From the NCBI RefSeq assembly GCF_000340215.1, contig NW_006921547.1, forward strand, positions 654,140 to 718,139: a stretch of DNA of 64,000 nucleotides, read 5' to 3'. This stretch comes from Pseudocercospora fijiensis CIRAD86 (taxonomy: Eukaryota; Ascomycota; Dothideomycetes; Mycosphaerellales; Mycosphaerellaceae). The notes under the pieces were generated by a model that saw only the letters and a program-made list of their open reading frames with translations, was not told the DNA's origin and made no database searches. Positions 1 to 64,000 of this stretch are shown in pieces. Made by a program: the position numbers and the translations under genes. Each line of letters begins with the position of its first letter. The stretch's first letter is position 1.

Positions 1-479
1 CGCTAGGAAGGGAGAGGGATAGGGAACCTCCCTTTCTTAGTATCCTACGTAACTAATACTAATTAGGGTAGGAATAGTCTTCTCTAGCGGAGTATCTTAT
101 TATCGTTGCTACCTAAGGGTAGTTACTAGAGTCTAGGAAACTAGAGGGAAAGAGTCCTAGTAGGGTAGGGGGTTAGGTTCGGCTAGCTTCCTAATACTAC
201 CCCTAGGGTATTATTAGGAAGTTATACCTCGTATAGTTCTTTCTAAGGAAAAAGTAAAAGGAATAAAGTTATAGCAATATTAATCGTATAAAATAAGTAA
301 AAGCAAAGGTAAAAGGCGATAAGAGGGTAAGTTAAAAACAATAAGTAATAACCGAGAGTATTAATATTAGTAGGAATAGATAATAGGTAAGGACTAAAGC
401 TATAGGGCGGCACTATATTAATAGCGCGGGCTTAGTTAATAGGAGTAAGGAAAGACAACGTAGTAGAGGTAGAGATAGG
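1..479 (-). other. Element E region downstream of pol
   Basis: No coding sequence was recognised here. The stretch is TA-rich and contains a 33-bp near-perfect palindrome at 188-220. By analogy with element A, which has a third ORF after pol, it may be the spacer between pol and a further ORF or LTR lying outside the window, but the sequence does not show this. Confidence 0.45.
188..220. repeat. Palindrome after element E pol
   Basis: A 33-bp inverted repeat with core TAATACTACCCCTAGGG and its near-complement on the right arm, extended by matching TTCC and GGAA flanks. Related palindromes occur at 25511-25539 and 29229-29257 in the same element, and at 5244-5268 and 48742-48766 in the two copies of element B. 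Confidence 0.8.
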
Positions 480-2234
480 GAAGAATAAGTAATTATTCAG
501 CCTTAGGATCGGGGTCGTCTAATACCTATAATTCTAGGCGGTCTTCGTCGCTAGACTAGTTAAGCTCCTCCTCGGAGTTAGAGTTAGATAGCTAGAAGTC
601 TAGTTTACTATCGGAATTAATATCGGAAATGCTCTATACGTAATTAATTTATATATAACCCTCCCTTTATTTATAAGTTATTCTTAATAGCTTACTAAGA
701 CGTATCTAGGGATACGTATAGTTCTTAGGTAGAATAGGATCTATAATAGCGGTAGGATCCTCCTCTCGATAGGTATCTAAGGTTGATAGAGGGTCTATAG
801 AGGCACTAACCTCCTCCTTAGTTAGGGGAGGGCCGGTAGGCTCTCGTAACTTAACGATCTTCTTTAGGTTAGCCCGAGGGTACGTATACTTTAAGGTAGC
901 ACTATTAAGCTCCTAAAGAAGATATATAGAACCGTCGTAAGGGACCTCTTTTACTCTATAAAGGCCTTTCTATTAAAAGGCTAGCTTATAGAAGTAACTA
1001 TATTCTAGTTCGGACCGGTATAGGAGAACTATATCGCTAACCTTTAGAGGCTCCTAATTAATAGTATTATAGTTGTCGAAATACTACTTAGCCTCTTTAC
1101 GAAGGCGACGTTATCGAGTAAGTCCCTCTTAAGGAAGTAGTACTTATCTCCTTAAGAGCCTTAGCCTATAGGGTAAGAAGTTCTACTCTAGTATAAATAG
1201 ACCCCCTAGTCGTAAACGCTATACGTACGATAGGATAACTTAATTAGAAGAATAGTGTCCCTTCTTATTATAAGCTCTACTAGTATAAGTCTAGTTATAT
1301 CGATAACGGTTATTCGGTCCGCCTAGAGAAGGGCTAAGATATAGGTAGAAATAGTAACTAACCTATCCCTACTATTAGTTAACTTAGATAGGGTATTAAT
1401 TAAAGATCGATAGCCGCGCTTAACAATAGCGTTAGATTAGGTATAGTACGAGGAGATACGAACATTCTTCGCCCTATACGAAGTAAGTAGCGCTTAAACT
1501 TCTTTAGCTATATTAGTCGTAGCGTTGTTTAAGATAATTTAATAGGGCGAGCCCTATCGGTAGAATAGGTCCTTAAATAGGAAGGTAGCTATATTATAGG
1601 CGTTAATAGCACTATAGCCCTTACGGAAATAATAGGCTTTAGGCTACCGAGAAAGACCTTCTCGACTAATATATAAGCTATTATTCCGGCTTAGATAAAC
1701 CCTATTACCGTACTATCGTTCCCTAACTAACTAAGTAGTAGGGATACGTAGCTCGCCTAGTCGACGGTAGCTATTCCTAAAATTGCACTTAGGATAGCTC
1801 TTATAGGAGCGAGAGACTTTAGCCTATATACTATCCTACTAGTAGCGCTAACGAAGGACGTCGAAGGTGCCCTCCGCCGCCTAGTAGCTAAGCTTATCGT
1901 AAACTATAGGAAGGATTTCTTATCGAGCTATAGGATTATTAATAATACGCTAGAGGGGTATATTAATTATAGCTTATCGCTAAAGGATACGATCCTTAAT
2001 AAGGAACCTCCGAGATTAGCGAATAATACGATAGTATTAACTCTTAGATAGACTAGGTACTTTCTTTATAAAGGTTAGGAAGCACGCGATATAATAGGAG
2101 TCGTTAGAGTAGACCCTATTAAGGATATTATCCCTATATAGTTTATCCGCCTTAGTATTAGCCTAGTCGTCGCTATTAGTAGTAGGGTCTCCTTAGGGCT
2201 TATCCTTAGGTTAGTTACTAGGTTAGTTATCGGG
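480..2234 (-). pseudogene. Element E integrase and C-terminal region (decayed)
   Basis: The minus-strand translation contains a recognisable retroviral-type integrase core: a segment reading AKEVQALLTSYRAKNVRISS (stop read as Gln) followed by the conserved His-Gln-Ser-Asn and Val-Glu-Arg-Gly-His region. Here the catalytic Glu reads Lys and the His reads Tyr, both expected from TG-to-TA and CA-to-TA changes. The upstream part (about 1500-2200) would hold the zinc-binding region, and the downstream part (about 830-1050) an integrase C-terminal beta domain. Stops are frequent, so it cannot encode an enzyme. The family is the fungal gypsy lineage also represented by element A. Confidence 0.8.
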
Positions 2235-2960
2235 TTAGTTATTAGTAGTAGACCTAGTAATTGCTAGTATAGCGATAATATAGAAGGTAGTAAAGAAGGT
2301 ATAGTTAATAACGGCGTCGATATCCTCTTCTTCTATTATCTCGGCGATATCCTCTTCTATAGTAGGCCTTCTAGAAAGGCTATCTAGTCTAGTATACTTC
2401 TTCCTAGGTATATAGAAAACGTCGAAGTTAAACAAATAGATCTAGATAACCTACCGAGCTATCGTAGAGTTAGGCAGGTCGGAGGCTATATAGTTAAGCT
2501 AATAGACTAGTATCTAAGTATCGAGCTCTAAGCGAAAGAATACTCTAAAGAGCTAAGGTCGAAACTTCTTAAGAGCCTTATAGACTCTAAGGCACTCTCG
2601 CTTACTAGTATTATATCGGGCCTCGATTGGTTTCTATAGTCCTAAGTCGTACCGGATAGGGTAACGTAAAGATAGCGCCTTACGATTATACTATATTAGT
2701 ATCTCGCCGTAGCCTTCCCTACTCGAGTCGATAGCGGAAACTAGTAAACCTATACCTTCTAAGTAGTTAATAGATATAAGTATAGGTACGCTAAGGAGTG
2801 CCTTAGTTATCGTATCCTTAGCTACCTAGTATACGGAGGTCTATTTAAACTTAGTATCCTTCTTAAGCAAGGCGTATAAGGGCTTATATACTAATATAAA
2901 GTTCTCGACCTAGATACGGAAGTAGGAGAATACTCTAAGCTAGATTCGGATATCCTTCTA
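2235..2960 (-). pseudogene. Element E RNase H (decayed)
   Basis: The RNase H domain follows RT on the minus strand. Its end is clear at 2235-2435, where an open stretch contains FNFDVFYIPRKKYTRLDSLS, matching the family signature F-D/E-V-x-Y/H-I/V-P-G-K-x-N/H-x-x-A-D-x-L-S-R-R. The start of the domain reads as a VSAIDSSREGYGEIL-like strand near 2770. The remainder is broken by stops at expected Gln and Trp positions. In an intact element it would remove the RNA strand during reverse transcription. Confidence 0.82.
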
Positions 2961-3656
2961 ATAGGTAGGATCCGGCTAGGATACTATCTTTAGGACCCGT
3001 ATATTATTAGGATAGCGGCCGTTCTTATCGGTTACAAACCCGGTAATATTTATTCGCTTATATAGAAGCTAAAGATTCTCCCTATATACTATTAAGTTAG
3101 CTCGCTCTAGGTCGTAGAGGATACTATCGAGGTTCTAAATATATTCGAGAATAAACCTCTAGATACTAGGCTCTACTTCTTTATTATTATACCTAGTTTT
3201 AGGGCCCTTAATACCGATATCGTCTAGGAAAGGTATCGCTATATAAGAGATATAGGCCGCGAGGACTTAGTTTATAATACGAACGAACTAGGCTACTAAG
3301 TTAGTCGCCCCTTATAGAAGAGTAGTCTATTAGTATAGCCTAAGAGGCGTTTCGCAGCTAGTAAGGTCTCGGCTATTAGGGTAGAGAGGAATCTAGTCGT
3401 AGCCCGAGAATATATTAACTAGTAAGGCTACTATATAGATCTTAAAGGCTTCTAAAAACCTATTAGTCTCCGGGGGAAGGTTAGTATCTCTAATTGTAAC
3501 TATATTAAACTTTTAAGTAGCGTTAATTAGCCGGTACTTCTTTAGTTCCCTAGGAGTAGTCTTCTTTTAAACTAGGAAGTATAGATTACGATACGAGGCA
3601 TAGGAAGGTTCTAGTATGCCGGCCTTTATACGCTACCGTATTATATCTTTAACTAT
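2961..3656 (-). pseudogene. Element E reverse transcriptase, C-terminal part
   Basis: The minus-strand translation contains KYRLINAT near 3520-3545, then VTIRDTNLPPETNRFLE, the palm region of this gypsy lineage (family form K-Y-R-L-I-N-A-A...T-x-R-D-A-N-L-P-P). Upstream comes a segment related to the family R-I-x-A-G-I-L-E-P-S...Y-R-N-x-W-F-x-V. The sequence stops at 3656, where element A begins, and the missing N-terminal part lies at 24923-25510 in the same orientation. The same palm motif is present in element A at about 16330. Confidence 0.85.
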
Positions 3657-3900
3657 TGTAGTAGGGAAACCCGGCTTAGTATAGGTATATATACTTGTAC
3701 CCTCTTTCCTTTTTTTATACCCCGAATATATACAACTACCTTTATAATTAGAAAACACATATACACACACACTATACAAGGAGACATAGCTACGACAACA
3801 CATAGCAAGAAAGATATAGGAAATGTACCTAATCTAGCTATAATATAGCCCTCCCTACGGCTATTCTCTTCTCTTTAATATTTACGACGCCTTCCCTTCG
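3657..3900 (+). mobile_element. Element A 5' LTR, first part
   Basis: The first 244 bp of the 5' LTR of element A. It starts TGTAGTAGGGAAACC and is nearly identical to the start of the 3' LTR at 24561. The two copies differ mainly by C/T and G/A changes. It is interrupted after 3900 by element B and resumes at 11003. The two pieces add to 362 bp, exactly the length of the 3' LTR. The last five bases, CTTCG (3896-3900), are the left copy of the target duplication of element B. Confidence 0.93.
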
Positions 3901-4096
3901 TATAAGAAGGGTATATTAGTAGGTAGATAGGGTAGTAGTAAGTACGAGTAGTATTCGATAAGGAGCTAGGAGGAGAGGGAGGAAGGCAGGCAAGTTAGCC
4001 TATTACTAAGCGCCAAGCCCTGCCTAAGGCACTAAGACCCTAGCTTTACTTAGCCTAGTTATATGCCAATTACGTGTAGCCTCTTTAGCCCTAATA
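3901..4096 (-). repeat. Element B 3' LTR
   Basis: 196 bp, matching 10802-10997 over the full length. By eye there are about nine differences between the two LTRs, all transitions, mostly where one copy has CA or TG and the other TA. On the minus strand the LTR begins TATTAG (from TGTTAG) and ends TTATA (from TTACA). Confidence 0.93.
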
Positions 4097-5290
4097 TACG
4101 CTTCCCTTCTAAAGGCCGCGCCCTCGTAGCCTGTCTATATTCTACGACCTCTATTGCCGCTAACTTAGCAAGTCTAATAAGCTACTTAGCCCGCGCTAAA
4201 TTAAACACTTAACTACCTAATTATATAACTACATTAAACCTTACCTCTAATACAATGTCTAACTCTAACTGCGCTATCTCTATATATAATAAACTATAAA
4301 GTAATATGTATCTATAAGAATTAAAGGCCTTCGACTAATTACAATACGAGCGCGTCTTCCCTACTGTAATAGGTAGACGTACGAGGTATTGTAGCACTGC
4401 CTCCGCTCTAAGTAATATCGTATCGAGTTCTTTGCGTCTACTCTTAAAAAACCTAGCAATGTCCGCTTCCGAGGGTTGTCCGCTTCCGAGGGTTTGTTCT
4501 TATTGTTACGAGGGCTATTATTTACTTTTCCGAAAAAACACAGCTCGTCTAGTTTCTATAGGTAAAGGCTATTGTAAGTGCAGTAGTTAAGGTTCGCCTC
4601 GCTTAAAGGGTTAGAAAGATCGAGGAGTAACCTATTATCCGCAAGATCGACCCTAGCTAGCTTAGCTCTATAGTTTTGCCCTTAGTTAGTCTATTAGTCG
4701 CTTAATCTTTTAGGTGGCTTAAAGTTTTAACTTGGCCTTAAAGTTTTAATCAAAGTTTTGATTAAGGTGCGTTAGGCTCGTAGTATAGGTAAGGTTATGT
4801 CTATAGGCGTAGCGATAATAGTAAGTAATGTCGATAATAGCGGCGCTAGTCGTCTTAGCGCTAACTTTACCTTGCTTTCGATTTCCTTCTTCGACTAATA
4901 ATACACTCTGCAATACTGTTACTAATATAGCCGCGCCGGCCGTATCGCCCTTTAGTACGAGCGTAACGCCGTCGTTACTATTATTATTATTAGCACTATT
5001 CGCCTACGCGCGCGCGCGCCTCTATCGACCGCCTAGGCCTTAGGGTCCCGATAGGACGTAGAAACAAGAGGGGCGTTAAGAGGAGGACCTTATAGGGTAC
5101 GCTAGTAAGGAGGTAGATTCTTTAAAAGAGCAGGCGATTAGTTAACAGTTATAGTGCACTCGTTAGTACTCGTTGCGCGTTCGTTATCGTAGTATAGTCT
5201 TGTTGTCCTTCGCTAACAATTGCTTGCCTCTAATTAGTTAGCTTAATAGTACCCCGGGGGTAGTATTGTTCCTAGGCCCTAGTAGTAACA
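4097..5290 (-). other. Element B 3' non-coding region
   Basis: About 1.2 kb between the end of pol and the 3' LTR with no convincing coding sequence on the minus strand. It contains a short tandem duplication of CCGCTTCCGAGGGTT near 4468-4500 (single in the other B copy) and the palindrome at 5244-5268. A short plus-strand open frame at 4828-5043 is hydrophobic and repeat-like and lacks support. Confidence 0.6.
5244..5268. repeat. Palindrome after element B pol
   Basis: An inverted repeat TAATAGTACCCC / GGGGTAGTATT located just past the chromodomain end of pol. It matches 48742-48766 in the other B copy and the palindromes of element E. Its position after the coding region suggests an RNA hairpin or protein-binding site; the role is unknown. 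Confidence 0.75.
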
Positions 5291-8200
5291 TTATAGCCTC
5301 TTAGCCTTCTTCTTGTCCTTTACACTAGTCTAATACTCGTCTAACAACTTAGTTATATCCTTAAAAGAGTCTTTAGCCTCCTACGAGTCCTATTTAAGTA
5401 AATAGCCTTACTATCTTAGAAGGTACTCCTTCTTGCCTTATCTAGTCCGATGCTTTAGTATACGCTCTATAGACTACAGTTCTTTACTATTAGCTAAGAC
5501 TTCTTCTAAGTTAGTAGGTGCTTCATCGCCTTCGCGCTAGTAGTATAGTTTAAGGAGGGATACATAGAAGGTGTTATAGATAGTGTAATAGGGTAGAAGC
5601 TATAACTAGTAGGCCTATGCGGAAGAGCCCTTAACTTCTCGAATACGGAATAGGCTAATATATCTTAGTACGAGCTTAGGCCTTGTTTTGCTATTAGGTA
5701 ATAGGTGTTTGCGGATACGGAGGTTCTTAGTGCTTAGTATAACTATATCGCCTTGTTTAAAGGTTATTAGCGTGTAGTGCCTGTCGTAGTAGGTCTTTTA
5801 GTACTCTTAAGCCTTTGTTAGCTTCTCGGCTATCTTAGCATAGATTTCTCGCATCTTCTAAACCCTCTCGATAGCCGCTAGTATTTCGGGTACTTAACGC
5901 GCTTCCCTTTCCTTACGCTCAGCCTCGAGCGAGGTAAATAGGTCTTGTAGTAAGGCAGCGTTCTAGCCTATTATAGCAAAATAAGGGGAGACCTTAGTAG
6001 ATAAGTAGACACTGTTATTGTATACGAATTTAGCTAGTTATAGGAGGTTGACCTAGTCCTCGGGGTTCTTATTAATGTAACTGCGCAGGTACTACTACAG
6101 GGTAGCATTCTGCCTCTCTGTTTAACCGTTAGTCTATAGATAGAAGGCTGTTAATAGCCGATGCTTTAGTCTTAGCTATAAGCAAATCTCGCTCTAATAG
6201 TAAGATATTAGTATCGATCTACGATCGGATACGATCCCCTTAGGGGTTCCCTAATAGGTACAGAAGATGTTAGTCTATAGCGCCTCTACTATATTAATAG
6301 TAGTCTAATCCTTACGAGTAGGAATGTAGCGAGCACCCTTAGTAAATCGGTCTATAACGACTAATATAGCGTTAAAGACGTCTTTGCTTCCTCTTCGCTT
6401 AGTAGGGGGAAGACCTATAATAAAGTCTATTATAAGCTCTATAAAAGGCTTCTTTAGAATAGGGAGTGAAGACAACTCGCTAAATAGTAAGTGCTTTAGT
6501 GCTTTAACTCGCTAGTATACTATACAGGTCTGTATATACTCCTTTATATACCGCTTACTATTTAGCTAGTAGTATATACGCGATAGTAACTCGTGCGACC
6601 TCTCTATACTATAGTAACTAGCGAGCTCACTATTATAGTGCCTCTTTAAAAGCTCTTGTCTAATCGATTGTTTAGCGGGGACATAGTATCTACCCTTAAA
6701 CTTTAAGTAACCTTTGTCGTCGATCGACTAATTACTCTTACTAGATCGAGTCGTTCGCCTACTTACAAGCCTATTAATACGGTTAACAGCAAAGGCGTCC
6801 CTCTGCTAAGTACGTAATAGCTTATCTATAAACGATTAACTATCCCTATTTGCAAGGTTATTTAATAGCACCCTCGCTATTAAACGAGGTACGTATTATA
6901 TATATCTAATAGCACTAGTAGCCGGAACTACTACAACCTCTTCTGTAGCGCTGTCGCTGTATAGACTATTACTATAGATAGCAATGTCCTTAATCGAGTT
7001 ATTATAGCTCGAGCGATCTACGTCCTTCTTAACGTATACTAGAAGAACGACAACTCCGCTATAGTATTTGTTGCCGCCGCGGGGTCCGGAAGTCCGCTTA
7101 TCCTACGCTTACTTATTAACAATACGGGCTATAGCAATCTTATACTATAGGGTTAGAAACAATGAATTGATATACTAAGTCTCGCTGTCGTAATCAGGTC
7201 GCCTCGATAGGCTATTAGTAGGGTTACTTACGCCTAGCCGATATAATATATTAAAATCAAACCCGGCGAGGTAGACGGCCTATCTAGCCTATCGACCTAT
7301 AACCCTTGTAACCCTAGTAATGCTACGCAGGTTGTTATAGTCTGTATAGACCTAAATTGTATACTAAGTACTATTAAGATAGTAGCGCTAATGCTTAAAG
7401 GCTTCTACGATTACTAAGAGCTCTTACTTATAGGTCTTATATCGACGTTCTATATCGATTATCTTTCGCAAAAAGAAGGCAATCGGGTGCTAGTAATAGT
7501 TATTATCTAATTGCCGTAATATAATAGCCGATATAGCGAACTGTAAAGTGTTAGTCTTAATTCGGATCTGCTTGCTTAGTACGAAATAGTATAACAAGGG
7601 GACATTAGTAAAGCGTTGCTTTAGGCCGTTAAAAGCGGCTTGTGCTCTATTAGTCTATTTAAACTCCCTAGTTAGGTTAGCCTTAGTTTTAGTAAGCTTA
7701 GTTAGGGGCATCACATGCCGTAAATAGCCCTTAATAAAGCGACGATAGAAATTAGCGAAGCCGAGGAACGACTACAGTTCCTTAATTAACGTAGGAATAG
7801 GCCATTTAGTAATAGTTTTAATCCAATTAGGATCAGCCTTAATACCCTTAGTTAATACGAGGAAGCTAAGGAAGGACACCTCCTTAGTAGCAAAGGTGCA
7901 TTTAGAAGGTTTGTAATATAGTCTATAGGCTCGTAGGCGGTCGAGGACCTTACGTACTACGGCCTAGTATTCTACAATATTAGGTAAATGTATATAAACT
8001 AGGATGTTATCTAGGTAAACTATACGGAGATAGTCTAATAGGCCTAAAAGGGCTCGATTGATATAGGACTAGAATGTTATAGGGGCATTAGCTAGGCTAA
8101 ATAGTATAACCAAGTATTCGAAATAGCTATAGCGAGTACGGAAGGCTGTTTTCTATTCGTTACCCTTACGAATGCGGATACGATAGTACGCATCCTTAAT

Positions 8201-9180
8201 GTCTAGTATAGTATAGTAGTAAGCCCTAGAAAGGCGATCGAGGGTCTTATTAATAAGGGGGAGTAGACAGCGGTCTTTAATAGTAATAGCGTTAAGCCTA
8301 CGATAGTCGACATATAGGCGTAGGCTACTATCCTTCTTTAGTACGAACAGGATAGGTGCACTAGTAGGGCTATTACTATACCGAATTCGACTATTAGCTA
8401 GGTTTTCCTCTAGGTACTTACGCAATATAGCAAGCTCTCGCTTACTAAGGTTGTAGAGGGGGCTAAAAGGAACCTCCTTGCCCTCTATAATATCAATCTT
8501 ATAATCCGTCTCCTTAAATATAGGCAATGTCGATGCTAGGTAGTGTTTAAACACATTAATATAGGTCTCTCGGATAGGCTCTAGTATGCGAGCAAGCTAA
8601 TTAGGATTATTAGGGGGCACAGGTTCATCGTTATTACTACCGAGTAGGTCGGCAGTCGGATTAGCTAAGGCAGGTATTAGGTTGCTAATAAATAGGACCC
8701 TAATATCGTTAGGGCACTCGCTAACATTAATGTATTTAATGTCCTTTTTCCTAGCGATTCTAAATCGCTACTTCTAGAGGCCTAGGTCTATAGCTATAGC
8801 GTAGTACTTAAGAACAGGGTTACTAATAACAATATCGGATAGGAGGCTGTCTATGTCTACTGCGTAGGCAGTAAAATCTAGCAGGCGCTTATTCCCGAGG
8901 TCGTCCTTTAGAGCTATAGGAATATAGTAGGCCCTATAGGTTAAGTGCCGAGCGTTATTAAACTAAGCAAGGGTTGGCAGGTTAGTTTTCGGCAGTTGTC
9001 GAAGGTCTAATTGCTTAGCTAGGCGATAGCTAATAAGGGCACTAACTAAATTTCCTAGATCTAGTATAACCTTAGTTTAATAGGTAGTGCCCTTCGTGTC
9101 CTGTATAAGGTGGGAGCGTGTTATAGCTAGTACAATGTCGATAGTCTTACGCCGCACGAGGCTAACAGTTAGTGCGGCGC
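5290..9180 (-). pseudogene. Element B pol polyprotein (decayed)
   Basis: On the minus strand the order is protease region (about 8600-9160), RT (about 7650-8560), RNase H (about 7140-7640), integrase (about 5870-6780) and a C-terminal chromodomain (about 5300-5470). The longest open piece, 8153-8554, reads as the RT N-terminal half (EVPFSPLYNLSKRELAILRK, then APILFVLKKDSSLRL and VDYRRLNAITIKD). The active-site motif near 8015 reads Y-L-D-N instead of Y-L-D-D, a change expected from TG to TA. The chromodomain shows the family form I-L-x-H-R-T-R-x-G-K-x-E-Y-L with Trp replaced by a stop. The enzyme set would copy and integrate the element, the chromodomain targeting marked chromatin. Confidence 0.85.
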
Positions 9181-10600
9181 TTACTCTTTTTTCGAAGGTT
9201 GGCCTGTAGGGGTGGCGTTAGCCGCTAAGAGGTACTTTCGGTATTTGGCGGAAGCACGATCAATTCGGGCCTAGTCCTTAGGTTTGTCGCATTAGCCTAG
9301 TAGATAGCTAGTGCTGTTACAATTAAAGCACTTTAATCCGGTTAGTAGACTACCGTAGCTATTGTTATTGTTAGTAGAGCGGTTAGTATTATAGGGATAC
9401 GAGCCCCTTCTGCGGCCCCTATCGCGGCCTCCTCTATGTAGCCGCCGGCTACGGCCTCTTCTACGGTTATTGTTACTGTTCCTACTATTAGCATTGTTGT
9501 CCTAGTAGGAACCTTAGTTTCCTCCGCGGCTACGGTTGCTACGGTTAGTACTAGCTAGTCGGATCCTCGATTCTGGTCGTTATTAGAGCTAAACAGCCCG
9601 TTCGGCTGTTTCTGCTTCGACTATAAATTAAATGCGTATTAGATTGGCTTGTTCGAATACACGGCGACGGTCTAATTCGAGGATAAGTTCCTATCTAAGC
9701 TTAGGGCGTATTTCCGAGATCTATATAGAATTAGTCTTAGGCGGAAGGTCGTCTTTAAGGGTTTTCAAATAGGCTTTAAATAAGCGAGCCGATTGATTAG
9801 TCTTCTATTTAGCTCGAAGATACAGGTCCTAAGCATGTTGTTGCCTTAGTATAGGGTTTCTAAGGGTGTCTAGTATAATAGTTTTGTAGGTTTGCTACTA
9901 GATAGCAGTCTAGTTATTAAGGGAGTCGAAATGGTTATCCTATATACGCTTTAGGTCGCTATTAATGTACTATATAGCGTGTACGACTAAGGAATAGTCG
10001 TCTAGTAGCGCTCTTAGTGCGTTACGCTACTTAAGTTCACAGTTACGAATATAGTCGTTATACTGCTTCCGACTAGAGCTATTAAATATAGTATAGTCCT
10101 TAAGTTTAGCATCCTTCTTTTAGGTAGTAAAGAAGGTCCTACTATTAGCTTAGCAGTAGTTGTTAGAGATTCCTAGAGGCGGCGAATCTCGAGAAGATTA
10201 TCCTTTAGCTATTGTTCTTAACGTAAGGTAGTAAGCCTATTTTAGGTAGCTTCTTAAAGTCTCGCTACTAGTTAGGGACTAAAGGCTAGCTAGCTATATC
10301 GACGGTTAACAATATTGTTAAGAATGTCGTCGACAGGCAATTCTAGGTCGTTACCTAGAATTGTAGGTTCTTCTTTAGTAGGTCCTATAGTAGGCTCTTC
10401 GGTAGGAGGCACTTTAGTAGGTGCTTTAGTAGGCACTTTAGTAGTAGGCACTGTGCTACTAGCGTTGTTATTGCTAGCGCTACTAGCGGTAGCACGGTTG
10501 TTGTTGCTTCGTAATAAGCCGGCTATTATAATAGGGGGTGACACTAATAATGTATTATTAGCCCCTAAGATACGGATGTAGCGGAATTAGTAGATATTAG
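9181..10600 (-). pseudogene. Element B gag (decayed)
   Basis: Nucleocapsid/capsid gene upstream of pol. A CCHC knuckle is readable at 9289-9330: C-F-N-C-N-S-T-S-Y-L-L-G-stop-C, with the His read as Tyr. An open stretch at 10290-10544 is the N-terminal part, rich in Asn and Ser and with repeated Pro-Thr-Lys-Val/Ala units. The other B copy (43570-43750) lacks most of these Pro-Thr units, so they appear to be a local expansion. gag and pol seem to share one long frame region; whether a frameshift separated them cannot be told. Confidence 0.75.
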
Positions 10601-10801
10601 TCTAGTACGATTGACTTAGTATAATAGGCCGTATAGAAGGCCTTACTTAATAATTGGTACGGTTGTTTCGATAGAATAGTACGTATAGGTCCCGTTCTTC
10701 GGGCGTAATATAGTTAAATCGATAGTTTTCGTAGCTATACCGCTAAAAGCTTGAAATAAGGACTATCTAGCTGCTGCCCTTAAAGGGTAGATCGAATACT
10801 A

Positions 10802-10997
10802 TATAAGAAGGGTATATTAGTAGGTAGATAGGGTAGTAGTAGGTACGAGTAGTATTCGATAAGGAGCTAGGAGGAGAGGGAGGAAGGTAGGCAAGTTAGC
10901 CTATTGCTAAGCGCTAAGCCCTGCCTAAGGCACTAAGACCCTAGCTTTACTTAGCCTAGTTATATACTAATCACGTATAGCCTCTTTAGCCCTAACA
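10802..10997 (-). repeat. Element B 5' LTR
   Basis: 196-bp LTR identical in extent to 3901-4096. On the minus strand it precedes gag. It retains CA at the end that reads TA in the other LTR. The right target-site copy CTTCG follows at 10998-11002. Confidence 0.93.
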
Positions 10998-11120
10998 CTT
11001 CGAAGTATATAATACTACGCCGACCCCTCGCAGTTACCTAAGAGACACTAAGTACTAGGCCTATAGTATATAGTTCCCTATATATATACCTCTACCTACG
11101 ACCTACTCGTCCTACCTACA
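10998..11120 (+). mobile_element. Element A 5' LTR, second part
   Basis: Starts with the right CTTCG duplication of element B and continues the element A LTR to its CTACA end. It aligns to 24800-24922 in the 3' LTR. With 3657-3900 and the duplicated five bases counted once, it gives a 362-bp LTR. Confidence 0.93.
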
Positions 11121-11287
11121 TTTTCTAGAGCCGAAAGTAGGGCTATCTTTATTCATTTAAAGGTATAGGTATATATATAGTTAAGAAGAAACGTTTATAG
11201 CCTTCGCCTAGAGCGAGGACTATACTACTAATGTAATACTACCGCTAAAAAGACCTTAGTAGTATCGAGACGTCCTACTACTAATAA

Positions 11288-11343
11288 ACCGTTACCGACT
11301 TAAAGCAAAAGGAATACCGTTACCGACTTAAAGCAAAAGGAAA
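11288..11343 (+). repeat. 28-bp tandem duplication in element A leader
   Basis: Two adjacent 28-bp copies in the leader of element A, differing by at most one base at the edge. Their preserved identity in otherwise heavily mutated DNA suggests a short, recent duplication or that the unit lacks many CA/TG targets. Confidence 0.85.
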
Positions 11344-11630
11344 TACTGTTTACGAATGTTACGACTCCCTACCTATCTATAGTAGGCGGGACTTTATAAG
11401 AAACGACCTATACAGAAAGAAACCTAAGAGCCCGCTATAAGAAACTAGAGATAGGGATACGAAGAACCCCGAAAAGTCGATAGCCCCCTATCCCTTCCGC
11501 TAATCGGCGCGAGCCTAACTTAAAACTTCCTTCCGGGCTATTACGACCCTTCCGTAGTACCGTAATCGGTATACTACGAGTTAATAGAAATTAATAGAGA
11601 GGAACAAAGGGGGCCTAGAACGGGTATAGC

Positions 11631-11654
11631 GGGTATACTAGCTAGCTAGCTAAG
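11631..11654. repeat. CTAG-repeat palindrome 1 of element A
   Basis: GGGTATACTAGCTAGCTAG and continuation, upstream of ORF1. The same motif recurs at 15295-15330, 20351-20380 and 24424-24452, once at each ORF boundary of element A, and at 50707-50735 and 53738-53763 in its deleted derivative. Confidence 0.85.
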
Positions 11655-11880
11655 CAACATTCGCCGCCCCCTTTATTCTATATATATACGGACTACCGCC
11701 TACCCTCCCCTTACTTCGAGGATATAGACGCGATATATACTACAAAGTACGCTATAGCCCGTCTACGCTCCCTCCTTACCTTAAGTATACCTAGCAACCT
11801 ATCTAATTTTATCGATACTATATCCTTCCTATTTATTCTAATCGTTTATCGTCTTCTATAAATTGTTTGTTCTATCGACG

Positions 11881-14800
11881 AGATAAGCTCCTAAGAAAAC
11901 AATAACAACCCTACCCCGGCGGAGCCGCCTTTATAGGCCCCCTCTAATACCGGTACCTACCGAGACCTACCTCTAAACTTTATTCGTAACTACCTCGATA
12001 CTAACTCTAATACCGAGAGGACTACGGCCTCGGGAAGCGATAAGGATACTAGTATAGAAAATAGAGAAGCGGCTTAAGGAGGCACTATCTAGGAGGGCGG
12101 TACTCGAGAAGTTTCCTAGTAGCTTGTCTAGGCAACTAGAGGGCTATCCCCTTAACTTCTCTAAGGTCTTCTTTAGGCCTTCTCGGACTTAAAGCCGTAG
12201 ATGCCCCTCCTAGGGACCGTTAAGAACCCCCTCTTTACTAGAGAAAACGCTACTAACTTTGTTAAAAGGTTTTCTACTATCCTTAAGCGATACTATCTAA
12301 GGGCTAAAACGGCTACTGCGGTAAAGCTCCTTATAGCTAATTGTAAAGCTAGTATCCGACCCCGAGTTGCTCGGCTCCTAGATAGTAAGCCTCTTACGTA
12401 GGAAGCCTTCTTAAAGAAGTTTAAGCGCGAGTTTGCTAACTAGGATGTCGCGGTTCGGCTAAACTCCCGCGAATACCTTAAATAGCTATATACTAGACAA
12501 AAGGCTAAGAGTAATGCCCTTCGCTTTTATTAGGACTTCTATAGTATCGCTAAAGGGATACCGAGGAGGCTTCTTAACAATGTTACGAGGAGCCGTCTAT
12601 TTCTAAAGGGCTTAGGAGGCTCTATACCTACTATTATACCTCGGATCTACGAAAAATGCAGCATCTACCCTTACGATAAGGAATCCTATACCGACTTCGA
12701 ACAGATTTATCGTACTAGGTACGACCTAGCTCGTAGCCGATAGGGCTTCTCGCTCCTTACTAGTAACGATAGTAGCTATTTAAAAGAGCTACGAGAGACA
12801 GTTAAGAAAAGAATGCTAAGTATACGCCCTACCCTAGATGTCTAGCGATAGGGGGTAGCCCTTAAGCTAGTTACGGAGCCCGGTATCGACGACCTTATTA
12901 AGTAGTTCTAAGACCTGAAACTTTACGTCCTCTCCCGAGACAATTAGAAGGGCCCTACTATAGGTCCGGTTAACACTAATACCGATTCGTATACCCTATA
13001 GCGCCTCTATCGCCTCTAGAGCGATAACACCCCTATAACTTAGATATGTAACAACTAGTTTGTATAAGGGCTAACTATCGATGCCTTTACCTTTTAATCT
13101 GTCCCTAGTATAGAGGGTCGCTATTACTATTACGGAGCTAAAGGCTACCTTCGTCTAAACTATAGGCCCTACCGGTATATATAAGACTAAGGGTTCTACT
13201 ATATTCGAGACCGTGCGTAGTACTTCGGGCCCCTAGGTACACTATACGCTACCCTATTCCGCTTCGGTAATAGTCCTACCCTCCTAAAGCTCGCTATTGT
13301 ACTTCCTCTCCTCGAGGCCTATTACTAGTAGGAGATTGTTTTCCTACCTAAATTTAGAATAGAAGCCCTTCGAAAACAATTCAACTATCCTTCTTAGCAA
13401 CTAAGGCGAACTATAGCCCCTAGTGCTATAGCTTAGCTAGGCCCTCGAGTTCCGACTCCTCGAGCCCTAGCTCCGATAATTCCTTCTACTCTTCCCCCTC
13501 TACCTTTAAGGTCTCCGGGAAATCCCTACGGAGGGATCGCTTTAAACGATGCTCGAAACGGCCTTCCTACCCCTACTACTATCCCTACTACTACTAGGCG
13601 GGTTATACTATACTAAAGGCCCTACGATCTAGGTATAGTCGAGGAGGCCGATAAAGAGCTAGATTTTAGCGACTATAAAGCGGCTATAGTTGTGGATACC
13701 CTTACCTATACTCGTAGCTAGGATATACCGCTTAGGAATAGTCTTCCCGTTACCGCTATTGCCGACGCAAATCGGATCCGGAAAGCTACTACTAAGTAGA
13801 AAGGTGCTACGAAGACTAAGGGCATTCGTAACGTAGTTTAAGGGCTTAGCGTTCGTAAGGTAGAGGAAGCAATTCGTAAATAAACCTAGCCTCGAAGAAC
13901 TACTTAAAGGTCCCCGAGCCTACTACCTCTAAGAGTAAGAAACTAGTCTAAGGAAACGGTTAGTCGTAAAACCCCTACTACTAGCCCTTCTAGTACTTAT
14001 AGGTAGCCTACTACTAAATCCTTAAATAGTAACGCTAGCCTACCTAAGGATAGTAACCTAGAAATAGACGACGCACTACCGCTAAACCCGAAGCCTACCG
14101 CTAAGGAACTATCGAAAGGAGTAAACCCCCCGAGCCGGTAGAGGGCTATATATAAGGAGCCTAAGACGACTAATATTATAAAGAATCTTTAGAAGCATTA
14201 TAAGGACCCCGATTTTTAGGTAAAGAAATTCCTTAGTAGGAATAGTATATAGCTTAGCAATGCTAAGGCCCTTGCCTATATTCCGGAATGTTAAAAACTC
14301 GTAGCTCGCTAGCCGAACAATAACGCTCTTACTATAAGAATCCGGGAGCTAGAAAAGGATAAAACCGATAAGATTCCCTACTAGATTATAGAGATAGTAG
14401 GTAGAGTAGCTACCTTAGCTACTAGGAGAACTAGACCTAGGAAGCCTAAGGATTACCCTATTCTAGTCCTTACCTCCGCCCGGGAATTCTTTACTAGCCT
14501 CGACGAGAAAGAAGGCTAGGAGGAATACGAGGCCGCTAACGAAGAGGTTGTCCGGGACCCTAATTCGATTAGCCGGAGAAACAGACTTAACTACTACGTA
14601 GTACAAGTTATTTTATCCGGGGTAGATACTCTACCTAACGAGATACTCTATATCGACCCTAACTAGATTCGCCTCTTATTAGTCGACGACAACTTCGCCC
14701 TTATTCCTAGCCCGTATATTACTATTACTATTAATAGGTGCCTTAAGATCCGCGCTCTTATTAATAAAGGCTCCGAGGGGAATATACTAAACGCGAAGTT

Positions 14801-15290
14801 CCTATAGCGAGCTAGCCTTACTCTTTTAAAGGGTCTTATTCTAAATATGTAAGGAGCTAGAGGAAGAGCTAAATTTATCGGTATTAGTACTTCCGTTCCT
14901 ATCTCTACCTTTAATATCGAGTATAAAACCGACTTCCTTATTATACCCCTAGGGGATAACGACCTCCCTATTATTCTTAGTCGCCCGTAGGCTCGTACGA
15001 ACTGCCTTATCGCTCGAAATATAGACGACGGCTCCTAGGAAGGAACTATTTCTACGCGCGGGGGCCACTCTACTACCTTTACTACCCTTGCTAGCTCTAA
15101 GAATTGTATCCTACTTAAGGAGCTCCTTAGTCGTAATAATACCTAGTAGTTAAAAAACTAGGTAGCGGACGAGAAACTAGCGTCGAGTCTGCCCCTTTTT
15201 CGAAACTACTAGGTAGGGATATTATACGCACCGTTACGACCTATTGTTTAATAAGAAATATTATTATAGGGTTATATAGCAAAAAGGATA
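11881..15290 (+). pseudogene. Element A ORF1: gag and protease region (decayed)
   Basis: A Gag polyprotein about 1,100 codons long. The capsid region is readable from about 12200, where an open stretch (12201-12401) begins MPLLGTVKNPLFTRENATNF, typical of the gag of this fungal gypsy lineage. The zinc knuckle at 13122-13163 keeps C-x2-C-x4-H-x4-C spacing but all four ligands read Tyr. A retropepsin-like segment lies near 14760-14800 (LINKGSEGNILNAKFL, where an active protease would have an Asp-Ser/Thr-Gly type site). ORF1 ends just before motif 2. Stops fall at presumed Gln and Trp codons. Confidence 0.82.
13122..13163 (+). other. Zinc-knuckle remnant with all ligands changed to Tyr
   Basis: Reads Y-YY-Y-GAKG-Y-LRLN-Y, the exact spacing of a CCHC knuckle with Cys (TGC/TGT) and His (CAC/CAT) all converted to TAC/TAT, the change RIP produces on TG and CA. 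Confidence 0.85.
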
Positions 15291-15294
15291 GTAA

Positions 15295-15330
15295 CCCTAG
15301 GGTATACTAGCTAGCTAGCTAGGGTATATT
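15295..15330. repeat. CTAG-repeat palindrome 2 of element A
   Basis: CCCTAGGGTATACTAGCTAG and continuation through AGGGTATATT, between ORF1 (gag-protease) and ORF2 (pol). It is the most symmetrical copy, with GGTATA-like arms on both sides. Confidence 0.88.
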
Positions 15331-15499
15331 AATTAGTCCGGTAGTCGGCCCGCCCCCGCTTCCGCTATCTTTTCCGACCTCGCTTAGACTAGCCCCGGCT
15401 TGTCCCGGCATTCCCGGTAGCCCCGGTATTCCCGCGTCCCTGCAATTGCCCTCTAGTAGTATCCTATATAAAAGCCGCCTAGCTAGGCACCCTATCTAG

Positions 15500-18400
15500 G
15501 AGCGGGTATACGACGACGTACCGGTCCTAGCTATATAACGCTAGTCCTTTCTCGAAGATCCTTCCTAGCTATGCCCGACGATTAGCCTTGCCCGGCTCGG
15601 GCGTATAGAGGCGATTCTCGAGCCTATAACTCGTAACGACTAGGCGGCAATTCTTTAGTAGTCGGAAGCGAACAGGTTTTATAACTAGTATAAGCGGCAC
15701 TATAGGTTTTAGAGCTTTCGAAGGTTCCCTACCTAGCTACTATCTATTAAGAAAATGCTTAAGGAAGATTCGGATACTAGCCGTACGGTCGGAGTTTATA
15801 GTATATATAAGAAAAAGGCAGATAAAGTAAGACCTATAGAAGCTAGCACTGCGATAACCGGGAGTGTAACGACCGGTAGTAACCCTTACTAGAAAAAGAA
15901 ACGGCTTGCTCGAGAAGCGTTGCTTCCGCCTAGAACTAGGCTATATAACTAGAAGTACCTAATTAAGAAGTTCTTAGATATACTACGCGGCTCGCGCCTA
16001 ACTAAGGAAAGGAAAGCAAAGCTTCTTATTAGAATAGAACTTCTTCCTAAGGAGCTAGATCTATTCTACGAAATGCTCTATAATAGGGAGAAAGCCCTTA
16101 CCTAGAGCTTTGCCGAAATTAGAAGGGTCGACGCGGATATAGTACCTCCCTAACGGATCCGAACAATTCCTTATAAACCCTAGAGAAAACCAACCTTCCG
16201 CCTCTAGCCTAGCCTAGTAAACATTGTAGAAGAAATAATCCGAGAGCGAATTGCGAATAGGGTACTTAAAGTTAGCGAAGGAGTATACTAGAACCTATAG
16301 TTCTCAGTCTAGAAGAAAGGAACTAAGAAATATCGCCTAATTAACGCTACTATAGAGCTAAACCGCTATATAATATAGGACGGAAACCTTCCTCCTAATA
16401 CTAATAGCTTTACCGAGGATTTTGCTAACTGTACTATCTCGTCCCTAATCGATTTCTTTTCTAGGTACGACTAAGTCCCGCTTTACGAGGCCGATCGAGA
16501 TATAACTGCCTTTAATACCCCGCTTAGCCTTATACGAATAACTACCCTTCCGTAAGGAGCGACAAACTCCGTTACCTAGTTTGTCCGAGTAGTAATAAGA
16601 ATCCTTTTTAACTATATTTCCTACCGTACGAGGCCGTTTATCGACGACATTAGTATTAAGGGCCCGAAGACCCGATATAATAATAAAGAGGTTAAACCTA
16701 GCCTAAGAAGGTTCGTTACTAAGCACATTTAATAGATAGATAGTGTTCTTATAGACATTAAGCGTGCTAGGTATACTGTTTTAGGTCTAAAATCTTAGTT
16801 CCTCTATAAAAAGCTAAAATATATCGGCTACGTTATTAATATTTCCGGAAGATACCCTAATATAGAGAAAGTTGCAAAGATTGTCGTATAGCTAGTACCT
16901 AAGAACTACTCTAGCGTACGGGCCTTCCTTAGGGTTTATATCTACTACCGTATCTAGATCGAGGGCTTCGTAATAATAGTAAGACTACTCTTCTACCTCC
17001 TAAAGGCCGATATCGAATTCTTATAGGGACCGGATTAGCAAGTGGCTATAGATACCTTAAAGGCTACGCTAACTACTATCCCTACTCTTATCTCGATCGA
17101 TTATACTAAGGGTACTAGGTTAATTGTCCTTCTATTAGACGCGAGTAGATCCGGATATAGTAGTAGCCTAAACTAGTACGAAAGGGACAATATAAAGAAG
17201 CGTTACCCTATTCGGTACGAAAGCGGTCTTTAGACCGAAAGTGAAGCCTAATATAATACTAGCAAACGAGATTGCCTTGCCGTACTTAAACTACTAAAGA
17301 AGTTTAAGAAGTATCTCGTTAGGTAGTACTTTCGGATCGAAATCGATACTACTACCCTTGTTTACTAGCTTAACAAATCCGCCTCGGACCTCCCTAACTC
17401 GGTAATAGCTCGCTAGGTAGCCTAGATCCGACTATTCGACTTCGAAGTTAAGTATATCCCTAGGCGGAAGTACTCTATAGCTAATAGTCTATCCCGTCGT
17501 AACCCTACTAAAGAAGATATCGTCGAACGAGATAACTAAATCGACGACGATAATATAATCGATAACGACTTCTTTTATAGCATAGTATAGACTAAGCCTG
17601 TTAATCCCTTAGCTAAGTCTAGCTTCCTTAACGAGGGCGAATATTAGTCTCGAGAATCGCTTCTTATCGGATACTTTAAGTCGACCCTTCGCTTTCCGTA
17701 AGGCATCTCTCGAAGCGAAGCCCGAAGGGTTCGACGTACTACCTAGAAGTATATTGTTAAGGATCGGCTCCTTTTCTACTAGCGTTATTCGAATTGTCCC
17801 CTTTAACGAGTAATTAATAGCGAAAAGGCTAGGGAGGAAATTATCTAATTACTTTACGAGGATTATAGCTATAAAGGCTAGGAGGCAGTATACTATCTAG
17901 CCTCGAAAAGGTACTTCTAGTATAGGATATAGTCCTAAATCGCTATATAGGTTCGGTCCTATCGTATATACCGGATGCGAGAGGGATATAAGATTACTAG
18001 GACGCTTTACCCTACCTATATTTGAGTTATTAGCCGTCGCTAGGTTGCCGATGTACTTTATATCGACAATAAGGGGTCTATTGCCTTAGCGCGTAAGGTT
18101 ATTAGCGGCTAGGTAGAGGGGAGGATATTTAACTACTCGGGCAAGTCGGTTAGTATACACTAAATAGCTAAGTTCCTATACGAAGAGGTCTATTACCGAT
18201 ATAGCTGTCCGGATAAATTCGTTATAGATAACGGATCTAAGAATCGGAAGGACACTAAGGAATTACTTAAGCGAATAGCTATATACCGGATACGGATTTC
18301 CCTATACTACCCGAAGGCAAATAGTTAAATCGAAGTTGGAAACCGACCTATCCTAGCTACCCTTTCTAGACTAACGAACGGCACTGTAAAGGGTTAGAGA

Positions 18401-20340
18401 AAACGCGTCCTACCTGTCCTATAGGCCGACCGAACGATATACCGACGAACGACTAGAAGAACGCCTATAGAAGTTATATATAGAGGGGCCGACGTTATCC
18501 TTCCTATCGAGAATACCTACCGAACCTTCTAAAAAGTCGACTAGGATACTATACGCGATACTACCTCGTTACTTATATACCGTACTTAGTAACTAGTATA
18601 TATGCCTAATAATAACGAAGAGGCGGCCCTTCGGCTAAAGAGGACTCGTAAGGAGAATACTCGCTAGTACGACGAAAAGGGAGTAGTATCTAACGCTCCC
18701 CTTAAGATTAGATCCCTTATACTTGTTACTAGGAGCGAAATCGAGTACTCGAGGTCTAGTAAGCTTGCCTTTCGCTAGAAGGGCCCCTTTCGTATTACGG
18801 GGATTACTACCTCTAGGACCTCGTACTACCTTACGGAACTTAATAGGGCTAATCTAGCTATTACCTTTCTACGCGATCGACTAAAGGAAGTACCTCTATT
18901 CCGACCCAACCGGATCTCGGGTAAAAACGCTACTACGACGGATAACGAACCTATTAATAAAGAAGTCGAGGTAGATAGAGATAGCTAGTCTAAGTCCTCC
19001 GAGTCTAGCGACGATAGCTAGTCTAATACTAAGTCCGGTAAAGAAAGGGATATAGACGTCTATATAATTATATCCCTTCCTAGGGAGGAGTAAAGGCGAG
19101 CCTTTTAAGCCTATACTATAGCTATATACCGAGTCGACCCTAAAGTTAATCCTATCTCTTAGATTAACAACCTAATACGAGACCTTCTTAGCGTACCCCT
19201 TATAGAAGATTATTCGAATAACTGTCTCTTCTTTAATAGCTCGACCGAACCTAACAGTTTTCTAGCTTTTAATTACCTAGCCCTATTTACCTAGGGAGGG
19301 GTAACCTAGCCTTTAGCTTAATACTATAGATTCGGCTAGATAGTAATTCTATATAGAAGGTAGGACCTATACGAACAAGCCTACTACGTTAGCGCTCTTC
19401 CGAGGCTTACCTAGGACCCTAGCTTTCGACTAGTACTATAGCGAGACCCTAGCTAGTAGACGACCTAGAGAGTCTAGGTCTACGACGAGATAAACATATT
19501 GAAGTTCGAATACAACCTATATCTCCTTAAGGCCCTAGTAGAGACTAGCCTTGCTACCCTAGTATATACTAACCTATATAGGCGGCGAGGCATTAGATTT
19601 CTCGCCTAGGAGGCTATAGACAACGTTGCGAACTAGGGAGATAACGAATATAGGCTGTCCTTAATAAGAATACGAGATAGGCTTCGGCTTACCTAGATCG
19701 AATAAGAGGAGCTCCGTAATACCGCTAACTCTAAGGGCCTAGGCTTAAACCCCGGAGCTTTTAACGAACCCTTAGAACCGGAGTAGGCTATAGAATGCAA
19801 CGAAAATAGACTACTACTACCTTAGTAGGCCCGATAAACCTATAACTACTCGCGTATAGCCTCCCTTTTGCTCCTATTTACTCGCCTTATACCGAATTTT
19901 TCACTCGCTAGTACCCTTATTCGCGTATTTAAACGGATTATCGACGTATACTAGGATCGATTGTCCCTTTATATATTAGTAGCCGGATAGAGTACTACTA
20001 CTAGAGCCTTATCGTTACTTCTTTTCCTTTATACTACTACCGACGAGGGTAGGGGCTTTAGCAAGGAGCCCCTATCCTTAATAATATCCCTAGACCTACT
20101 CCCCGGGGTAGTCTAAGTACTAGCCTACCCGCGGAGCGAGTAAATAATTTTAACTCGGCAAAAGGGGACCTACTAGAAGCTCTACGTTACGCCTAGCTTA
20201 CTAAAACCGAAGCCTACCCTACGGAGTAAGCCTAGGAAAACCTTACCTAACCTTAAAGATTTCCTTTGTTTAAAAACCTTTCCTTTATATTATTTCTATA
20301 GCCTACGCCGGCCGATATATCGAGATTTCTAAGAATCCCG
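15500..20340 (+). pseudogene. Element A ORF2: pol polyprotein (decayed)
   Basis: Order on the plus strand: RT (about 15900-16880), RNase H (about 16990-17520), integrase (about 17630-18560), integrase C-terminal region (to about 18900) and a long poorly conserved tail to about 20330. RT shows YRLINATIELN near 16330, then GNLPPNTNSFTEDFAN, and a P-F-I-D-D active-site motif near 16640 that still has both Asp codons. RNase H ends FDFEVKYIP-stop-RKYS near 17440-17500. The lineage is that of element E. The frame has dozens of stops at Gln/Trp positions, so no enzyme is made. Confidence 0.87.
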
Positions 20341-20350
20341 GGAGCTCCCG

Positions 20351-20380
20351 CCTATAGTAGCTAGCTAGCTAAGATATATT
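20351..20380. repeat. CTAG-repeat palindrome 3 of element A
   Basis: CCTATAGTAGCTAGCTAGCT and continuation, at the boundary between pol and ORF3. It corresponds to motifs 1, 2 and 4 with TA for CA/TG changes. Confidence 0.85.
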
Positions 20381-20929
20381 ACGACTACTACTACTACCCC
20401 TATACTGCCCGGAGGAGCCCTTATAACTATGCCTTAATGCGGTAGGGGTTAAAGCGGAGGGGTTAGTGCGTTATATAATGCCTAACTCCCTAGATCTAAG
20501 TGCTCTAGTCCTACGCCCTCGAATCTCGCTACTACGCGAATTACCTAGGCCTCTAGAAATGTCGCCGCTATCTACTACTAACCCTTTACTTCCTTTAGGA
20601 TACGTACCTCACTTTCGGATTTATATATAAACGCGCGTATACGCGTAAGGTAGGTGCCTCCCGTCCCTTCCCGCGTATCCGCGCTATTATTATAATAAAA
20701 AGGCGATCTTTCTCGCGCCTAAACTTCTTTATAAACAAACATACCTATACCGCCCTTCCCTCGATAAAGCGATAGGCGCTTATAGCAAACACTACCCTCC
20801 TTAATTAACTATTAAAGACCGATAAACCCCTACCTCCTCTACGCGACCCGATATATAAAACCCCCTCTACCGCCTTATAAGCGCGCAATAGTAGAAGCCT
20901 CTAGTCGAGACCTTATTACGAGCGTAGCC

Positions 20930-23900
20930 TATAGCGGCATTTCCTACCTTCCTTCCGACTAGCGACTAAGCAATTATAATACCCTACTCGAATAGGTACA
21001 ATATTTTTAATCCGCTAACTTGTCCCGCTAAACTAAAGTAGATATAATCTACGACAACCTAGGAAGTGTTAATAACTTTATTAAAGGCACCGAGCTAATC
21101 TATTATCGGCTTAAGGAAGCGCTCTTTAAAGGACTACCGAAAGAAATAGGAGATGTTCTTCGTACCCGAGGATCTACTATAGTATAGGCCCTCGAGTAGT
21201 ATATAGGTAACGAATTTGCTACCCTATAAGCCGCCGCTACTTATAGGAAGGCTACGGAAGATCGCCGTAAGAACGATATTGCTAATAGTCCTATATTCTT
21301 TAGGAACTACTTAGACCTCTACAATGTCCGAGGTAATACTATAAAAGAAATAGCTCGAGTCTTTAGGCTATAGAAGGATAGAAAGCTTAACAACTACGCA
21401 AACTTTAAGGACGCTAGCTAGGTTTCCGAAATTTAGCTTATTCTTCGTATCCTAAGCAATTACCTATACCGCCGAACGCTTAGGGCGAGATAGGGACGGG
21501 CAGATATTAATACCGTTACTATTACTGCTAGGGACTACGTAGTAGATAAGGAGGACGACACTCGTAAGGAGGGTAAGAATAAATTCTTCCCCTAGAGAAT
21601 AGAGGCTAGCAAGGCGAAGCTTAAGGCTATCGGTATTCGAATTAGCTAATACGAAGGCCCTCCTATAATTGCTATTACTCCCGACGGGCGCCCTTTTTTA
21701 AGACCGCTAGGTAGCTATATTAAAGGCACTGCTTCTAGGACCCTAGGGCTTAATGTCCCTCGATCCCGTATAGGTATATATAAGCGAATTAGTACACCTA
21801 TTAGATTACTAGTTATATACAACCCGGCTAGCGACCCTCTAGCTAGATAGGACAACTAGTAGCGGTTACCCGCTCGCCCTACTTAGCCTATCGGCTCTCG
21901 CTAAAATACGCCTCTATAACGTAATACGACTCGCTCTAATCTCCTAGTCGAAAACTCTACTTTACTACCCGATCGGACTAGTAGTAGGAGCGGTAATAAT
22001 AGCCTTACTCTAGGGGCTCCGCCTACTCGTCGAATCCGGACTGCTACGCCTATCCCCCCTCTAGGAAGGACCCGCAGATCGAATAGACTTAATAAGCCGA
22101 GTAGAGATCTTGCCGTACCCCTCGAGGAGAACCTAACCGACGACTTTAATACCTTAGGACCTAAGCGGGGAGGCACTATATACTATAAGGAACTAACCCC
22201 CGATAAGGATACTTAAATTAGAAACAGCCTAGCCTACTATAGCTATAATAGATTCTCGGAAGCCGACCGTAGTGCTTTAATATAGTACGATAGTAAATCT
22301 AATAACACTACGTAGGGAAGAGCAATTGCCCTTATTATAACTGCCCCTTACCCGCCTTGCTATACTTATACCCGCTACCTATTTAGGATAATAGTTAGGT
22401 TTCGAGGAAGGGTTAGTCGAGAGCAGATAATAGAAACCTTAAGTAGCCCTAGATATAAGTACCGGAACGACCTTCTCCGCCTTCGAAATAAGAGACCTAA
22501 CCTGTTTCGGAAAACTCGCCGTCCTCCTATCCCTAGCGACTACCTTAGACTATATCGCTTTTTCCCTAAGGCCTATAGTTACGAGAGTAAGATATACAAC
22601 CCTTTAACTATTAAACGCGTTACCCTAGCGATTGCTACTAAGATTCGTAAGGCCTTCTCCCGTATAGGAGTAATAATAAAGGCTAGCTAGGATGCCTAGG
22701 TAAGAGATAGTACTATTACCTTAGATAGTATTACGAGCGACAAAGGCTCTACTAAACTATATAGAGCGGCCGTCTTTAGTTAGTATAATAATAAGAAAGT
22801 CGAAGTCGCCGCGGCCCCTCTACCCTTCGGAAAGATGTCCCTATCTAACTAGTTTAAGCTAGAGGCTATAATATACCTTTAGTATTAGCGTATAGTTAAC
22901 GGAGTTTCGAATAAAGGTTAGCTTCGAACCGCCTTCTATTCTAGGTTTTAGTAAATCTGCCGAGGAGACCTTGTCTACTAGCTCCTCTACGGCCTTACCC
23001 GCCCTAACTACGCTCTTAACCTAATCTCCTACCCGTACTACGCTAAGATAACTTAACCTAGTAACGGCGGTTCGACCGAGTTTGCTTATATTAACTAGCA
23101 CCCTCTCGATCTCTAAGAAGGCATTACTATAAACTAAGTTTAAGGCTCCGTATCCTTCCTTCCTAAAACGGTAGAGACTACTACGAAGGTCTTCGCTAGG
23201 ATCTACTAACTAGAAGTCTTTAATAAATAGTGTAAGGAACTTAAGATCCTTCGCTAGGAAAAGGGCCCTACGTACGCCCCTCGGGGTTATATTCTCTCTA
23301 TTAACTATAATATACATTGCCTAAATACTAAGATAGAGAATACCCTTAATAACTTTATTAAGAACGAGCTAAAAGGCAAGTGTCGAAATATAGGCTAGGA
23401 GTAGTATCCGGTCGGTGCCCTTAGAGTACGCCTAACCCTTCCCTACCTTCTATACGGCGCTTAGGCATTACCGAAGAATACTAAGAGGATAACTATACTC
23501 CCCTAGTTCTACCGATACGACTTAGTAACTAGAAAGCTCGATTGCGAAGCTAGAGGTACGTTTTAGGAACTCGCCGCTACCTATCGAGACCTTCTTCCTA
23601 GCCCTACCTCGCCCTCTAGTCTTATAAACAAGTACGGTACCCCTCTATACGCGTTCCCGGCTATAGTACGCCTACGCAATAACAACCTAATCTCGGAAGC
23701 CCTCGTCGGTTGATTAAAGTAGGACGATACTATAGTATAGTAATATATTCGAAGACTCTTTCGCAACCTTAACTAAGAAGGCTCCTTATATATACTCGAG
23801 AACTATTTAAAGTAGTATCGCAAGGATATAGCGTCGGTATACTCTAAGATATTAAGTAAGGTTATTCGGCTCGAGTAGGAACGTTTTAGAGAGAAATTAT

Positions 23901-24420
23901 TCTTTAAGGCTCTTATATAGTCTTTAAAAGACTAGAGTTGTATCCTAAACAATAGCGAAGATCGGTATATACGCCTAAACTAGGATAATTTCTACCGATA
24001 TTAGCCTACGTCTAACACTAGGGAGGAGTTTAATTAGGGAGGCTAGGGATTTATATACTAATAGGAACCTAGTAAGGCAGACCTTCCTACTAACTAGCGG
24101 CAGTCTAGCGCCCCTTTAGCGAAACCTGCTACCTACGCTTCGAAAGTCTCTACTCCTAGTAGAGTACTCCCGAACGTTAACTCCTAGTAGCTTAGTACCC
24201 CTAAGAAACAGCCTCCTTAGCTATCTTCTTTAAAGTAGCCTACGAACCCTATAGCTAATCCGAATAAGCGATAGACCCGCTAGGATATACGGGCTAAGGC
24301 GACGCGGACCTAGGCTCTTATCGACTAATTTAACTAGTAGGGGCGAGGAGGCAATTATAGCGGCTAGGGCCGTAGAGGCAACTATAGTAGACTAGCGACT
24401 CGTAGTAGAAAGAAATAAGT
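20930..24420 (+). pseudogene. Element A ORF3: protein of unknown function (decayed)
   Basis: A third long reading frame follows pol, about 1,100 codons. It is readable almost continuously if stops are taken as Gln/Trp: an N-terminal helical part with IYDNLGSVNNFIKGTELIYY near 21050 and GLPKEIGDVLRTRGSTIV near 21130, a Pro/Arg/Ser-rich linker near 21650-22140, a middle domain beginning GGTIYYKELTPDKDT near 22170, and a basic C-terminus with Gly-Arg-Gly-Gly-Asn-Tyr units near 24330-24390 that suggests RNA binding. I recognise no enzyme motif. The middle and C-terminal part is also kept in the deleted derivative at 51490-53740. It could be an extra Gag-like or accessory protein; no membrane or envelope features were seen. 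Confidence 0.65.
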
Positions 24421-24423
24421 AAT

Positions 24424-24452
24424 AGGGTATAGTAGCTAGCTAGCTAGGATAC
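24424..24452. repeat. CTAG-repeat palindrome 4 of element A
   Basis: GGGTATAGTAGCTAGCTAGC and continuation, immediately after ORF3 and about 110 bp before the 3' LTR. Confidence 0.85.
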
Positions 24453-24545
24453 CGTTATAGGATAGTTAGTTTGGTTTTTTTTTACGTATTTAAGGTTTTT
24501 TAGTCCGGGAGGTAAGGAAGCGTCAGTCTAAGGGCAGACTTCTTA

Positions 24546-24560
24546 GTCCGGGAGGGAAAA
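24546..24560 (+). other. Element A polypurine tract
   Basis: A purine-rich run ending GGGAGGGAAAA directly precedes the 3' LTR, the expected place for the plus-strand primer of reverse transcription. Confidence 0.75.
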
Positions 24561-24922
24561 TGTAGTAGGGAAACCCGGCTTAGTATAGGTGTGTGTACTT
24601 GTGCCCTCTTTCCTTTTTTTATACCCCGAATATATATAACTACCTTTATAATTAGAAAACACATACATATATACACTATACAAGGAGACACAGCTACGAC
24701 AATATATAGCAAGAAAGACATAGGAAATGTACCTAATCTAGCTACAATATAGCCCTCCCTACGGCTATTCTCTTCTCTTTAATATTTACGACGCCTTCCC
24801 TTCGAAGTATACAATACTACGCCGACCTCTCGTAGTTACCTAAGAGACACTAAGTACTAGGCCTATAGCATACAGTTTCCTATATATGTACCTCTACCTA
24901 CGACCTACTCGTCCCGCCTATA
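24561..24922 (+). repeat. Element A 3' LTR
   Basis: 362 bp from TGTAGTAGGG to GCCTATA, matching the split 5' LTR. Bases ACTAT precede the 5' LTR at 3652-3656 and CTATA follows here, consistent with a CTAT-containing target duplication that has lost or changed one base. Confidence 0.93.
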
Positions 24923-25510
24923 CTATACCTCGTAGGCTTAGGTTTAGCTTAAAACCTAGGTAGGCCTAAGGCTTATATTCGATCGTTCGGATCTTCTACG
25001 GAGGGGCAACCTCCGGGTTAATTCTACCTAGTTAAGTAAAGTTATATACTAATACGGCTTCGCGGTTATATAGAAGCTCGTATAGTAGGTTAAGCTTACG
25101 ATCCGAAAGCTCTATACTAGGTTTAATCTTCGTAAGCCTCTCCTCTATTAGCCTTAACCCTCTAGGGATAGTAGAGAACTTTTTAGTAATATATCTCTAG
25201 TCGTACGGACTATCCCTAGGTAGTAGTATCGTCTCCTAATTAAGGCACTTTTATCGCTAGTTAGGATTTCCGCTAGGATTAGACCTATTAGTAATATATA
25301 CGCTACCCTTTATAGGCTTAATCTTATTAGCTACCCTCTTATATAGGGTATACGTACGACTCGCTCGTAAAATCGGAGCCCTCTCTCTTTAACGCTAGGC
25401 CTAGAGATTAGCGTAATAAAACAGCGTATAAACTTTATTAGAAGTCTCCTTAAGTCGGAAGGTATATAACTAGTAATCCTAATTTATAATACTGCCGAAA
25501 ATATTAGATT
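24923..25510 (-). pseudogene. Element E reverse transcriptase, N-terminal part
   Basis: Minus-strand translation includes a DRKLNLLYELLYNREAVLVY segment near 25050-25110, then GRINPEVAPP and KIRTIEYKP, which matches the region preceding the RT palm in element A (LPKELDLFYEMLYNREKALT, near 16030-16110). The sequence continues into 2961-3656 once element A is set aside. Frames are broken at Gln/Trp positions. Confidence 0.83.
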
Positions 25511-25539
25511 CGTAATAATACCCCTAGGGTAGTATTACG
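25511..25539. repeat. Palindrome between element E ORF1 and pol
   Basis: A 29-bp inverted repeat CGTAATAATACCCCTAGGG and complement. It lies between the gag-protease frame and the RT frame, the same position as motif 2 in element A. Confidence 0.8.
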
Positions 25540-26760
25540 CTCGCGCTCTAATTAGTTAGTTCGTTTTTAGGTAGATCGGAGGTAGCATTTACCTCCGGCG
25601 ACGATATATACGGTAGTATTATTACTAATACTTATATACTAGGTAGTTGTTATATTATTATACTCGCTATCGCCTCGAGTATCCTCCTTCTTAGTATAGA
25701 ATCTAGAAACTTGCCTAAGTATATAGTTCGGCGTACTTCTAGATATAACCTATTTAAGCTATACTAATTTCTAGACCCTTAGTCGTTCGGTTTGCAAACT
25801 ATATAACGTATATAGTTAAGTTCTTTACCGGTACCCCTCCGGTTTAGTTCCGGTTTAGTTTTTTACCCCGCTACTCTAAGCTAGTTTCCGAGAAAGTCTA
25901 ACTAAACTACGACGATATACGACGATATAAGACGATATACGACGCCCTCGGATCGGGTCTAGGGGCCCTATGTTATATACGCTATACGATTATATCTATA
26001 TTCCGGGCTCTTTAGACGTATTTTAGGTTAGGTTTTTATCCGTAGCCGGTACGTAGCCGGCAAAATAGTCCGTATACCCGTTCCTTAGTAAACTAAACTA
26101 AACTAAACTAGAATTTCGGCTAAGCAAACTAAACCTAACTAACCCGAACTACTACGGGGTCTACTAATTTCTAGCGTAGATTGTCGGTCTTATAACCGCG
26201 CCCTAGAGTTTCCTAAATCCCGTTATAAGGTAGTAAGAATATCCTCGTAGGTCCTATAGCTAGTATTGCTAATATAACTAGTTAAAACAATCCGGTTGCC
26301 CTTCTAGTTAGCGATAGTTCCCTCCTAGGAGCTATTATCGTAGTTACGCTAGACGCCTCGGACTATACGAGACTATAGTTAACCTAGACTAATTAGTATA
26401 TTTAGGTTAGCGGCAATCTTTAAGGTAAAGGCAAAGCATATACCTAAGGCATCTACTATAATATTATAGTAGGTATCTACTAGTATAACCTCCCTATTTA
26501 CTCCCTATATACTAAGGGAGACGTCTCTATTTATTAGTAGCTTAAGCTATTTAGCTTAAAGCTTACTTATAATAAGTAACTCCGAACTATTATTAAGTAT
26601 TGCTACCTTCTTCTAACTATAGCTCTTATTAGTAACCTTAATATAGATAGCGGGAACTACGGCAAAGGAACGGGTAACTACTAAAAGGTCTATATTATTA
26701 GGGATAGAGTATAGTTCCTTAGGTTAAGGAGGTACTACTCGACTAATTTATTAGCTAGTA
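25540..26760 (-). pseudogene. Element E protease region, split by a hAT element
   Basis: In two pieces, 25540-25771 and 26172-26760. The upstream piece reads on the minus strand as an aspartyl-protease-like domain: KVAILNNSSELLIISKL near 26590 (an active form would have Asp-Ser/Asp-Gly where Asn-Asn-Ser is read), LINRDVSLSI and VILVDTYYNIIVDALGI. This is the usual C-terminal domain of gag-type ORFs in fungal gypsy elements. Several stops interrupt it. Confidence 0.7.
25772..26163. mobile_element. Short non-autonomous hAT element (copy 1)
   Basis: 392 bp with terminal inverted repeats TAGACCC...GGGGTCTA and a perfect 8-bp target duplication CTAATTTC at 25764-25771 and 26164-26171, the hAT hallmark. 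Inside the ends are runs of AAACTAAACT-like sequence and a pair of TAGCCGG motifs near 26043-26063. It shares its ends with the large hAT element starting at 33572 and with the copy at 54432-54979. It has no coding capacity and presumably moved with the transposase of an autonomous relative. Confidence 0.92.
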
Positions 26761-29228
26761 AATCAGATAGCCTTAACTAAAACTAAAACAGGTTCTAAGG
26801 AATTATTACCTCGGCCTAGCTCCTTAACCTCCTCCTCGTTAGTATTATCGATACCCTCTTATTTCTAAAGGATTATCGATTTATCTTCTACTAGTCCTAT
26901 AATACCTAAAAATTTAGGAAGAAACTATAGAGAGGAGATATTAATATAGTCTTCTCGTCCCTATTTTCCTCGGAAGGGGGCGAGGTCTTTTATAAAGATA
27001 GTATCCTTAGGGATTCGGCTCTAGAATAGGTTAGTAGGCAAACCGTACGCTAGTAGGTCTCCTATAGATATATTAGACCTAAGGTCTAGGAACTATAAAG
27101 CCTAGAAAAGAGCGCTCGCCTTTATATCGTAAGAATCGGTATAGCTAGTACTATACTTCTTTATATACCTATTAAAGCGAAAGCTCTTTAAGTCGGCTAA
27201 CTTCCGCTTATAGGCTAGTAGGTTAGCTAGGCCTAGGTAACTACTAATATCGGTAGTATTATCCTCTATATCGACCTCTAGTGTCTCTAGTATCTCTAGA
27301 ATAGCTGAGCTCCTAGTAGATATAGTATTAGCTCGGGTAGCTCGGTCTTTAGCTATCTAGAGAGTCTTAGTCTTAGTAGTAAACTCTCGCTATTATTTAG
27401 CCTTATCGGTAGCCCTGTTCCTAAGTATCCTAGTAGGGGCTACTATACTAGGGCGAGTAGGATTCTACGGGCCCTTACCCTTACTTTAGGACTAGGTTTA
27501 GGACCTTATAGTAGCGTAGGCACCTATACTATTATTAGTAATTGCGTAAACGTTAGCGACTAAGTCCTAGTCCTAAGAAACAAAGTTAACCTTAACGGCC
27601 TTAGTAGTACTATTACTACTTCGCTCCTCGACCTACTTTGCCCTAACCTTCTAAGTCTCTCGTTTAGTAATAGCGGCGAGGGTACTATTTCTAGTCTACT
27701 CGAACTCGATCTTGCCGCTATATTTCTTCCCTAGAAGGGTCCTAAGTTACGGTAGCTTTAGTACCCTACGATCCTATTTAAAGTCGATCTTATCGCCGGT
27801 ATCGGTATAATAGAACCGGCTATTTACTTATATAACGAGCTTCCTATTAAGAAGCTCTTTCTAGATAGGATAGTCCGATTAGATATATTTAAACCGCCGT
27901 ATATCTAGTACTTGCTATCTAAGTTAGAATAGATCTTTCGTATAGCGTAGATATTTACTAAAGGGGCTTTAGGATAGTTAGGGTTAGGGAACTAGTAGAC
28001 TAGTAGTACCTCTCTTAGTATACTAGTATTAATAACCTCCCTAACTCGCTATAATACTTTCGTATTAAGGTTAAGCTAGGCTAGGGCTTTAGCTAAGTCT
28101 ACTACCTCCTAAGAGGGTTTAGTAATAGTAGGAATTATAGGCTTAGGACTACTTTACGATTTAGGAAGGAGCTTAGGTCCTTTAGTAATTCTTAAGGAAT
28201 CGCTTCTAACCTATACTAGGTTGTTCCTATTTTCGCTATAAATAAACTTTCTCGTATTAGCGGGGCTATTAATATCGGCCTTAATATACTCTAGGACCTC
28301 TATATACTTCCTAAAGCTCTTAGGGTCGGCCTCGCAAGGCTTATAGCGACGGAAGATACGCTAAGCTATAGGCTATAGTAACTCCTAAAGGAGTAGCCTC
28401 GTTATTTAGGAATTCTCGAGGTCCTACTAGTTAATACTATCTACTAACTTTACAAATTAGCGGATATACTCCTTTAGGTCGTTATTCTTAGTACGCCTTA
28501 TTAAATAGAGGGCCCTAAGCTACGCGCGACTACCTTTAATATAACGGCTATCGCGTTCCTAATACTCCCTTAGAAAGGCTTACTTAAAGGTCTCCTAGTC
28601 GGTATTAGACTTATTATCTATTTCTAGGTAGCTAACTAGGGTTCTAAGGGTTCGGTAAAGCTTAGTAATAGTAGTCCTTATAACGGACTAGATCTTATAC
28701 TAGGCGGACTTACTATTAAGCTCGTACTCGACTAAGGCGTTCTTAAAGCGCTCTATATATACTATAGCGTTCTACCCTTCGAATACGGACTTAATATTAA
28801 GCTCGTACTCGACTAAGGCATTCTTAAAGCGCTCTATATATACTATAGCGTTCTACCCTTCGAATAAGGGGTTTCTACCGCTTCCTAGCTCTAGTTAGCG
28901 GCGCCTATTCTAATAGAGAAACTTATACTACTTCTTAATTATCTTTATAATAACATTATAGAGTGCCTCTAGCGTAGAAGGCTTAATAGCCTCTCCTAGG
29001 TTAATAGCGCTTATAATTACTAGTCGTCGCCTAATTTCCTTATTAATAGGATTAGGGAGGTATCGGAGGTAGAGGATTCCGCTAATTCGTAATACTCGTC
29101 TTCGCTTAAGCTTATTCGGTTGTTATAAAATAGTTAAAATAAAATACTATAAGAAAAAGTTTTTAGTATAGTTAGTAGGGTTGTTTCGATATTGCTATAC
29201 GAGAAGGTAGTATACTAGGCTATTTTCC
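26761..29228 (-). pseudogene. Element E gag (decayed)
   Basis: Minus-strand translation is readable from about 29090 down to 27300 when stops are taken as Gln/Trp. A helical capsid-like region includes INLGEAIKPSTLEALYNVII near 28950 and TITKLYRTLRTLVSYLEID near 28620-28680. It contains an in-frame 81-bp tandem duplication at 28705-28866. Between about 26760 and 27300 the frame is poorly readable. No intact zinc knuckle was identified. Confidence 0.68.
28705..28866 (-). repeat. 81-bp tandem duplication inside element E gag
   Basis: Two adjacent 81-bp copies, a multiple of three, so 27 codons are duplicated in frame (each copy encodes NAIVYIERFKNALVEYELN). The copies differ at only a few bases, all transitions or near the junction, so the duplication is much younger than the element or was kept similar. 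Confidence 0.9.
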
Positions 29229-29257
29229 CCTAATAATACCCCTAGGGTAGTATTAGG
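29229..29257. repeat. Palindrome upstream of element E gag
   Basis: Inverted repeat CCTAATAATACCCCTAGGG and complement, upstream of the gag frame on the minus strand. Third member of the set in element E. Confidence 0.8.
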
Positions 29258-29980
29258 ATTTAGCCTTCTAGTAGTCGCCTAGATACTACTAGGAGCTTAA
29301 CTTAGTAATTTTTAAAAAAGAGCCGCTCGGAGAAAGGGACTTTAGCCTCGACTTACTCCTAGATCCTAGAGACTAGTTCCCTCGCTAACTATTATTATCT
29401 CCTTTAGCTAGGCGGGGGGGGGAGGGGCCTTCTTTTCCTAGTAGAAGGCTAAGTACTATCTAAGCGAGGCTACAAATCGGGGAGCATTCTACCTAATTAA
29501 TAGGGACTCTCTAGTTATCTAATCTACTATTTAGAAGTTACTATCTATCGATAGTCCTAGCGGGACCCGGTAAGGTTAATAGGTAATTAATCTATCTCCT
29601 CTTTAGACTACTAGTCTGCGTTACTATCTTATAACCGGGCCGGTAGGCGGTAGCTTATTTCGAGTAAGCGGTACTAAATAGGTCTTCGACCCGGAGCCGA
29701 GTCCTTAATAACTACCTATACTCGCAGACTAGTCCCTAAGCTATAATAGTCCTAAGGGTTTATAGCTTTTTAGGATTAAAGAGATACCCTCGTAAAGAGG
29801 GTCTTCGCTTGTCGTAATAGCCCCTTTAAGATACTTCTATATCGTCCGTATCGTAGGCTCTTATCGTACCCTCGCGTTAGTTATAGCTATTCGTACCCTA
29901 AGACTACCTTTAATATACCTATACCTATTAGATATAAAGAGATAGCCCTACCTTCGGCTCTAATAAAGGACGGCAATTAA
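29258..29980. other. Region with no recognised gene, probable element E 5' end
   Basis: No coding sequence recognised. It contains a run of nine G residues near 29412 and probably includes the 5' untranslated region or LTR of element E, but I could not find its partner because the other end lies outside the window. Confidence 0.4.

Positions 29981-30070
<90 letters not shown>
29981..30070 (+). repeat. (TAC)n microsatellite
   Basis: Thirty uninterrupted TAC units. The valine-repeat frame it opens on the minus strand is an artefact of the repeat. Confidence 0.98.
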
Positions 30071-30318
30071 CAGTAATAGTATAGGTAATCGAGGGTAATA
30101 TAACCTATAACAATATAGGCAGCTGTATTTAGCAAGATAGGATAGCAAATATATCGCTTAGGCTAGTAACTAGAGCCCTATAATATAGGCACTATAGCGG
30201 TATAATATAAATAGTATACTATACGAGATTTATAATCTATCTATACTATAGAAGGAGGCCTCTTTTATAGGCTTAATCCCTAGCCTATAGGTATAGGGCC
30301 GGTTACTAGCTAATACTA
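30071..30318. other. Spacer, nothing recognised
   Basis: TA-rich sequence between the microsatellite and the truncated gypsy element. No gene or repeat of another element was recognised. Confidence 0.5.
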
Positions 30319-33000
30319 TATAGACGATATCTTAATCTATAGTAAAATAAAAGCGGAGTACTATAAGTATATAAAAAGGATACTTTAGAAACTCGAGGAA
30401 GCTAGCCTATATATCGATATTAATAAATATGAATTTTTTAAGTTAAAAGGAAAGTTCCTAGGCCTTATCGTATCTTTAGAAGGTATCCGAATAGATTCCG
30501 GTAAAATCGATACTATTATAAACTAGGGAGTACTACGAAATATAGAACAAGTCTAAGGGTTTCCCGGTTCCGCTAACTTCTACTAGAGATTTATTTAAAA
30601 CTTTAGCGGAATCGCCCGTCCTTTTATAGCGCTTACGCGGAAAGATGTTAACTTAAAGTAGACTCCGGCCTATTAAGAAGGCTTCGACTAGGTAGAATAA
30701 AGGTTAACGACCGTACCGATCCTATAGTACTTTAACTTTAATAAAGAAATACGTCAAGAAACAAATACTCCCGATAGTATAATAGGCGACGTTCTTTATT
30801 AAAGAGGAACTCTAGTATATAGGTAGCTACCCGTAGCCTATCTTTCTAAGAAAATATCTCCTACCGAGTATAACTATAATATCTACGATAACGAACTCTT
30901 AGCTATTATTAAGGCCTTCGAAGAATAGCGCCTAGAGCTCGAAGGTTCTAAATCGCTAATCTAAGTTAGCTTAGATTATAAAAATCTTATATACTTTCTA
31001 AAAAGTAAACTCCCTAGCCGTAGGTTAGTACGCTAAAGTAAGTGTTTTTTCCGGTTTAACTTTATCATTTAATATATATTCGGTAAAGCAAACTCCTAAG
31101 GCGACGTACTTACGAGACATTATAGAGATATCCTCTTAGATCGGGGCCCGTACCGCGAAGAATAGTCTACCCTTAAAGATTATAACCTTAGCTAAGAGCT
31201 ATACGAGCTCCTCGGAGATAAATCTACTAGCCCCGGATCTCTTATAACCTCCTTCGTTCTAATAGCCGCTCCTATCTTTCTAAGAGAAGACGATAGCTCG
31301 GATAACGAAGATACGAGCTCTAAAAGCTCGGATAGTAACTAGGAAAGCTAGGAGGAAGTATAGGACCTTCCCGAGCCTACCTAGCCTAAGTAGTAGCTAA
31401 TAAACGGTATATACTAAAGACGCTTTCGCTAAGGGCCTAATCTATACCCTAATAAAGAGAGAACGGCTATACGAGAATGTTTTACTCTTAGAATACAATC
31501 TCTATAGAACTCTATCCTAAGCGCCCTATATAACCTTAAGAAATACCCTCTACGTCCCGTACTTCGAAGATCTACGCGACTAGATTATAAGTTCAGCTTA
31601 CGACCCTCTCGGAATAGCTGTCCTAGCCGAGCTAGGATACTATTATAGCTTTATAAGTAGTACTACTAGCCCGACCTATATCGAGATATCGACCGATTCG
31701 TTAAAAACTACGTAGTCTACTATAGAGTAAAGATAGATACGCGTAAGCCCTAAGGATTACTAAAGCCTCTAGAAATTCCTACGCGACCGTAGTAGTATGT
31801 TATAACAGATTTTATTATAAGCCTACTAAAAGGTTTCGATATTAATAGCCTCTAGTTTTAAAATATACTAGTCGTTATTTGCCGCCTTACTAAGCGTAAG
31901 AAGGTATTAATCGCCCGTAGTCTAAATATAAAGAATACGGCTTAGTTCTTCTACTAGAACGTATAGAAAGATATAGGCCTACCTAAATTAAGTATATCTA
32001 ATCGTAGCCCGAATTTCGGTATCCGCTTTTTAAAGCGCCTCTATAAGCGACTGAAAAGCTAAGTATACCTTTTAACGGCTTACTACCTCTTTTTTAACGA
32101 GTAAACGGAACGTACTAACTCTTAGATTAAATAGATTATTATATATTTTAATAATTACTATTAAAATACCTAGCTAAGATCGACGCCTTCTATTAAATAT
32201 ACTATAAATAGTTAGGCATTAGCTATAACTTAAAGTACGCCTTTCTACGCTTTAACTAGTTATTATTCCCGAACCGGTATAGAACTAGTAGAGATTAACC
32301 CGCTTCTACTAGTAAACGACCTAGAAAGAGATACTAATAGCTTCGCTCTTTAGATAGGTTAGACCGATTAAGAGCTATAGGACGAAACAAGGTATTCTTA
32401 GGAACTATACGAGTACTACGCTAATTAGCGTAGACGCGCCGCGCTAGATTACTAAGTCGGACATTACGTCTATATCGACTTATAGTATACTAGAACTAAC
32501 CGACATTCGAAAAAACTTAACTAGAAAAACGTAGGACCTTTCCGAATTATAAGGAAAGTCGGTACGTATATATACGAGTTAGACCTCGCCGAAAGAATTA
32601 ATATTTACCCGCTAAAGTACGATATTAACCTAGGGACCGCCGGAGAAATTATAGATCCCGAAAACATCCCGCTAATTCCGGAAGCTACTAAGGCTACTAA
32701 TTAGGCTAAAGATAAGCCGGAGTCTACTTTAGATATAGTACGAGCAATTATCGGGTATAGTATTAGTAATAGGAACTTTAGTAATCTAAACCCTTCTAGA
32801 TAATAGGGAGGAATATAGTAGAAGGGGTACTTAGGCAAAGATACTATCTAGGAATCCCTGTATTATATTATCTTTAGTCGCGAAGTAATGAAAGCTCTCC
32901 TACGAGACTATACCGACTATTTAACTATAGAGTTAGCTATTCCGGAGTACTTCCTCCGAGAAGTATACGAATAGAATTTAGAATAAGGTCTACGACCCGA
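30319..33000 (+). pseudogene. Family D pol fragment: RT end, RNase H, integrase
   Basis: Domains in order: RT end with YIDD and KFLGLIVSLEGIRIDSGKID (30325-30510); RNase H to about 31080; a linker; integrase around 31880-32250 with NTA-stop-FFY and GLPKLSISNRSPNFGIRFLK followed by LLTAYY (family L-S-T-A-Y-H-P-Q-T-D-G-Q-T-E-R; its QTDG part is replaced here); then a C-terminal region near 32480-32900 with VGPFRIIRKVGTYIYELDL and a chromodomain-like KGYLGKDTI. It retains both Asp of YIDD but has many stops elsewhere. Confidence 0.82.
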
Positions 33001-33377
33001 ACTAGGGTAAGAATACTAGTACCTATTATATATAGAGCTCCTTTAACGTTATAGGAACTCCGCGTAAAGCGTAGAAGGGGCTACTATTATAGTAGCTACC
33101 TAGGATATATCGATAAGTATTATAGACTAGCCGCTATACTATAAGGTAATATTAGATTTAGGTATATTAGCGGTAGGGCCCTCTAGCGAAATAGATCGCC
33201 TAGTTAGCCTCCTATCTAGCCGCATAGTATAATATCTTTAAGACTCCCGTAGAGGCCGTATATAGTAGATTAATACGTTATATCTTAATTTACAAACGAC
33301 GGAACGGTCCCGATCTACGCTTACGCGCGTACAAACGATAGCAAGTAAGATAGATAGAGCTATATAATAGATCCGAG
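33001..33377 (+). other. Family D 3' untranslated region
   Basis: Decayed pol end and untranslated sequence before the LTR. It aligns with the region following the left LTR at about 56260-56500 in the complete copy (reverse orientation). No separate gene. Confidence 0.6.
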
Positions 33378-33571
33378 TAGTAGGAAGGAGCCGGAGGATA
33401 TAGAAGAGTTAGGAGAAATATATTTATATAAGAGCGGTTAAACGAGTTCTCGCGCGCGCTCGTATATAGCGTATAGGGAAGGACCTAAAGATAGAGGTTT
33501 ACTAAGAAGTAAGTAAGTAAAATATATATACCTACGCTTACGCGACGGACGCGTCCGACGCTTATAATACG
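33378..33571 (+). repeat. Family D 3' LTR, truncated by hAT insertion
   Basis: Starts TAGTAGGAAGGAGCCGG and matches, in reverse complement, the LTRs at 55859-56253 and 61866-62257 for about half their length. The remaining half is not found after the hAT right end at 50094. Confidence 0.85.
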
Positions 33572-33700
33572 TAGACCCCGTAGTAGTTCGGGTTGGTTTA
33601 GTTTGGTTTACTAAGCCGAAGATCTAGTTTAGTTTAGGTTAGTTTACTAAGCAACTATAGGAGTATATAGTTCAAACTATACAATTTATCGGTTTCTAAG
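33572..33700. repeat. Left terminal inverted repeat of the large hAT
   Basis: Begins TAGACCCCGTAGTAGTTCGG and continues with repeats of GGTTTAGTTT. The first 15 or so bases are the inverse of 50077-50094. The GTTTAGTTT-rich subterminal stretch is shared with both short hAT copies. Confidence 0.85.
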
Positions 33701-34788
33701 AAGTATAAGAATGTCTACGTAACTCGAAGCAAGCCCTTTATAAGATACGTAGCTAGTATTTTTTAGTTATAGGAAGGTACTTATATAACCCTAAATCTAT
33801 AGACAATTAGCTAAGGGCACTAACTAATTAAAAGCATATATATATACAAGCTATTATAGTTTAGTTTAGAAACTATACTTATTAAGTATAAATTTTATCC
33901 TTTCGCTCGCTATTTAATTCTCTAACTGCTCGGTAGAATGTTATTATCTAGATCTAGGTAGAACTTATCGATTTCCCTAGAAGCCCTCCTTAAGAAGTTC
34001 TAACACTTTCCTACTAAACTATTCTCTAATATTAAGTACTAGGATAGCTCCTCCCTCGGTATCGGTATAGTATATAAAAGAGCTATAAAGTAGCTCTATA
34101 TAACGTTCTACTAGTTACTCGCTATACTAAGGCCGAATACTAGTTCGTTCCTTAGAACTCTTAGTTATTTAGGAGATATAAAGGGTAGGGCAGGCAGTAA
34201 CTTCGTATTATATAAAGAGGTAGAGGCTGCTATAGAGGAGTCCTTTAACCTATAGAAGATAGTAAAAGATATAGAGGTAGCTATAGGTCTAGGTACCTAG
34301 TTGAATTTCTAGTAGGTAGAGTATAAGGATATTTAGAGGGAGTATTAGGTAGAGTTACGAAGGTAGGTATATAATATAGTCTAGAAAACAGGGATAATAC
34401 TAAAATAGGGATAATGCCTATAACTATAAGTATTAGGCTCTTTAACCTTCCTTATTTTTCCCTATTTTCTTTTTATAAAAATCCAAACTAATACAAATAA
34501 ACCGGAATGTCTATCTTCTTTTAGTTCTTTAAAAAGTCTAGTAGCGTAGCTAGTAGCGTAGCCGGTAGCGTAGCCGGCCTTTTTACTCCTTAGTACTAAC
34601 GGGATCTTCGAAGACTTCTATTCCGTACGGCTAATAAAGTATACTATACTATATATATATACTTAGAGAGTATTTAGAGCGCGGTATATAGCGCGGTATA
34701 ATAGCGGCTTATTTCGTATATAGAAAAGCTTATAGATAATACTACGAATATCCTTCCTACTAGAATCTCTATCCTACCTAGCACTATC
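33701..34788 (-). other. Left subterminal non-coding region of the large hAT
   Basis: No coding frame recognised in about 1.1 kb. At 34536-34577 lies an array of 12-bp units TAGCGTAGCCGG (about three copies), the left-most TAGCCGG cluster of the element. Confidence 0.6.
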
Positions 34789-34889
34789 TTAAATATAGAC
34801 ATTGTAGCCTTTTAGAATCTAATTAAGTGCTTTCAAATCCTTATCTATAATCGTAATACGCTTCGCGTAGATAGCTATAAGGTTAACCG

Positions 34890-34937
34890 CTAAAATAGTA
34901 TTAGTATAGTTCGAAAAGAGGTAGAAGAGAAATATAC
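34890..34937 (-). other. Predicted intron 2 of the H3-like gene
   Basis: 48 bp, minus strand: GTATAT donor, TACTAAT branch site, TTTTAG acceptor. Its removal restores the conserved H3 segment E-x-x-N-L-x-A-I-H-A-K-R. It has no TAGCCGG motif. Confidence 0.88.
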
Positions 34938-35120
34938 ATTCGAAGATACGAACTAGGTAGGCTTCTATAGCCTCTTAAAGGGCGTCTAGCGCGGAGGCTT
35001 AGAAGCGAAGGTCTAGTATATAATACTAGGCAATTTCGCGAATAAGACGTCGGAAAGGAGCTTTACGAAGTAGGAGATTAGAACCCTTCTAATACTTCCG
35101 AATCTTACGGAGGGCTATAG

Positions 35121-35199
35121 CTAAAGAAGGATTAGTAAAAAGATAGTAAGAATGCCGGCTACGCTACCGGCTACGCTGCCGGCTACAAATAGGACTTAC
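35121..35199 (-). other. Predicted intron 1 of the H3-like gene, with TAGCCGG repeats
   Basis: 79 bp, minus strand: GTAAGT donor, TTACTAATC branch site, CTTTAG acceptor. It contains three TAGCCGG copies 12 bp apart. Removal restores G-T-I-A-L-R at the start of the histone fold. Confidence 0.88.
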
Positions 35200-35440
35200 T
35201 TCCTAGGCGCTATCGACGCTTCGTACGATTATTACTACTAGTAGTAGAAGCGCTAGTCGTCGTCTTACGTAGAGCCTTACTCGCGACGCCCTTTCTAGTA
35301 CTAGAGCTAGCGGTAGTAGTAGCAGCCTTCTTACGTTAATAGACTATACTCGTTCTACTATTTCCGGTCTTATTACGACCCGTAGAAGTAGTAGGTCTCT
35401 TCTTACGAGGCGTCGTAACTTAGTTAAGTAGACTCGGTAT

Positions 35441-35967
35441 TATAAAAGTCGTCGAATTAAGGAAACAAGTACGTTACGAAGGTATACGAAGGCGCGCGCG
35501 GAGCGAGGGTATTATAGAGATAGTAGATATAGAGCGTAGAGGTATAGGTATCGATACGAAGGTTAAATATAGCGAGAGAGATAGTATCGCGGTATCGCTA
35601 GGTAATAGAGTAAGCGTTACCTAAGCCTATATTATAGTAACGTTAGAGTAAGGAAAGAAGGTAGGTACGGCTAAAAAAGGGAGGTACGGCAAACTTTAAA
35701 ATATAGCCGGTATATATAGCCGGTATAGTAATAGGCGAAAGCCTCCTTTTAATAAATAGCCGGCGTAATAATAGTATCCTACTATAGTATAGATATTCTT
35801 TAGTAATTCCCTTACTAGCTATAGTAATCTTATAAGTAACCTAGGCCTATTACTAGGAAATATAAGAAATATTAGGTAGGCTATACTAAATAAGCTAGTT
35901 ATTTAGTAGGAAAAGGCCTACTACCGTCTCTATATACCGGCTACGAGTGCCGGCTATCGCTCTAAAT
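35441..35967 (-). other. Spacer between the two H3 genes of the hAT
   Basis: No clear protein. Contains TAGCCGG pairs at 35703-35730 (plus orientation, 13-bp spacing) and 35937-35961 (minus orientation). Confidence 0.55.
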
Positions 35968-36682
35968 TTAACTCCGCCCTATCTTAGAGGCTAAGGTACC
36001 GAGCGGAAACCCTATAGCTTATATTTACTTAGTTGTCGCGGAGCGCTTATAGGTAAGGTATTAGGAAAGAGTATAAAAGGTACGAGAAGACTATCCTAGA
36101 ATATAGGTCGTAAGTAAATAAGAGTAGTACGCCTAGTTATTTATATAGTACGTTACTCTATACGACTAAGAGCCTATATTATCTCGTACTTCGCTTATAA
36201 GACCTCGACTCTACTAATATACTATTAAGCTCCTCCTCGGTCGCTATCTCTATTCTTCTTTAAGTTGCCGGACTTAGTACGTATTTGTCGCTATATAATA
36301 GCGCTACGTATTATAGAGAATTAACTCCGCCGTATCTCGAAGGCTAAGGTACCGAGCGGAAATCCTATAGCTTATATTTACTCGGTTATCGCGGAGCGAT
36401 TATAGGTAAGGTATTAGAAAAGAGTATAAAAAGTACGAGAAGAGTATCCTAGGATATAGGTCGTAAGTAAATAAGAGTAGTACGCCTAGTTATTTATATA
36501 GTACGTTACTCTGAATAACTAGGAGCCTATATTATCTCGTACTTCGCTTATAAGACCTCGACTCTACTAGTATACTATCGATCTCTACCTCGGTCGCTAA
36601 TACGCTATCTTAATTCTTCTTCGAGTTGCCGCACTTAGTACGTATCTATCGCTATATAATAGCGCTACGTATTATAGAGAAT
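35968..36682 (-). repeat. About 355-bp tandem duplication in the hAT
   Basis: Two adjacent copies (35968-36321 and 36322-36682) share long identical stretches, for example the run beginning GGCTAAGGTACCGAGCGGAA and the run ending GCGCTACGTATTATAGAGAA. On the minus strand both copies read as a similar peptide (TYQVRQLEEE-like, then SRVEVLQAKYEIIQA, stops taken as Gln), but in different frames as they stand, because of small indels. Confidence 0.88.
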
Positions 36683-37020
36683 CTCTCGTTAAAGTTTCTC
36701 TCTCGTAGGCTTACTATCTGCCTCGTAGTATAGAGAATCAAAGTGCTAATACCAAAGAATCTCCTTATAGTTAGGATACTAGGGCTCCTTAGGACCTTTA
36801 TATTTTAGGTCTAAATAGAGACGTATTATAAACGTTCTATCGCCCTTTCGCTTACTACCCGCTAGGTCGCGATATACGAAGAAACTAATCTAAATGTAGC
36901 TCGTCTCTATAATAGCCGGGTAAATATAGAGCGCTAGGTTTCTACTTTGTACCTTAGATTTAGGGACGGCGCGGAGATAAAATCAGAAATATAGCCGGCA
37001 CCTATAGCCGGTAAAAGGAT
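35990..37020 (-). pseudogene. Unknown coding region downstream of the second H3 fold
   Basis: Minus-strand translation is readable from about 36950: NLALYIYPAIIETSYI, ISFFVYRDLAGSKRKGDRTF, RLYLDLKYKGPKEP, YPNYKEILWY, then the duplicated coiled-coil-like segment. Stops are at presumed Gln/Trp codons. It may be the C-terminal extension of the H3-fold protein, joined by an intron at about 36953-37022 (donor GTATCC, branch CTGAT, TAGCCGG pair inside), or a separate gene. I do not recognise the family. Confidence 0.5.
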
Positions 37021-37960
37021 ACGAAAATAGGCCTCCTCCTAGGTTAATCTACCGACTAAATACAATTTCTAACTAATCCGCTATAAACCGACGCCGAATT
37101 TTAGCTAGAAGCTATATATCTTTATTTTAAAGAGTAACCCGCTTCGTATAGATAGTAAGGAGGTTTAAAAGCTTAAGCTTAGTTACGAGAAAAACCTCTA
37201 TAGCTTCCTAAAGAGTACTAATCGCCTTAGCCGTAAATCGTATACTAGACCGAAAATCTAATATAATTTCTCGGACGAGTCGCTAGAAGGGAGTCCTAAG
37301 GATTAAAAGCTCGGTCCCTCTTTTATTTTAGAAAAGCCGGATCTAGCGAAGGGTAATAGTACCTAGTTTAAAGCGCCGCTTCTTTATCGTCGAGTCCTAC
37401 CTTATTCCCTTTTTTTAATAGAAAGATAACTTTTCTTTGCGATAGCCTTCGTCCGCCTACTTTTCTTAGCCTTCTCTTATCTACTTAAAGCCTTCTTGTT
37501 TTTCGGTACTATTTTCCGGGGAACCCTCTTCCTTCGTATATACTATAGAGAGTCTTACTCTTCCGATATCTCGTTCTCGTTACGGTCTCCCTATACTTAG
37601 CTTGCTTTACCCTTGCCCTTTAGGCTCTAAAGATATTCCTCTACGTATTTAGGCGACGAAGGTATATCGGTAGGACCTAGAAAATTAATAAGCCTATAAT
37701 CGTAAAGAGATATTTATACTTCTTACCTTCTAGAATCTAGAATAAATAGTCTTCTATTAAACCGCCTTAGTAGGTTATCGTTAGATTCGTATAAAGAATA
37801 GTAGCTTAAGGAAGGGGAGGTAGCCGGCTTAGGAAGGCCCGAAGAGCCGAATCCTTAAGGTATATTTGTCTTTAAGAATATAGGGAAAGGGAAGAAGGAG
37901 AGGAAGAGCGAATAGAGAATTAGAAATAGTCCGTAAGTAAGCGGGGTAGGTTGCTATAGT
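37021..37960 (-). pseudogene. Second histone H3-fold gene of the hAT (decayed)
   Basis: The fold at 37085-37378 reads RFKLGTITLR-Q-IRLF-Q-NKR, TELLILRTPF-Q-RLVREI, LDFRSSIRFTAKAISTL-Q-EA, EVFLVTKLKLLNLLTIYTKR and VTL-Q-NKDI-Q-LLAKIRRR, where Q marks a stop; these match H3 from GTVALREIRRYQ to KDIQLARRIR. Four of the stops fall exactly on H3 Gln residues. Unlike the other H3 gene, this fold is not interrupted by an intron. It is preceded by a long Lys-rich region (about 37380-37600, e.g. KEKLSFY and STIKKRR) and an uncertain N-terminus near 37900. The sequence differs clearly from the first H3 gene, so the pair is not a recent duplication. Confidence 0.88.
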
Positions 37961-38031
37961 AACTAGTCTGTTTAGGTCCTAGGAATTCGAAATATATTTC
38001 GGATATATACCGGCTATATACGCCGGCTATA
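37961..38031 (-). other. Spacer between transposase and H3-fold gene
   Basis: Contains a TAGCCGG pair at about 38010-38036 overlapping the transposase stop. No coding sequence. Confidence 0.6.
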
Positions 38032-39379
38032 TTACCTTCTACGTAAACGCTTCGTTTCCTTAAAGCTACTCTAAGCCTATATATATTTCCGCTTCTCGAC
38101 CTAGTATCGCCTTCTACCTCCGCCCTCCTCCTCTTCGTTATCGCGAATTAGGGTTTAGCTTAGACTAAATTTCGTATTCTCTTCGCGCTCCTAGGTTTCT
38201 TCGATCTTAAGGGTTTCTAATTCCTCGATTTACTCCTTTAGTATAATCTTTAGTATCCTACCTTAGCGACTCTAGTAGAGGAGATAGTATCGGAATACTA
38301 TAATAGATTCGAAGGTAGTAGGCGAGTATATTCGATTAAAGCGGCCTTAGTAACGAGCGATACTAAAAGACCTCTTATAGCCTATACCTACGCTCGGTAT
38401 AGCGAGGACGTCCCGAGCGACTAACGCTATCGTTAGAAACTTAGGCTCTAACCGCTACTATATAGCGAGAATATCGTCTCCGAATTCGTCTAGAAGACCG
38501 GTAAGATCTAGAGATTATTAGCCCTCTTTCTGAGCCTACGGGTTTATACTTACTTGCGCGCCGATAGAAATTAAACTCTTCTTTATTTACTTTAGTAGTT
38601 GCTTCCTCTCCTGCCTCTACTTTCTACCTACGAAATAGGTATAATATCGGAGCCTTCTAAACCTTCTTTTTCTTTATAGGAGCTATATTTAGACTAGTTT
38701 CTTTCCGAGGCTCGTAGAATATCTTTTCTAGAATAGTCTAGTAATACTTAGGCTATTCCTCGTCCTCTTTCTATTCCGGCTTCTACTAGTATATATCCTT
38801 TTCTACCGGGTTAAGCAAGTACGTAACGCTATAGATATCCCCGAACGACTAAAAGATAGTACTATAATATTTATATAACTTAGTATAGGAGGTATCTATA
38901 GCTTTCGTTATAGCTACTTTCTAGGGAACGCTCTTCTTAGCTAGCTTAGCTACGGTTTCGTCGAGCTCGTTAAAGAGCTAGTTATAGTATATAAAGATAA
39001 GGTAGATCGTCGGTCCTCGGGTTCTTTTAATCGTAGTAGTAATCTCCGCGTAATACTTACTAATATTAACGAGATACTCTACTTAGCGCTATTCGGCGGC
39101 GGTAAGCCCGAGCTACTTAATATCCTCGGAACTCTAATAGATCTCGAGAGCGGTATATAAAGTATATCCCCTCGTAACTATATAGAATATCGAGTCGAAC
39201 CGGGTTTTAACGTCTTAGGTAAAACGGAGTAGGCGCTAAGGAGGCCGCTCTTACTATCGCTTATTCTATACGATATTCTAGGTATCGGTTTTAGGGCGCT
39301 CGATTAGGTTCTTTTAAATAGCCTCGAATCGGTTATATTTCTATAAGCTCGAGTTTGTATATATTACTGGACGACGAAG

Positions 39380-39448
39380 CTAGAGAAAAAGAGTTAGAAC
39401 TATACTAGGTTGCCGGCTATAGATACCGGCTACGGATAAAAGTTATAC
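39380..39448 (-). other. Predicted transposase intron with TAGCCGG pair
   Basis: 69 bp, minus strand: GTATAAC donor, TTCTAACT branch site, CTCTAG acceptor, with TAGCCGGTATCTATAGCCGG in the 5' half. Confidence 0.82.
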
Positions 39449-40403
39449 CTTATATAATATAAGAGCGAGGCTCTCTACCTTATCCCGTCTTATTACTATA
39501 ACGAGTTTCTCGACTTTCGACTTTGCTTTATCCTTAGCTAGGATCTTCTATTAGTCGTCGTTTAATAGTATAATTTTAAGCGTCTTAAAGAGGGCTCGGA
39601 TCGCGATTTAAACTCTATAAGCGAGGTAGGGAAACTTCTATAGGGATATAACTAGCAACGACGTCGGCTCCGATTTGATAGGGCTAGGGCTATTACTAGG
39701 CTCCTCTTTATCGTTATTATCGTACGTATTATCGTACGTATCCGGAATCGTAGCGAGCTTAATATTCGGAAGATTAAGCTAGATTATAGACCTTATAATC
39801 TCCTCTACGTACTCGACCCTATTAATACGATTAGTAATTTTAAAGATATATACGAGTGAATTGTATATATAACGCCTTATATAATATTCGATTATTACTA
39901 GCGTTATCCGTAGTAATCGAGATTAGTTTCGTTATTACGCTAACCCTATCTATTACCGTATAGATAAGCTTCGCTATATCCTTACTAGTATAGGAACCTA
40001 GAATTTTAGGGAATCCGATTATAAGTTCCTAGAGTTTCTAATCCGAATTAATAAAGTGTGGTATAATCGAGAGGAAGGAGGCTCTTATAGTCCGGCTTAA
40101 CTAGCTATCGATAGTAATAGCTACTCGGCGAGTATTACGGAGGATCTCCCGAATATCGTCTAACGTAGCCTCTTTATTCTTTTCGAATATAATACGCTAG
40201 ATTATCGCGCCGAGAAATAGGGGAGGGTAGTTTATAAGATATAGGTATATCTTCTATATAGACTCCCTTTCGTAGAAGTCTTCTAGAAGACCGTTTATAG
40301 CTAGTATTTCGTTTACTAGTTGCTTAAAGTCTTTAAAGGAGAAATCGGTAGCCTTTAATCCTAGAGCTTCCTTAAGCGTAGCCTATAATAATTAGCTAGA
40401 TCT

Positions 40404-40469
40404 CTACGATTAATTAAAGTAGCTAGTAGCTATAGCCGGTAGCTATAGCCGGTATTTTAGAAGACGTAC
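40404..40469 (-). other. Predicted transposase intron with inverted TAGCCGG pair
   Basis: 66 bp, minus strand: GTACGT donor and CGTAG acceptor; the branch site is weak. It contains two CCGGCTA copies 13 bp apart, opposite in orientation to those of the neighbouring introns. Confidence 0.65.
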
Positions 40470-41100
40470 CTCTTTCTAGAACGCTATATCTATATTAACC
40501 CTCCTCTCTCCTTAAGATTCCCGATACCGTTTAGAATAGAGATAGTTCGTAGGCGATAAGTTCCTATCCCCTAGTTTCGGGGATTTTAAGATTAAACCGT
40601 AGAAGTTATAGACAATTACTAGTTAACCTTTAAGTCGAGAAGTCGCATAACGGTATAATACCCCCTCTATAAAGAACTTCTAGAATATATCCGTTCGCTC
40701 CTTACTACCCTATCGTATCGAGTACTTCCGGAGTTTATACTCCTTCGAACGTAAGTATAAAGGGAACTATATCTTATAGACCTATTAATTAAACTACTCG
40801 GTACGCTCGGGTTTCCGAAGATACGCCTGGCTAGCCTTTTCGAAGATATCCGGATTAATACTCGATATTCTTATATCTCCGAACAACCTTCTACTTAGAC
40901 TCCGTAAAGGTAAGTACTAGGTAGTAGTACCCTATAATAAATTCCTACTACTAGGATTCGGAGAGGATAAATCTAGCCCTAATCGTCGTCTAGGACTCGG
41001 TAGGCTCGAAGGCGAGTATACGACCTCCTCTAGACGTTATCGTAATCTCGCTTATATACTAGACTGTTTCGACTATCGTCTCGTTATTACCCTTCCTAGT

Positions 41101-41379
41101 ATAGCGCCTAGTATATATATAATATCGGTCGGTATATTTTAAAGTTTCGTATAGTAAGGTAAGGACTTAGGAGTAGTAGATATATACTAGTAGCTATAGG
41201 GAAATAACCTTTCTTTTATAGTATCGTATCGTTAGGAATAGCTAGGTCGTAAATAGCTAGCTACCTTTTTTTTATTTCCTAGCTACCTAACTACTAGATT
41301 TTTTTTCCTAGCTACCCTAACTACCTAAATTTTGCCTTCTATATAGCGGCTCTTTCCTACTAACGGAACCGAGCTACTA
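41101..41379 (-). other. Spacer between transposase and upstream hAT gene
   Basis: Holds tandem CCTAGCTACC / TAACTAC-type repeats with T runs at about 41255-41335. No coding sequence recognised; it may be the promoter region of the transposase. Confidence 0.5.
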
Positions 41380-41758
41380 TACCTAACGAATCTAAGCTCG
41401 TTTTTAGTCTTAATCTATCCTCTTTCGGTATAAGATACTCGATAAGCAAATGCTTAGGCCGAGTCTAACTACGAAACCTAAGACTAACTAATAGCTCTAT
41501 TAACTAATCCTAATCCTCGAACTCCTTCCGCTTCTTAGTAAAGACCTTAAAGAGCGCTCGAGCTTCGTCGGATACCTACGGAGTAGTCGAGATAAAGCCG
41601 TATCGCTAAAATAGGTAATACTTCGGAGACTTATATAGAGATTTAGAGAATTTAAACGCTAACCTATCCTACTAGTAGCTTAGACTCCGGATATAAGCCC
41701 TCTCTACCTTAGTAAAGATTTTATATAATAGTAGCACTCTATCCTCGAGAAACGCTTT

Positions 41759-41806
41759 CTGTTTAACTATTAGTATCTACCGGCTACGAACGCCGGCTAT
41801 ATATAC
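41759..41806 (-). other. Predicted intron with TAGCCGG pair (unknown hAT gene)
   Basis: 48 bp, minus strand: GTATAT donor, ATACTAATAG branch site, AACAG acceptor, with TAGCCGGCGTTCGTAGCCGG between. Confidence 0.82.
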
Positions 41807-42301
41807 CGAGTATAGAATAATTACCTATACCCCTTCCTCCTTTAGTAATACTTCTACCGTCCCTAGATACCTAGCCCCGATCGTATTAATCGTAAGCTAC
41901 TTTGCCTTTATAGACGTAAAGGCTTCGCTCTAATACTAATAAAGAAACTGCTACTCTATATCGAGGATATAAAGACGACTAGTCTCGATTCTGATCCTTA
42001 CTAGCTTTTCGTAGTAGCTTTAACTATAATTTTCTAGATTAATAGGACTTATACCTCCCTTTACTAGTATCTCGTCTCTTTAACTATACTCGATCTACTC
42101 CTAGCGCTTATCGTCTATAGCGTTAGACCCTAAGACTATACCTGTTGCTATATCGACGTGTAGTATCTCCTCGCTTTTTTTAGTGCCTTATTCGTAGTAT
42201 TAAGCTCTTTCGCGGCATCCTAAACTCTAGCATTATTATTCTTAGCTATCTAAATATCTCCGTTACTATCGGTCGTATCGATAGAGGTAGCGGCTATAGG
42301 T

Positions 42302-42382
42302 CTAAATAGTATTAGTTAACGTCTTAAAGAAAAAAATGCCGGCTATAGCTACTAGCTGCAGCTAGTAGCTAGATTAACTTAC
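42302..42382 (-). other. Predicted intron with TAGCCGG motif (unknown hAT gene)
   Basis: 81 bp, minus strand: GTAAGT donor, TTAACTAATA branch site, ATTTAG acceptor. It contains a TAGCTACTAGCTGCAGCTAG palindrome followed by one clear TAGCCGG. Confidence 0.82.
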
Positions 42383-42700
42383 GCTACTGGAAATTTACGC
42401 TTATAAACTAGACGTAATTCCTTCCTCCTCTTAGCCTTCTCTTAGGTTATTTTCTTATTCTAACCTTTACTTTTTTCTATAGGCGCTAGCTATCGATAGA
42501 ATGCCTTATTCCGCGCTTTTCCTCTCTTATCCTTCGATCTTTTATCCTTATCTATCTTCTCCTTTCTTTCGCGGTCTCGTATAGAATTCTTCTTCGTAGA
42601 GTACTCCTCTTTAGTCTTACGCTTTTTTCTTAGATACTTAGGCAAAATAAACTCGCGGTCTTTAGTTCTATTTTCTATTTAGCGCGCGGCGCGCTTCTCT

Positions 42701-43116
42701 CTTACTATTATAAGGAAGGGGGGCGGGGGCGTAGCGTATAGTAGTTGTTATAGGTCTAGGTATAAAGGAAGAAGTTAAAAAGTATAAGAATATCGCGAAG
42801 CCCTAATTATTACCGCCTACGTAACGTTATATAGGTAAGCTTTCGCAACTATAGTAACTACGCCCTAGTAATAGCAACTACGCCCTAGTAATAGTAACTA
42901 CGCCCTAATAATAGCAATAGAGCGTAGTAAATATAACCTAGTTACTATTATAGCTAGTAATCGTAGCTAGTAGTCGAATAAGAGTATCCTTATAGTAAAA
43001 CTAATATAGTCTCTAGTTTAAACTAGGAATCGATATATTTTAAAAAAACCAAACCGGAACTAGGGAGCTAGTTCGCTACTAAGAAACTAAACTATATACG
43101 TTTAGTAGTTCGTAAA
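42701..43116 (-). other. Right subterminal region of the large hAT
   Basis: Non-coding. It has about three copies of a 20-bp unit (ATAGTAACTACGCCCTAGTA) at 42850-42920, then sequence closely matching 54760-54960 in the short hAT copy 2, ending where B is inserted. Confidence 0.75.
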
Positions 43117-43305
43117 TGTTAGAGGCTATACGTAATTGGTATATAACTAGCTCGAGTAAAGCTAGGGTTATAATGCCTTAGGTAGGGCTTAGCGCTTAGC
43201 GTTAGGCTAACTAGCCTACCTTCCTCCCTTTCCTCTTAGATCTCTATCGAATACTATACTAACATACTACTACCCTATCTACCTACTAATATAACCCCTA
43301 TTATA
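43117..43305 (+). repeat. Element B second copy, 5' LTR
   Basis: 189 bp, begins TGTTAGAGGCTATACG and ends CCTATTATA. It matches 49881-50069 and the reverse complement of the LTRs of the first copy. Confidence 0.93.
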
Positions 43306-44860
43306 TAGTATTCGATCTATCCTTTAAGGGTAGTAGCTAGATAGTCTATATTTCAAGCTTTTAGTAGTATAGCTACGAAAACTATCGATTTAACTATATT
43401 ACGCCCGAAGAACGGGACCTATACGTACTATTCTACTAAAACAACCGTACTAATTATCAAGTAGGGCCTTCTATACGGCCTATTATACTAAGTTAATCGT
43501 ACTAGGCCGATACCTACTAATTCCGCTATATCCGTACTATAAAGGGCTATAATATATTATTAGTACTACCCCTTATTATAATAGCCGGCTTATTACGAAA
43601 CAATAACAATAACAACCGCGGCGCCGCTAGTAGCGTTAGTAATAATAACACTAGTAGTATAGAGCCTATTAATAAAGAGCCTATAGTTCTAGGTAATAAT
43701 CTAGAATTTCCTACTAACGACATTCTCGATAATATTATTAACCGTTAATATAGCTAACTAGCCTTTAGCCCCTAGCTAATAGCGAGGCTTTAGGAAGCTA
43801 CTTAGAACAGGCTTACTACCTTACGTTAAGAATAATAGCTAAAGGATAACCTCCTCGAGATTCGCCGCCTATAGGAGTCCCTAATAACTAATACTAAACA
43901 AGTAGTAGGGCCTTCCTTACTACCCGTTTAAAAGAAGAATGCTAAGCTTAAGGACTATACTGTATTCGACGGCTCTAGTCGCAAGCAGTATAATAATTAT
44001 ATACGTAATTATAAATTAAACTAGCGAAATATACTAGGGGCCCTTCTAGATAACTACTTATTAGTCGTCTACGCTATATAATACATTAATAGCGACCTAA
44101 AACGCACCTAGGATAACTATTTTAACTCCCTTAATAATTAGACCGCTATTTAGTAGCAAACCTATAAAACTGTTATACTAGATACCCTTAGAAACCCTAT
44201 ACTAAGGCAATAACACGCTTAGGACTAGTACCTTCGAGCTAAACAAAAGACTAATTAATCGGCTCGCTCGTTTAAGGCCTATTCGAAGACCCTCGAAGAC
44301 GACCTTCCGGCTAAGACTAATTCTATATAGATCTCGGAAATACGCCTAAAACTTAGGTAGGAGCTTATCCTCGAATTAGACCGTCGTCGTATATTTAAAC
44401 AAGCTAACCTAATACGTATTTAATTTAGAGTCGAAGTAGAAACAGCTAAACGAGCTGTTTAGCTTTAATAACGACTAGAATTAAGGATCCGGCTAGCTAG
44501 TACTAACCGTAGCAACCGTAGCCGCGGAGGAAACTAAGGTTCCTACTAAAGCAACAATACTAATAATAGAAATAGTAATAACGACCGTAGAAGAGGCCGT
44601 AGCCGGCGGCTATATAGAGGAGGCTATAATAGGGGCCGTAGAAGGGGCTCGTATCCCTATAGTACTAACCGCTCTACTAATAGCAACAATAGCTATAGCA
44701 ATCTCCTAACCGGATTGAAATGCTTTAACTATAATAGTACTAGCGATCTACTAGGCTAATACGACAAACCTAGGGATTAGGCCCGAATCGACCGTACTAC
44801 TACTAAGTACGGAAAGCACCTCTTAGTAGCTAACGCTACCCCTATAGGCTAACCTTCGAA
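43306..44860 (+). pseudogene. Element B second copy, gag (decayed)
   Basis: The leader begins TAGTATTCGATCT; the capsid region is readable from about 43570 (IIIAGLLRNNNNNN, then GNNLEFPTNDILDNIINR). The zinc knuckle at 44721-44762 reads C-F-N-Y-N-S-T-S-D-L-L-G-stop-Y: C-x2-C-x4-H-x4-C spacing with two Cys turned to Tyr. The Arg/Gly-rich stretch before it (44560-44690) is typical of nucleocapsid regions. It lacks the Pro-Thr expansion of the other copy. Confidence 0.78.
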
Positions 44861-47800
44861 AAAAGAATAAGCGCCGCACTAACTATTAGCCTCGTACAGC
44901 GTAAAACTATCGATATTATACTAGCTATTATACGTACCTATCTTATATAGGATACCTAGGGCACTAACTATAAAAGTAATATTATACTAGACCTAGGCAA
45001 TTTGGTTAGCGCCCTTATTAGCTATTGCCTAGCTAAGCAATTAGACCTTCGATAATTAAATAAGGCTAACCTACTAACCCTTGCTTAGTTTAATAACGCT
45101 CGGCACTTAACCTATAGGGCCTACTATATTCCTATAGTCCTAAGAGACGACCTCGGCAATAAGCGCTTATTAGATTTTACCGCCTACGTAGTAGATACAG
45201 ACAACCTTCTATCCGATATTGTTATTAGCAACCCTATTCTTAAGCACTACGCTATAACTATAGACTTAGGCCTCTAATAGTAGCGATTTAGAATCGCTAG
45301 AAAGGAGGATATTAAGCATATCGACGTTAGCGAGTGCCCTAACGATATTAGGGTCCTTTTTATTAGCAACCTAATACTAGCCTCCGCCTTAGCTAACCCG
45401 ACTATTAATCTTCTCGGTAGAGATAATAATAAACCTATACCCCCCGATAGTATAGACCCTAACTAGCTCGCTCGTATACTATAGCCTATTCGCGAAACCT
45501 ATATTAATATATTTAAATACTACCTAGTATCGACATTGCCTATATTTAAAGAGACGGACTATAAGATCGATATTATATAGGGTAAGGAAGTTCCTTTTAG
45601 ACCGCTCTATAAGCTTAGTAAACGCGAGCTTGCTATACTACGTAAATATCTAGATAAGAACCTAGCTAATAGTCGAATTTAGTATAGTAATAGCCCTACT
45701 AGTATACTAATCCTATTTGTTCTAAAGAAGGATAGTAGCCTACGCCTATGCGTTAATTACCGTAGACTTAATACTATTACTATTAAAGACTATTGCCTAC
45801 TTCCGCTTATTAACGAGACCCTCGATCGCCTTTCTAGCGCTTATTTCTATACTATATTAGACATTAGCGATACGTACTGTCGTATCTGTATTCGTAAGGG
45901 CGACGAATAGAAAACAGCCTTCCGTACTCGCTATAGCTATTTCGAGTATTTAGTTATACTATTTAGCCTAGCTAATGCCCCTATAACATTCTAGTCCTAT
46001 ATTAATCGGGCCTTATTAGGCCTACTAGACTACCTCTATATAGTTTACCTAGATAATATCCTAGTTTATACCTATTTACCTAATATTATAGAGCACTAGG
46101 CTATAGTACGTAAGGTACTCAACCGCCTACGGGCCTATAGACTATATTACAAGCCTTCTAAATGTACCTTTACTACTAAGGAGGTAGCCTTCCTTAGCTT
46201 CCTCGTATTAACTAATAGTATAAAGGCTAGCCCTAATCGGATTAAAACTATTACTAAATAGCTAATACCTACTAGCATTAAGGAGCTTTAGTTATTCCTC
46301 GGCTTCGCTATCTTCTACCGTCGGTTTATTAAGAGCTATTCGAGAGAATTCAAATAGACTAATAAGGCATAAGCCGCTTTTAACGGTTTAAAGCAACGCT
46401 TTACTAAAGTCCCCTTATTACGCTATTTCGTACTAAGTAGGCAGATCCGTATTAAGACTAACGCTTTACAGTTCGCTATATGAGCTATTATATTATAGCA
46501 GGCTAATAACAATTACTAGTACCCGATTACCTTCTTTTTACAGAAGATAATCGATATAGAGCGCCGATACGAGACCTACGAGTAGGAGCTCTTAGCAATC
46601 GTAGAAGCCTTTAAGTATTAGCGCTACTATCTCGATAGTGCTTAGTATACCGTCTAGGTCTATACGGACTATAACAACCTACGTAGTATTACTAAGGTTA
46701 CTAGGGTTATAGGTCGATAGGCTAGATAGGCCGTCTACCTCGCCGGGTTCGATTTTAATATACTATATCGGCTAGGCGTAAGTAACCCTACTAATAGCCC
46801 GTCGAGGCGACCTAATTACGATAGCGAGACCTAATATATTAATTCTTTGTTTCTACCCCTATAGTATAAGATTACTATAGACCTTGCCGTAAAGCAAGCG
46901 TAGGATAAGCGGCTTACCGGACTCCGCGACGGCTAGAAGTATATTAATGCTCTTACTATATTAATAGTACGTATTAAGGCAAGGGCTAATAATACTAATA
47001 GGAAGAGTTATAATAACTCCCTAGTCGATATCGCTATATATAGTAATAGCGATAGCACTACTATAGTTAATCCGGCTACTAGTACTACTAGATATATATA
47101 GTATATACTACGTAAGATAGCGAGGGTACTATTAAGCGAACTTGCGGACGGAGATAGCTAAGCCTTTATAAACGAGCTGTTACGCGCTTAGCAAAGGGAC
47201 GCTTTTGCTATAGCCTATATAGATTAGCTTGCTAATAGTCGCAAAACTAGATCTAGTAAGAATTAGTCGGTTAATACCGATAGCTATTTGCGCTATAAGG
47301 GCAAATTGTATGTCCCTACCGAGTATTCGATCCGATAAGAGCTTCTTAAGCGACACTATAATAGTAAGCTTGCCGGTTACTATAGTATAGAAAGGTCGTA
47401 CGAGCTACTATCGCGTATATACTACTAGCTATATAGTAAGCGGGACAAAAAGGACTACGTAAATACGTATGCCGTATATTAACGAGTAAAAGCACTAAAG
47501 CACTTGCTATTCGGCGAGTTGTCTTTACTTCCTATTCTAAAGAAGCTATTTATAGAGCTAATAATAGGCTTTATTATAAGCCTTCCGCCTACTAAGCGTA
47601 GGGGTAGCAAGGATATCTTCGATACTATCCTTATTATAGTAGATCGATTTACTAAGGGGGCTCGCTATATTCCTACTCGGAAGGATTAGACGGCTATTAA
47701 CCGAGCTAAATCACTATAGAATAACATCTTCTATAGCTATTAAGGAACCCCTAAGGGGATAGTCTCCGACCGGGGCTCGATATTTATATCTTATTATTAG

Positions 47801-48720
47801 AGTAAGATATGCCTATAGCTAAGACTTAAGTATCGCCTATCTATAGCGTTTTATCTATAGATAGATAGTTAGACCGAGAGGCAAAATGCTACCTTATAGC
47901 AATACTTACGAAGCTATTATAACGAGGACCCTAATAGATAGGTTAACCTCCTATAACTAGCCGAATTCGTATATAACAATAGTATATATTTACTAACTAA
48001 GGTCTTACTATATATAGCAATAATAGGCTAGGACGCTGCTTTGCCGTAATAACTATTTACCTCGCTCGAGGCCGAGCGTAAGGAAAGGGAAGCGCGTTAA
48101 GTACTAACGCCTAAAACACTAGCGGCTATCGAGAGGGTTTAAAAGATACGGGAAATCTACGCTAAGATAGCTAAGAAGCTAACAAAGGCTTAAGAATACT
48201 AAAAACCCTACTACGACAAGCACTATACGCTAATAACCTTTAAGTAAGGCGATATAGTTATACTAAGCACTAAGAACCTCCGTATCCGTAAACACCCGTC
48301 GCCTAATAGTAAAACACGCCCTAAACTAGCACTACGGTTTATTCGCCTATCCTGTATCCGAGAACCGAAGGGCAATAGCCAGGCCTACTAGTTATAGCTC
48401 CTACTATACTACACGATCTATAATACCTTCTATATGTCCCTCCTTAAACTATACTACTACCGTAAAGGCCCTAAAGAAGCCCCTACTAAATATAAAGAGA
48501 TACTAGCTAACGGCGAGGAACTGTAGTCTATAGAACGTATCCTAAAGCACCGAACTAGACAAGGCAAGAAGGAATACCTATTAAGATAGCAAGGCTATTT
48601 ACCTAAATAGGACTCGTAGGAAGCTAAAGCCGCTTTTAAGGATATAGCCGAGTTGCTAGATAAATATTAGACTAGTATAAAGAACAAAAAGAAGGCTAAG
48701 GGCCTATAATGTCGCTAGAA
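44861..48720 (+). pseudogene. Element B second copy, pol (decayed)
   Basis: Protease region 44880-45300, RT 45500-46270, RNase H 46300-46860, integrase 47280-48100, chromodomain about 48520-48640. RT reads LPIFKETDYKIDII near 45535, ILFVLKKDSSLRLCVNYRR near 45710-45765 and active site YLDNILVY near 46045 (Asp to Asn, the same change as in copy 1). The integrase start is an open stretch at 47504-47689 with SLPPTKRRGSKDIFDTILII and VDRFTKGARYIPT. The chromodomain reads IERILKHRTRQGKKEYLLR-stop-QGY. Confidence 0.86.
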
Positions 48721-49880
48721 GTCGCTAGAGAGACCTAGGATTAATGCTACCCCTAGGGTACTATTAGCTAACTAATTAGAGGCGAGTAATTGTTAGTAAA
48801 GGTAAGGCTATACTACTATAGTAAACGCGTACCGAGTGTTAACAAGCGTACTATAATACATTATCTAACCGCTACTCTTTTAAGGATTCTACCTCTTTAC
48901 TAACGCAATAAGGCCCTTCTCTTAGTATTTAGGTCCCCCCCCTATTTCTTTATTCTATCGAAGCCTCGAGGCCTAGGCGATCGGCGAGGATAGCGCGCGC
49001 GTAGATACTAATAATAATAATAATAATAGCGTCGCGCTACGAGCTAGCGATAGTTAGAGGACGGTACGGCTATATTAGTAACGGTGTTATAGAGTATATC
49101 GCTAGCTAAAGAAGGAAATTAGGAGTAAGGTAAAGTTAGCGCTAAGACGGCTAGCGCCGCTATTATTAATATTACTTGCTATTATTACTACGCCTATAGA
49201 TATAACCTTACCTATACTACGAGCCTAAAGTACTATACTAACTAAGCTAAAAAGGATTAATCTATTCGGAGGGCTCGAAGCTTAAAAGATTAAGCGGCTA
49301 AACTCCTCGATCTTTCCGACCCTTTAAGCGAGGCGAACCTTAACTACTATACTTATAATAGCCTTTACCTATAGAAACTAGACGAACTGTGTTTTTAAAA
49401 AGATAAGATTAATTAACAATTAAAGGCTACTAAACCTTACTAATTAGGGCTAGCGAAACTACGAACAATAATAGCTCTTATAATAATAAGAACAATCCCT
49501 CGGAAGCGGACATTTCTAGGTCTTTTAGAGTAGACGTAAAGAACTCGGATAATATTACTTAGAACGGAGGCAGTGCTATAATACCTCGTACGCCTACCTA
49601 TTATAGTAGGGAAGGCGCGCTCGTATTATAATTAGTCGATAGTCCTTAATTCTTATAGATATATATTACTTTACTTTATTGTATATAAGGATAGTATAGT
49701 TAGAGTTAAGCATTATAGTGCTTAAGGAAGGTAAGGTTTAGTATAGTTATATAATTAGGTAGTTAAGCGTTTAATTTAACGCGGCTAATAGCTTAGTTAA
49801 TCTGCTAAGTTAGCGGTAGTAGAGGTTAAGATTAGAATATAGACAGGCTACGAGGGCGCGGCCTTTAAAAGGGAAGCGTA
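48721..49880 (+). other. Element B second copy, 3' non-coding region
   Basis: No protein recognised. Contains the palindrome TAATGCTACCCCTAGGG and complement at 48742-48766, an AATAAT run near 49010, and a single CCCTCGGAAGCGGAC unit that is doubled in the other copy. Confidence 0.65.
48742..48766. repeat. Palindrome after pol, element B second copy
   Basis: Inverted repeat equivalent to 5244-5268 in the other B copy and related to the palindromes of element E. Confidence 0.8.
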
Positions 49881-50069
49881 TATTAGAGGCTATACGTAAT
49901 TAGTATATAACTAGCTCGAGTAAAGCTAGGGTTATAATGCCTTAGGTAGGGCTTAGCGCTTAGCGTTAGGCTAACTAGCCTACCTTCCTCCCTTACCTCT
50001 TAGATCTCTATCGAATACTATACAAACCTACTACTACCCTATCTACCTACTAATATAACCCCTATTATA
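49881..50069 (+). repeat. Element B second copy, 3' LTR
   Basis: 189 bp, begins TATTAGAGGC (TG turned to TA) and ends CCTATTATA. Confidence 0.93.
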
Positions 50070-50094
50070 GTATATCGAACTACTACGGGGTCTA
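50070..50094 (-). repeat. Right end of the large hAT element
   Basis: The last bases of the hAT after the B insertion, ending CGAACTACTACGGGGTCTA, the inverse of the left end at 33572. Confidence 0.85.
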
Positions 50095-50560
50095 GATTTA
50101 AGTTTATTAGTATAAGTACTTCCGTTACTATTGCTATCTTTAATATCGAGTACGATACCAATTTCCTTACTAGATCCGCTAGCGATAATAACCTTCCTAT
50201 TATCCTTAGTCGCCTATAGGGTTATAAGAACGGCTTTATTGCTTATAATATAGGTAATAGCTCCTAGGAAGGGATAATTCCTATCGAGGTAGGTCGCTCT
50301 ACTACCTTTACTATCCTTACTAGCTCTAGGAATCGTATTCTATTTAAAGATCTTCTTATTCGTAGCGACGCTTAGTAGTTAAAAAACTAGCTAGTAGACG
50401 AGAAACTAGCGTTAAGTCCGCCCTAGTTTCGAAACCGCTAGATAAGGGTATTATATATACCGTCGTAGCTTATTGTTTATTACCTATAGCATAGTAGATT
50501 ACTTACCTAATACTGCCTTACCGGCGGTTTAAAAAATAGCGTCGTAAATTGCCTCTATTC
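50095..50560 (+). pseudogene. Protease-region fragment of element A derivative
   Basis: Reads TSVTIAIFNIEYDTNFLTRS-like sequence corresponding to the end of ORF1 in element A (TSVPISTFNIEYKTDFLIIP). The 5' part is missing. Confidence 0.7.
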
Positions 50561-50706
50561 TATCTATTCTATAGTCTAAAATATAAAATAAGAATTCTTT
50601 ATCTACTAAGAAGTTATATAATAGTTATATAACTAAGATAACTTGTTATATTCTTTAATAAGAAATATAGGTATAGTAGTATATAAAGTTAAAAGTAGTA
50701 GCCGTA

Positions 50707-50735
50707 AGGTATACTAGCTAGCTAGCTAGGATATA
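50707..50735. repeat. CTAG-repeat palindrome in the element A derivative
   Basis: Copy of motif 2 (GGTATACTAGCTAGCTAGCT and continuation) between the protease fragment and the remnant of pol. Confidence 0.85.
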
Positions 50736-50879
50736 TTAGTTAGCCTAGTAACGGGCCCGCTCCCGCTCCCGCTATCTTTTATAACCTCGCTTAGTCTAGC
50801 CCTAGTAATCCCTAGTATTCGCGTAATCCCGTAACTATAGTCTAGTAAAAACCCTTATAAGAATCGTATAACCTATATC

Positions 50880-51480
50880 TATATCGAAGAACGAATATCC
50901 GACGATATACCGATCCTAGCTCTATAGCGCTAGTCTTCCCTTCGAAAAATAGACTGTTCCTAGTAATACCTAGCGGTTAGCCTTACTCGGCTTAGTTATA
51001 AAGATATAGTTCTTAACCCTATAACCCGAGACGAGTAGAAAGCTATACTTTAGTAATTAGAGGCGAATCTACCTACTTAATCTTTTAAATAGTCGGCTAG
51101 GATATAATACGAGATACTAGTTTACTTCTTACGTACTAGGCTTAGTAACTTGCCTATATATATAACGATAACGAGGAAGCGGTACTACGACTAAAAAAGA
51201 CTTACGAAGATAATACTCGCTAGTATTACGAAAAGGGAGCTATATTAAACACTCCTCTTACTATTAGCTCTATTATACTTATTACTAGGGACGAGATTTA
51301 ATACTAAAGGCCTAGTAAGCTTATATTCCGGTAGAAAGGTCCCTTTCGTATTCCTAGAATTACTAGTTCTAGGACCTTCTATTATCTTTCTAAACTCGAT
51401 AGGGCTAATCTAGCTACTACCTTTCTACGCGATCGACTAAAGGAAATACCGCCTTTCTAACCTAACTAGCTTTTAGAAGA
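50880..51480 (+). pseudogene. Pol remnant of element A derivative (two joined ends)
   Basis: The start of pol is joined near 51085 directly to the integrase C-terminal region. The last part reads like A 18740-18900 (family G-P-F-R-I...L-x-x-A-N-L-A-T-T-F-L-R-D-R-L). No catalytic domain remains. Confidence 0.75.
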
Positions 51481-51489
51481 CGGCCCTAC

Positions 51490-53737
51490 TAGTATAATAT
51501 TATAGGTCCTAATTAAGGTAGTACTATATACTATAAGAAACTAACTTACGACGAGGATACTTAGATTAGAAACAATCTAGCCTACTATAGCTACGTTAGG
51601 TTCTCTAAAGCCGATCGAAATATATTAATATAGTACGATAGTAGGTCTAATAACGCTATATAAGGTAGAGCAATTGCCCTTATTATAAATATCCCTTACC
51701 CGCTATACTATATATATACTTACTATCTATTTAGAATAGTAGTTAGATTCTAAGGAAAGATTAGTCGAGACTAGATAATAGAGATCCTAAGCGGCCCTAG
51801 ATATAAGTACTAAAACGACTTACTTCGCCTTCGAACCGAACGCCCTAACCTATTTTAGAAGACTCGCTACCCTCCTATCCCTAGTAACTACCTTAGGCTA
51901 TATCGCTTTTTCTCTAATGTCTATAGCTACGAGGATAGGATATACTCGCCTCTAATTATCGAACGGATTAGCCTAGTAGTCTATACTAAGATTCGTAGTA
52001 CCTTTAGACATATAGGTATAATAACTAAGGCTAGCTAGGATACTTAGGTAAGAGATAGTACTACTACCTTAGATAGTTTTACGAGCGATAAGGGTTCTAC
52101 GGAGCTATATAGGGTAGCTATCTTTACTTAGTATAATAATAAGAAGGTCGAAGTTACTATAGCCCCTCTACCTTTCGGAAAGATATCCCTATCTAACTAG
52201 TTTAAACTAGAGGCTGCAATATATCTATAAAACTAGCGTAAAGTTAATAGAACCTCGAATAAAGGCTAGCTTTAACCCGCTTTCTATTCTAGATTCTAGT
52301 AAGTCTATAGAGTAGACCCTATATACTAGTACCTCTATAGTGTAACTTAACCTAATCGTACCCTTAACCTTATTTCCTATATATACTACGCTAAGATAAC
52401 TTAGCCTAACGACGCTAGCTCGACTAAGTCTATCTATATTAACTAGTATCCCCTTAACCTTAAGGAAGGTATCGATATAAATTAAGTTTAAGGCTCTGTA
52501 TCTTTCTTTCCTAAAACTATAGAAACGGGTACGAAAGTTTTTACTAAAATCTACTAAAAAGAGGTCTTTAGAAAGTAGTATAAGAAACTTAAGTTTCTTT
52601 ACTAAGAAAAGGGCCCTATTTATACTCCCGGAGGTTATATTCTTTCTATTAAGTATAATACCTATTACCTAAATACTAAGATAGAGAATACCCTTAATAG
52701 CTTTATTAAGAACAATCTTTAAGATAAGTAGTAAGATATAGGCTAGGAATAGTACTCTATCGGTACTCTCGGAGTACGACTAACCCTTTCTTATCTTCTA
52801 TATAGCGCTTAGGTATCTCCGAAAGGCACTAAGCGGATAACTATACTTCCTTAGATTTACCGATACGACTTGACTACTAGAAAGCTTAATTACGAAGCTA
52901 GAAGAATATTCGAAAAGCTCCCCGCTACCTACCGAGATCTTCTTCCTAGTCCTACCTTGCCTTCTAGTCTTCTAAACAAGTATAGCTCTCCTCTATATAT
53001 ATTTCCGGCTATAGTTAAATAGTAAATAAATCTTAGAATCCCTAGCTAGCTAATCTAAGGGGGATAATAGTCTAGTATAGCAATATATCCTAAGATTCCT
53101 TCTATATATATAAGAAATACTTAAAGTAATACTAGAAGGATACTATAAAGGCCTACGTAGAGATAATAAGCAAGGTAATTAGGCTAGAACGTAAGCGCTT
53201 CGGAGAGAAATCGTTCTTTAAGGCTCTTATTAAGTTATACGAGGATAGAAAATATATCTTAAGTAACGGCTGCGATAGGTTTATACGCCTAAACTAGGAT
53301 AACTACTATAAATAGTAGCCTATATCTAACGCTAGTAAGGACTTTAATAGGGAGGACAAGGATTTATATACTAGTAGGAGCCTAGTAAGACGGATCTTCC
53401 TCTAGACTAGCGATAGTCTAGCGCTCCCCTCGTAAGATCTACTACCTACGCTTTAAAGGTCTCTACTCCTAGCGAAATACTCCTAAATACTAACCCCTAA
53501 TAGCTTAGAACTTATAGGAAGTAACTGCCTTAGCTATCTTCGTTAAGATAGCCTATATCCCCTACTACTAATCCGAATAAGCGATAGACTCGTTAGGATA
53601 TACGACCTAAATCTATATAAACCTAGGCTCTTATTAATTACTTTAACTAGTAGGAACGTTATAGAAACTAAAGTAGATAAGGTCGTAGTAGAAATTAAGG
53701 TAGAGGAGCGGCTCGTAGTAGGAAGAAATAAGTATAA
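51490..53737 (+). pseudogene. ORF3 remnant of element A derivative
   Basis: C-terminal two thirds of the element A ORF3 product, starting near the equivalent of GGTIYYKELTPDKDT (here TIYYKKLTYDEDT) and ending in a basic Arg/Gly region. Many stops at Gln/Trp. Its retention where RT was lost suggests the sequence mattered in cis or as a protein. Confidence 0.7.
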
Positions 53738-53763
53738 GATATAGTAGCTAGTTGGCTATAATA
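53738..53763. repeat. CTAG-repeat palindrome after ORF3 remnant
   Basis: AGATATAGTAGCTAGTTGGC and continuation, a mutated copy of motif 4, at the same place relative to ORF3 and the 3' LTR. Confidence 0.75.
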
Positions 53764-53826
53764 CCTTATAGTATAATTGGATCGGTTATTACTCCTATTT
53801 AAGACTTCTTAGTCTAGGAGGGATAG

Positions 53827-54127
53827 TATAGTAGGGAAACCCGGCTTAGTATAGGCCTATATCTTACTTCCTTAAATACTATACGATATATATAATAGTA
53901 TAGTAGTAGATATATACTAGAATAGTACCCTTTTCCGCTATAATATAGCCTTCGTTACTAGCCTTCGTTACTAGCCTTCTCTTTAGACTCTTCTTATAAA
54001 TACTTATAATACCGCCCCTTAAAGGTATATAATACTACGTGGACCTAGGATATACTAAATATAAGGTATATAATACTTACTTCTCTGTATATATGCCTCT
54101 ACCTGCGACCTATCCGTTACGCCTATA
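53827..54127 (+). repeat. 3' LTR of the element A derivative
   Basis: About 301 bp, begins TATAGTAGGGAAACCCGGC and ends CGCCTATA; related to the 362-bp element A LTR but shorter and diverged, with a duplicated CCTTCGTTACTAG unit near 53950-53975. A purine tract CTAGGAGGGATA precedes it. Confidence 0.82.
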
Positions 54128-54431
54128 GTAGCTAGTTGCTACCCTATAAAAGAGGCATCCTTCTATAGAGAGATAGGATTATTAACCTTATATAATATAC
54201 TATTCCTACTATACTCTAATAGGGCGTCTATTATAGGGCTCTAACTCCTATAGCCTAAATTATAAATCTACTATCCTATTTACCTAAGTATAGCTATCTA
54301 TACTCTAATAGGTTATACTAACTTCGGAGACTTACACTATTATAGCGAGTAGTAGTAGTAGTAGTAGTAGTATCCGTTCTTTACTACTATAACCTAGTAA
54401 TAGTAGTAGCTATTATTAAGGCAACCGCGAG
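54128..54431. other. Spacer with (AGT)n tract, nothing else recognised
   Basis: No gene recognised. Contains about eight AGT units at 54348-54371. Confidence 0.55.
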
Positions 54432-54979
54432 TAGATCCTATACTAGTCTAGTCTTATTAGGTTTAATTTACTAAGTCGGAATTCTAGTTTAGTTTAGTTT
54501 AGTTTACTAAGAAACTAGTATACGGACCTAGTTTACCGGCTACGGATAAAACCCCGACCTAAAATACGTATAAATAGCCTAAAATATAGATATAATTATA
54601 TAGTATATATAGTATAAGGCCCCTATAGTATTCTAGAGTCGACTCGGAGTCGTCGTATATCGTTATATATCGTTATAGTATAGTCGGACTTTCTCGTATT
54701 TGCTTAGAAACTAGTTTTAAACTAGCGGGATAGTAAACTAAACTACTCTAGAATCTAACCGCAAGCGGCGTTAATATAATCTAGTTACTATAATAGCCGG
54801 TAATAGTAGCTAGTAGTCTAATAAGAGTATACTTATAATAAGACTATTATAGTCTCTAGTTCGAACTAGGGATCTATATAGTTTAGAGAAGCTAAACTAG
54901 AACTAGGAAACTAGTTTACTACTAAGAAACTAAACTATATACGTTTTATAGTTCGTAAACTAAACTACTACGTAGTCTA
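54432..54979. mobile_element. Short non-autonomous hAT element (copy 2)
   Basis: 548 bp with eroded ends (TAGATCCTA left, ACGTAGTCTA right) that align to TAGACCCCG...CGGGGTCTA. The left half matches the reverse complement of copy 1, including a TACCGGCTACGG motif at 54538. The right half matches the right end of the large hAT (42900-43116). The flanking 8 bases do not match. Confidence 0.78.
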
Positions 54980-55260
54980 AGCTAGATAGATATTGCTATT
55001 TTACTAATATAGTTAGCCTATATAGGGCGTACTACTATAGATATAGTATTAATATAGTAATATACTAGAAGAATTCTTAAAAGTCGAAAGAGAAAACGGA
55101 GATATCTAGCTATTAGTTAATATAGTAACTAAACTAAATAGGAAAGATTAACTTAAAACGATTATCCGCTAAGGCTATAACGAAATATTACTAAGACTAT
55201 AGGACTGTTTACGTTTAGCTCTTTTAAATTACGATAGTTAAAGATACTTCCCTTGGCTTT
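54980..55260 (+). pseudogene. Possible coding fragment before the gap
   Basis: The plus strand can be read as ILEEFLKVERENGDI, then LLVNIVTKLNRKD and TIIR-stop-GYNEILLRL, with few stops up to the gap. It looks coding but I do not recognise the family; it may be a fragment of another element. Confidence 0.3.
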
Positions 55261-55360
55261 NNNNNNNNNNNNNNNNNNNNNNNNNNNNNNNNNNNNNNNN
55301 NNNNNNNNNNNNNNNNNNNNNNNNNNNNNNNNNNNNNNNNNNNNNNNNNNNNNNNNNNNN
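55261..55360. other. Assembly gap of 100 N
   Basis: One hundred N characters, a standard unknown-size gap, so linkage and distance across it are uncertain. Confidence 1.
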
Positions 55361-55651
55361 TATACTCTTAATACTATCTTATATCTACGTTAACTACGTA
55401 CTATATAACTAAAGTAAAGACGTAAATAGGGGTAAGTAACGAGTAGTAGTATAGTTGTAATTAATTTAAGGCCTACTATATAAGAACTAATAATAATAAG
55501 TAATAGACGTAATATTACTTATAAACTATAGCTAAAAAATAGCAATAAGAGTATACTATAATACTCCTACTACTATATTAAAGCTACCTTATATAGACTA
55601 AGACTATATCTATACTATTCTACTACGTAAAATCTATATCTATCGATATAG
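55361..55651. other. Spacer after the gap, nothing recognised
   Basis: TA-rich sequence without a recognisable gene or known repeat of this window. Confidence 0.5.
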
Positions 55652-55846
55652 TAATCTTAATCTTAATCTCAATCTTAATCTTAATCTTAACATTAATCTT
55701 AATCTTAATCTTAATTTTAATTTTAATCTTACTCTTAATCTTAATCTTATCCTTAATCTTAATCTTATCCTTAATCTTAATCTTATCCTTAATCTTAATC
55801 TTATCCTTAATCTTAATCTTATCCTTAATCTTAATCTTAATCTTAT
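55652..55846 (+). repeat. CTTAAT hexamer minisatellite with 18-bp higher-order unit
   Basis: About 195 bp of CTTAAT units. In the right half every third unit is CTTATC, making an 18-bp unit (CTTATCCTTAATCTTAAT) repeated about five times. Not the usual fungal telomere repeat. Confidence 0.9.
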
Positions 55847-55858
55847 AAGTATAAGATA

Positions 55859-56253
55859 CTAAGTAGTAAGAATATATACTAAACCCTAAACGGAACTAAA
55901 GGGAGTACTAAATTAATATAGCTACTATCTATATAAGACGAACTACGAAGAAAGGAAGAAAAGTTCTTTAGAGGGAGAGCCCCTTCCTTAGTATCCTATC
56001 CTATAGGCGTCTAGCGCGTCCGACGTATAAGTATAGGTATATATATCTTACTTACTTACTTCTTAGTAAACCTCTACTTTTAGGTCCTTCCCTATCCGCT
56101 AAGTACGCGTACGCGTATCCCGCTTATCTACTATCCTATAGCGACTTTATTTCCTAGCTATTATATATAGCGCGTATATACGAACTCGTTTAAACGCTCT
56201 TAAGTAAATATATTTCTCCTAGCTCTTCTCTATCTTCCGGTTCCTTCCTACTA
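55859..56253 (-). repeat. Family D 3' LTR
   Basis: On the minus strand begins TAGTAGGAAGGAACCGG and ends near CTACTTAG. It matches 61866-62257 with mostly transition differences and small indels. Confidence 0.9.
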
Positions 56254-59200
56254 CTCGGATCTATTCTACGACTTTATATATATTACTTACTATCGTCTAT
56301 ATATATATACGCGTAGTTTAGTATAGTCCTATCGTTTATATACTAATATATAACGTATTATTCTACTATATACGGCCTCTATAGGAGTCCCTAAGATATT
56401 ACGTTATACGGCTAAATAGGCGGCTAACTAGGTAACCTACTTCGCTAGAGGCCCCTACTACTAAGGTAACTTAAATCCGATATTACTTTATAGCATAGCG
56501 GCTAGCTTATAGGACTTATCGGTACTTTCTCGGTAGCTACTATAATAGTAGCCTTCCCTCGTTTTATATAGAGTTCCTATAATACTAAAGGAGGTCTATA
56601 TATAATAGGTACTAGTATTCTTATCCTAGTTCGGGATAGAGACCTTATTCTAAATTCTATTCGTATACTTCTTAGAGGAAGTATTCCGAGATAGCTCCTT
56701 CTATAGTCGTATAGTCGGTATAATCTCGTAGGAATTCTTCGATTACTTCGCGGGCGAAGATAATATAGCGTAGAGGTTCCTAGGTAGTATCTTCGTCTAA
56801 GTATCCCTCCTATTATACCTCTTCCTATAGTCTAGGAGGGTAAAGATTACCGAAGTTTATATTACCGAAGCTCTATCCGATAATTGCCCGTACTATACCT
56901 AAGGCAGATTACGGTTCGTCTTCGGTCTAATCGGTAGCCTTAGTAGCTTCTAGGATCGGCGGAATATCTTCGGGTTTCGTAATTTCTCCGGCGGTTCTTA
57001 GGTTAACTACGTATTTAACCGGGTAAATATTAAGATTCTCGGGAAGGTCTAGTTCGTATACGTATATACCGATTTTCTTTATAATTTAGAAGGGCTATAG
57101 ATTCTTCTAGTCGAGCTTTTTTAAAGATTAATTAGTTCTAATATACCGTAAGTCGAGGTAAACGTAATCTCCGACTTAGTAATCTAGCGCGGCGCGTATA
57201 CGCTAATTAGCGTAGTACTCGTATACTTCCTAGGTATATCTTATCTCGTCCTAGAGCTCTTAGTAGGTCTAGGCTATCTAAAGAGCGAAAGTATTAGCGT
57301 CTCTTTTTAGATCGTTTACTAGAGGCTCTAGTTTGATTTCTACTAGTTCTATACCGGTTCGGGGGTAAAAACTAGTCGAAGCGTAGAAGGGCGTAGTCTA
57401 AGTCGTAGCTAATTCCTAGTTATTAATAGCAAATTTAATAGAAGGCGTTAATCTTAGGTAGTTATTTTAATAATAATTATAGAAGTACTTAATAATTTGT
57501 TTAATCTAAGCGTTAGCCCGTTTGATTTGCCCGTCGGTCTGCTAGTAGTAAGCCGTTAAAAGGCGCGCTTGAATTTTTAGTCGCTCGTAGAGGCGCTTCT
57601 AGAAACGGGTAACGAAATTCGGGCCGCGATTAGATACAATTAATTTAGGTAAGCCTATATCTTTCTATATATCTCGGTAAAAGACCTAAGCCGTATTCTT
57701 CGCTATTAGGCTATATGCGTTTAATACCTTCTTACGTTTAGTAAGACGGTAGACTACGACTAGTATATTTTAAAACTAGAGGCCGTTAAAGTCGGATCCT
57801 TTTAGTAGGCCTATAATAAAATCTATTAAAATATACTACTACGGTTATAGAGGAATATTAAGAGGTTTTAGTAGTCCTTACGGCTTACGCGTATCTGCTT
57901 TTCCTCTACGGTATACTACGTAGTTCTTAACGAATTAGTCGATATCTCGATATAGATTAGGCTAGTAGTACTACTTCTAGAGCTAAGATAGTATCTTAGC
58001 TCGGCCGGGATATACTATTCCGAGAGGGTCGTAAGCGGAACGTAGAATCTAATCGCGTAAATCTTCGAAATCCGGGATATAGAGGGCATTCCTAAATATT
58101 ATATAAGGCGCTCGGGGTAGAGTTCTATAGAGTTCGTACTCCGATAGAGAAATATTCTTATCTAACCGTTCTTCGTTCTATAAAGCGTAAATTAAGCCCT
58201 TAGTAAAAGCGTCTTTAGTATACGCCGTTATAAGCTGCTACTCGAGTTAGGTAGGTTCGAGGAGCTTCTACGCTTCTTCTTCGCTTTCCTAGTCGCTATT
58301 TAAGCTTTCTAAGCTCGTATCTTTATTATCCGAGCTATTACTATCTCCGAGAAAGGCGGGAGCGGCTATTAGTACGAAGGATGCTATAAGAGGCTCTAGG
58401 CTAGTAAGGTCGTCTCTAAGGAGCTTTTATAGTTCCTAGCTTAGGTTATACTCTTTAAGGATAGACTATTCTTTAAGCTGTAGGCCTCGATCTAAAGGCG
58501 AGTCTCTATTACGCTTTATAAGTACGTCGGCCTATAAATTTGCTTTACCGGGTATATAGTAAATTACGAAGTTAAACCGGGAAAGAAACTTACTCTAACG
58601 TACCTACCTATAGCTAAGGATTTTGCTTTTAAGAAAGTAGACGAGATTCTTATAATCCAAGCTAATCTAGATTAGCGATTTAGAACCTTCGAGCTCTAGG
58701 CGCTATTCTTCGAAAGCCTTAAGGATCGCGAGGAGTTCTTTATTATAGATATCGTAATTATATTCTATAGAAGACATTTTCTAAGAGAGGTAGGCTATCG
58801 GTAGCTACGTATCTTCTAGGGTCGCTCGCTAAAGGAGAACGGCGCTAGTCGTACTATCGGAAGTATCGGTTTCTAGACGCGTTTCCTTATCGAATTCGAA
58901 GTACTATAGGATCGGTACGGTCGTAAAACTTTATCGTAGCTAGTCGAAGGCTTCTTAATAGGCCGGAGACTATTCGAATTTAACGTCTTTCTATATAAGT
59001 ACTATAAGAAGATAGGCGATTCCGCTAAAATTCTATATAAATCTACGGTAGAAGTTAGCGAAACCGAAGAAGCCTTAGACTTCTTTTACGTTTCGTAGTA
59101 CTCCCTAGTTTAGAACGGCTTCGATTTTGCTAGGATCTATTCGGATACCTTCTAAAGAGATAATAAGGCTAAGGAACTTTACCTCTTACTTATAAAATTC

Positions 59201-60000
59201 CTATTTGTCGATATCGATATATAATCTAGCTTCTTCGAGTTTCTAAAGTATCTTTTTAATATATTCGTAGTATTCTACTTTTGTTTTACTATAGATTAGG
59301 ATATCGTCTATATATACTAAGACGAAGGCGTCTAAGAGTTCTTTAAGCGTATCGTTAATATAGGATTAGAATATACTAGGCCCGTTATAGAGTCCGAATA
59401 GTAAGACTAGGTATTCAAAAAGGCTATAATAGGTTCGGAAGGCTATTAGCTATTCGTCTCCCTTAGTAATATAGATCGCGTTAAAGATAGCGATTACGTC
59501 GAGCTTACTAAACTATCGAGCTTTTAAAAGGCGTTTAAGCGTTTCGTTTGTAAGAGGAATTAGGTAATAGTTCTTTTTTATTAAAGCGTTACGGCCCTTA
59601 TAGTCTACGTAGAAGTAGAGACCTCCGCCGGGTTTTTAGGTAAATATAACTAGTATAGTAGCTTTAGAGGAAGTAGGGCGGATAAAGCCTTTTTACAAGT
59701 TATCTTCTAGGTATTTCTTTAATATAAGGAGTTCGTCTCGAGATATAGAGTAAAGAGGGCTATATAGCGGCGGCTTACTATCGATTAATTCGATTTTATA
59801 GTCGATATCCGGCCGGTACGGCGGTAGAATATTAGCGTTACCTTAAAAACTAGTAGAGCCGGTACTAATACTCCTTTAGTAGTTTCGTTCTCGGATCCGT
59901 ACGTTCTTTATCGAACTTTCGGGTAGCTTTCTCGCTATCCTATATCGTCGTAGTAAAGATCTAAGTACGTTTATTACAGGTAAGACGCGAGAAGGTAGCC
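56254..60000 (-). pseudogene. Family D pol (decayed)
   Basis: The order on the minus strand is RT (about 59000-59850), RNase H (58480-58950), integrase (57250-57900) and C-terminal region to about 56550. RT has YIDDILIYSKTKVEYYEYIK near 59250-59310. Integrase has GLPKLIVSNRGPNF near 57640, then LYERLKIQARLLTAYY-stop-QTDGQ near 57540-57590; the first Asp of the signature reads Asn (SNRGP for S-D-R-G-P). A glycine/charged linker lies between RNase H and integrase (58250-58440). It would have directed copying and insertion of the element; it is now inactive through stops. Confidence 0.85.
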
Positions 60001-61865
60001 GCGCTAATAGCGAATATAGTCTAATCTTAGGAAGTCTTAGGGATAGAACTAAATTCGCTAAAGTAGTACTCTACGTAGTACTTAGTAGTAAAGGATAGAG
60101 ATTCGGAGGCCTAGTCGGTAACTAGGTTATATTTTTTAAGCTAAGGGAGACTAAGAATAACGGGATAAGTCTTTAGAAGTTTCGTAAGGAAAAACATAAT
60201 ATATTCGATATAGAGGCCGATAGTAATAGATAAGTAGTAGATCTAGGTTACCTTACTAGCGGCTACGGTCGTACTATTAAATATCTCTAACTCCCGAGTA
60301 TACGTAAGGTCTTAGAACGTTAAGCCGAGCTCTCTCGTATAGTCGTAATCTATAAACGAGTAGCTAGGTACGCCGTTATTAATAAGAGCTATAGTTTTTA
60401 ATAATTTCTTTTAATTTCCTATTAACGTTTCTACTACGAAAGGCTAGTAAACTAACTCTTTCTCTATAGCTAAGCTAGAGAAAGGGAAGGTAGTAGTAGA
60501 TACTCTTAATTTCGGAACGAATAAACCTTATAAGCGACTATATATAAGGTTTAAGCTTTTCCCTACCCGCTTAGAGTAGCGCTAGCTAGTAAAGGCGTAT
60601 CTAGAGTTGTAATATTTACGGCGGCGACTCGCTATATCGTTAGCGTATTTAGCCGACTAACGAGAGATAGATAGAGGCGAGTAATATATCCTTTTATACC
60701 GTAGTAGATATATTCTCCTACCGTACGGTAGCGCTACTTCTCTTCTTCTAAAAGCTTTTCGTTTACTAGGGGCGCGCGTAGATAGATAACGAGCGAGGTA
60801 GCGCTTAAATCTATCGGTTCGGCGGTAGGCTAGGCGCCTAGCGGTATTAGAGCTATAGCGGGAGCTAGTACTAAAGCCGGCGTCTAATATATCTATAGTT
60901 TCGACGGTAGCGTAGCGAATAGCGATATAAAGCGGCTAGTATTCGTACGAACGCCTCTATATTTAGCGATAATTTTCGCGAAGTTTCGAGTTATATTATC
61001 GATACGTATTAATAAGCCGTATAGTTTAATAATATTTAGAGTCTCTATATCTTTATCGCGGACTTATAATATTATTTTCTCGCTAAGACCGCGTACTAAA
61101 ATCTATTTAGCGACGTCCGGAAGGTATTCGATATACCTAATCTCGTATTAAAAGGTAGCGCAGTATTCTTAGTAGGTCTTATTTGCTTGCTTAAGTTTAT
61201 CTAAGTTTAGACGCGTAGTATACTTATAGTCTAGGTCGCCGAAGCTAGCGTCGAGGGCCTTCTAGATACTAGTCGTCGTAGTAGTTTCTACGTTTTCTAA
61301 AAAGCTATAGTAGGAATAGAGAATAGAGCCGCCGAGTAGAGAGAATATAAAATCGGTTCTTAAAGCTTTAGTTAGATAGTAGTCGGCGTTAGCGAGAAAG
61401 CGGATTTTAACTTCCGTCTTAAATTCTTCGTATACTTTATACTTACTAGTAAAGGGTTCGGGATCGCTAAGTTTCTTACTTTTATTTAAAGTAGGCGTAA
61501 ATAGGTAAGAGGTAGGTATCGTCGCGCCTAGGCGAGCGGAGGCGAGCTACGACTAGAGGTAGCCTACTTCGTCTTCTTTTTCTATAATAGAGGTATTCGT
61601 ATCGTTAAGAGTAGTACTAAGGCTTATACGAGAGACCGAGAGGAAACGAGTAGCGTCTTTATAGGCCTTAAGTAGGTTAGCGAGTAGTTCCGGGTCGGTA
61701 GTATAAGCGTAATCTAGTTACTCGTATATAGTAGAGATCTCCTTCTATACTAAGCTTAAAAAATCGGATACTTCGTTAGGTCTTATATTTTAAATCTACT
61801 CGTCGGGAGTATCTATCGTAATAGAGGCGTTTTTTAAAAGTAGTTCGTAATATAAGGGTTAGAGG
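60001..61865 (-). pseudogene. Family D gag and protease region (decayed)
   Basis: The frame upstream of pol on the minus strand, up to the 5' LTR. A protease-like segment is expected near 60100-60500 and the capsid region at about 60950-61800, but individual motifs are too decayed to name residues with confidence. Assigned mainly by position between the 5' LTR and RT. Confidence 0.6.
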
Positions 61866-62257
61866 CTAAGTAGTAAAAATATATACTAAACTTTAAATTA
61901 AACTAAAGGGAGTACTAAATTAATATAGCTACTATCTATATAAGACGAACTACGAAGAAAGGAAGAAAAGTTCTTTAGAGAGAGAGCCCCTTCCTTAGTA
62001 TCCTATCCTATAGGCGTCTAACGCGTCCGATATATAAGTATAGGTATATATATCTTACTTAACTTCTTAGTAAACTTCTACTTTTAGGTCCTTCCCTATC
62101 CGCTAAGTACGCGTACGCGTATCCCGCTTATCTACTATCCTATAGCGACTTTATTCCCTAGCTATTATATATAGCGCGTATATACGAACTCGTTTAAACG
62201 CTTTTAAGTAAATATATTTCTCCTAGCTCTTCTCTATCTTCCGGTTCCTTCCTACTA
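61866..62257 (-). repeat. Family D 5' LTR
   Basis: 392 bp, pair of 55859-56253. It abuts element F directly at its right end. Confidence 0.9.
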
Positions 62258-62422
62258 TAACGGAGACCTTATATTCGAGGTAACTACGAGGTCGCGAACA
62301 ACTATCTAAGAGGTCGTAGGGACTGAGTGTTTAAATAGGGCTCTAGAGGTGCTAAGGCTCGGTACGGGCCGAGCTGGCTTTTATATGTTTGCTAGCTCGT
62401 AAAGGGCTTACCCGTAATATTA
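62258..62422 (-). repeat. Element F 3' LTR
   Basis: On the minus strand begins TAATATTACGGGTAAGCCC right after the polypurine tract and ends near CTCCGTTA at the junction with family D. The partner LTR lies outside the window, so its length is provisional. Confidence 0.65.
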
Positions 62423-62437
62423 CCCCCCCCTTTTAAA
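62423..62437 (-). other. Element F polypurine tract
   Basis: On the minus strand TTTAAAAGGGGGGGG directly upstream of the LTR. Confidence 0.75.
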
Positions 62438-62799
62438 CCGTCGCTTCTATATAGCGACAATAGATTTTCCTTCAAATAAGCCACTCCTATTAGGCTCTAG
62501 ATTGCGCTATCTGTAACGCCGGTAACGTTCTACGTACTAGTAGGTACCGACGTTGCGTTAATGTCTCCTTCTTTTAAGACTAACCGCGCCTTCCGCGTAG
62601 TATCCTTACCTAAGGCAACGTCGCCTATTTTATAAGATATTAATAAGTTTACAGACACTTCTAAGAATGTAGTAACTCTAGTATTCTCGCTACGACACTT
62701 ACTCTAAGCAGGTACGAGACCCCCTTTATAAAGCGTAGAAGACTAGATAGTCGTACGGGTATATAAGCGTATAATACGAGTATTAGTTAAGCTAGTTAT

Positions 62800-64000
62800 A
62801 GCGTCGCTACTAATAATAATATTAACAGGTTCGGTTACTATAGACTCTACTGCCTCGTACGGTATCTAGTCCTTCGGCGGCTAGAAGTTCGCTAGTTTAG
62901 ACTTATTTAGGTAGTCGTAGTAAAAGTCTGTAAGTAACGCATACGTATTCTTAATTACTACCTTAGAGGGCTCCTACGTTGCCTCTATATCTAAGTACCC
63001 TTTCTATTAAACTAGATATTTTAGTCCCTTTCTATGCCCTCCGGAATCTAGTATTCGTTCTACCTTATACTTATCCTACGGTCGATTATCCTCGCCTATA
63101 ACTTTAAGGAATAGCGGGCGTGCGGTATAATTACTATAGTATAGTCGGAGGTAGCGTAGATAGAAAGAGTTATATACTTAGATATATATAGGCAGGTCGA
63201 CCTTATATACGCCGTTAAGATTATTAGTAATCGTAACTAGACTAAACTATCGGATATCGAACTTCTTAGTTAGTCGGGTAGTCTTCTAGTTCGCGGTACT
63301 AATATAGACCTTATTACCTATAGCGTACCGGGGAGCAGGTATTCTATACTTATTAGTATAGTTAGTTTATATAACTTGCGCGAGATTTAGCTATTCTCGA
63401 AGATACGAGTAAACTTCTACTATACGCTTAGCGAAATGGTCGGCCGCTACTATATCTAGCCGCTATTTCGTAGGCAGGAGCTTAGTTAGGAGATTAAGGT
63501 TAAGATTAATCCGAGGATATCGACCTTTCTCTACGTAGAATAGTAATATACTAGTAGTCTTAGATATATAATTGTTACGTACTATTTCTACGAGCGGGTA
63601 GAGATCTACCTAGTTATCCTAAGCGTAGTTAATATAAGTACGAATATACTTCTTAACTTCCTTATTCGTATTTTCCGATTAACCGTCTATCTCTAAATAG
63701 AAGGCGGTCGACAAGCGCTATTTAATACTAAGCAACTAGTATAAGCGTCTCTAGAAGGCCGATACCTACTAAGGGCTACGATCCGATATTAGCCCGACTA
63801 GGAGGCCGTAGTGCGGGTAATAGTATTTAAGGAAGATATAGGCTATATACTCGGCTTCTATAGATAGGACTAGTAAAAGGTACGCTCCCTTAGCTATACG
63901 ATTAGTAATTATATATATATTCTTATATATCTAGCTATCGTATAATCCTATAGAAGGTAGCAGTTATACTATAAAGTCGACTAAGATTTTATCCTATAGG
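62800..64000 (-). pseudogene. Element F integrase and chromodomain (partial)
   Basis: Minus-strand reading starts inside the integrase core: KGAYLLLVLSIEAEYIAYIF near 63880, GLLVGLISDRSP near 63790 (catalytic Asp retained), then LSTAFYLEIDG-stop-SENTNKE near 63680 (catalytic Glu retained). A GPY/F-like region, FSLVTITNNLNGVYKVDLP, follows near 63210. The chromodomain at about 62950-63070 reads KVERILDSGGHRKGLKYLV, two stops at Trp/Arg positions, KGYLDIEAT-stop-EPS. Stops are relatively few and nearly all at Gln/Trp/Arg codons that RIP would change. The rest of pol lies outside the window. Confidence 0.9.

What the first reader, a model, noticed from the sequence alone, without database searches (positions are those of the whole stretch)
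34789..35440. A transposon-borne, intron-containing histone H3-like gene
Seen: on the minus strand, removing two introns with good fungal splice signals gives a 174-codon frame with a basic tail and a histone H3 fold. The first junction restores GTIALRKIRKY-Q and the second restores N-L-I-A-I-H-A-K-R. Stops fall on Gln positions of H3. Known: H3 is a host chromatin protein, and hAT elements normally encode only a transposase. Inference: the element captured or evolved an H3 variant that could mark its own chromatin, affect where it inserts, or counter silencing.
Basis: partly seen in the sequence, partly recalled or inferred. Interest (0 to 1): 0.96.

Follow-up and report, generated by a model that had tools for sequence, protein, structure and literature searches.

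The report
Known histone-carrying fungal transposon, mutated
The sequence is a dead copy of an already published fungal jumping gene that carries histone H3-like genes; re-reading it suggests that this histone gene still has introns, which argues against the published idea that it was picked up as a processed transcript.

Summary
In detail: window 34789-35440(-) is an intron-bearing histone H3-like frame, inactivated by C-to-T changes, inside a hAT element. It is not new. Dhillon et al. 2019 (PMC6710886) describe this 9.5-9.9 kb hAT element, with 8-bp target duplications and one or two H3-like copies, in Pseudocercospora fijiensis, which fits the genome held here. Manning et al. 2013 (PMC3538342) describe another hAT carrying an H3-like gene in Pyrenophora tritici-repentis.

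My calls add these points. (1) The element carries two different H3-like genes: H3-A (the finding) and H3-B (37094-37441, no intron at the H3-A sites). (2) H3-A has two intron-like gaps in 21 of 21 copies compared. The 48-nt second one equals the "16 AA insertion" of the 2019 paper, so H3-A is unlikely to be a simple retrocopy. (3) In copy L014 the H3-A tail keeps lysines in register with H3 K9, K14, K18, K23 and K27. (4) Neither gene groups with CENP-A. (5) hAT catalytic and weak dimerisation-region similarity lie upstream on the same strand.

A chromatin function is untested. My selection test could not show that the gene was maintained, and the 21 copies compared all carry stops.

The parts
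33572..33592 (+). Terminal inverted repeat at the end of the element downstream of the histone genes
   Evidence: Exact 21-base match; the same end is seen in all 20 copies printed of 21 (L016 was not printed)
35200..35440 (-). H3-A exon 1 (basic tail)
   Evidence: the tail aligns to the host H3 tail
35121..35199 (-). H3-A intron 1, 79 nt, GTAAGT...TAG
   Evidence: GTAAGT in 20 of 21 copies, TAG in 21 of 21
34938..35120 (-). H3-A exon 2 (most of the histone fold)
   Evidence: PF00125
34890..34937 (-). H3-A intron 2, 48 nt, a multiple of three
   Evidence: 48 nt and TAG in 21 of 21 copies, donor GT in 2 and AT in 19; genome-wide donor motif with GT 101, with AT 226, control 0
34789..34889 (-). 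H3-A exon 3 (end of the fold and short C-terminal extension)
37094..37441 (-). H3-B, second H3-like gene (fold region), no intron at either H3-A site, several stops
   Evidence: PF00125 3.9e-21; H3 chains in the PDB 1e-25; 150 PF00125 places scored genome-wide of 772 candidates
35968..36682 (.). Tandem pair of about 360-bp repeats between H3-B and H3-A
   Evidence: cross-matches to other copies
39897..40154 (-). hAT transposase catalytic-region similarity, with stops
   Evidence: tblastn with an intact 805-aa hAT transposase ORF of the same genome (L039): 7 of 7 copies, E 3e-6 to 2e-4
38356..38475 (-). Probable hAT C-terminal dimerisation region (weak)
   Evidence: PF05699 E 0.011-0.018, below cut-off, in 3 of 3 copies scanned; motif in 7 of 7 copies
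43116..50082 (.). LTR-type element inserted near the other end of this copy; about 204-bp repeats at 43116-43319 and 49880-50082
50074..50094 (-). Presumed other terminal repeat of this copy, cut by the LTR insertion
   Evidence: Two mismatches to the repeat; the 8-bp flanks of this copy do not match

Best explanation
This is a RIP-killed copy of the published H3-carrying hAT transposon of Pseudocercospora fijiensis. The element is about 9.5-9.8 kb. On one strand it carries a transposase, an H3-like gene without introns at the tested sites (H3-B) and, last, an intron-bearing H3-like gene (H3-A, the finding). Its transposase multiplied it by cut-and-paste with 8-bp target duplications (ends and duplications are shown; transposition itself is inferred). 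The histone genes travelled as passengers, and repeat-induced point mutation later destroyed the copies examined. H3-A derives from a canonical H3. Because it keeps introns, one within one codon of a host H3 intron, it was probably captured as genomic DNA rather than as a transcript (inferred). Whether the histone ever served the element is unknown; I take passive carriage of genes that were open before RIP as most likely.
For: Ends and 8-bp duplications: TATTTAGC on both sides of L014 (9783 bp) and CTAAATAC on both sides of L013 (9479 bp). Published: 9.5-9.9 kb full-length set, 8-bp TSD, one or two H3-like copies per element. The genome has 73.9 Mb, and its intact H3 lies on contig 6 as on scaffold 6 in the paper. 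Histone matches. Transposase: (7 of 7 copies). Introns: (21 of 21 copies). The host H3 has a phase-1 intron just before GTVALRE (read by eye from L035); H3-A intron 1 is phase 1 one codon later. Stops at host Gln positions: 97 of 101 cells in 21 H3-A copies and 83 of 116 in 18 H3-B copies. Tail register: where 0 of 2000 shuffles reached the score in 9 of 21 copies (worst copy 79 of 2000).
Against: In this window copy the 8-bp flanks do not match and the far end is split by an LTR element. Of six copies with upstream sequence fetched, three showed only the 3' end and one (L026) neither end at up to 3 substitutions. No splicing was observed, since no RNA data are held; intron 2 has AT instead of GT in 19 of 21 copies and in 226 of 327 genome-wide motif matches. 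Pfam alone found no transposase in six frames of this copy or in the upstream part of L013. The species name rests on agreement with the paper, not on a label; the paper counts 56 scaffolds, 30 contigs are held here.
Confidence: 0.88

Rival explanations
1. The published account in full: a processed H3 transcript was captured, and the second copy differs by a 16-residue insertion that arose by mutation; there are no introns.
For: H3-B has no intron at either site. The 48-nt stretch of H3-A is in frame and free of stops in 19 of 19 sequences printed (L014, L015 and L022 were not caught by that search), so it could be translated. The authors found exon-exon junctions in their ten best copies.
Against: Removing 48 nt restores the exact H3 register, and the stretch has a donor (GT or, where TG became TA, AT), a CTAAT site in 19 of 21 copies and TAG in 21 of 21. 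A separate upstream gap with GTAAGT in 20 of 21 copies sits within one codon of a host H3 intron. The residues read from the 48 nt have no counterpart in H3.
Confidence: 0.12
2. The element kept its histones because they worked: H3-A and H3-B are transposon-borne H3 variants that altered chromatin at the element or its targets.
For: Two H3 genes in one element, and another H3-carrying hAT in a second fungus with mostly intact copies and ESTs (PMC3538342, section part read). Frames were open before RIP by the stop pattern. The L014 tail keeps five lysine positions. Against the host gene, 14 of 19 H3-A and 1 of 3 H3-B comparisons show fewer changes at constrained than at four-fold sites at p<0.05.
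Against: Between element copies the same test shows nothing: 0 of 20 comparisons at p<0.05, with poor power. The host comparison (0.12-0.19 against 0.20-0.40) can be explained without selection, because four-fold changes accumulate on both branches. H3-B shows no significant H3 tail similarity in the five copies scored.
Confidence: 0.2
3. H3-A and H3-B were captured separately, one as genomic DNA and one as a transcript.
For: They differ in introns and share 28 of 51 compared positions (L013 against L026).
Against: They fall on the same side of a branch against six cellular H3/CENP-A sequences, but support drops from 89/90 to 76/85 once RIP-ambiguous codons are masked: not resolved.
Confidence: 0.35

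Closest known systems
H3-carrying hAT element of Pseudocercospora fijiensis (Dhillon et al. 2019, PMC6710886; abstract, Background, Results and part of the Discussion read)
   Same: Length, 8-bp duplication, inverted ends, one or two H3-like copies, RIP damage, host H3 on scaffold 6, hundreds of copies, the extra copy differing by 16 codons
   Different: The paper reads the captured H3 as an intron-less transcript or retrocopy and could not identify the dimerisation domain; here H3-A has two introns and a weak dimerisation region is visible. The paper identified DUF659; Pfam's DUF659 model reached only E 0.12 in this copy
H3L-carrying hAT of Pyrenophora tritici-repentis (Manning et al. 2013, PMC3538342; passages, and part 1 of 2 of the transduplication section, read)
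   Same: A hAT with an extra H3-like gene whose protein matches neither H3 nor CenH3 completely
   Different: 5.6 kb, mostly intact copies with ESTs; the 2019 paper reports no similarity between the hAT element sequences; I had no sequence of it
Canonical fungal histone H3 (host gene, L035)
   Same: H3-A (copy L026) has 52 of 75 compared fold positions identical, the same loop length, and lysine register in the L014 tail
   Different: About 40-residue N-terminal extension, Gly at the S10 position in L014 (Ser in L027 and L028), different C-terminus
CENP-A (host gene, L036; S. pombe cnp1 chain from the PDB)
   Same: Histone fold
   Different: H3-A lacks the longer loop 1, and both element genes fall outside the CENP-A pair

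Membership tests
hAT transposon | Terminal inverted repeats with 8-bp target site duplication | tested here: met
   L014 and L013, 2 of 6 copies with both sides in hand; not met in the window copy itself
hAT transposon | hAT transposase catalytic region | tested here: met
   7 of 7 copies, E 3e-6 to 2e-4 against an intact hAT ORF of the genome; Pfam alone missed it
hAT transposon | C-terminal dimerisation region (PF05699) | tested here: inconclusive
   E 0.011-0.018, below cut-off, 3 of 3 copies; unrelated families scored as well or better in the same call; motif and order fit in 7 of 7
Published H3-hAT family of P. fijiensis | 9.5-9.9 kb, one or two H3-like copies, RIP-damaged, in a genome whose host H3 is on scaffold 6 | tested here: met
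   no direct alignment to the published consensus, whose file I did not open; L013 measures 9479 bp
Histone H3 | H3 histone fold | tested here: met
   H3-A (L014) 1.7e-36 and H3-B 1e-25 against PDB H3 chains
Histone H3 | Conserved N-terminal tail | tested here: inconclusive
   H3-A partly kept: shuffles as high 0 of 2000 in 9 of 21 copies, 79 of 2000 in the worst; H3-B not recognisable: 71 to 1051 of 2000 in the five copies scored
CENP-A | Longer loop 1 and grouping with known CENP-A | tested here: not met
   Loop length in H3-A and tree of both genes; the 60 best PDB hits shown for H3-A are H3
Functional histone gene | Open frame, expression, chromatin incorporation | tested here: not met
   Every one of 21 H3-A copies has stops; expression and incorporation are not testable here

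The most novel reading that the evidence does not exclude
hAT elements of Dothideomycete fungi have repeatedly recruited histone H3 as a working accessory gene. This lineage had a pair of its own H3 variants, one intron-bearing with an H3-type modifiable tail and one with an unrelated basic tail, which acted on chromatin before RIP silenced it.
Probability: 0.18. Interest if true: 0.75.

Novelty: already known. Interest (0 to 1): 0.3.

Why it matters
The carriage of H3 by this element is published, so the finding itself is ordinary. The re-reading matters in a smaller way. Introns in H3-A contradict the stated transcript or retrocopy origin for that copy, and two distinct H3 genes in one element, with a further case in another hAT, make it testable whether H3 capture is chance or favoured.

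Tried and rejected
Rejected: CENP-A identity of H3-A or H3-B. Rejected as evidence: transversion periodicity along the element (no window passed my threshold, one reached the weaker mark) and transversion rates between copies (too few changes). Led nowhere: protein search for H3-B (none of 22 candidates) and H3-A (1 protein, P0001, of 65 candidates; an H3-like protein without a name); Pfam on six frames for a transposase. Genome searches for DUF659 and the hAT dimer domain list 21 and 47 places, none in this window; I compared only some of the other places with the capped H3 lists, by eye, and saw none inside an H3 element. Paper searches listed no third report of an H3-carrying hAT by title or abstract start; the other papers listed were not opened. 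Copies whose 5' end was not found (4 of 6) were not pursued.

Failed and redone: one search stopped with an error and had the first donor site off by one base; one search is the corrected run. Corrected: the host CENP-A query and the CENP-A row held eight residues at two splice junctions that I had filled in from expectation; one search repeats the trees with X there. With the flawed row the A+B support was 85/90 unmasked and 65/57 masked; the corrected values are 89/90 and 76/85.

Full report
The finding is real. In the window, minus strand, the frame 35440-34789 splits into three exons with introns of 79 and 48 nt. Unspliced and read through its stops, it already matches the Pfam core-histone model at 7.8e-15. 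Its spliced relative in copy L014, with X at stops, matches PDB histone H3 chains at 1.7e-36. The surrounding 64 kb are depleted of CA (0.04-0.34 of expectation) and TG (0.06-0.41), which is the mark of RIP. Over 21 copies, 97 of 101 stops in the fold fall where the host H3 has Gln.

The gene is repeated. Of 436 first-look candidates in the genome 40 were scored; these 40, the window's own included, span nearly the whole query at 86-100% identity. A 19-base motif around the second donor site occurs 327 times exactly (101 with GT, 226 with AT), with none in the reversed control. Copies with a further change in the motif are not counted there.

The element is of hAT type. The end downstream of H3 is sharp at TAGACCC/GGGTCTA in all 20 copies printed of 21 (L016 was left out because its alignment stopped earlier). 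For six copies I held sequence on both sides. Two of them, L014 and L013, have both ends and perfect 8-bp duplications, with lengths of 9783 and 9479 bp. Of the other four, three showed only the 3' end and L026 neither, at up to 3 substitutions. The window copy is damaged: an LTR-type element at 43116-50082 lies against the far end, and its two 8-bp flanks differ. Upstream of the histones, on the same strand, lies a stretch similar to the catalytic region of an intact 805-aa hAT transposase ORF of the same genome (7 of 7 copies, E 3e-6 to 2e-4). Some 1.5 kb further on lies a hAT-like dimerisation motif (7 of 7 copies by pattern; Pfam E 0.011-0.018 in 3 of 3 copies, below cut-off). Unrelated families scored as well or better, so the dimerisation region is probable, not shown.

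There is a second histone gene, H3-B, at 37094-37441, with Pfam E 3.9e-21 and PDB H3 at 1e-25. Genome-wide, 150 of 772 candidate histone places were scored. Two of the 150 have no stop in the match: the host H3 (C6, L035) and the host CENP-A exon (C5, L036). The rest are listed with stops. H3-B runs without interruption through both H3-A intron sites.

All this is published in outline. Dhillon et al. 2019 (PMC6710886; I read the abstract, Background, Results and part of the Discussion, and passages) report in Pseudocercospora fijiensis 784 H3-like copies in 471 elements of one hAT family. The full-length set is 9.5-9.9 kb, with 20-bp ends and 8-bp duplications; elements carry one or two H3-like copies; all copies but the original are RIP-damaged; the host H3 lies on scaffold 6. 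The genome held here has 73.9 Mb and its intact H3 on contig 6. Manning et al. 2013 (PMC3538342; passages and part 1 of 2 of one section) report an H3-like gene in a hAT of Pyrenophora tritici-repentis, mostly intact and with ESTs. Hence the novelty grade.

Where my reading departs from the 2019 paper is the introns. The paper infers capture of a transcript or retrocopy, and reports that the second H3-like copy of an element carries a 16-residue insertion. In all 21 copies that I compared, H3-A has exactly 48 extra nucleotides at one point. They begin with GT (2 of 21) or AT (19 of 21), the latter in a TG-to-TA context, and end with TAG (21 of 21), with CTAAT in 19 of 21. Removing them restores the H3 register. 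A second gap of 66-79 nt, with GTAAGT in 20 of 21 and TAG in 21 of 21, sits one codon away from, and in the same phase as, a host H3 intron (host intron read by eye). Two spliceosomal introns are the simplest reading, so H3-A is unlikely to be a simple retrocopy. H3-B may be one. Against this: the 48 nt are in frame and stop-free in 19 of 19 sequences printed, and no RNA evidence is held, so splicing is inferred.

The tail of H3-A is H3-derived. In L014 the alignment keeps lysines at the positions of K9, K14, K18, K23 and K27, with Gly at position 10. Shuffled tails reached the score in 0 of 2000 trials for 9 of 21 copies and in 79 of 2000 for the worst. The window copy and four others lack 27 nt here. 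The H3-B tail showed no such similarity: 71 to 1051 of 2000 shuffles were as high in the five copies scored (a sixth, L011, was tried and not caught by the script).

Trees of the fold (20 rows: 7 H3-A, 7 H3-B, 6 cellular) show H3-A and H3-B each as one group, and neither joins CENP-A. The two lie together against the cellular sequences with support 89/90, falling to 76/85 when codons that RIP could have altered are masked (85/90 and 65/57 with a flawed CENP-A row). One capture followed by duplication is favoured but not shown. Rows were chosen by me from 21 H3-A and 18 H3-B copies.

Function. A transversion-only test, which RIP cannot disturb, gave no difference between amino-acid-changing and four-fold sites among element copies (0 of 20 comparisons at p<0.05; four-fold counts are 0 or 1 in 18 of the 20, so power is poor). 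Against the host gene, H3-A has 0.12-0.16 changed at constrained sites and 0.20-0.36 at four-fold sites (14 of 19 comparisons at p<0.05), and the three H3-B copies tested have 0.17-0.19 and 0.38-0.40 (1 of 3 at p<0.05). Since four-fold changes arise on both branches and protein changes nearly all on the element's, this does not demonstrate selection. I therefore prefer passive carriage and keep the functional reading as a minority hypothesis.

Noticed in passing
window 43116-50082 and 3901-10985: Two related copies of an LTR-type element, one inserted against the end of the hAT copy (79-86% alike, opposite strands).
   Followed up: partly
window 35968-36682: A tandem pair of about 360-bp repeats (about 90% alike) between the two histone genes, with cross-matches in other copies; [quoted passage not shown]
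   Followed up: partly
window 26080-26163 and 54461-54517: Further stretches related to the terminal region of this element, suggesting other members of the family in the window.
   Followed up: no
L037, L038: An H3-B subfamily (351-bp matches) slightly closer to host H3 than the window's H3-B (47 of 88 against 43 of 86 positions); whether its elements also carry H3-A was not checked.
   Followed up: partly
L011: This locus holds two H3-A copies beside one H3-B, apparently two element remnants side by side.
   Followed up: no
L035, L036: Intact host H3 (three exons) and an intact exon of the host CENP-A; the first splice junction of CENP-A could not be settled by eye.
   Followed up: partly
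P0001: A 163-aa H3-like protein with an unusual N-terminus from an unnamed source, 55% identical to H3-A over 55% of the query.
   Followed up: no
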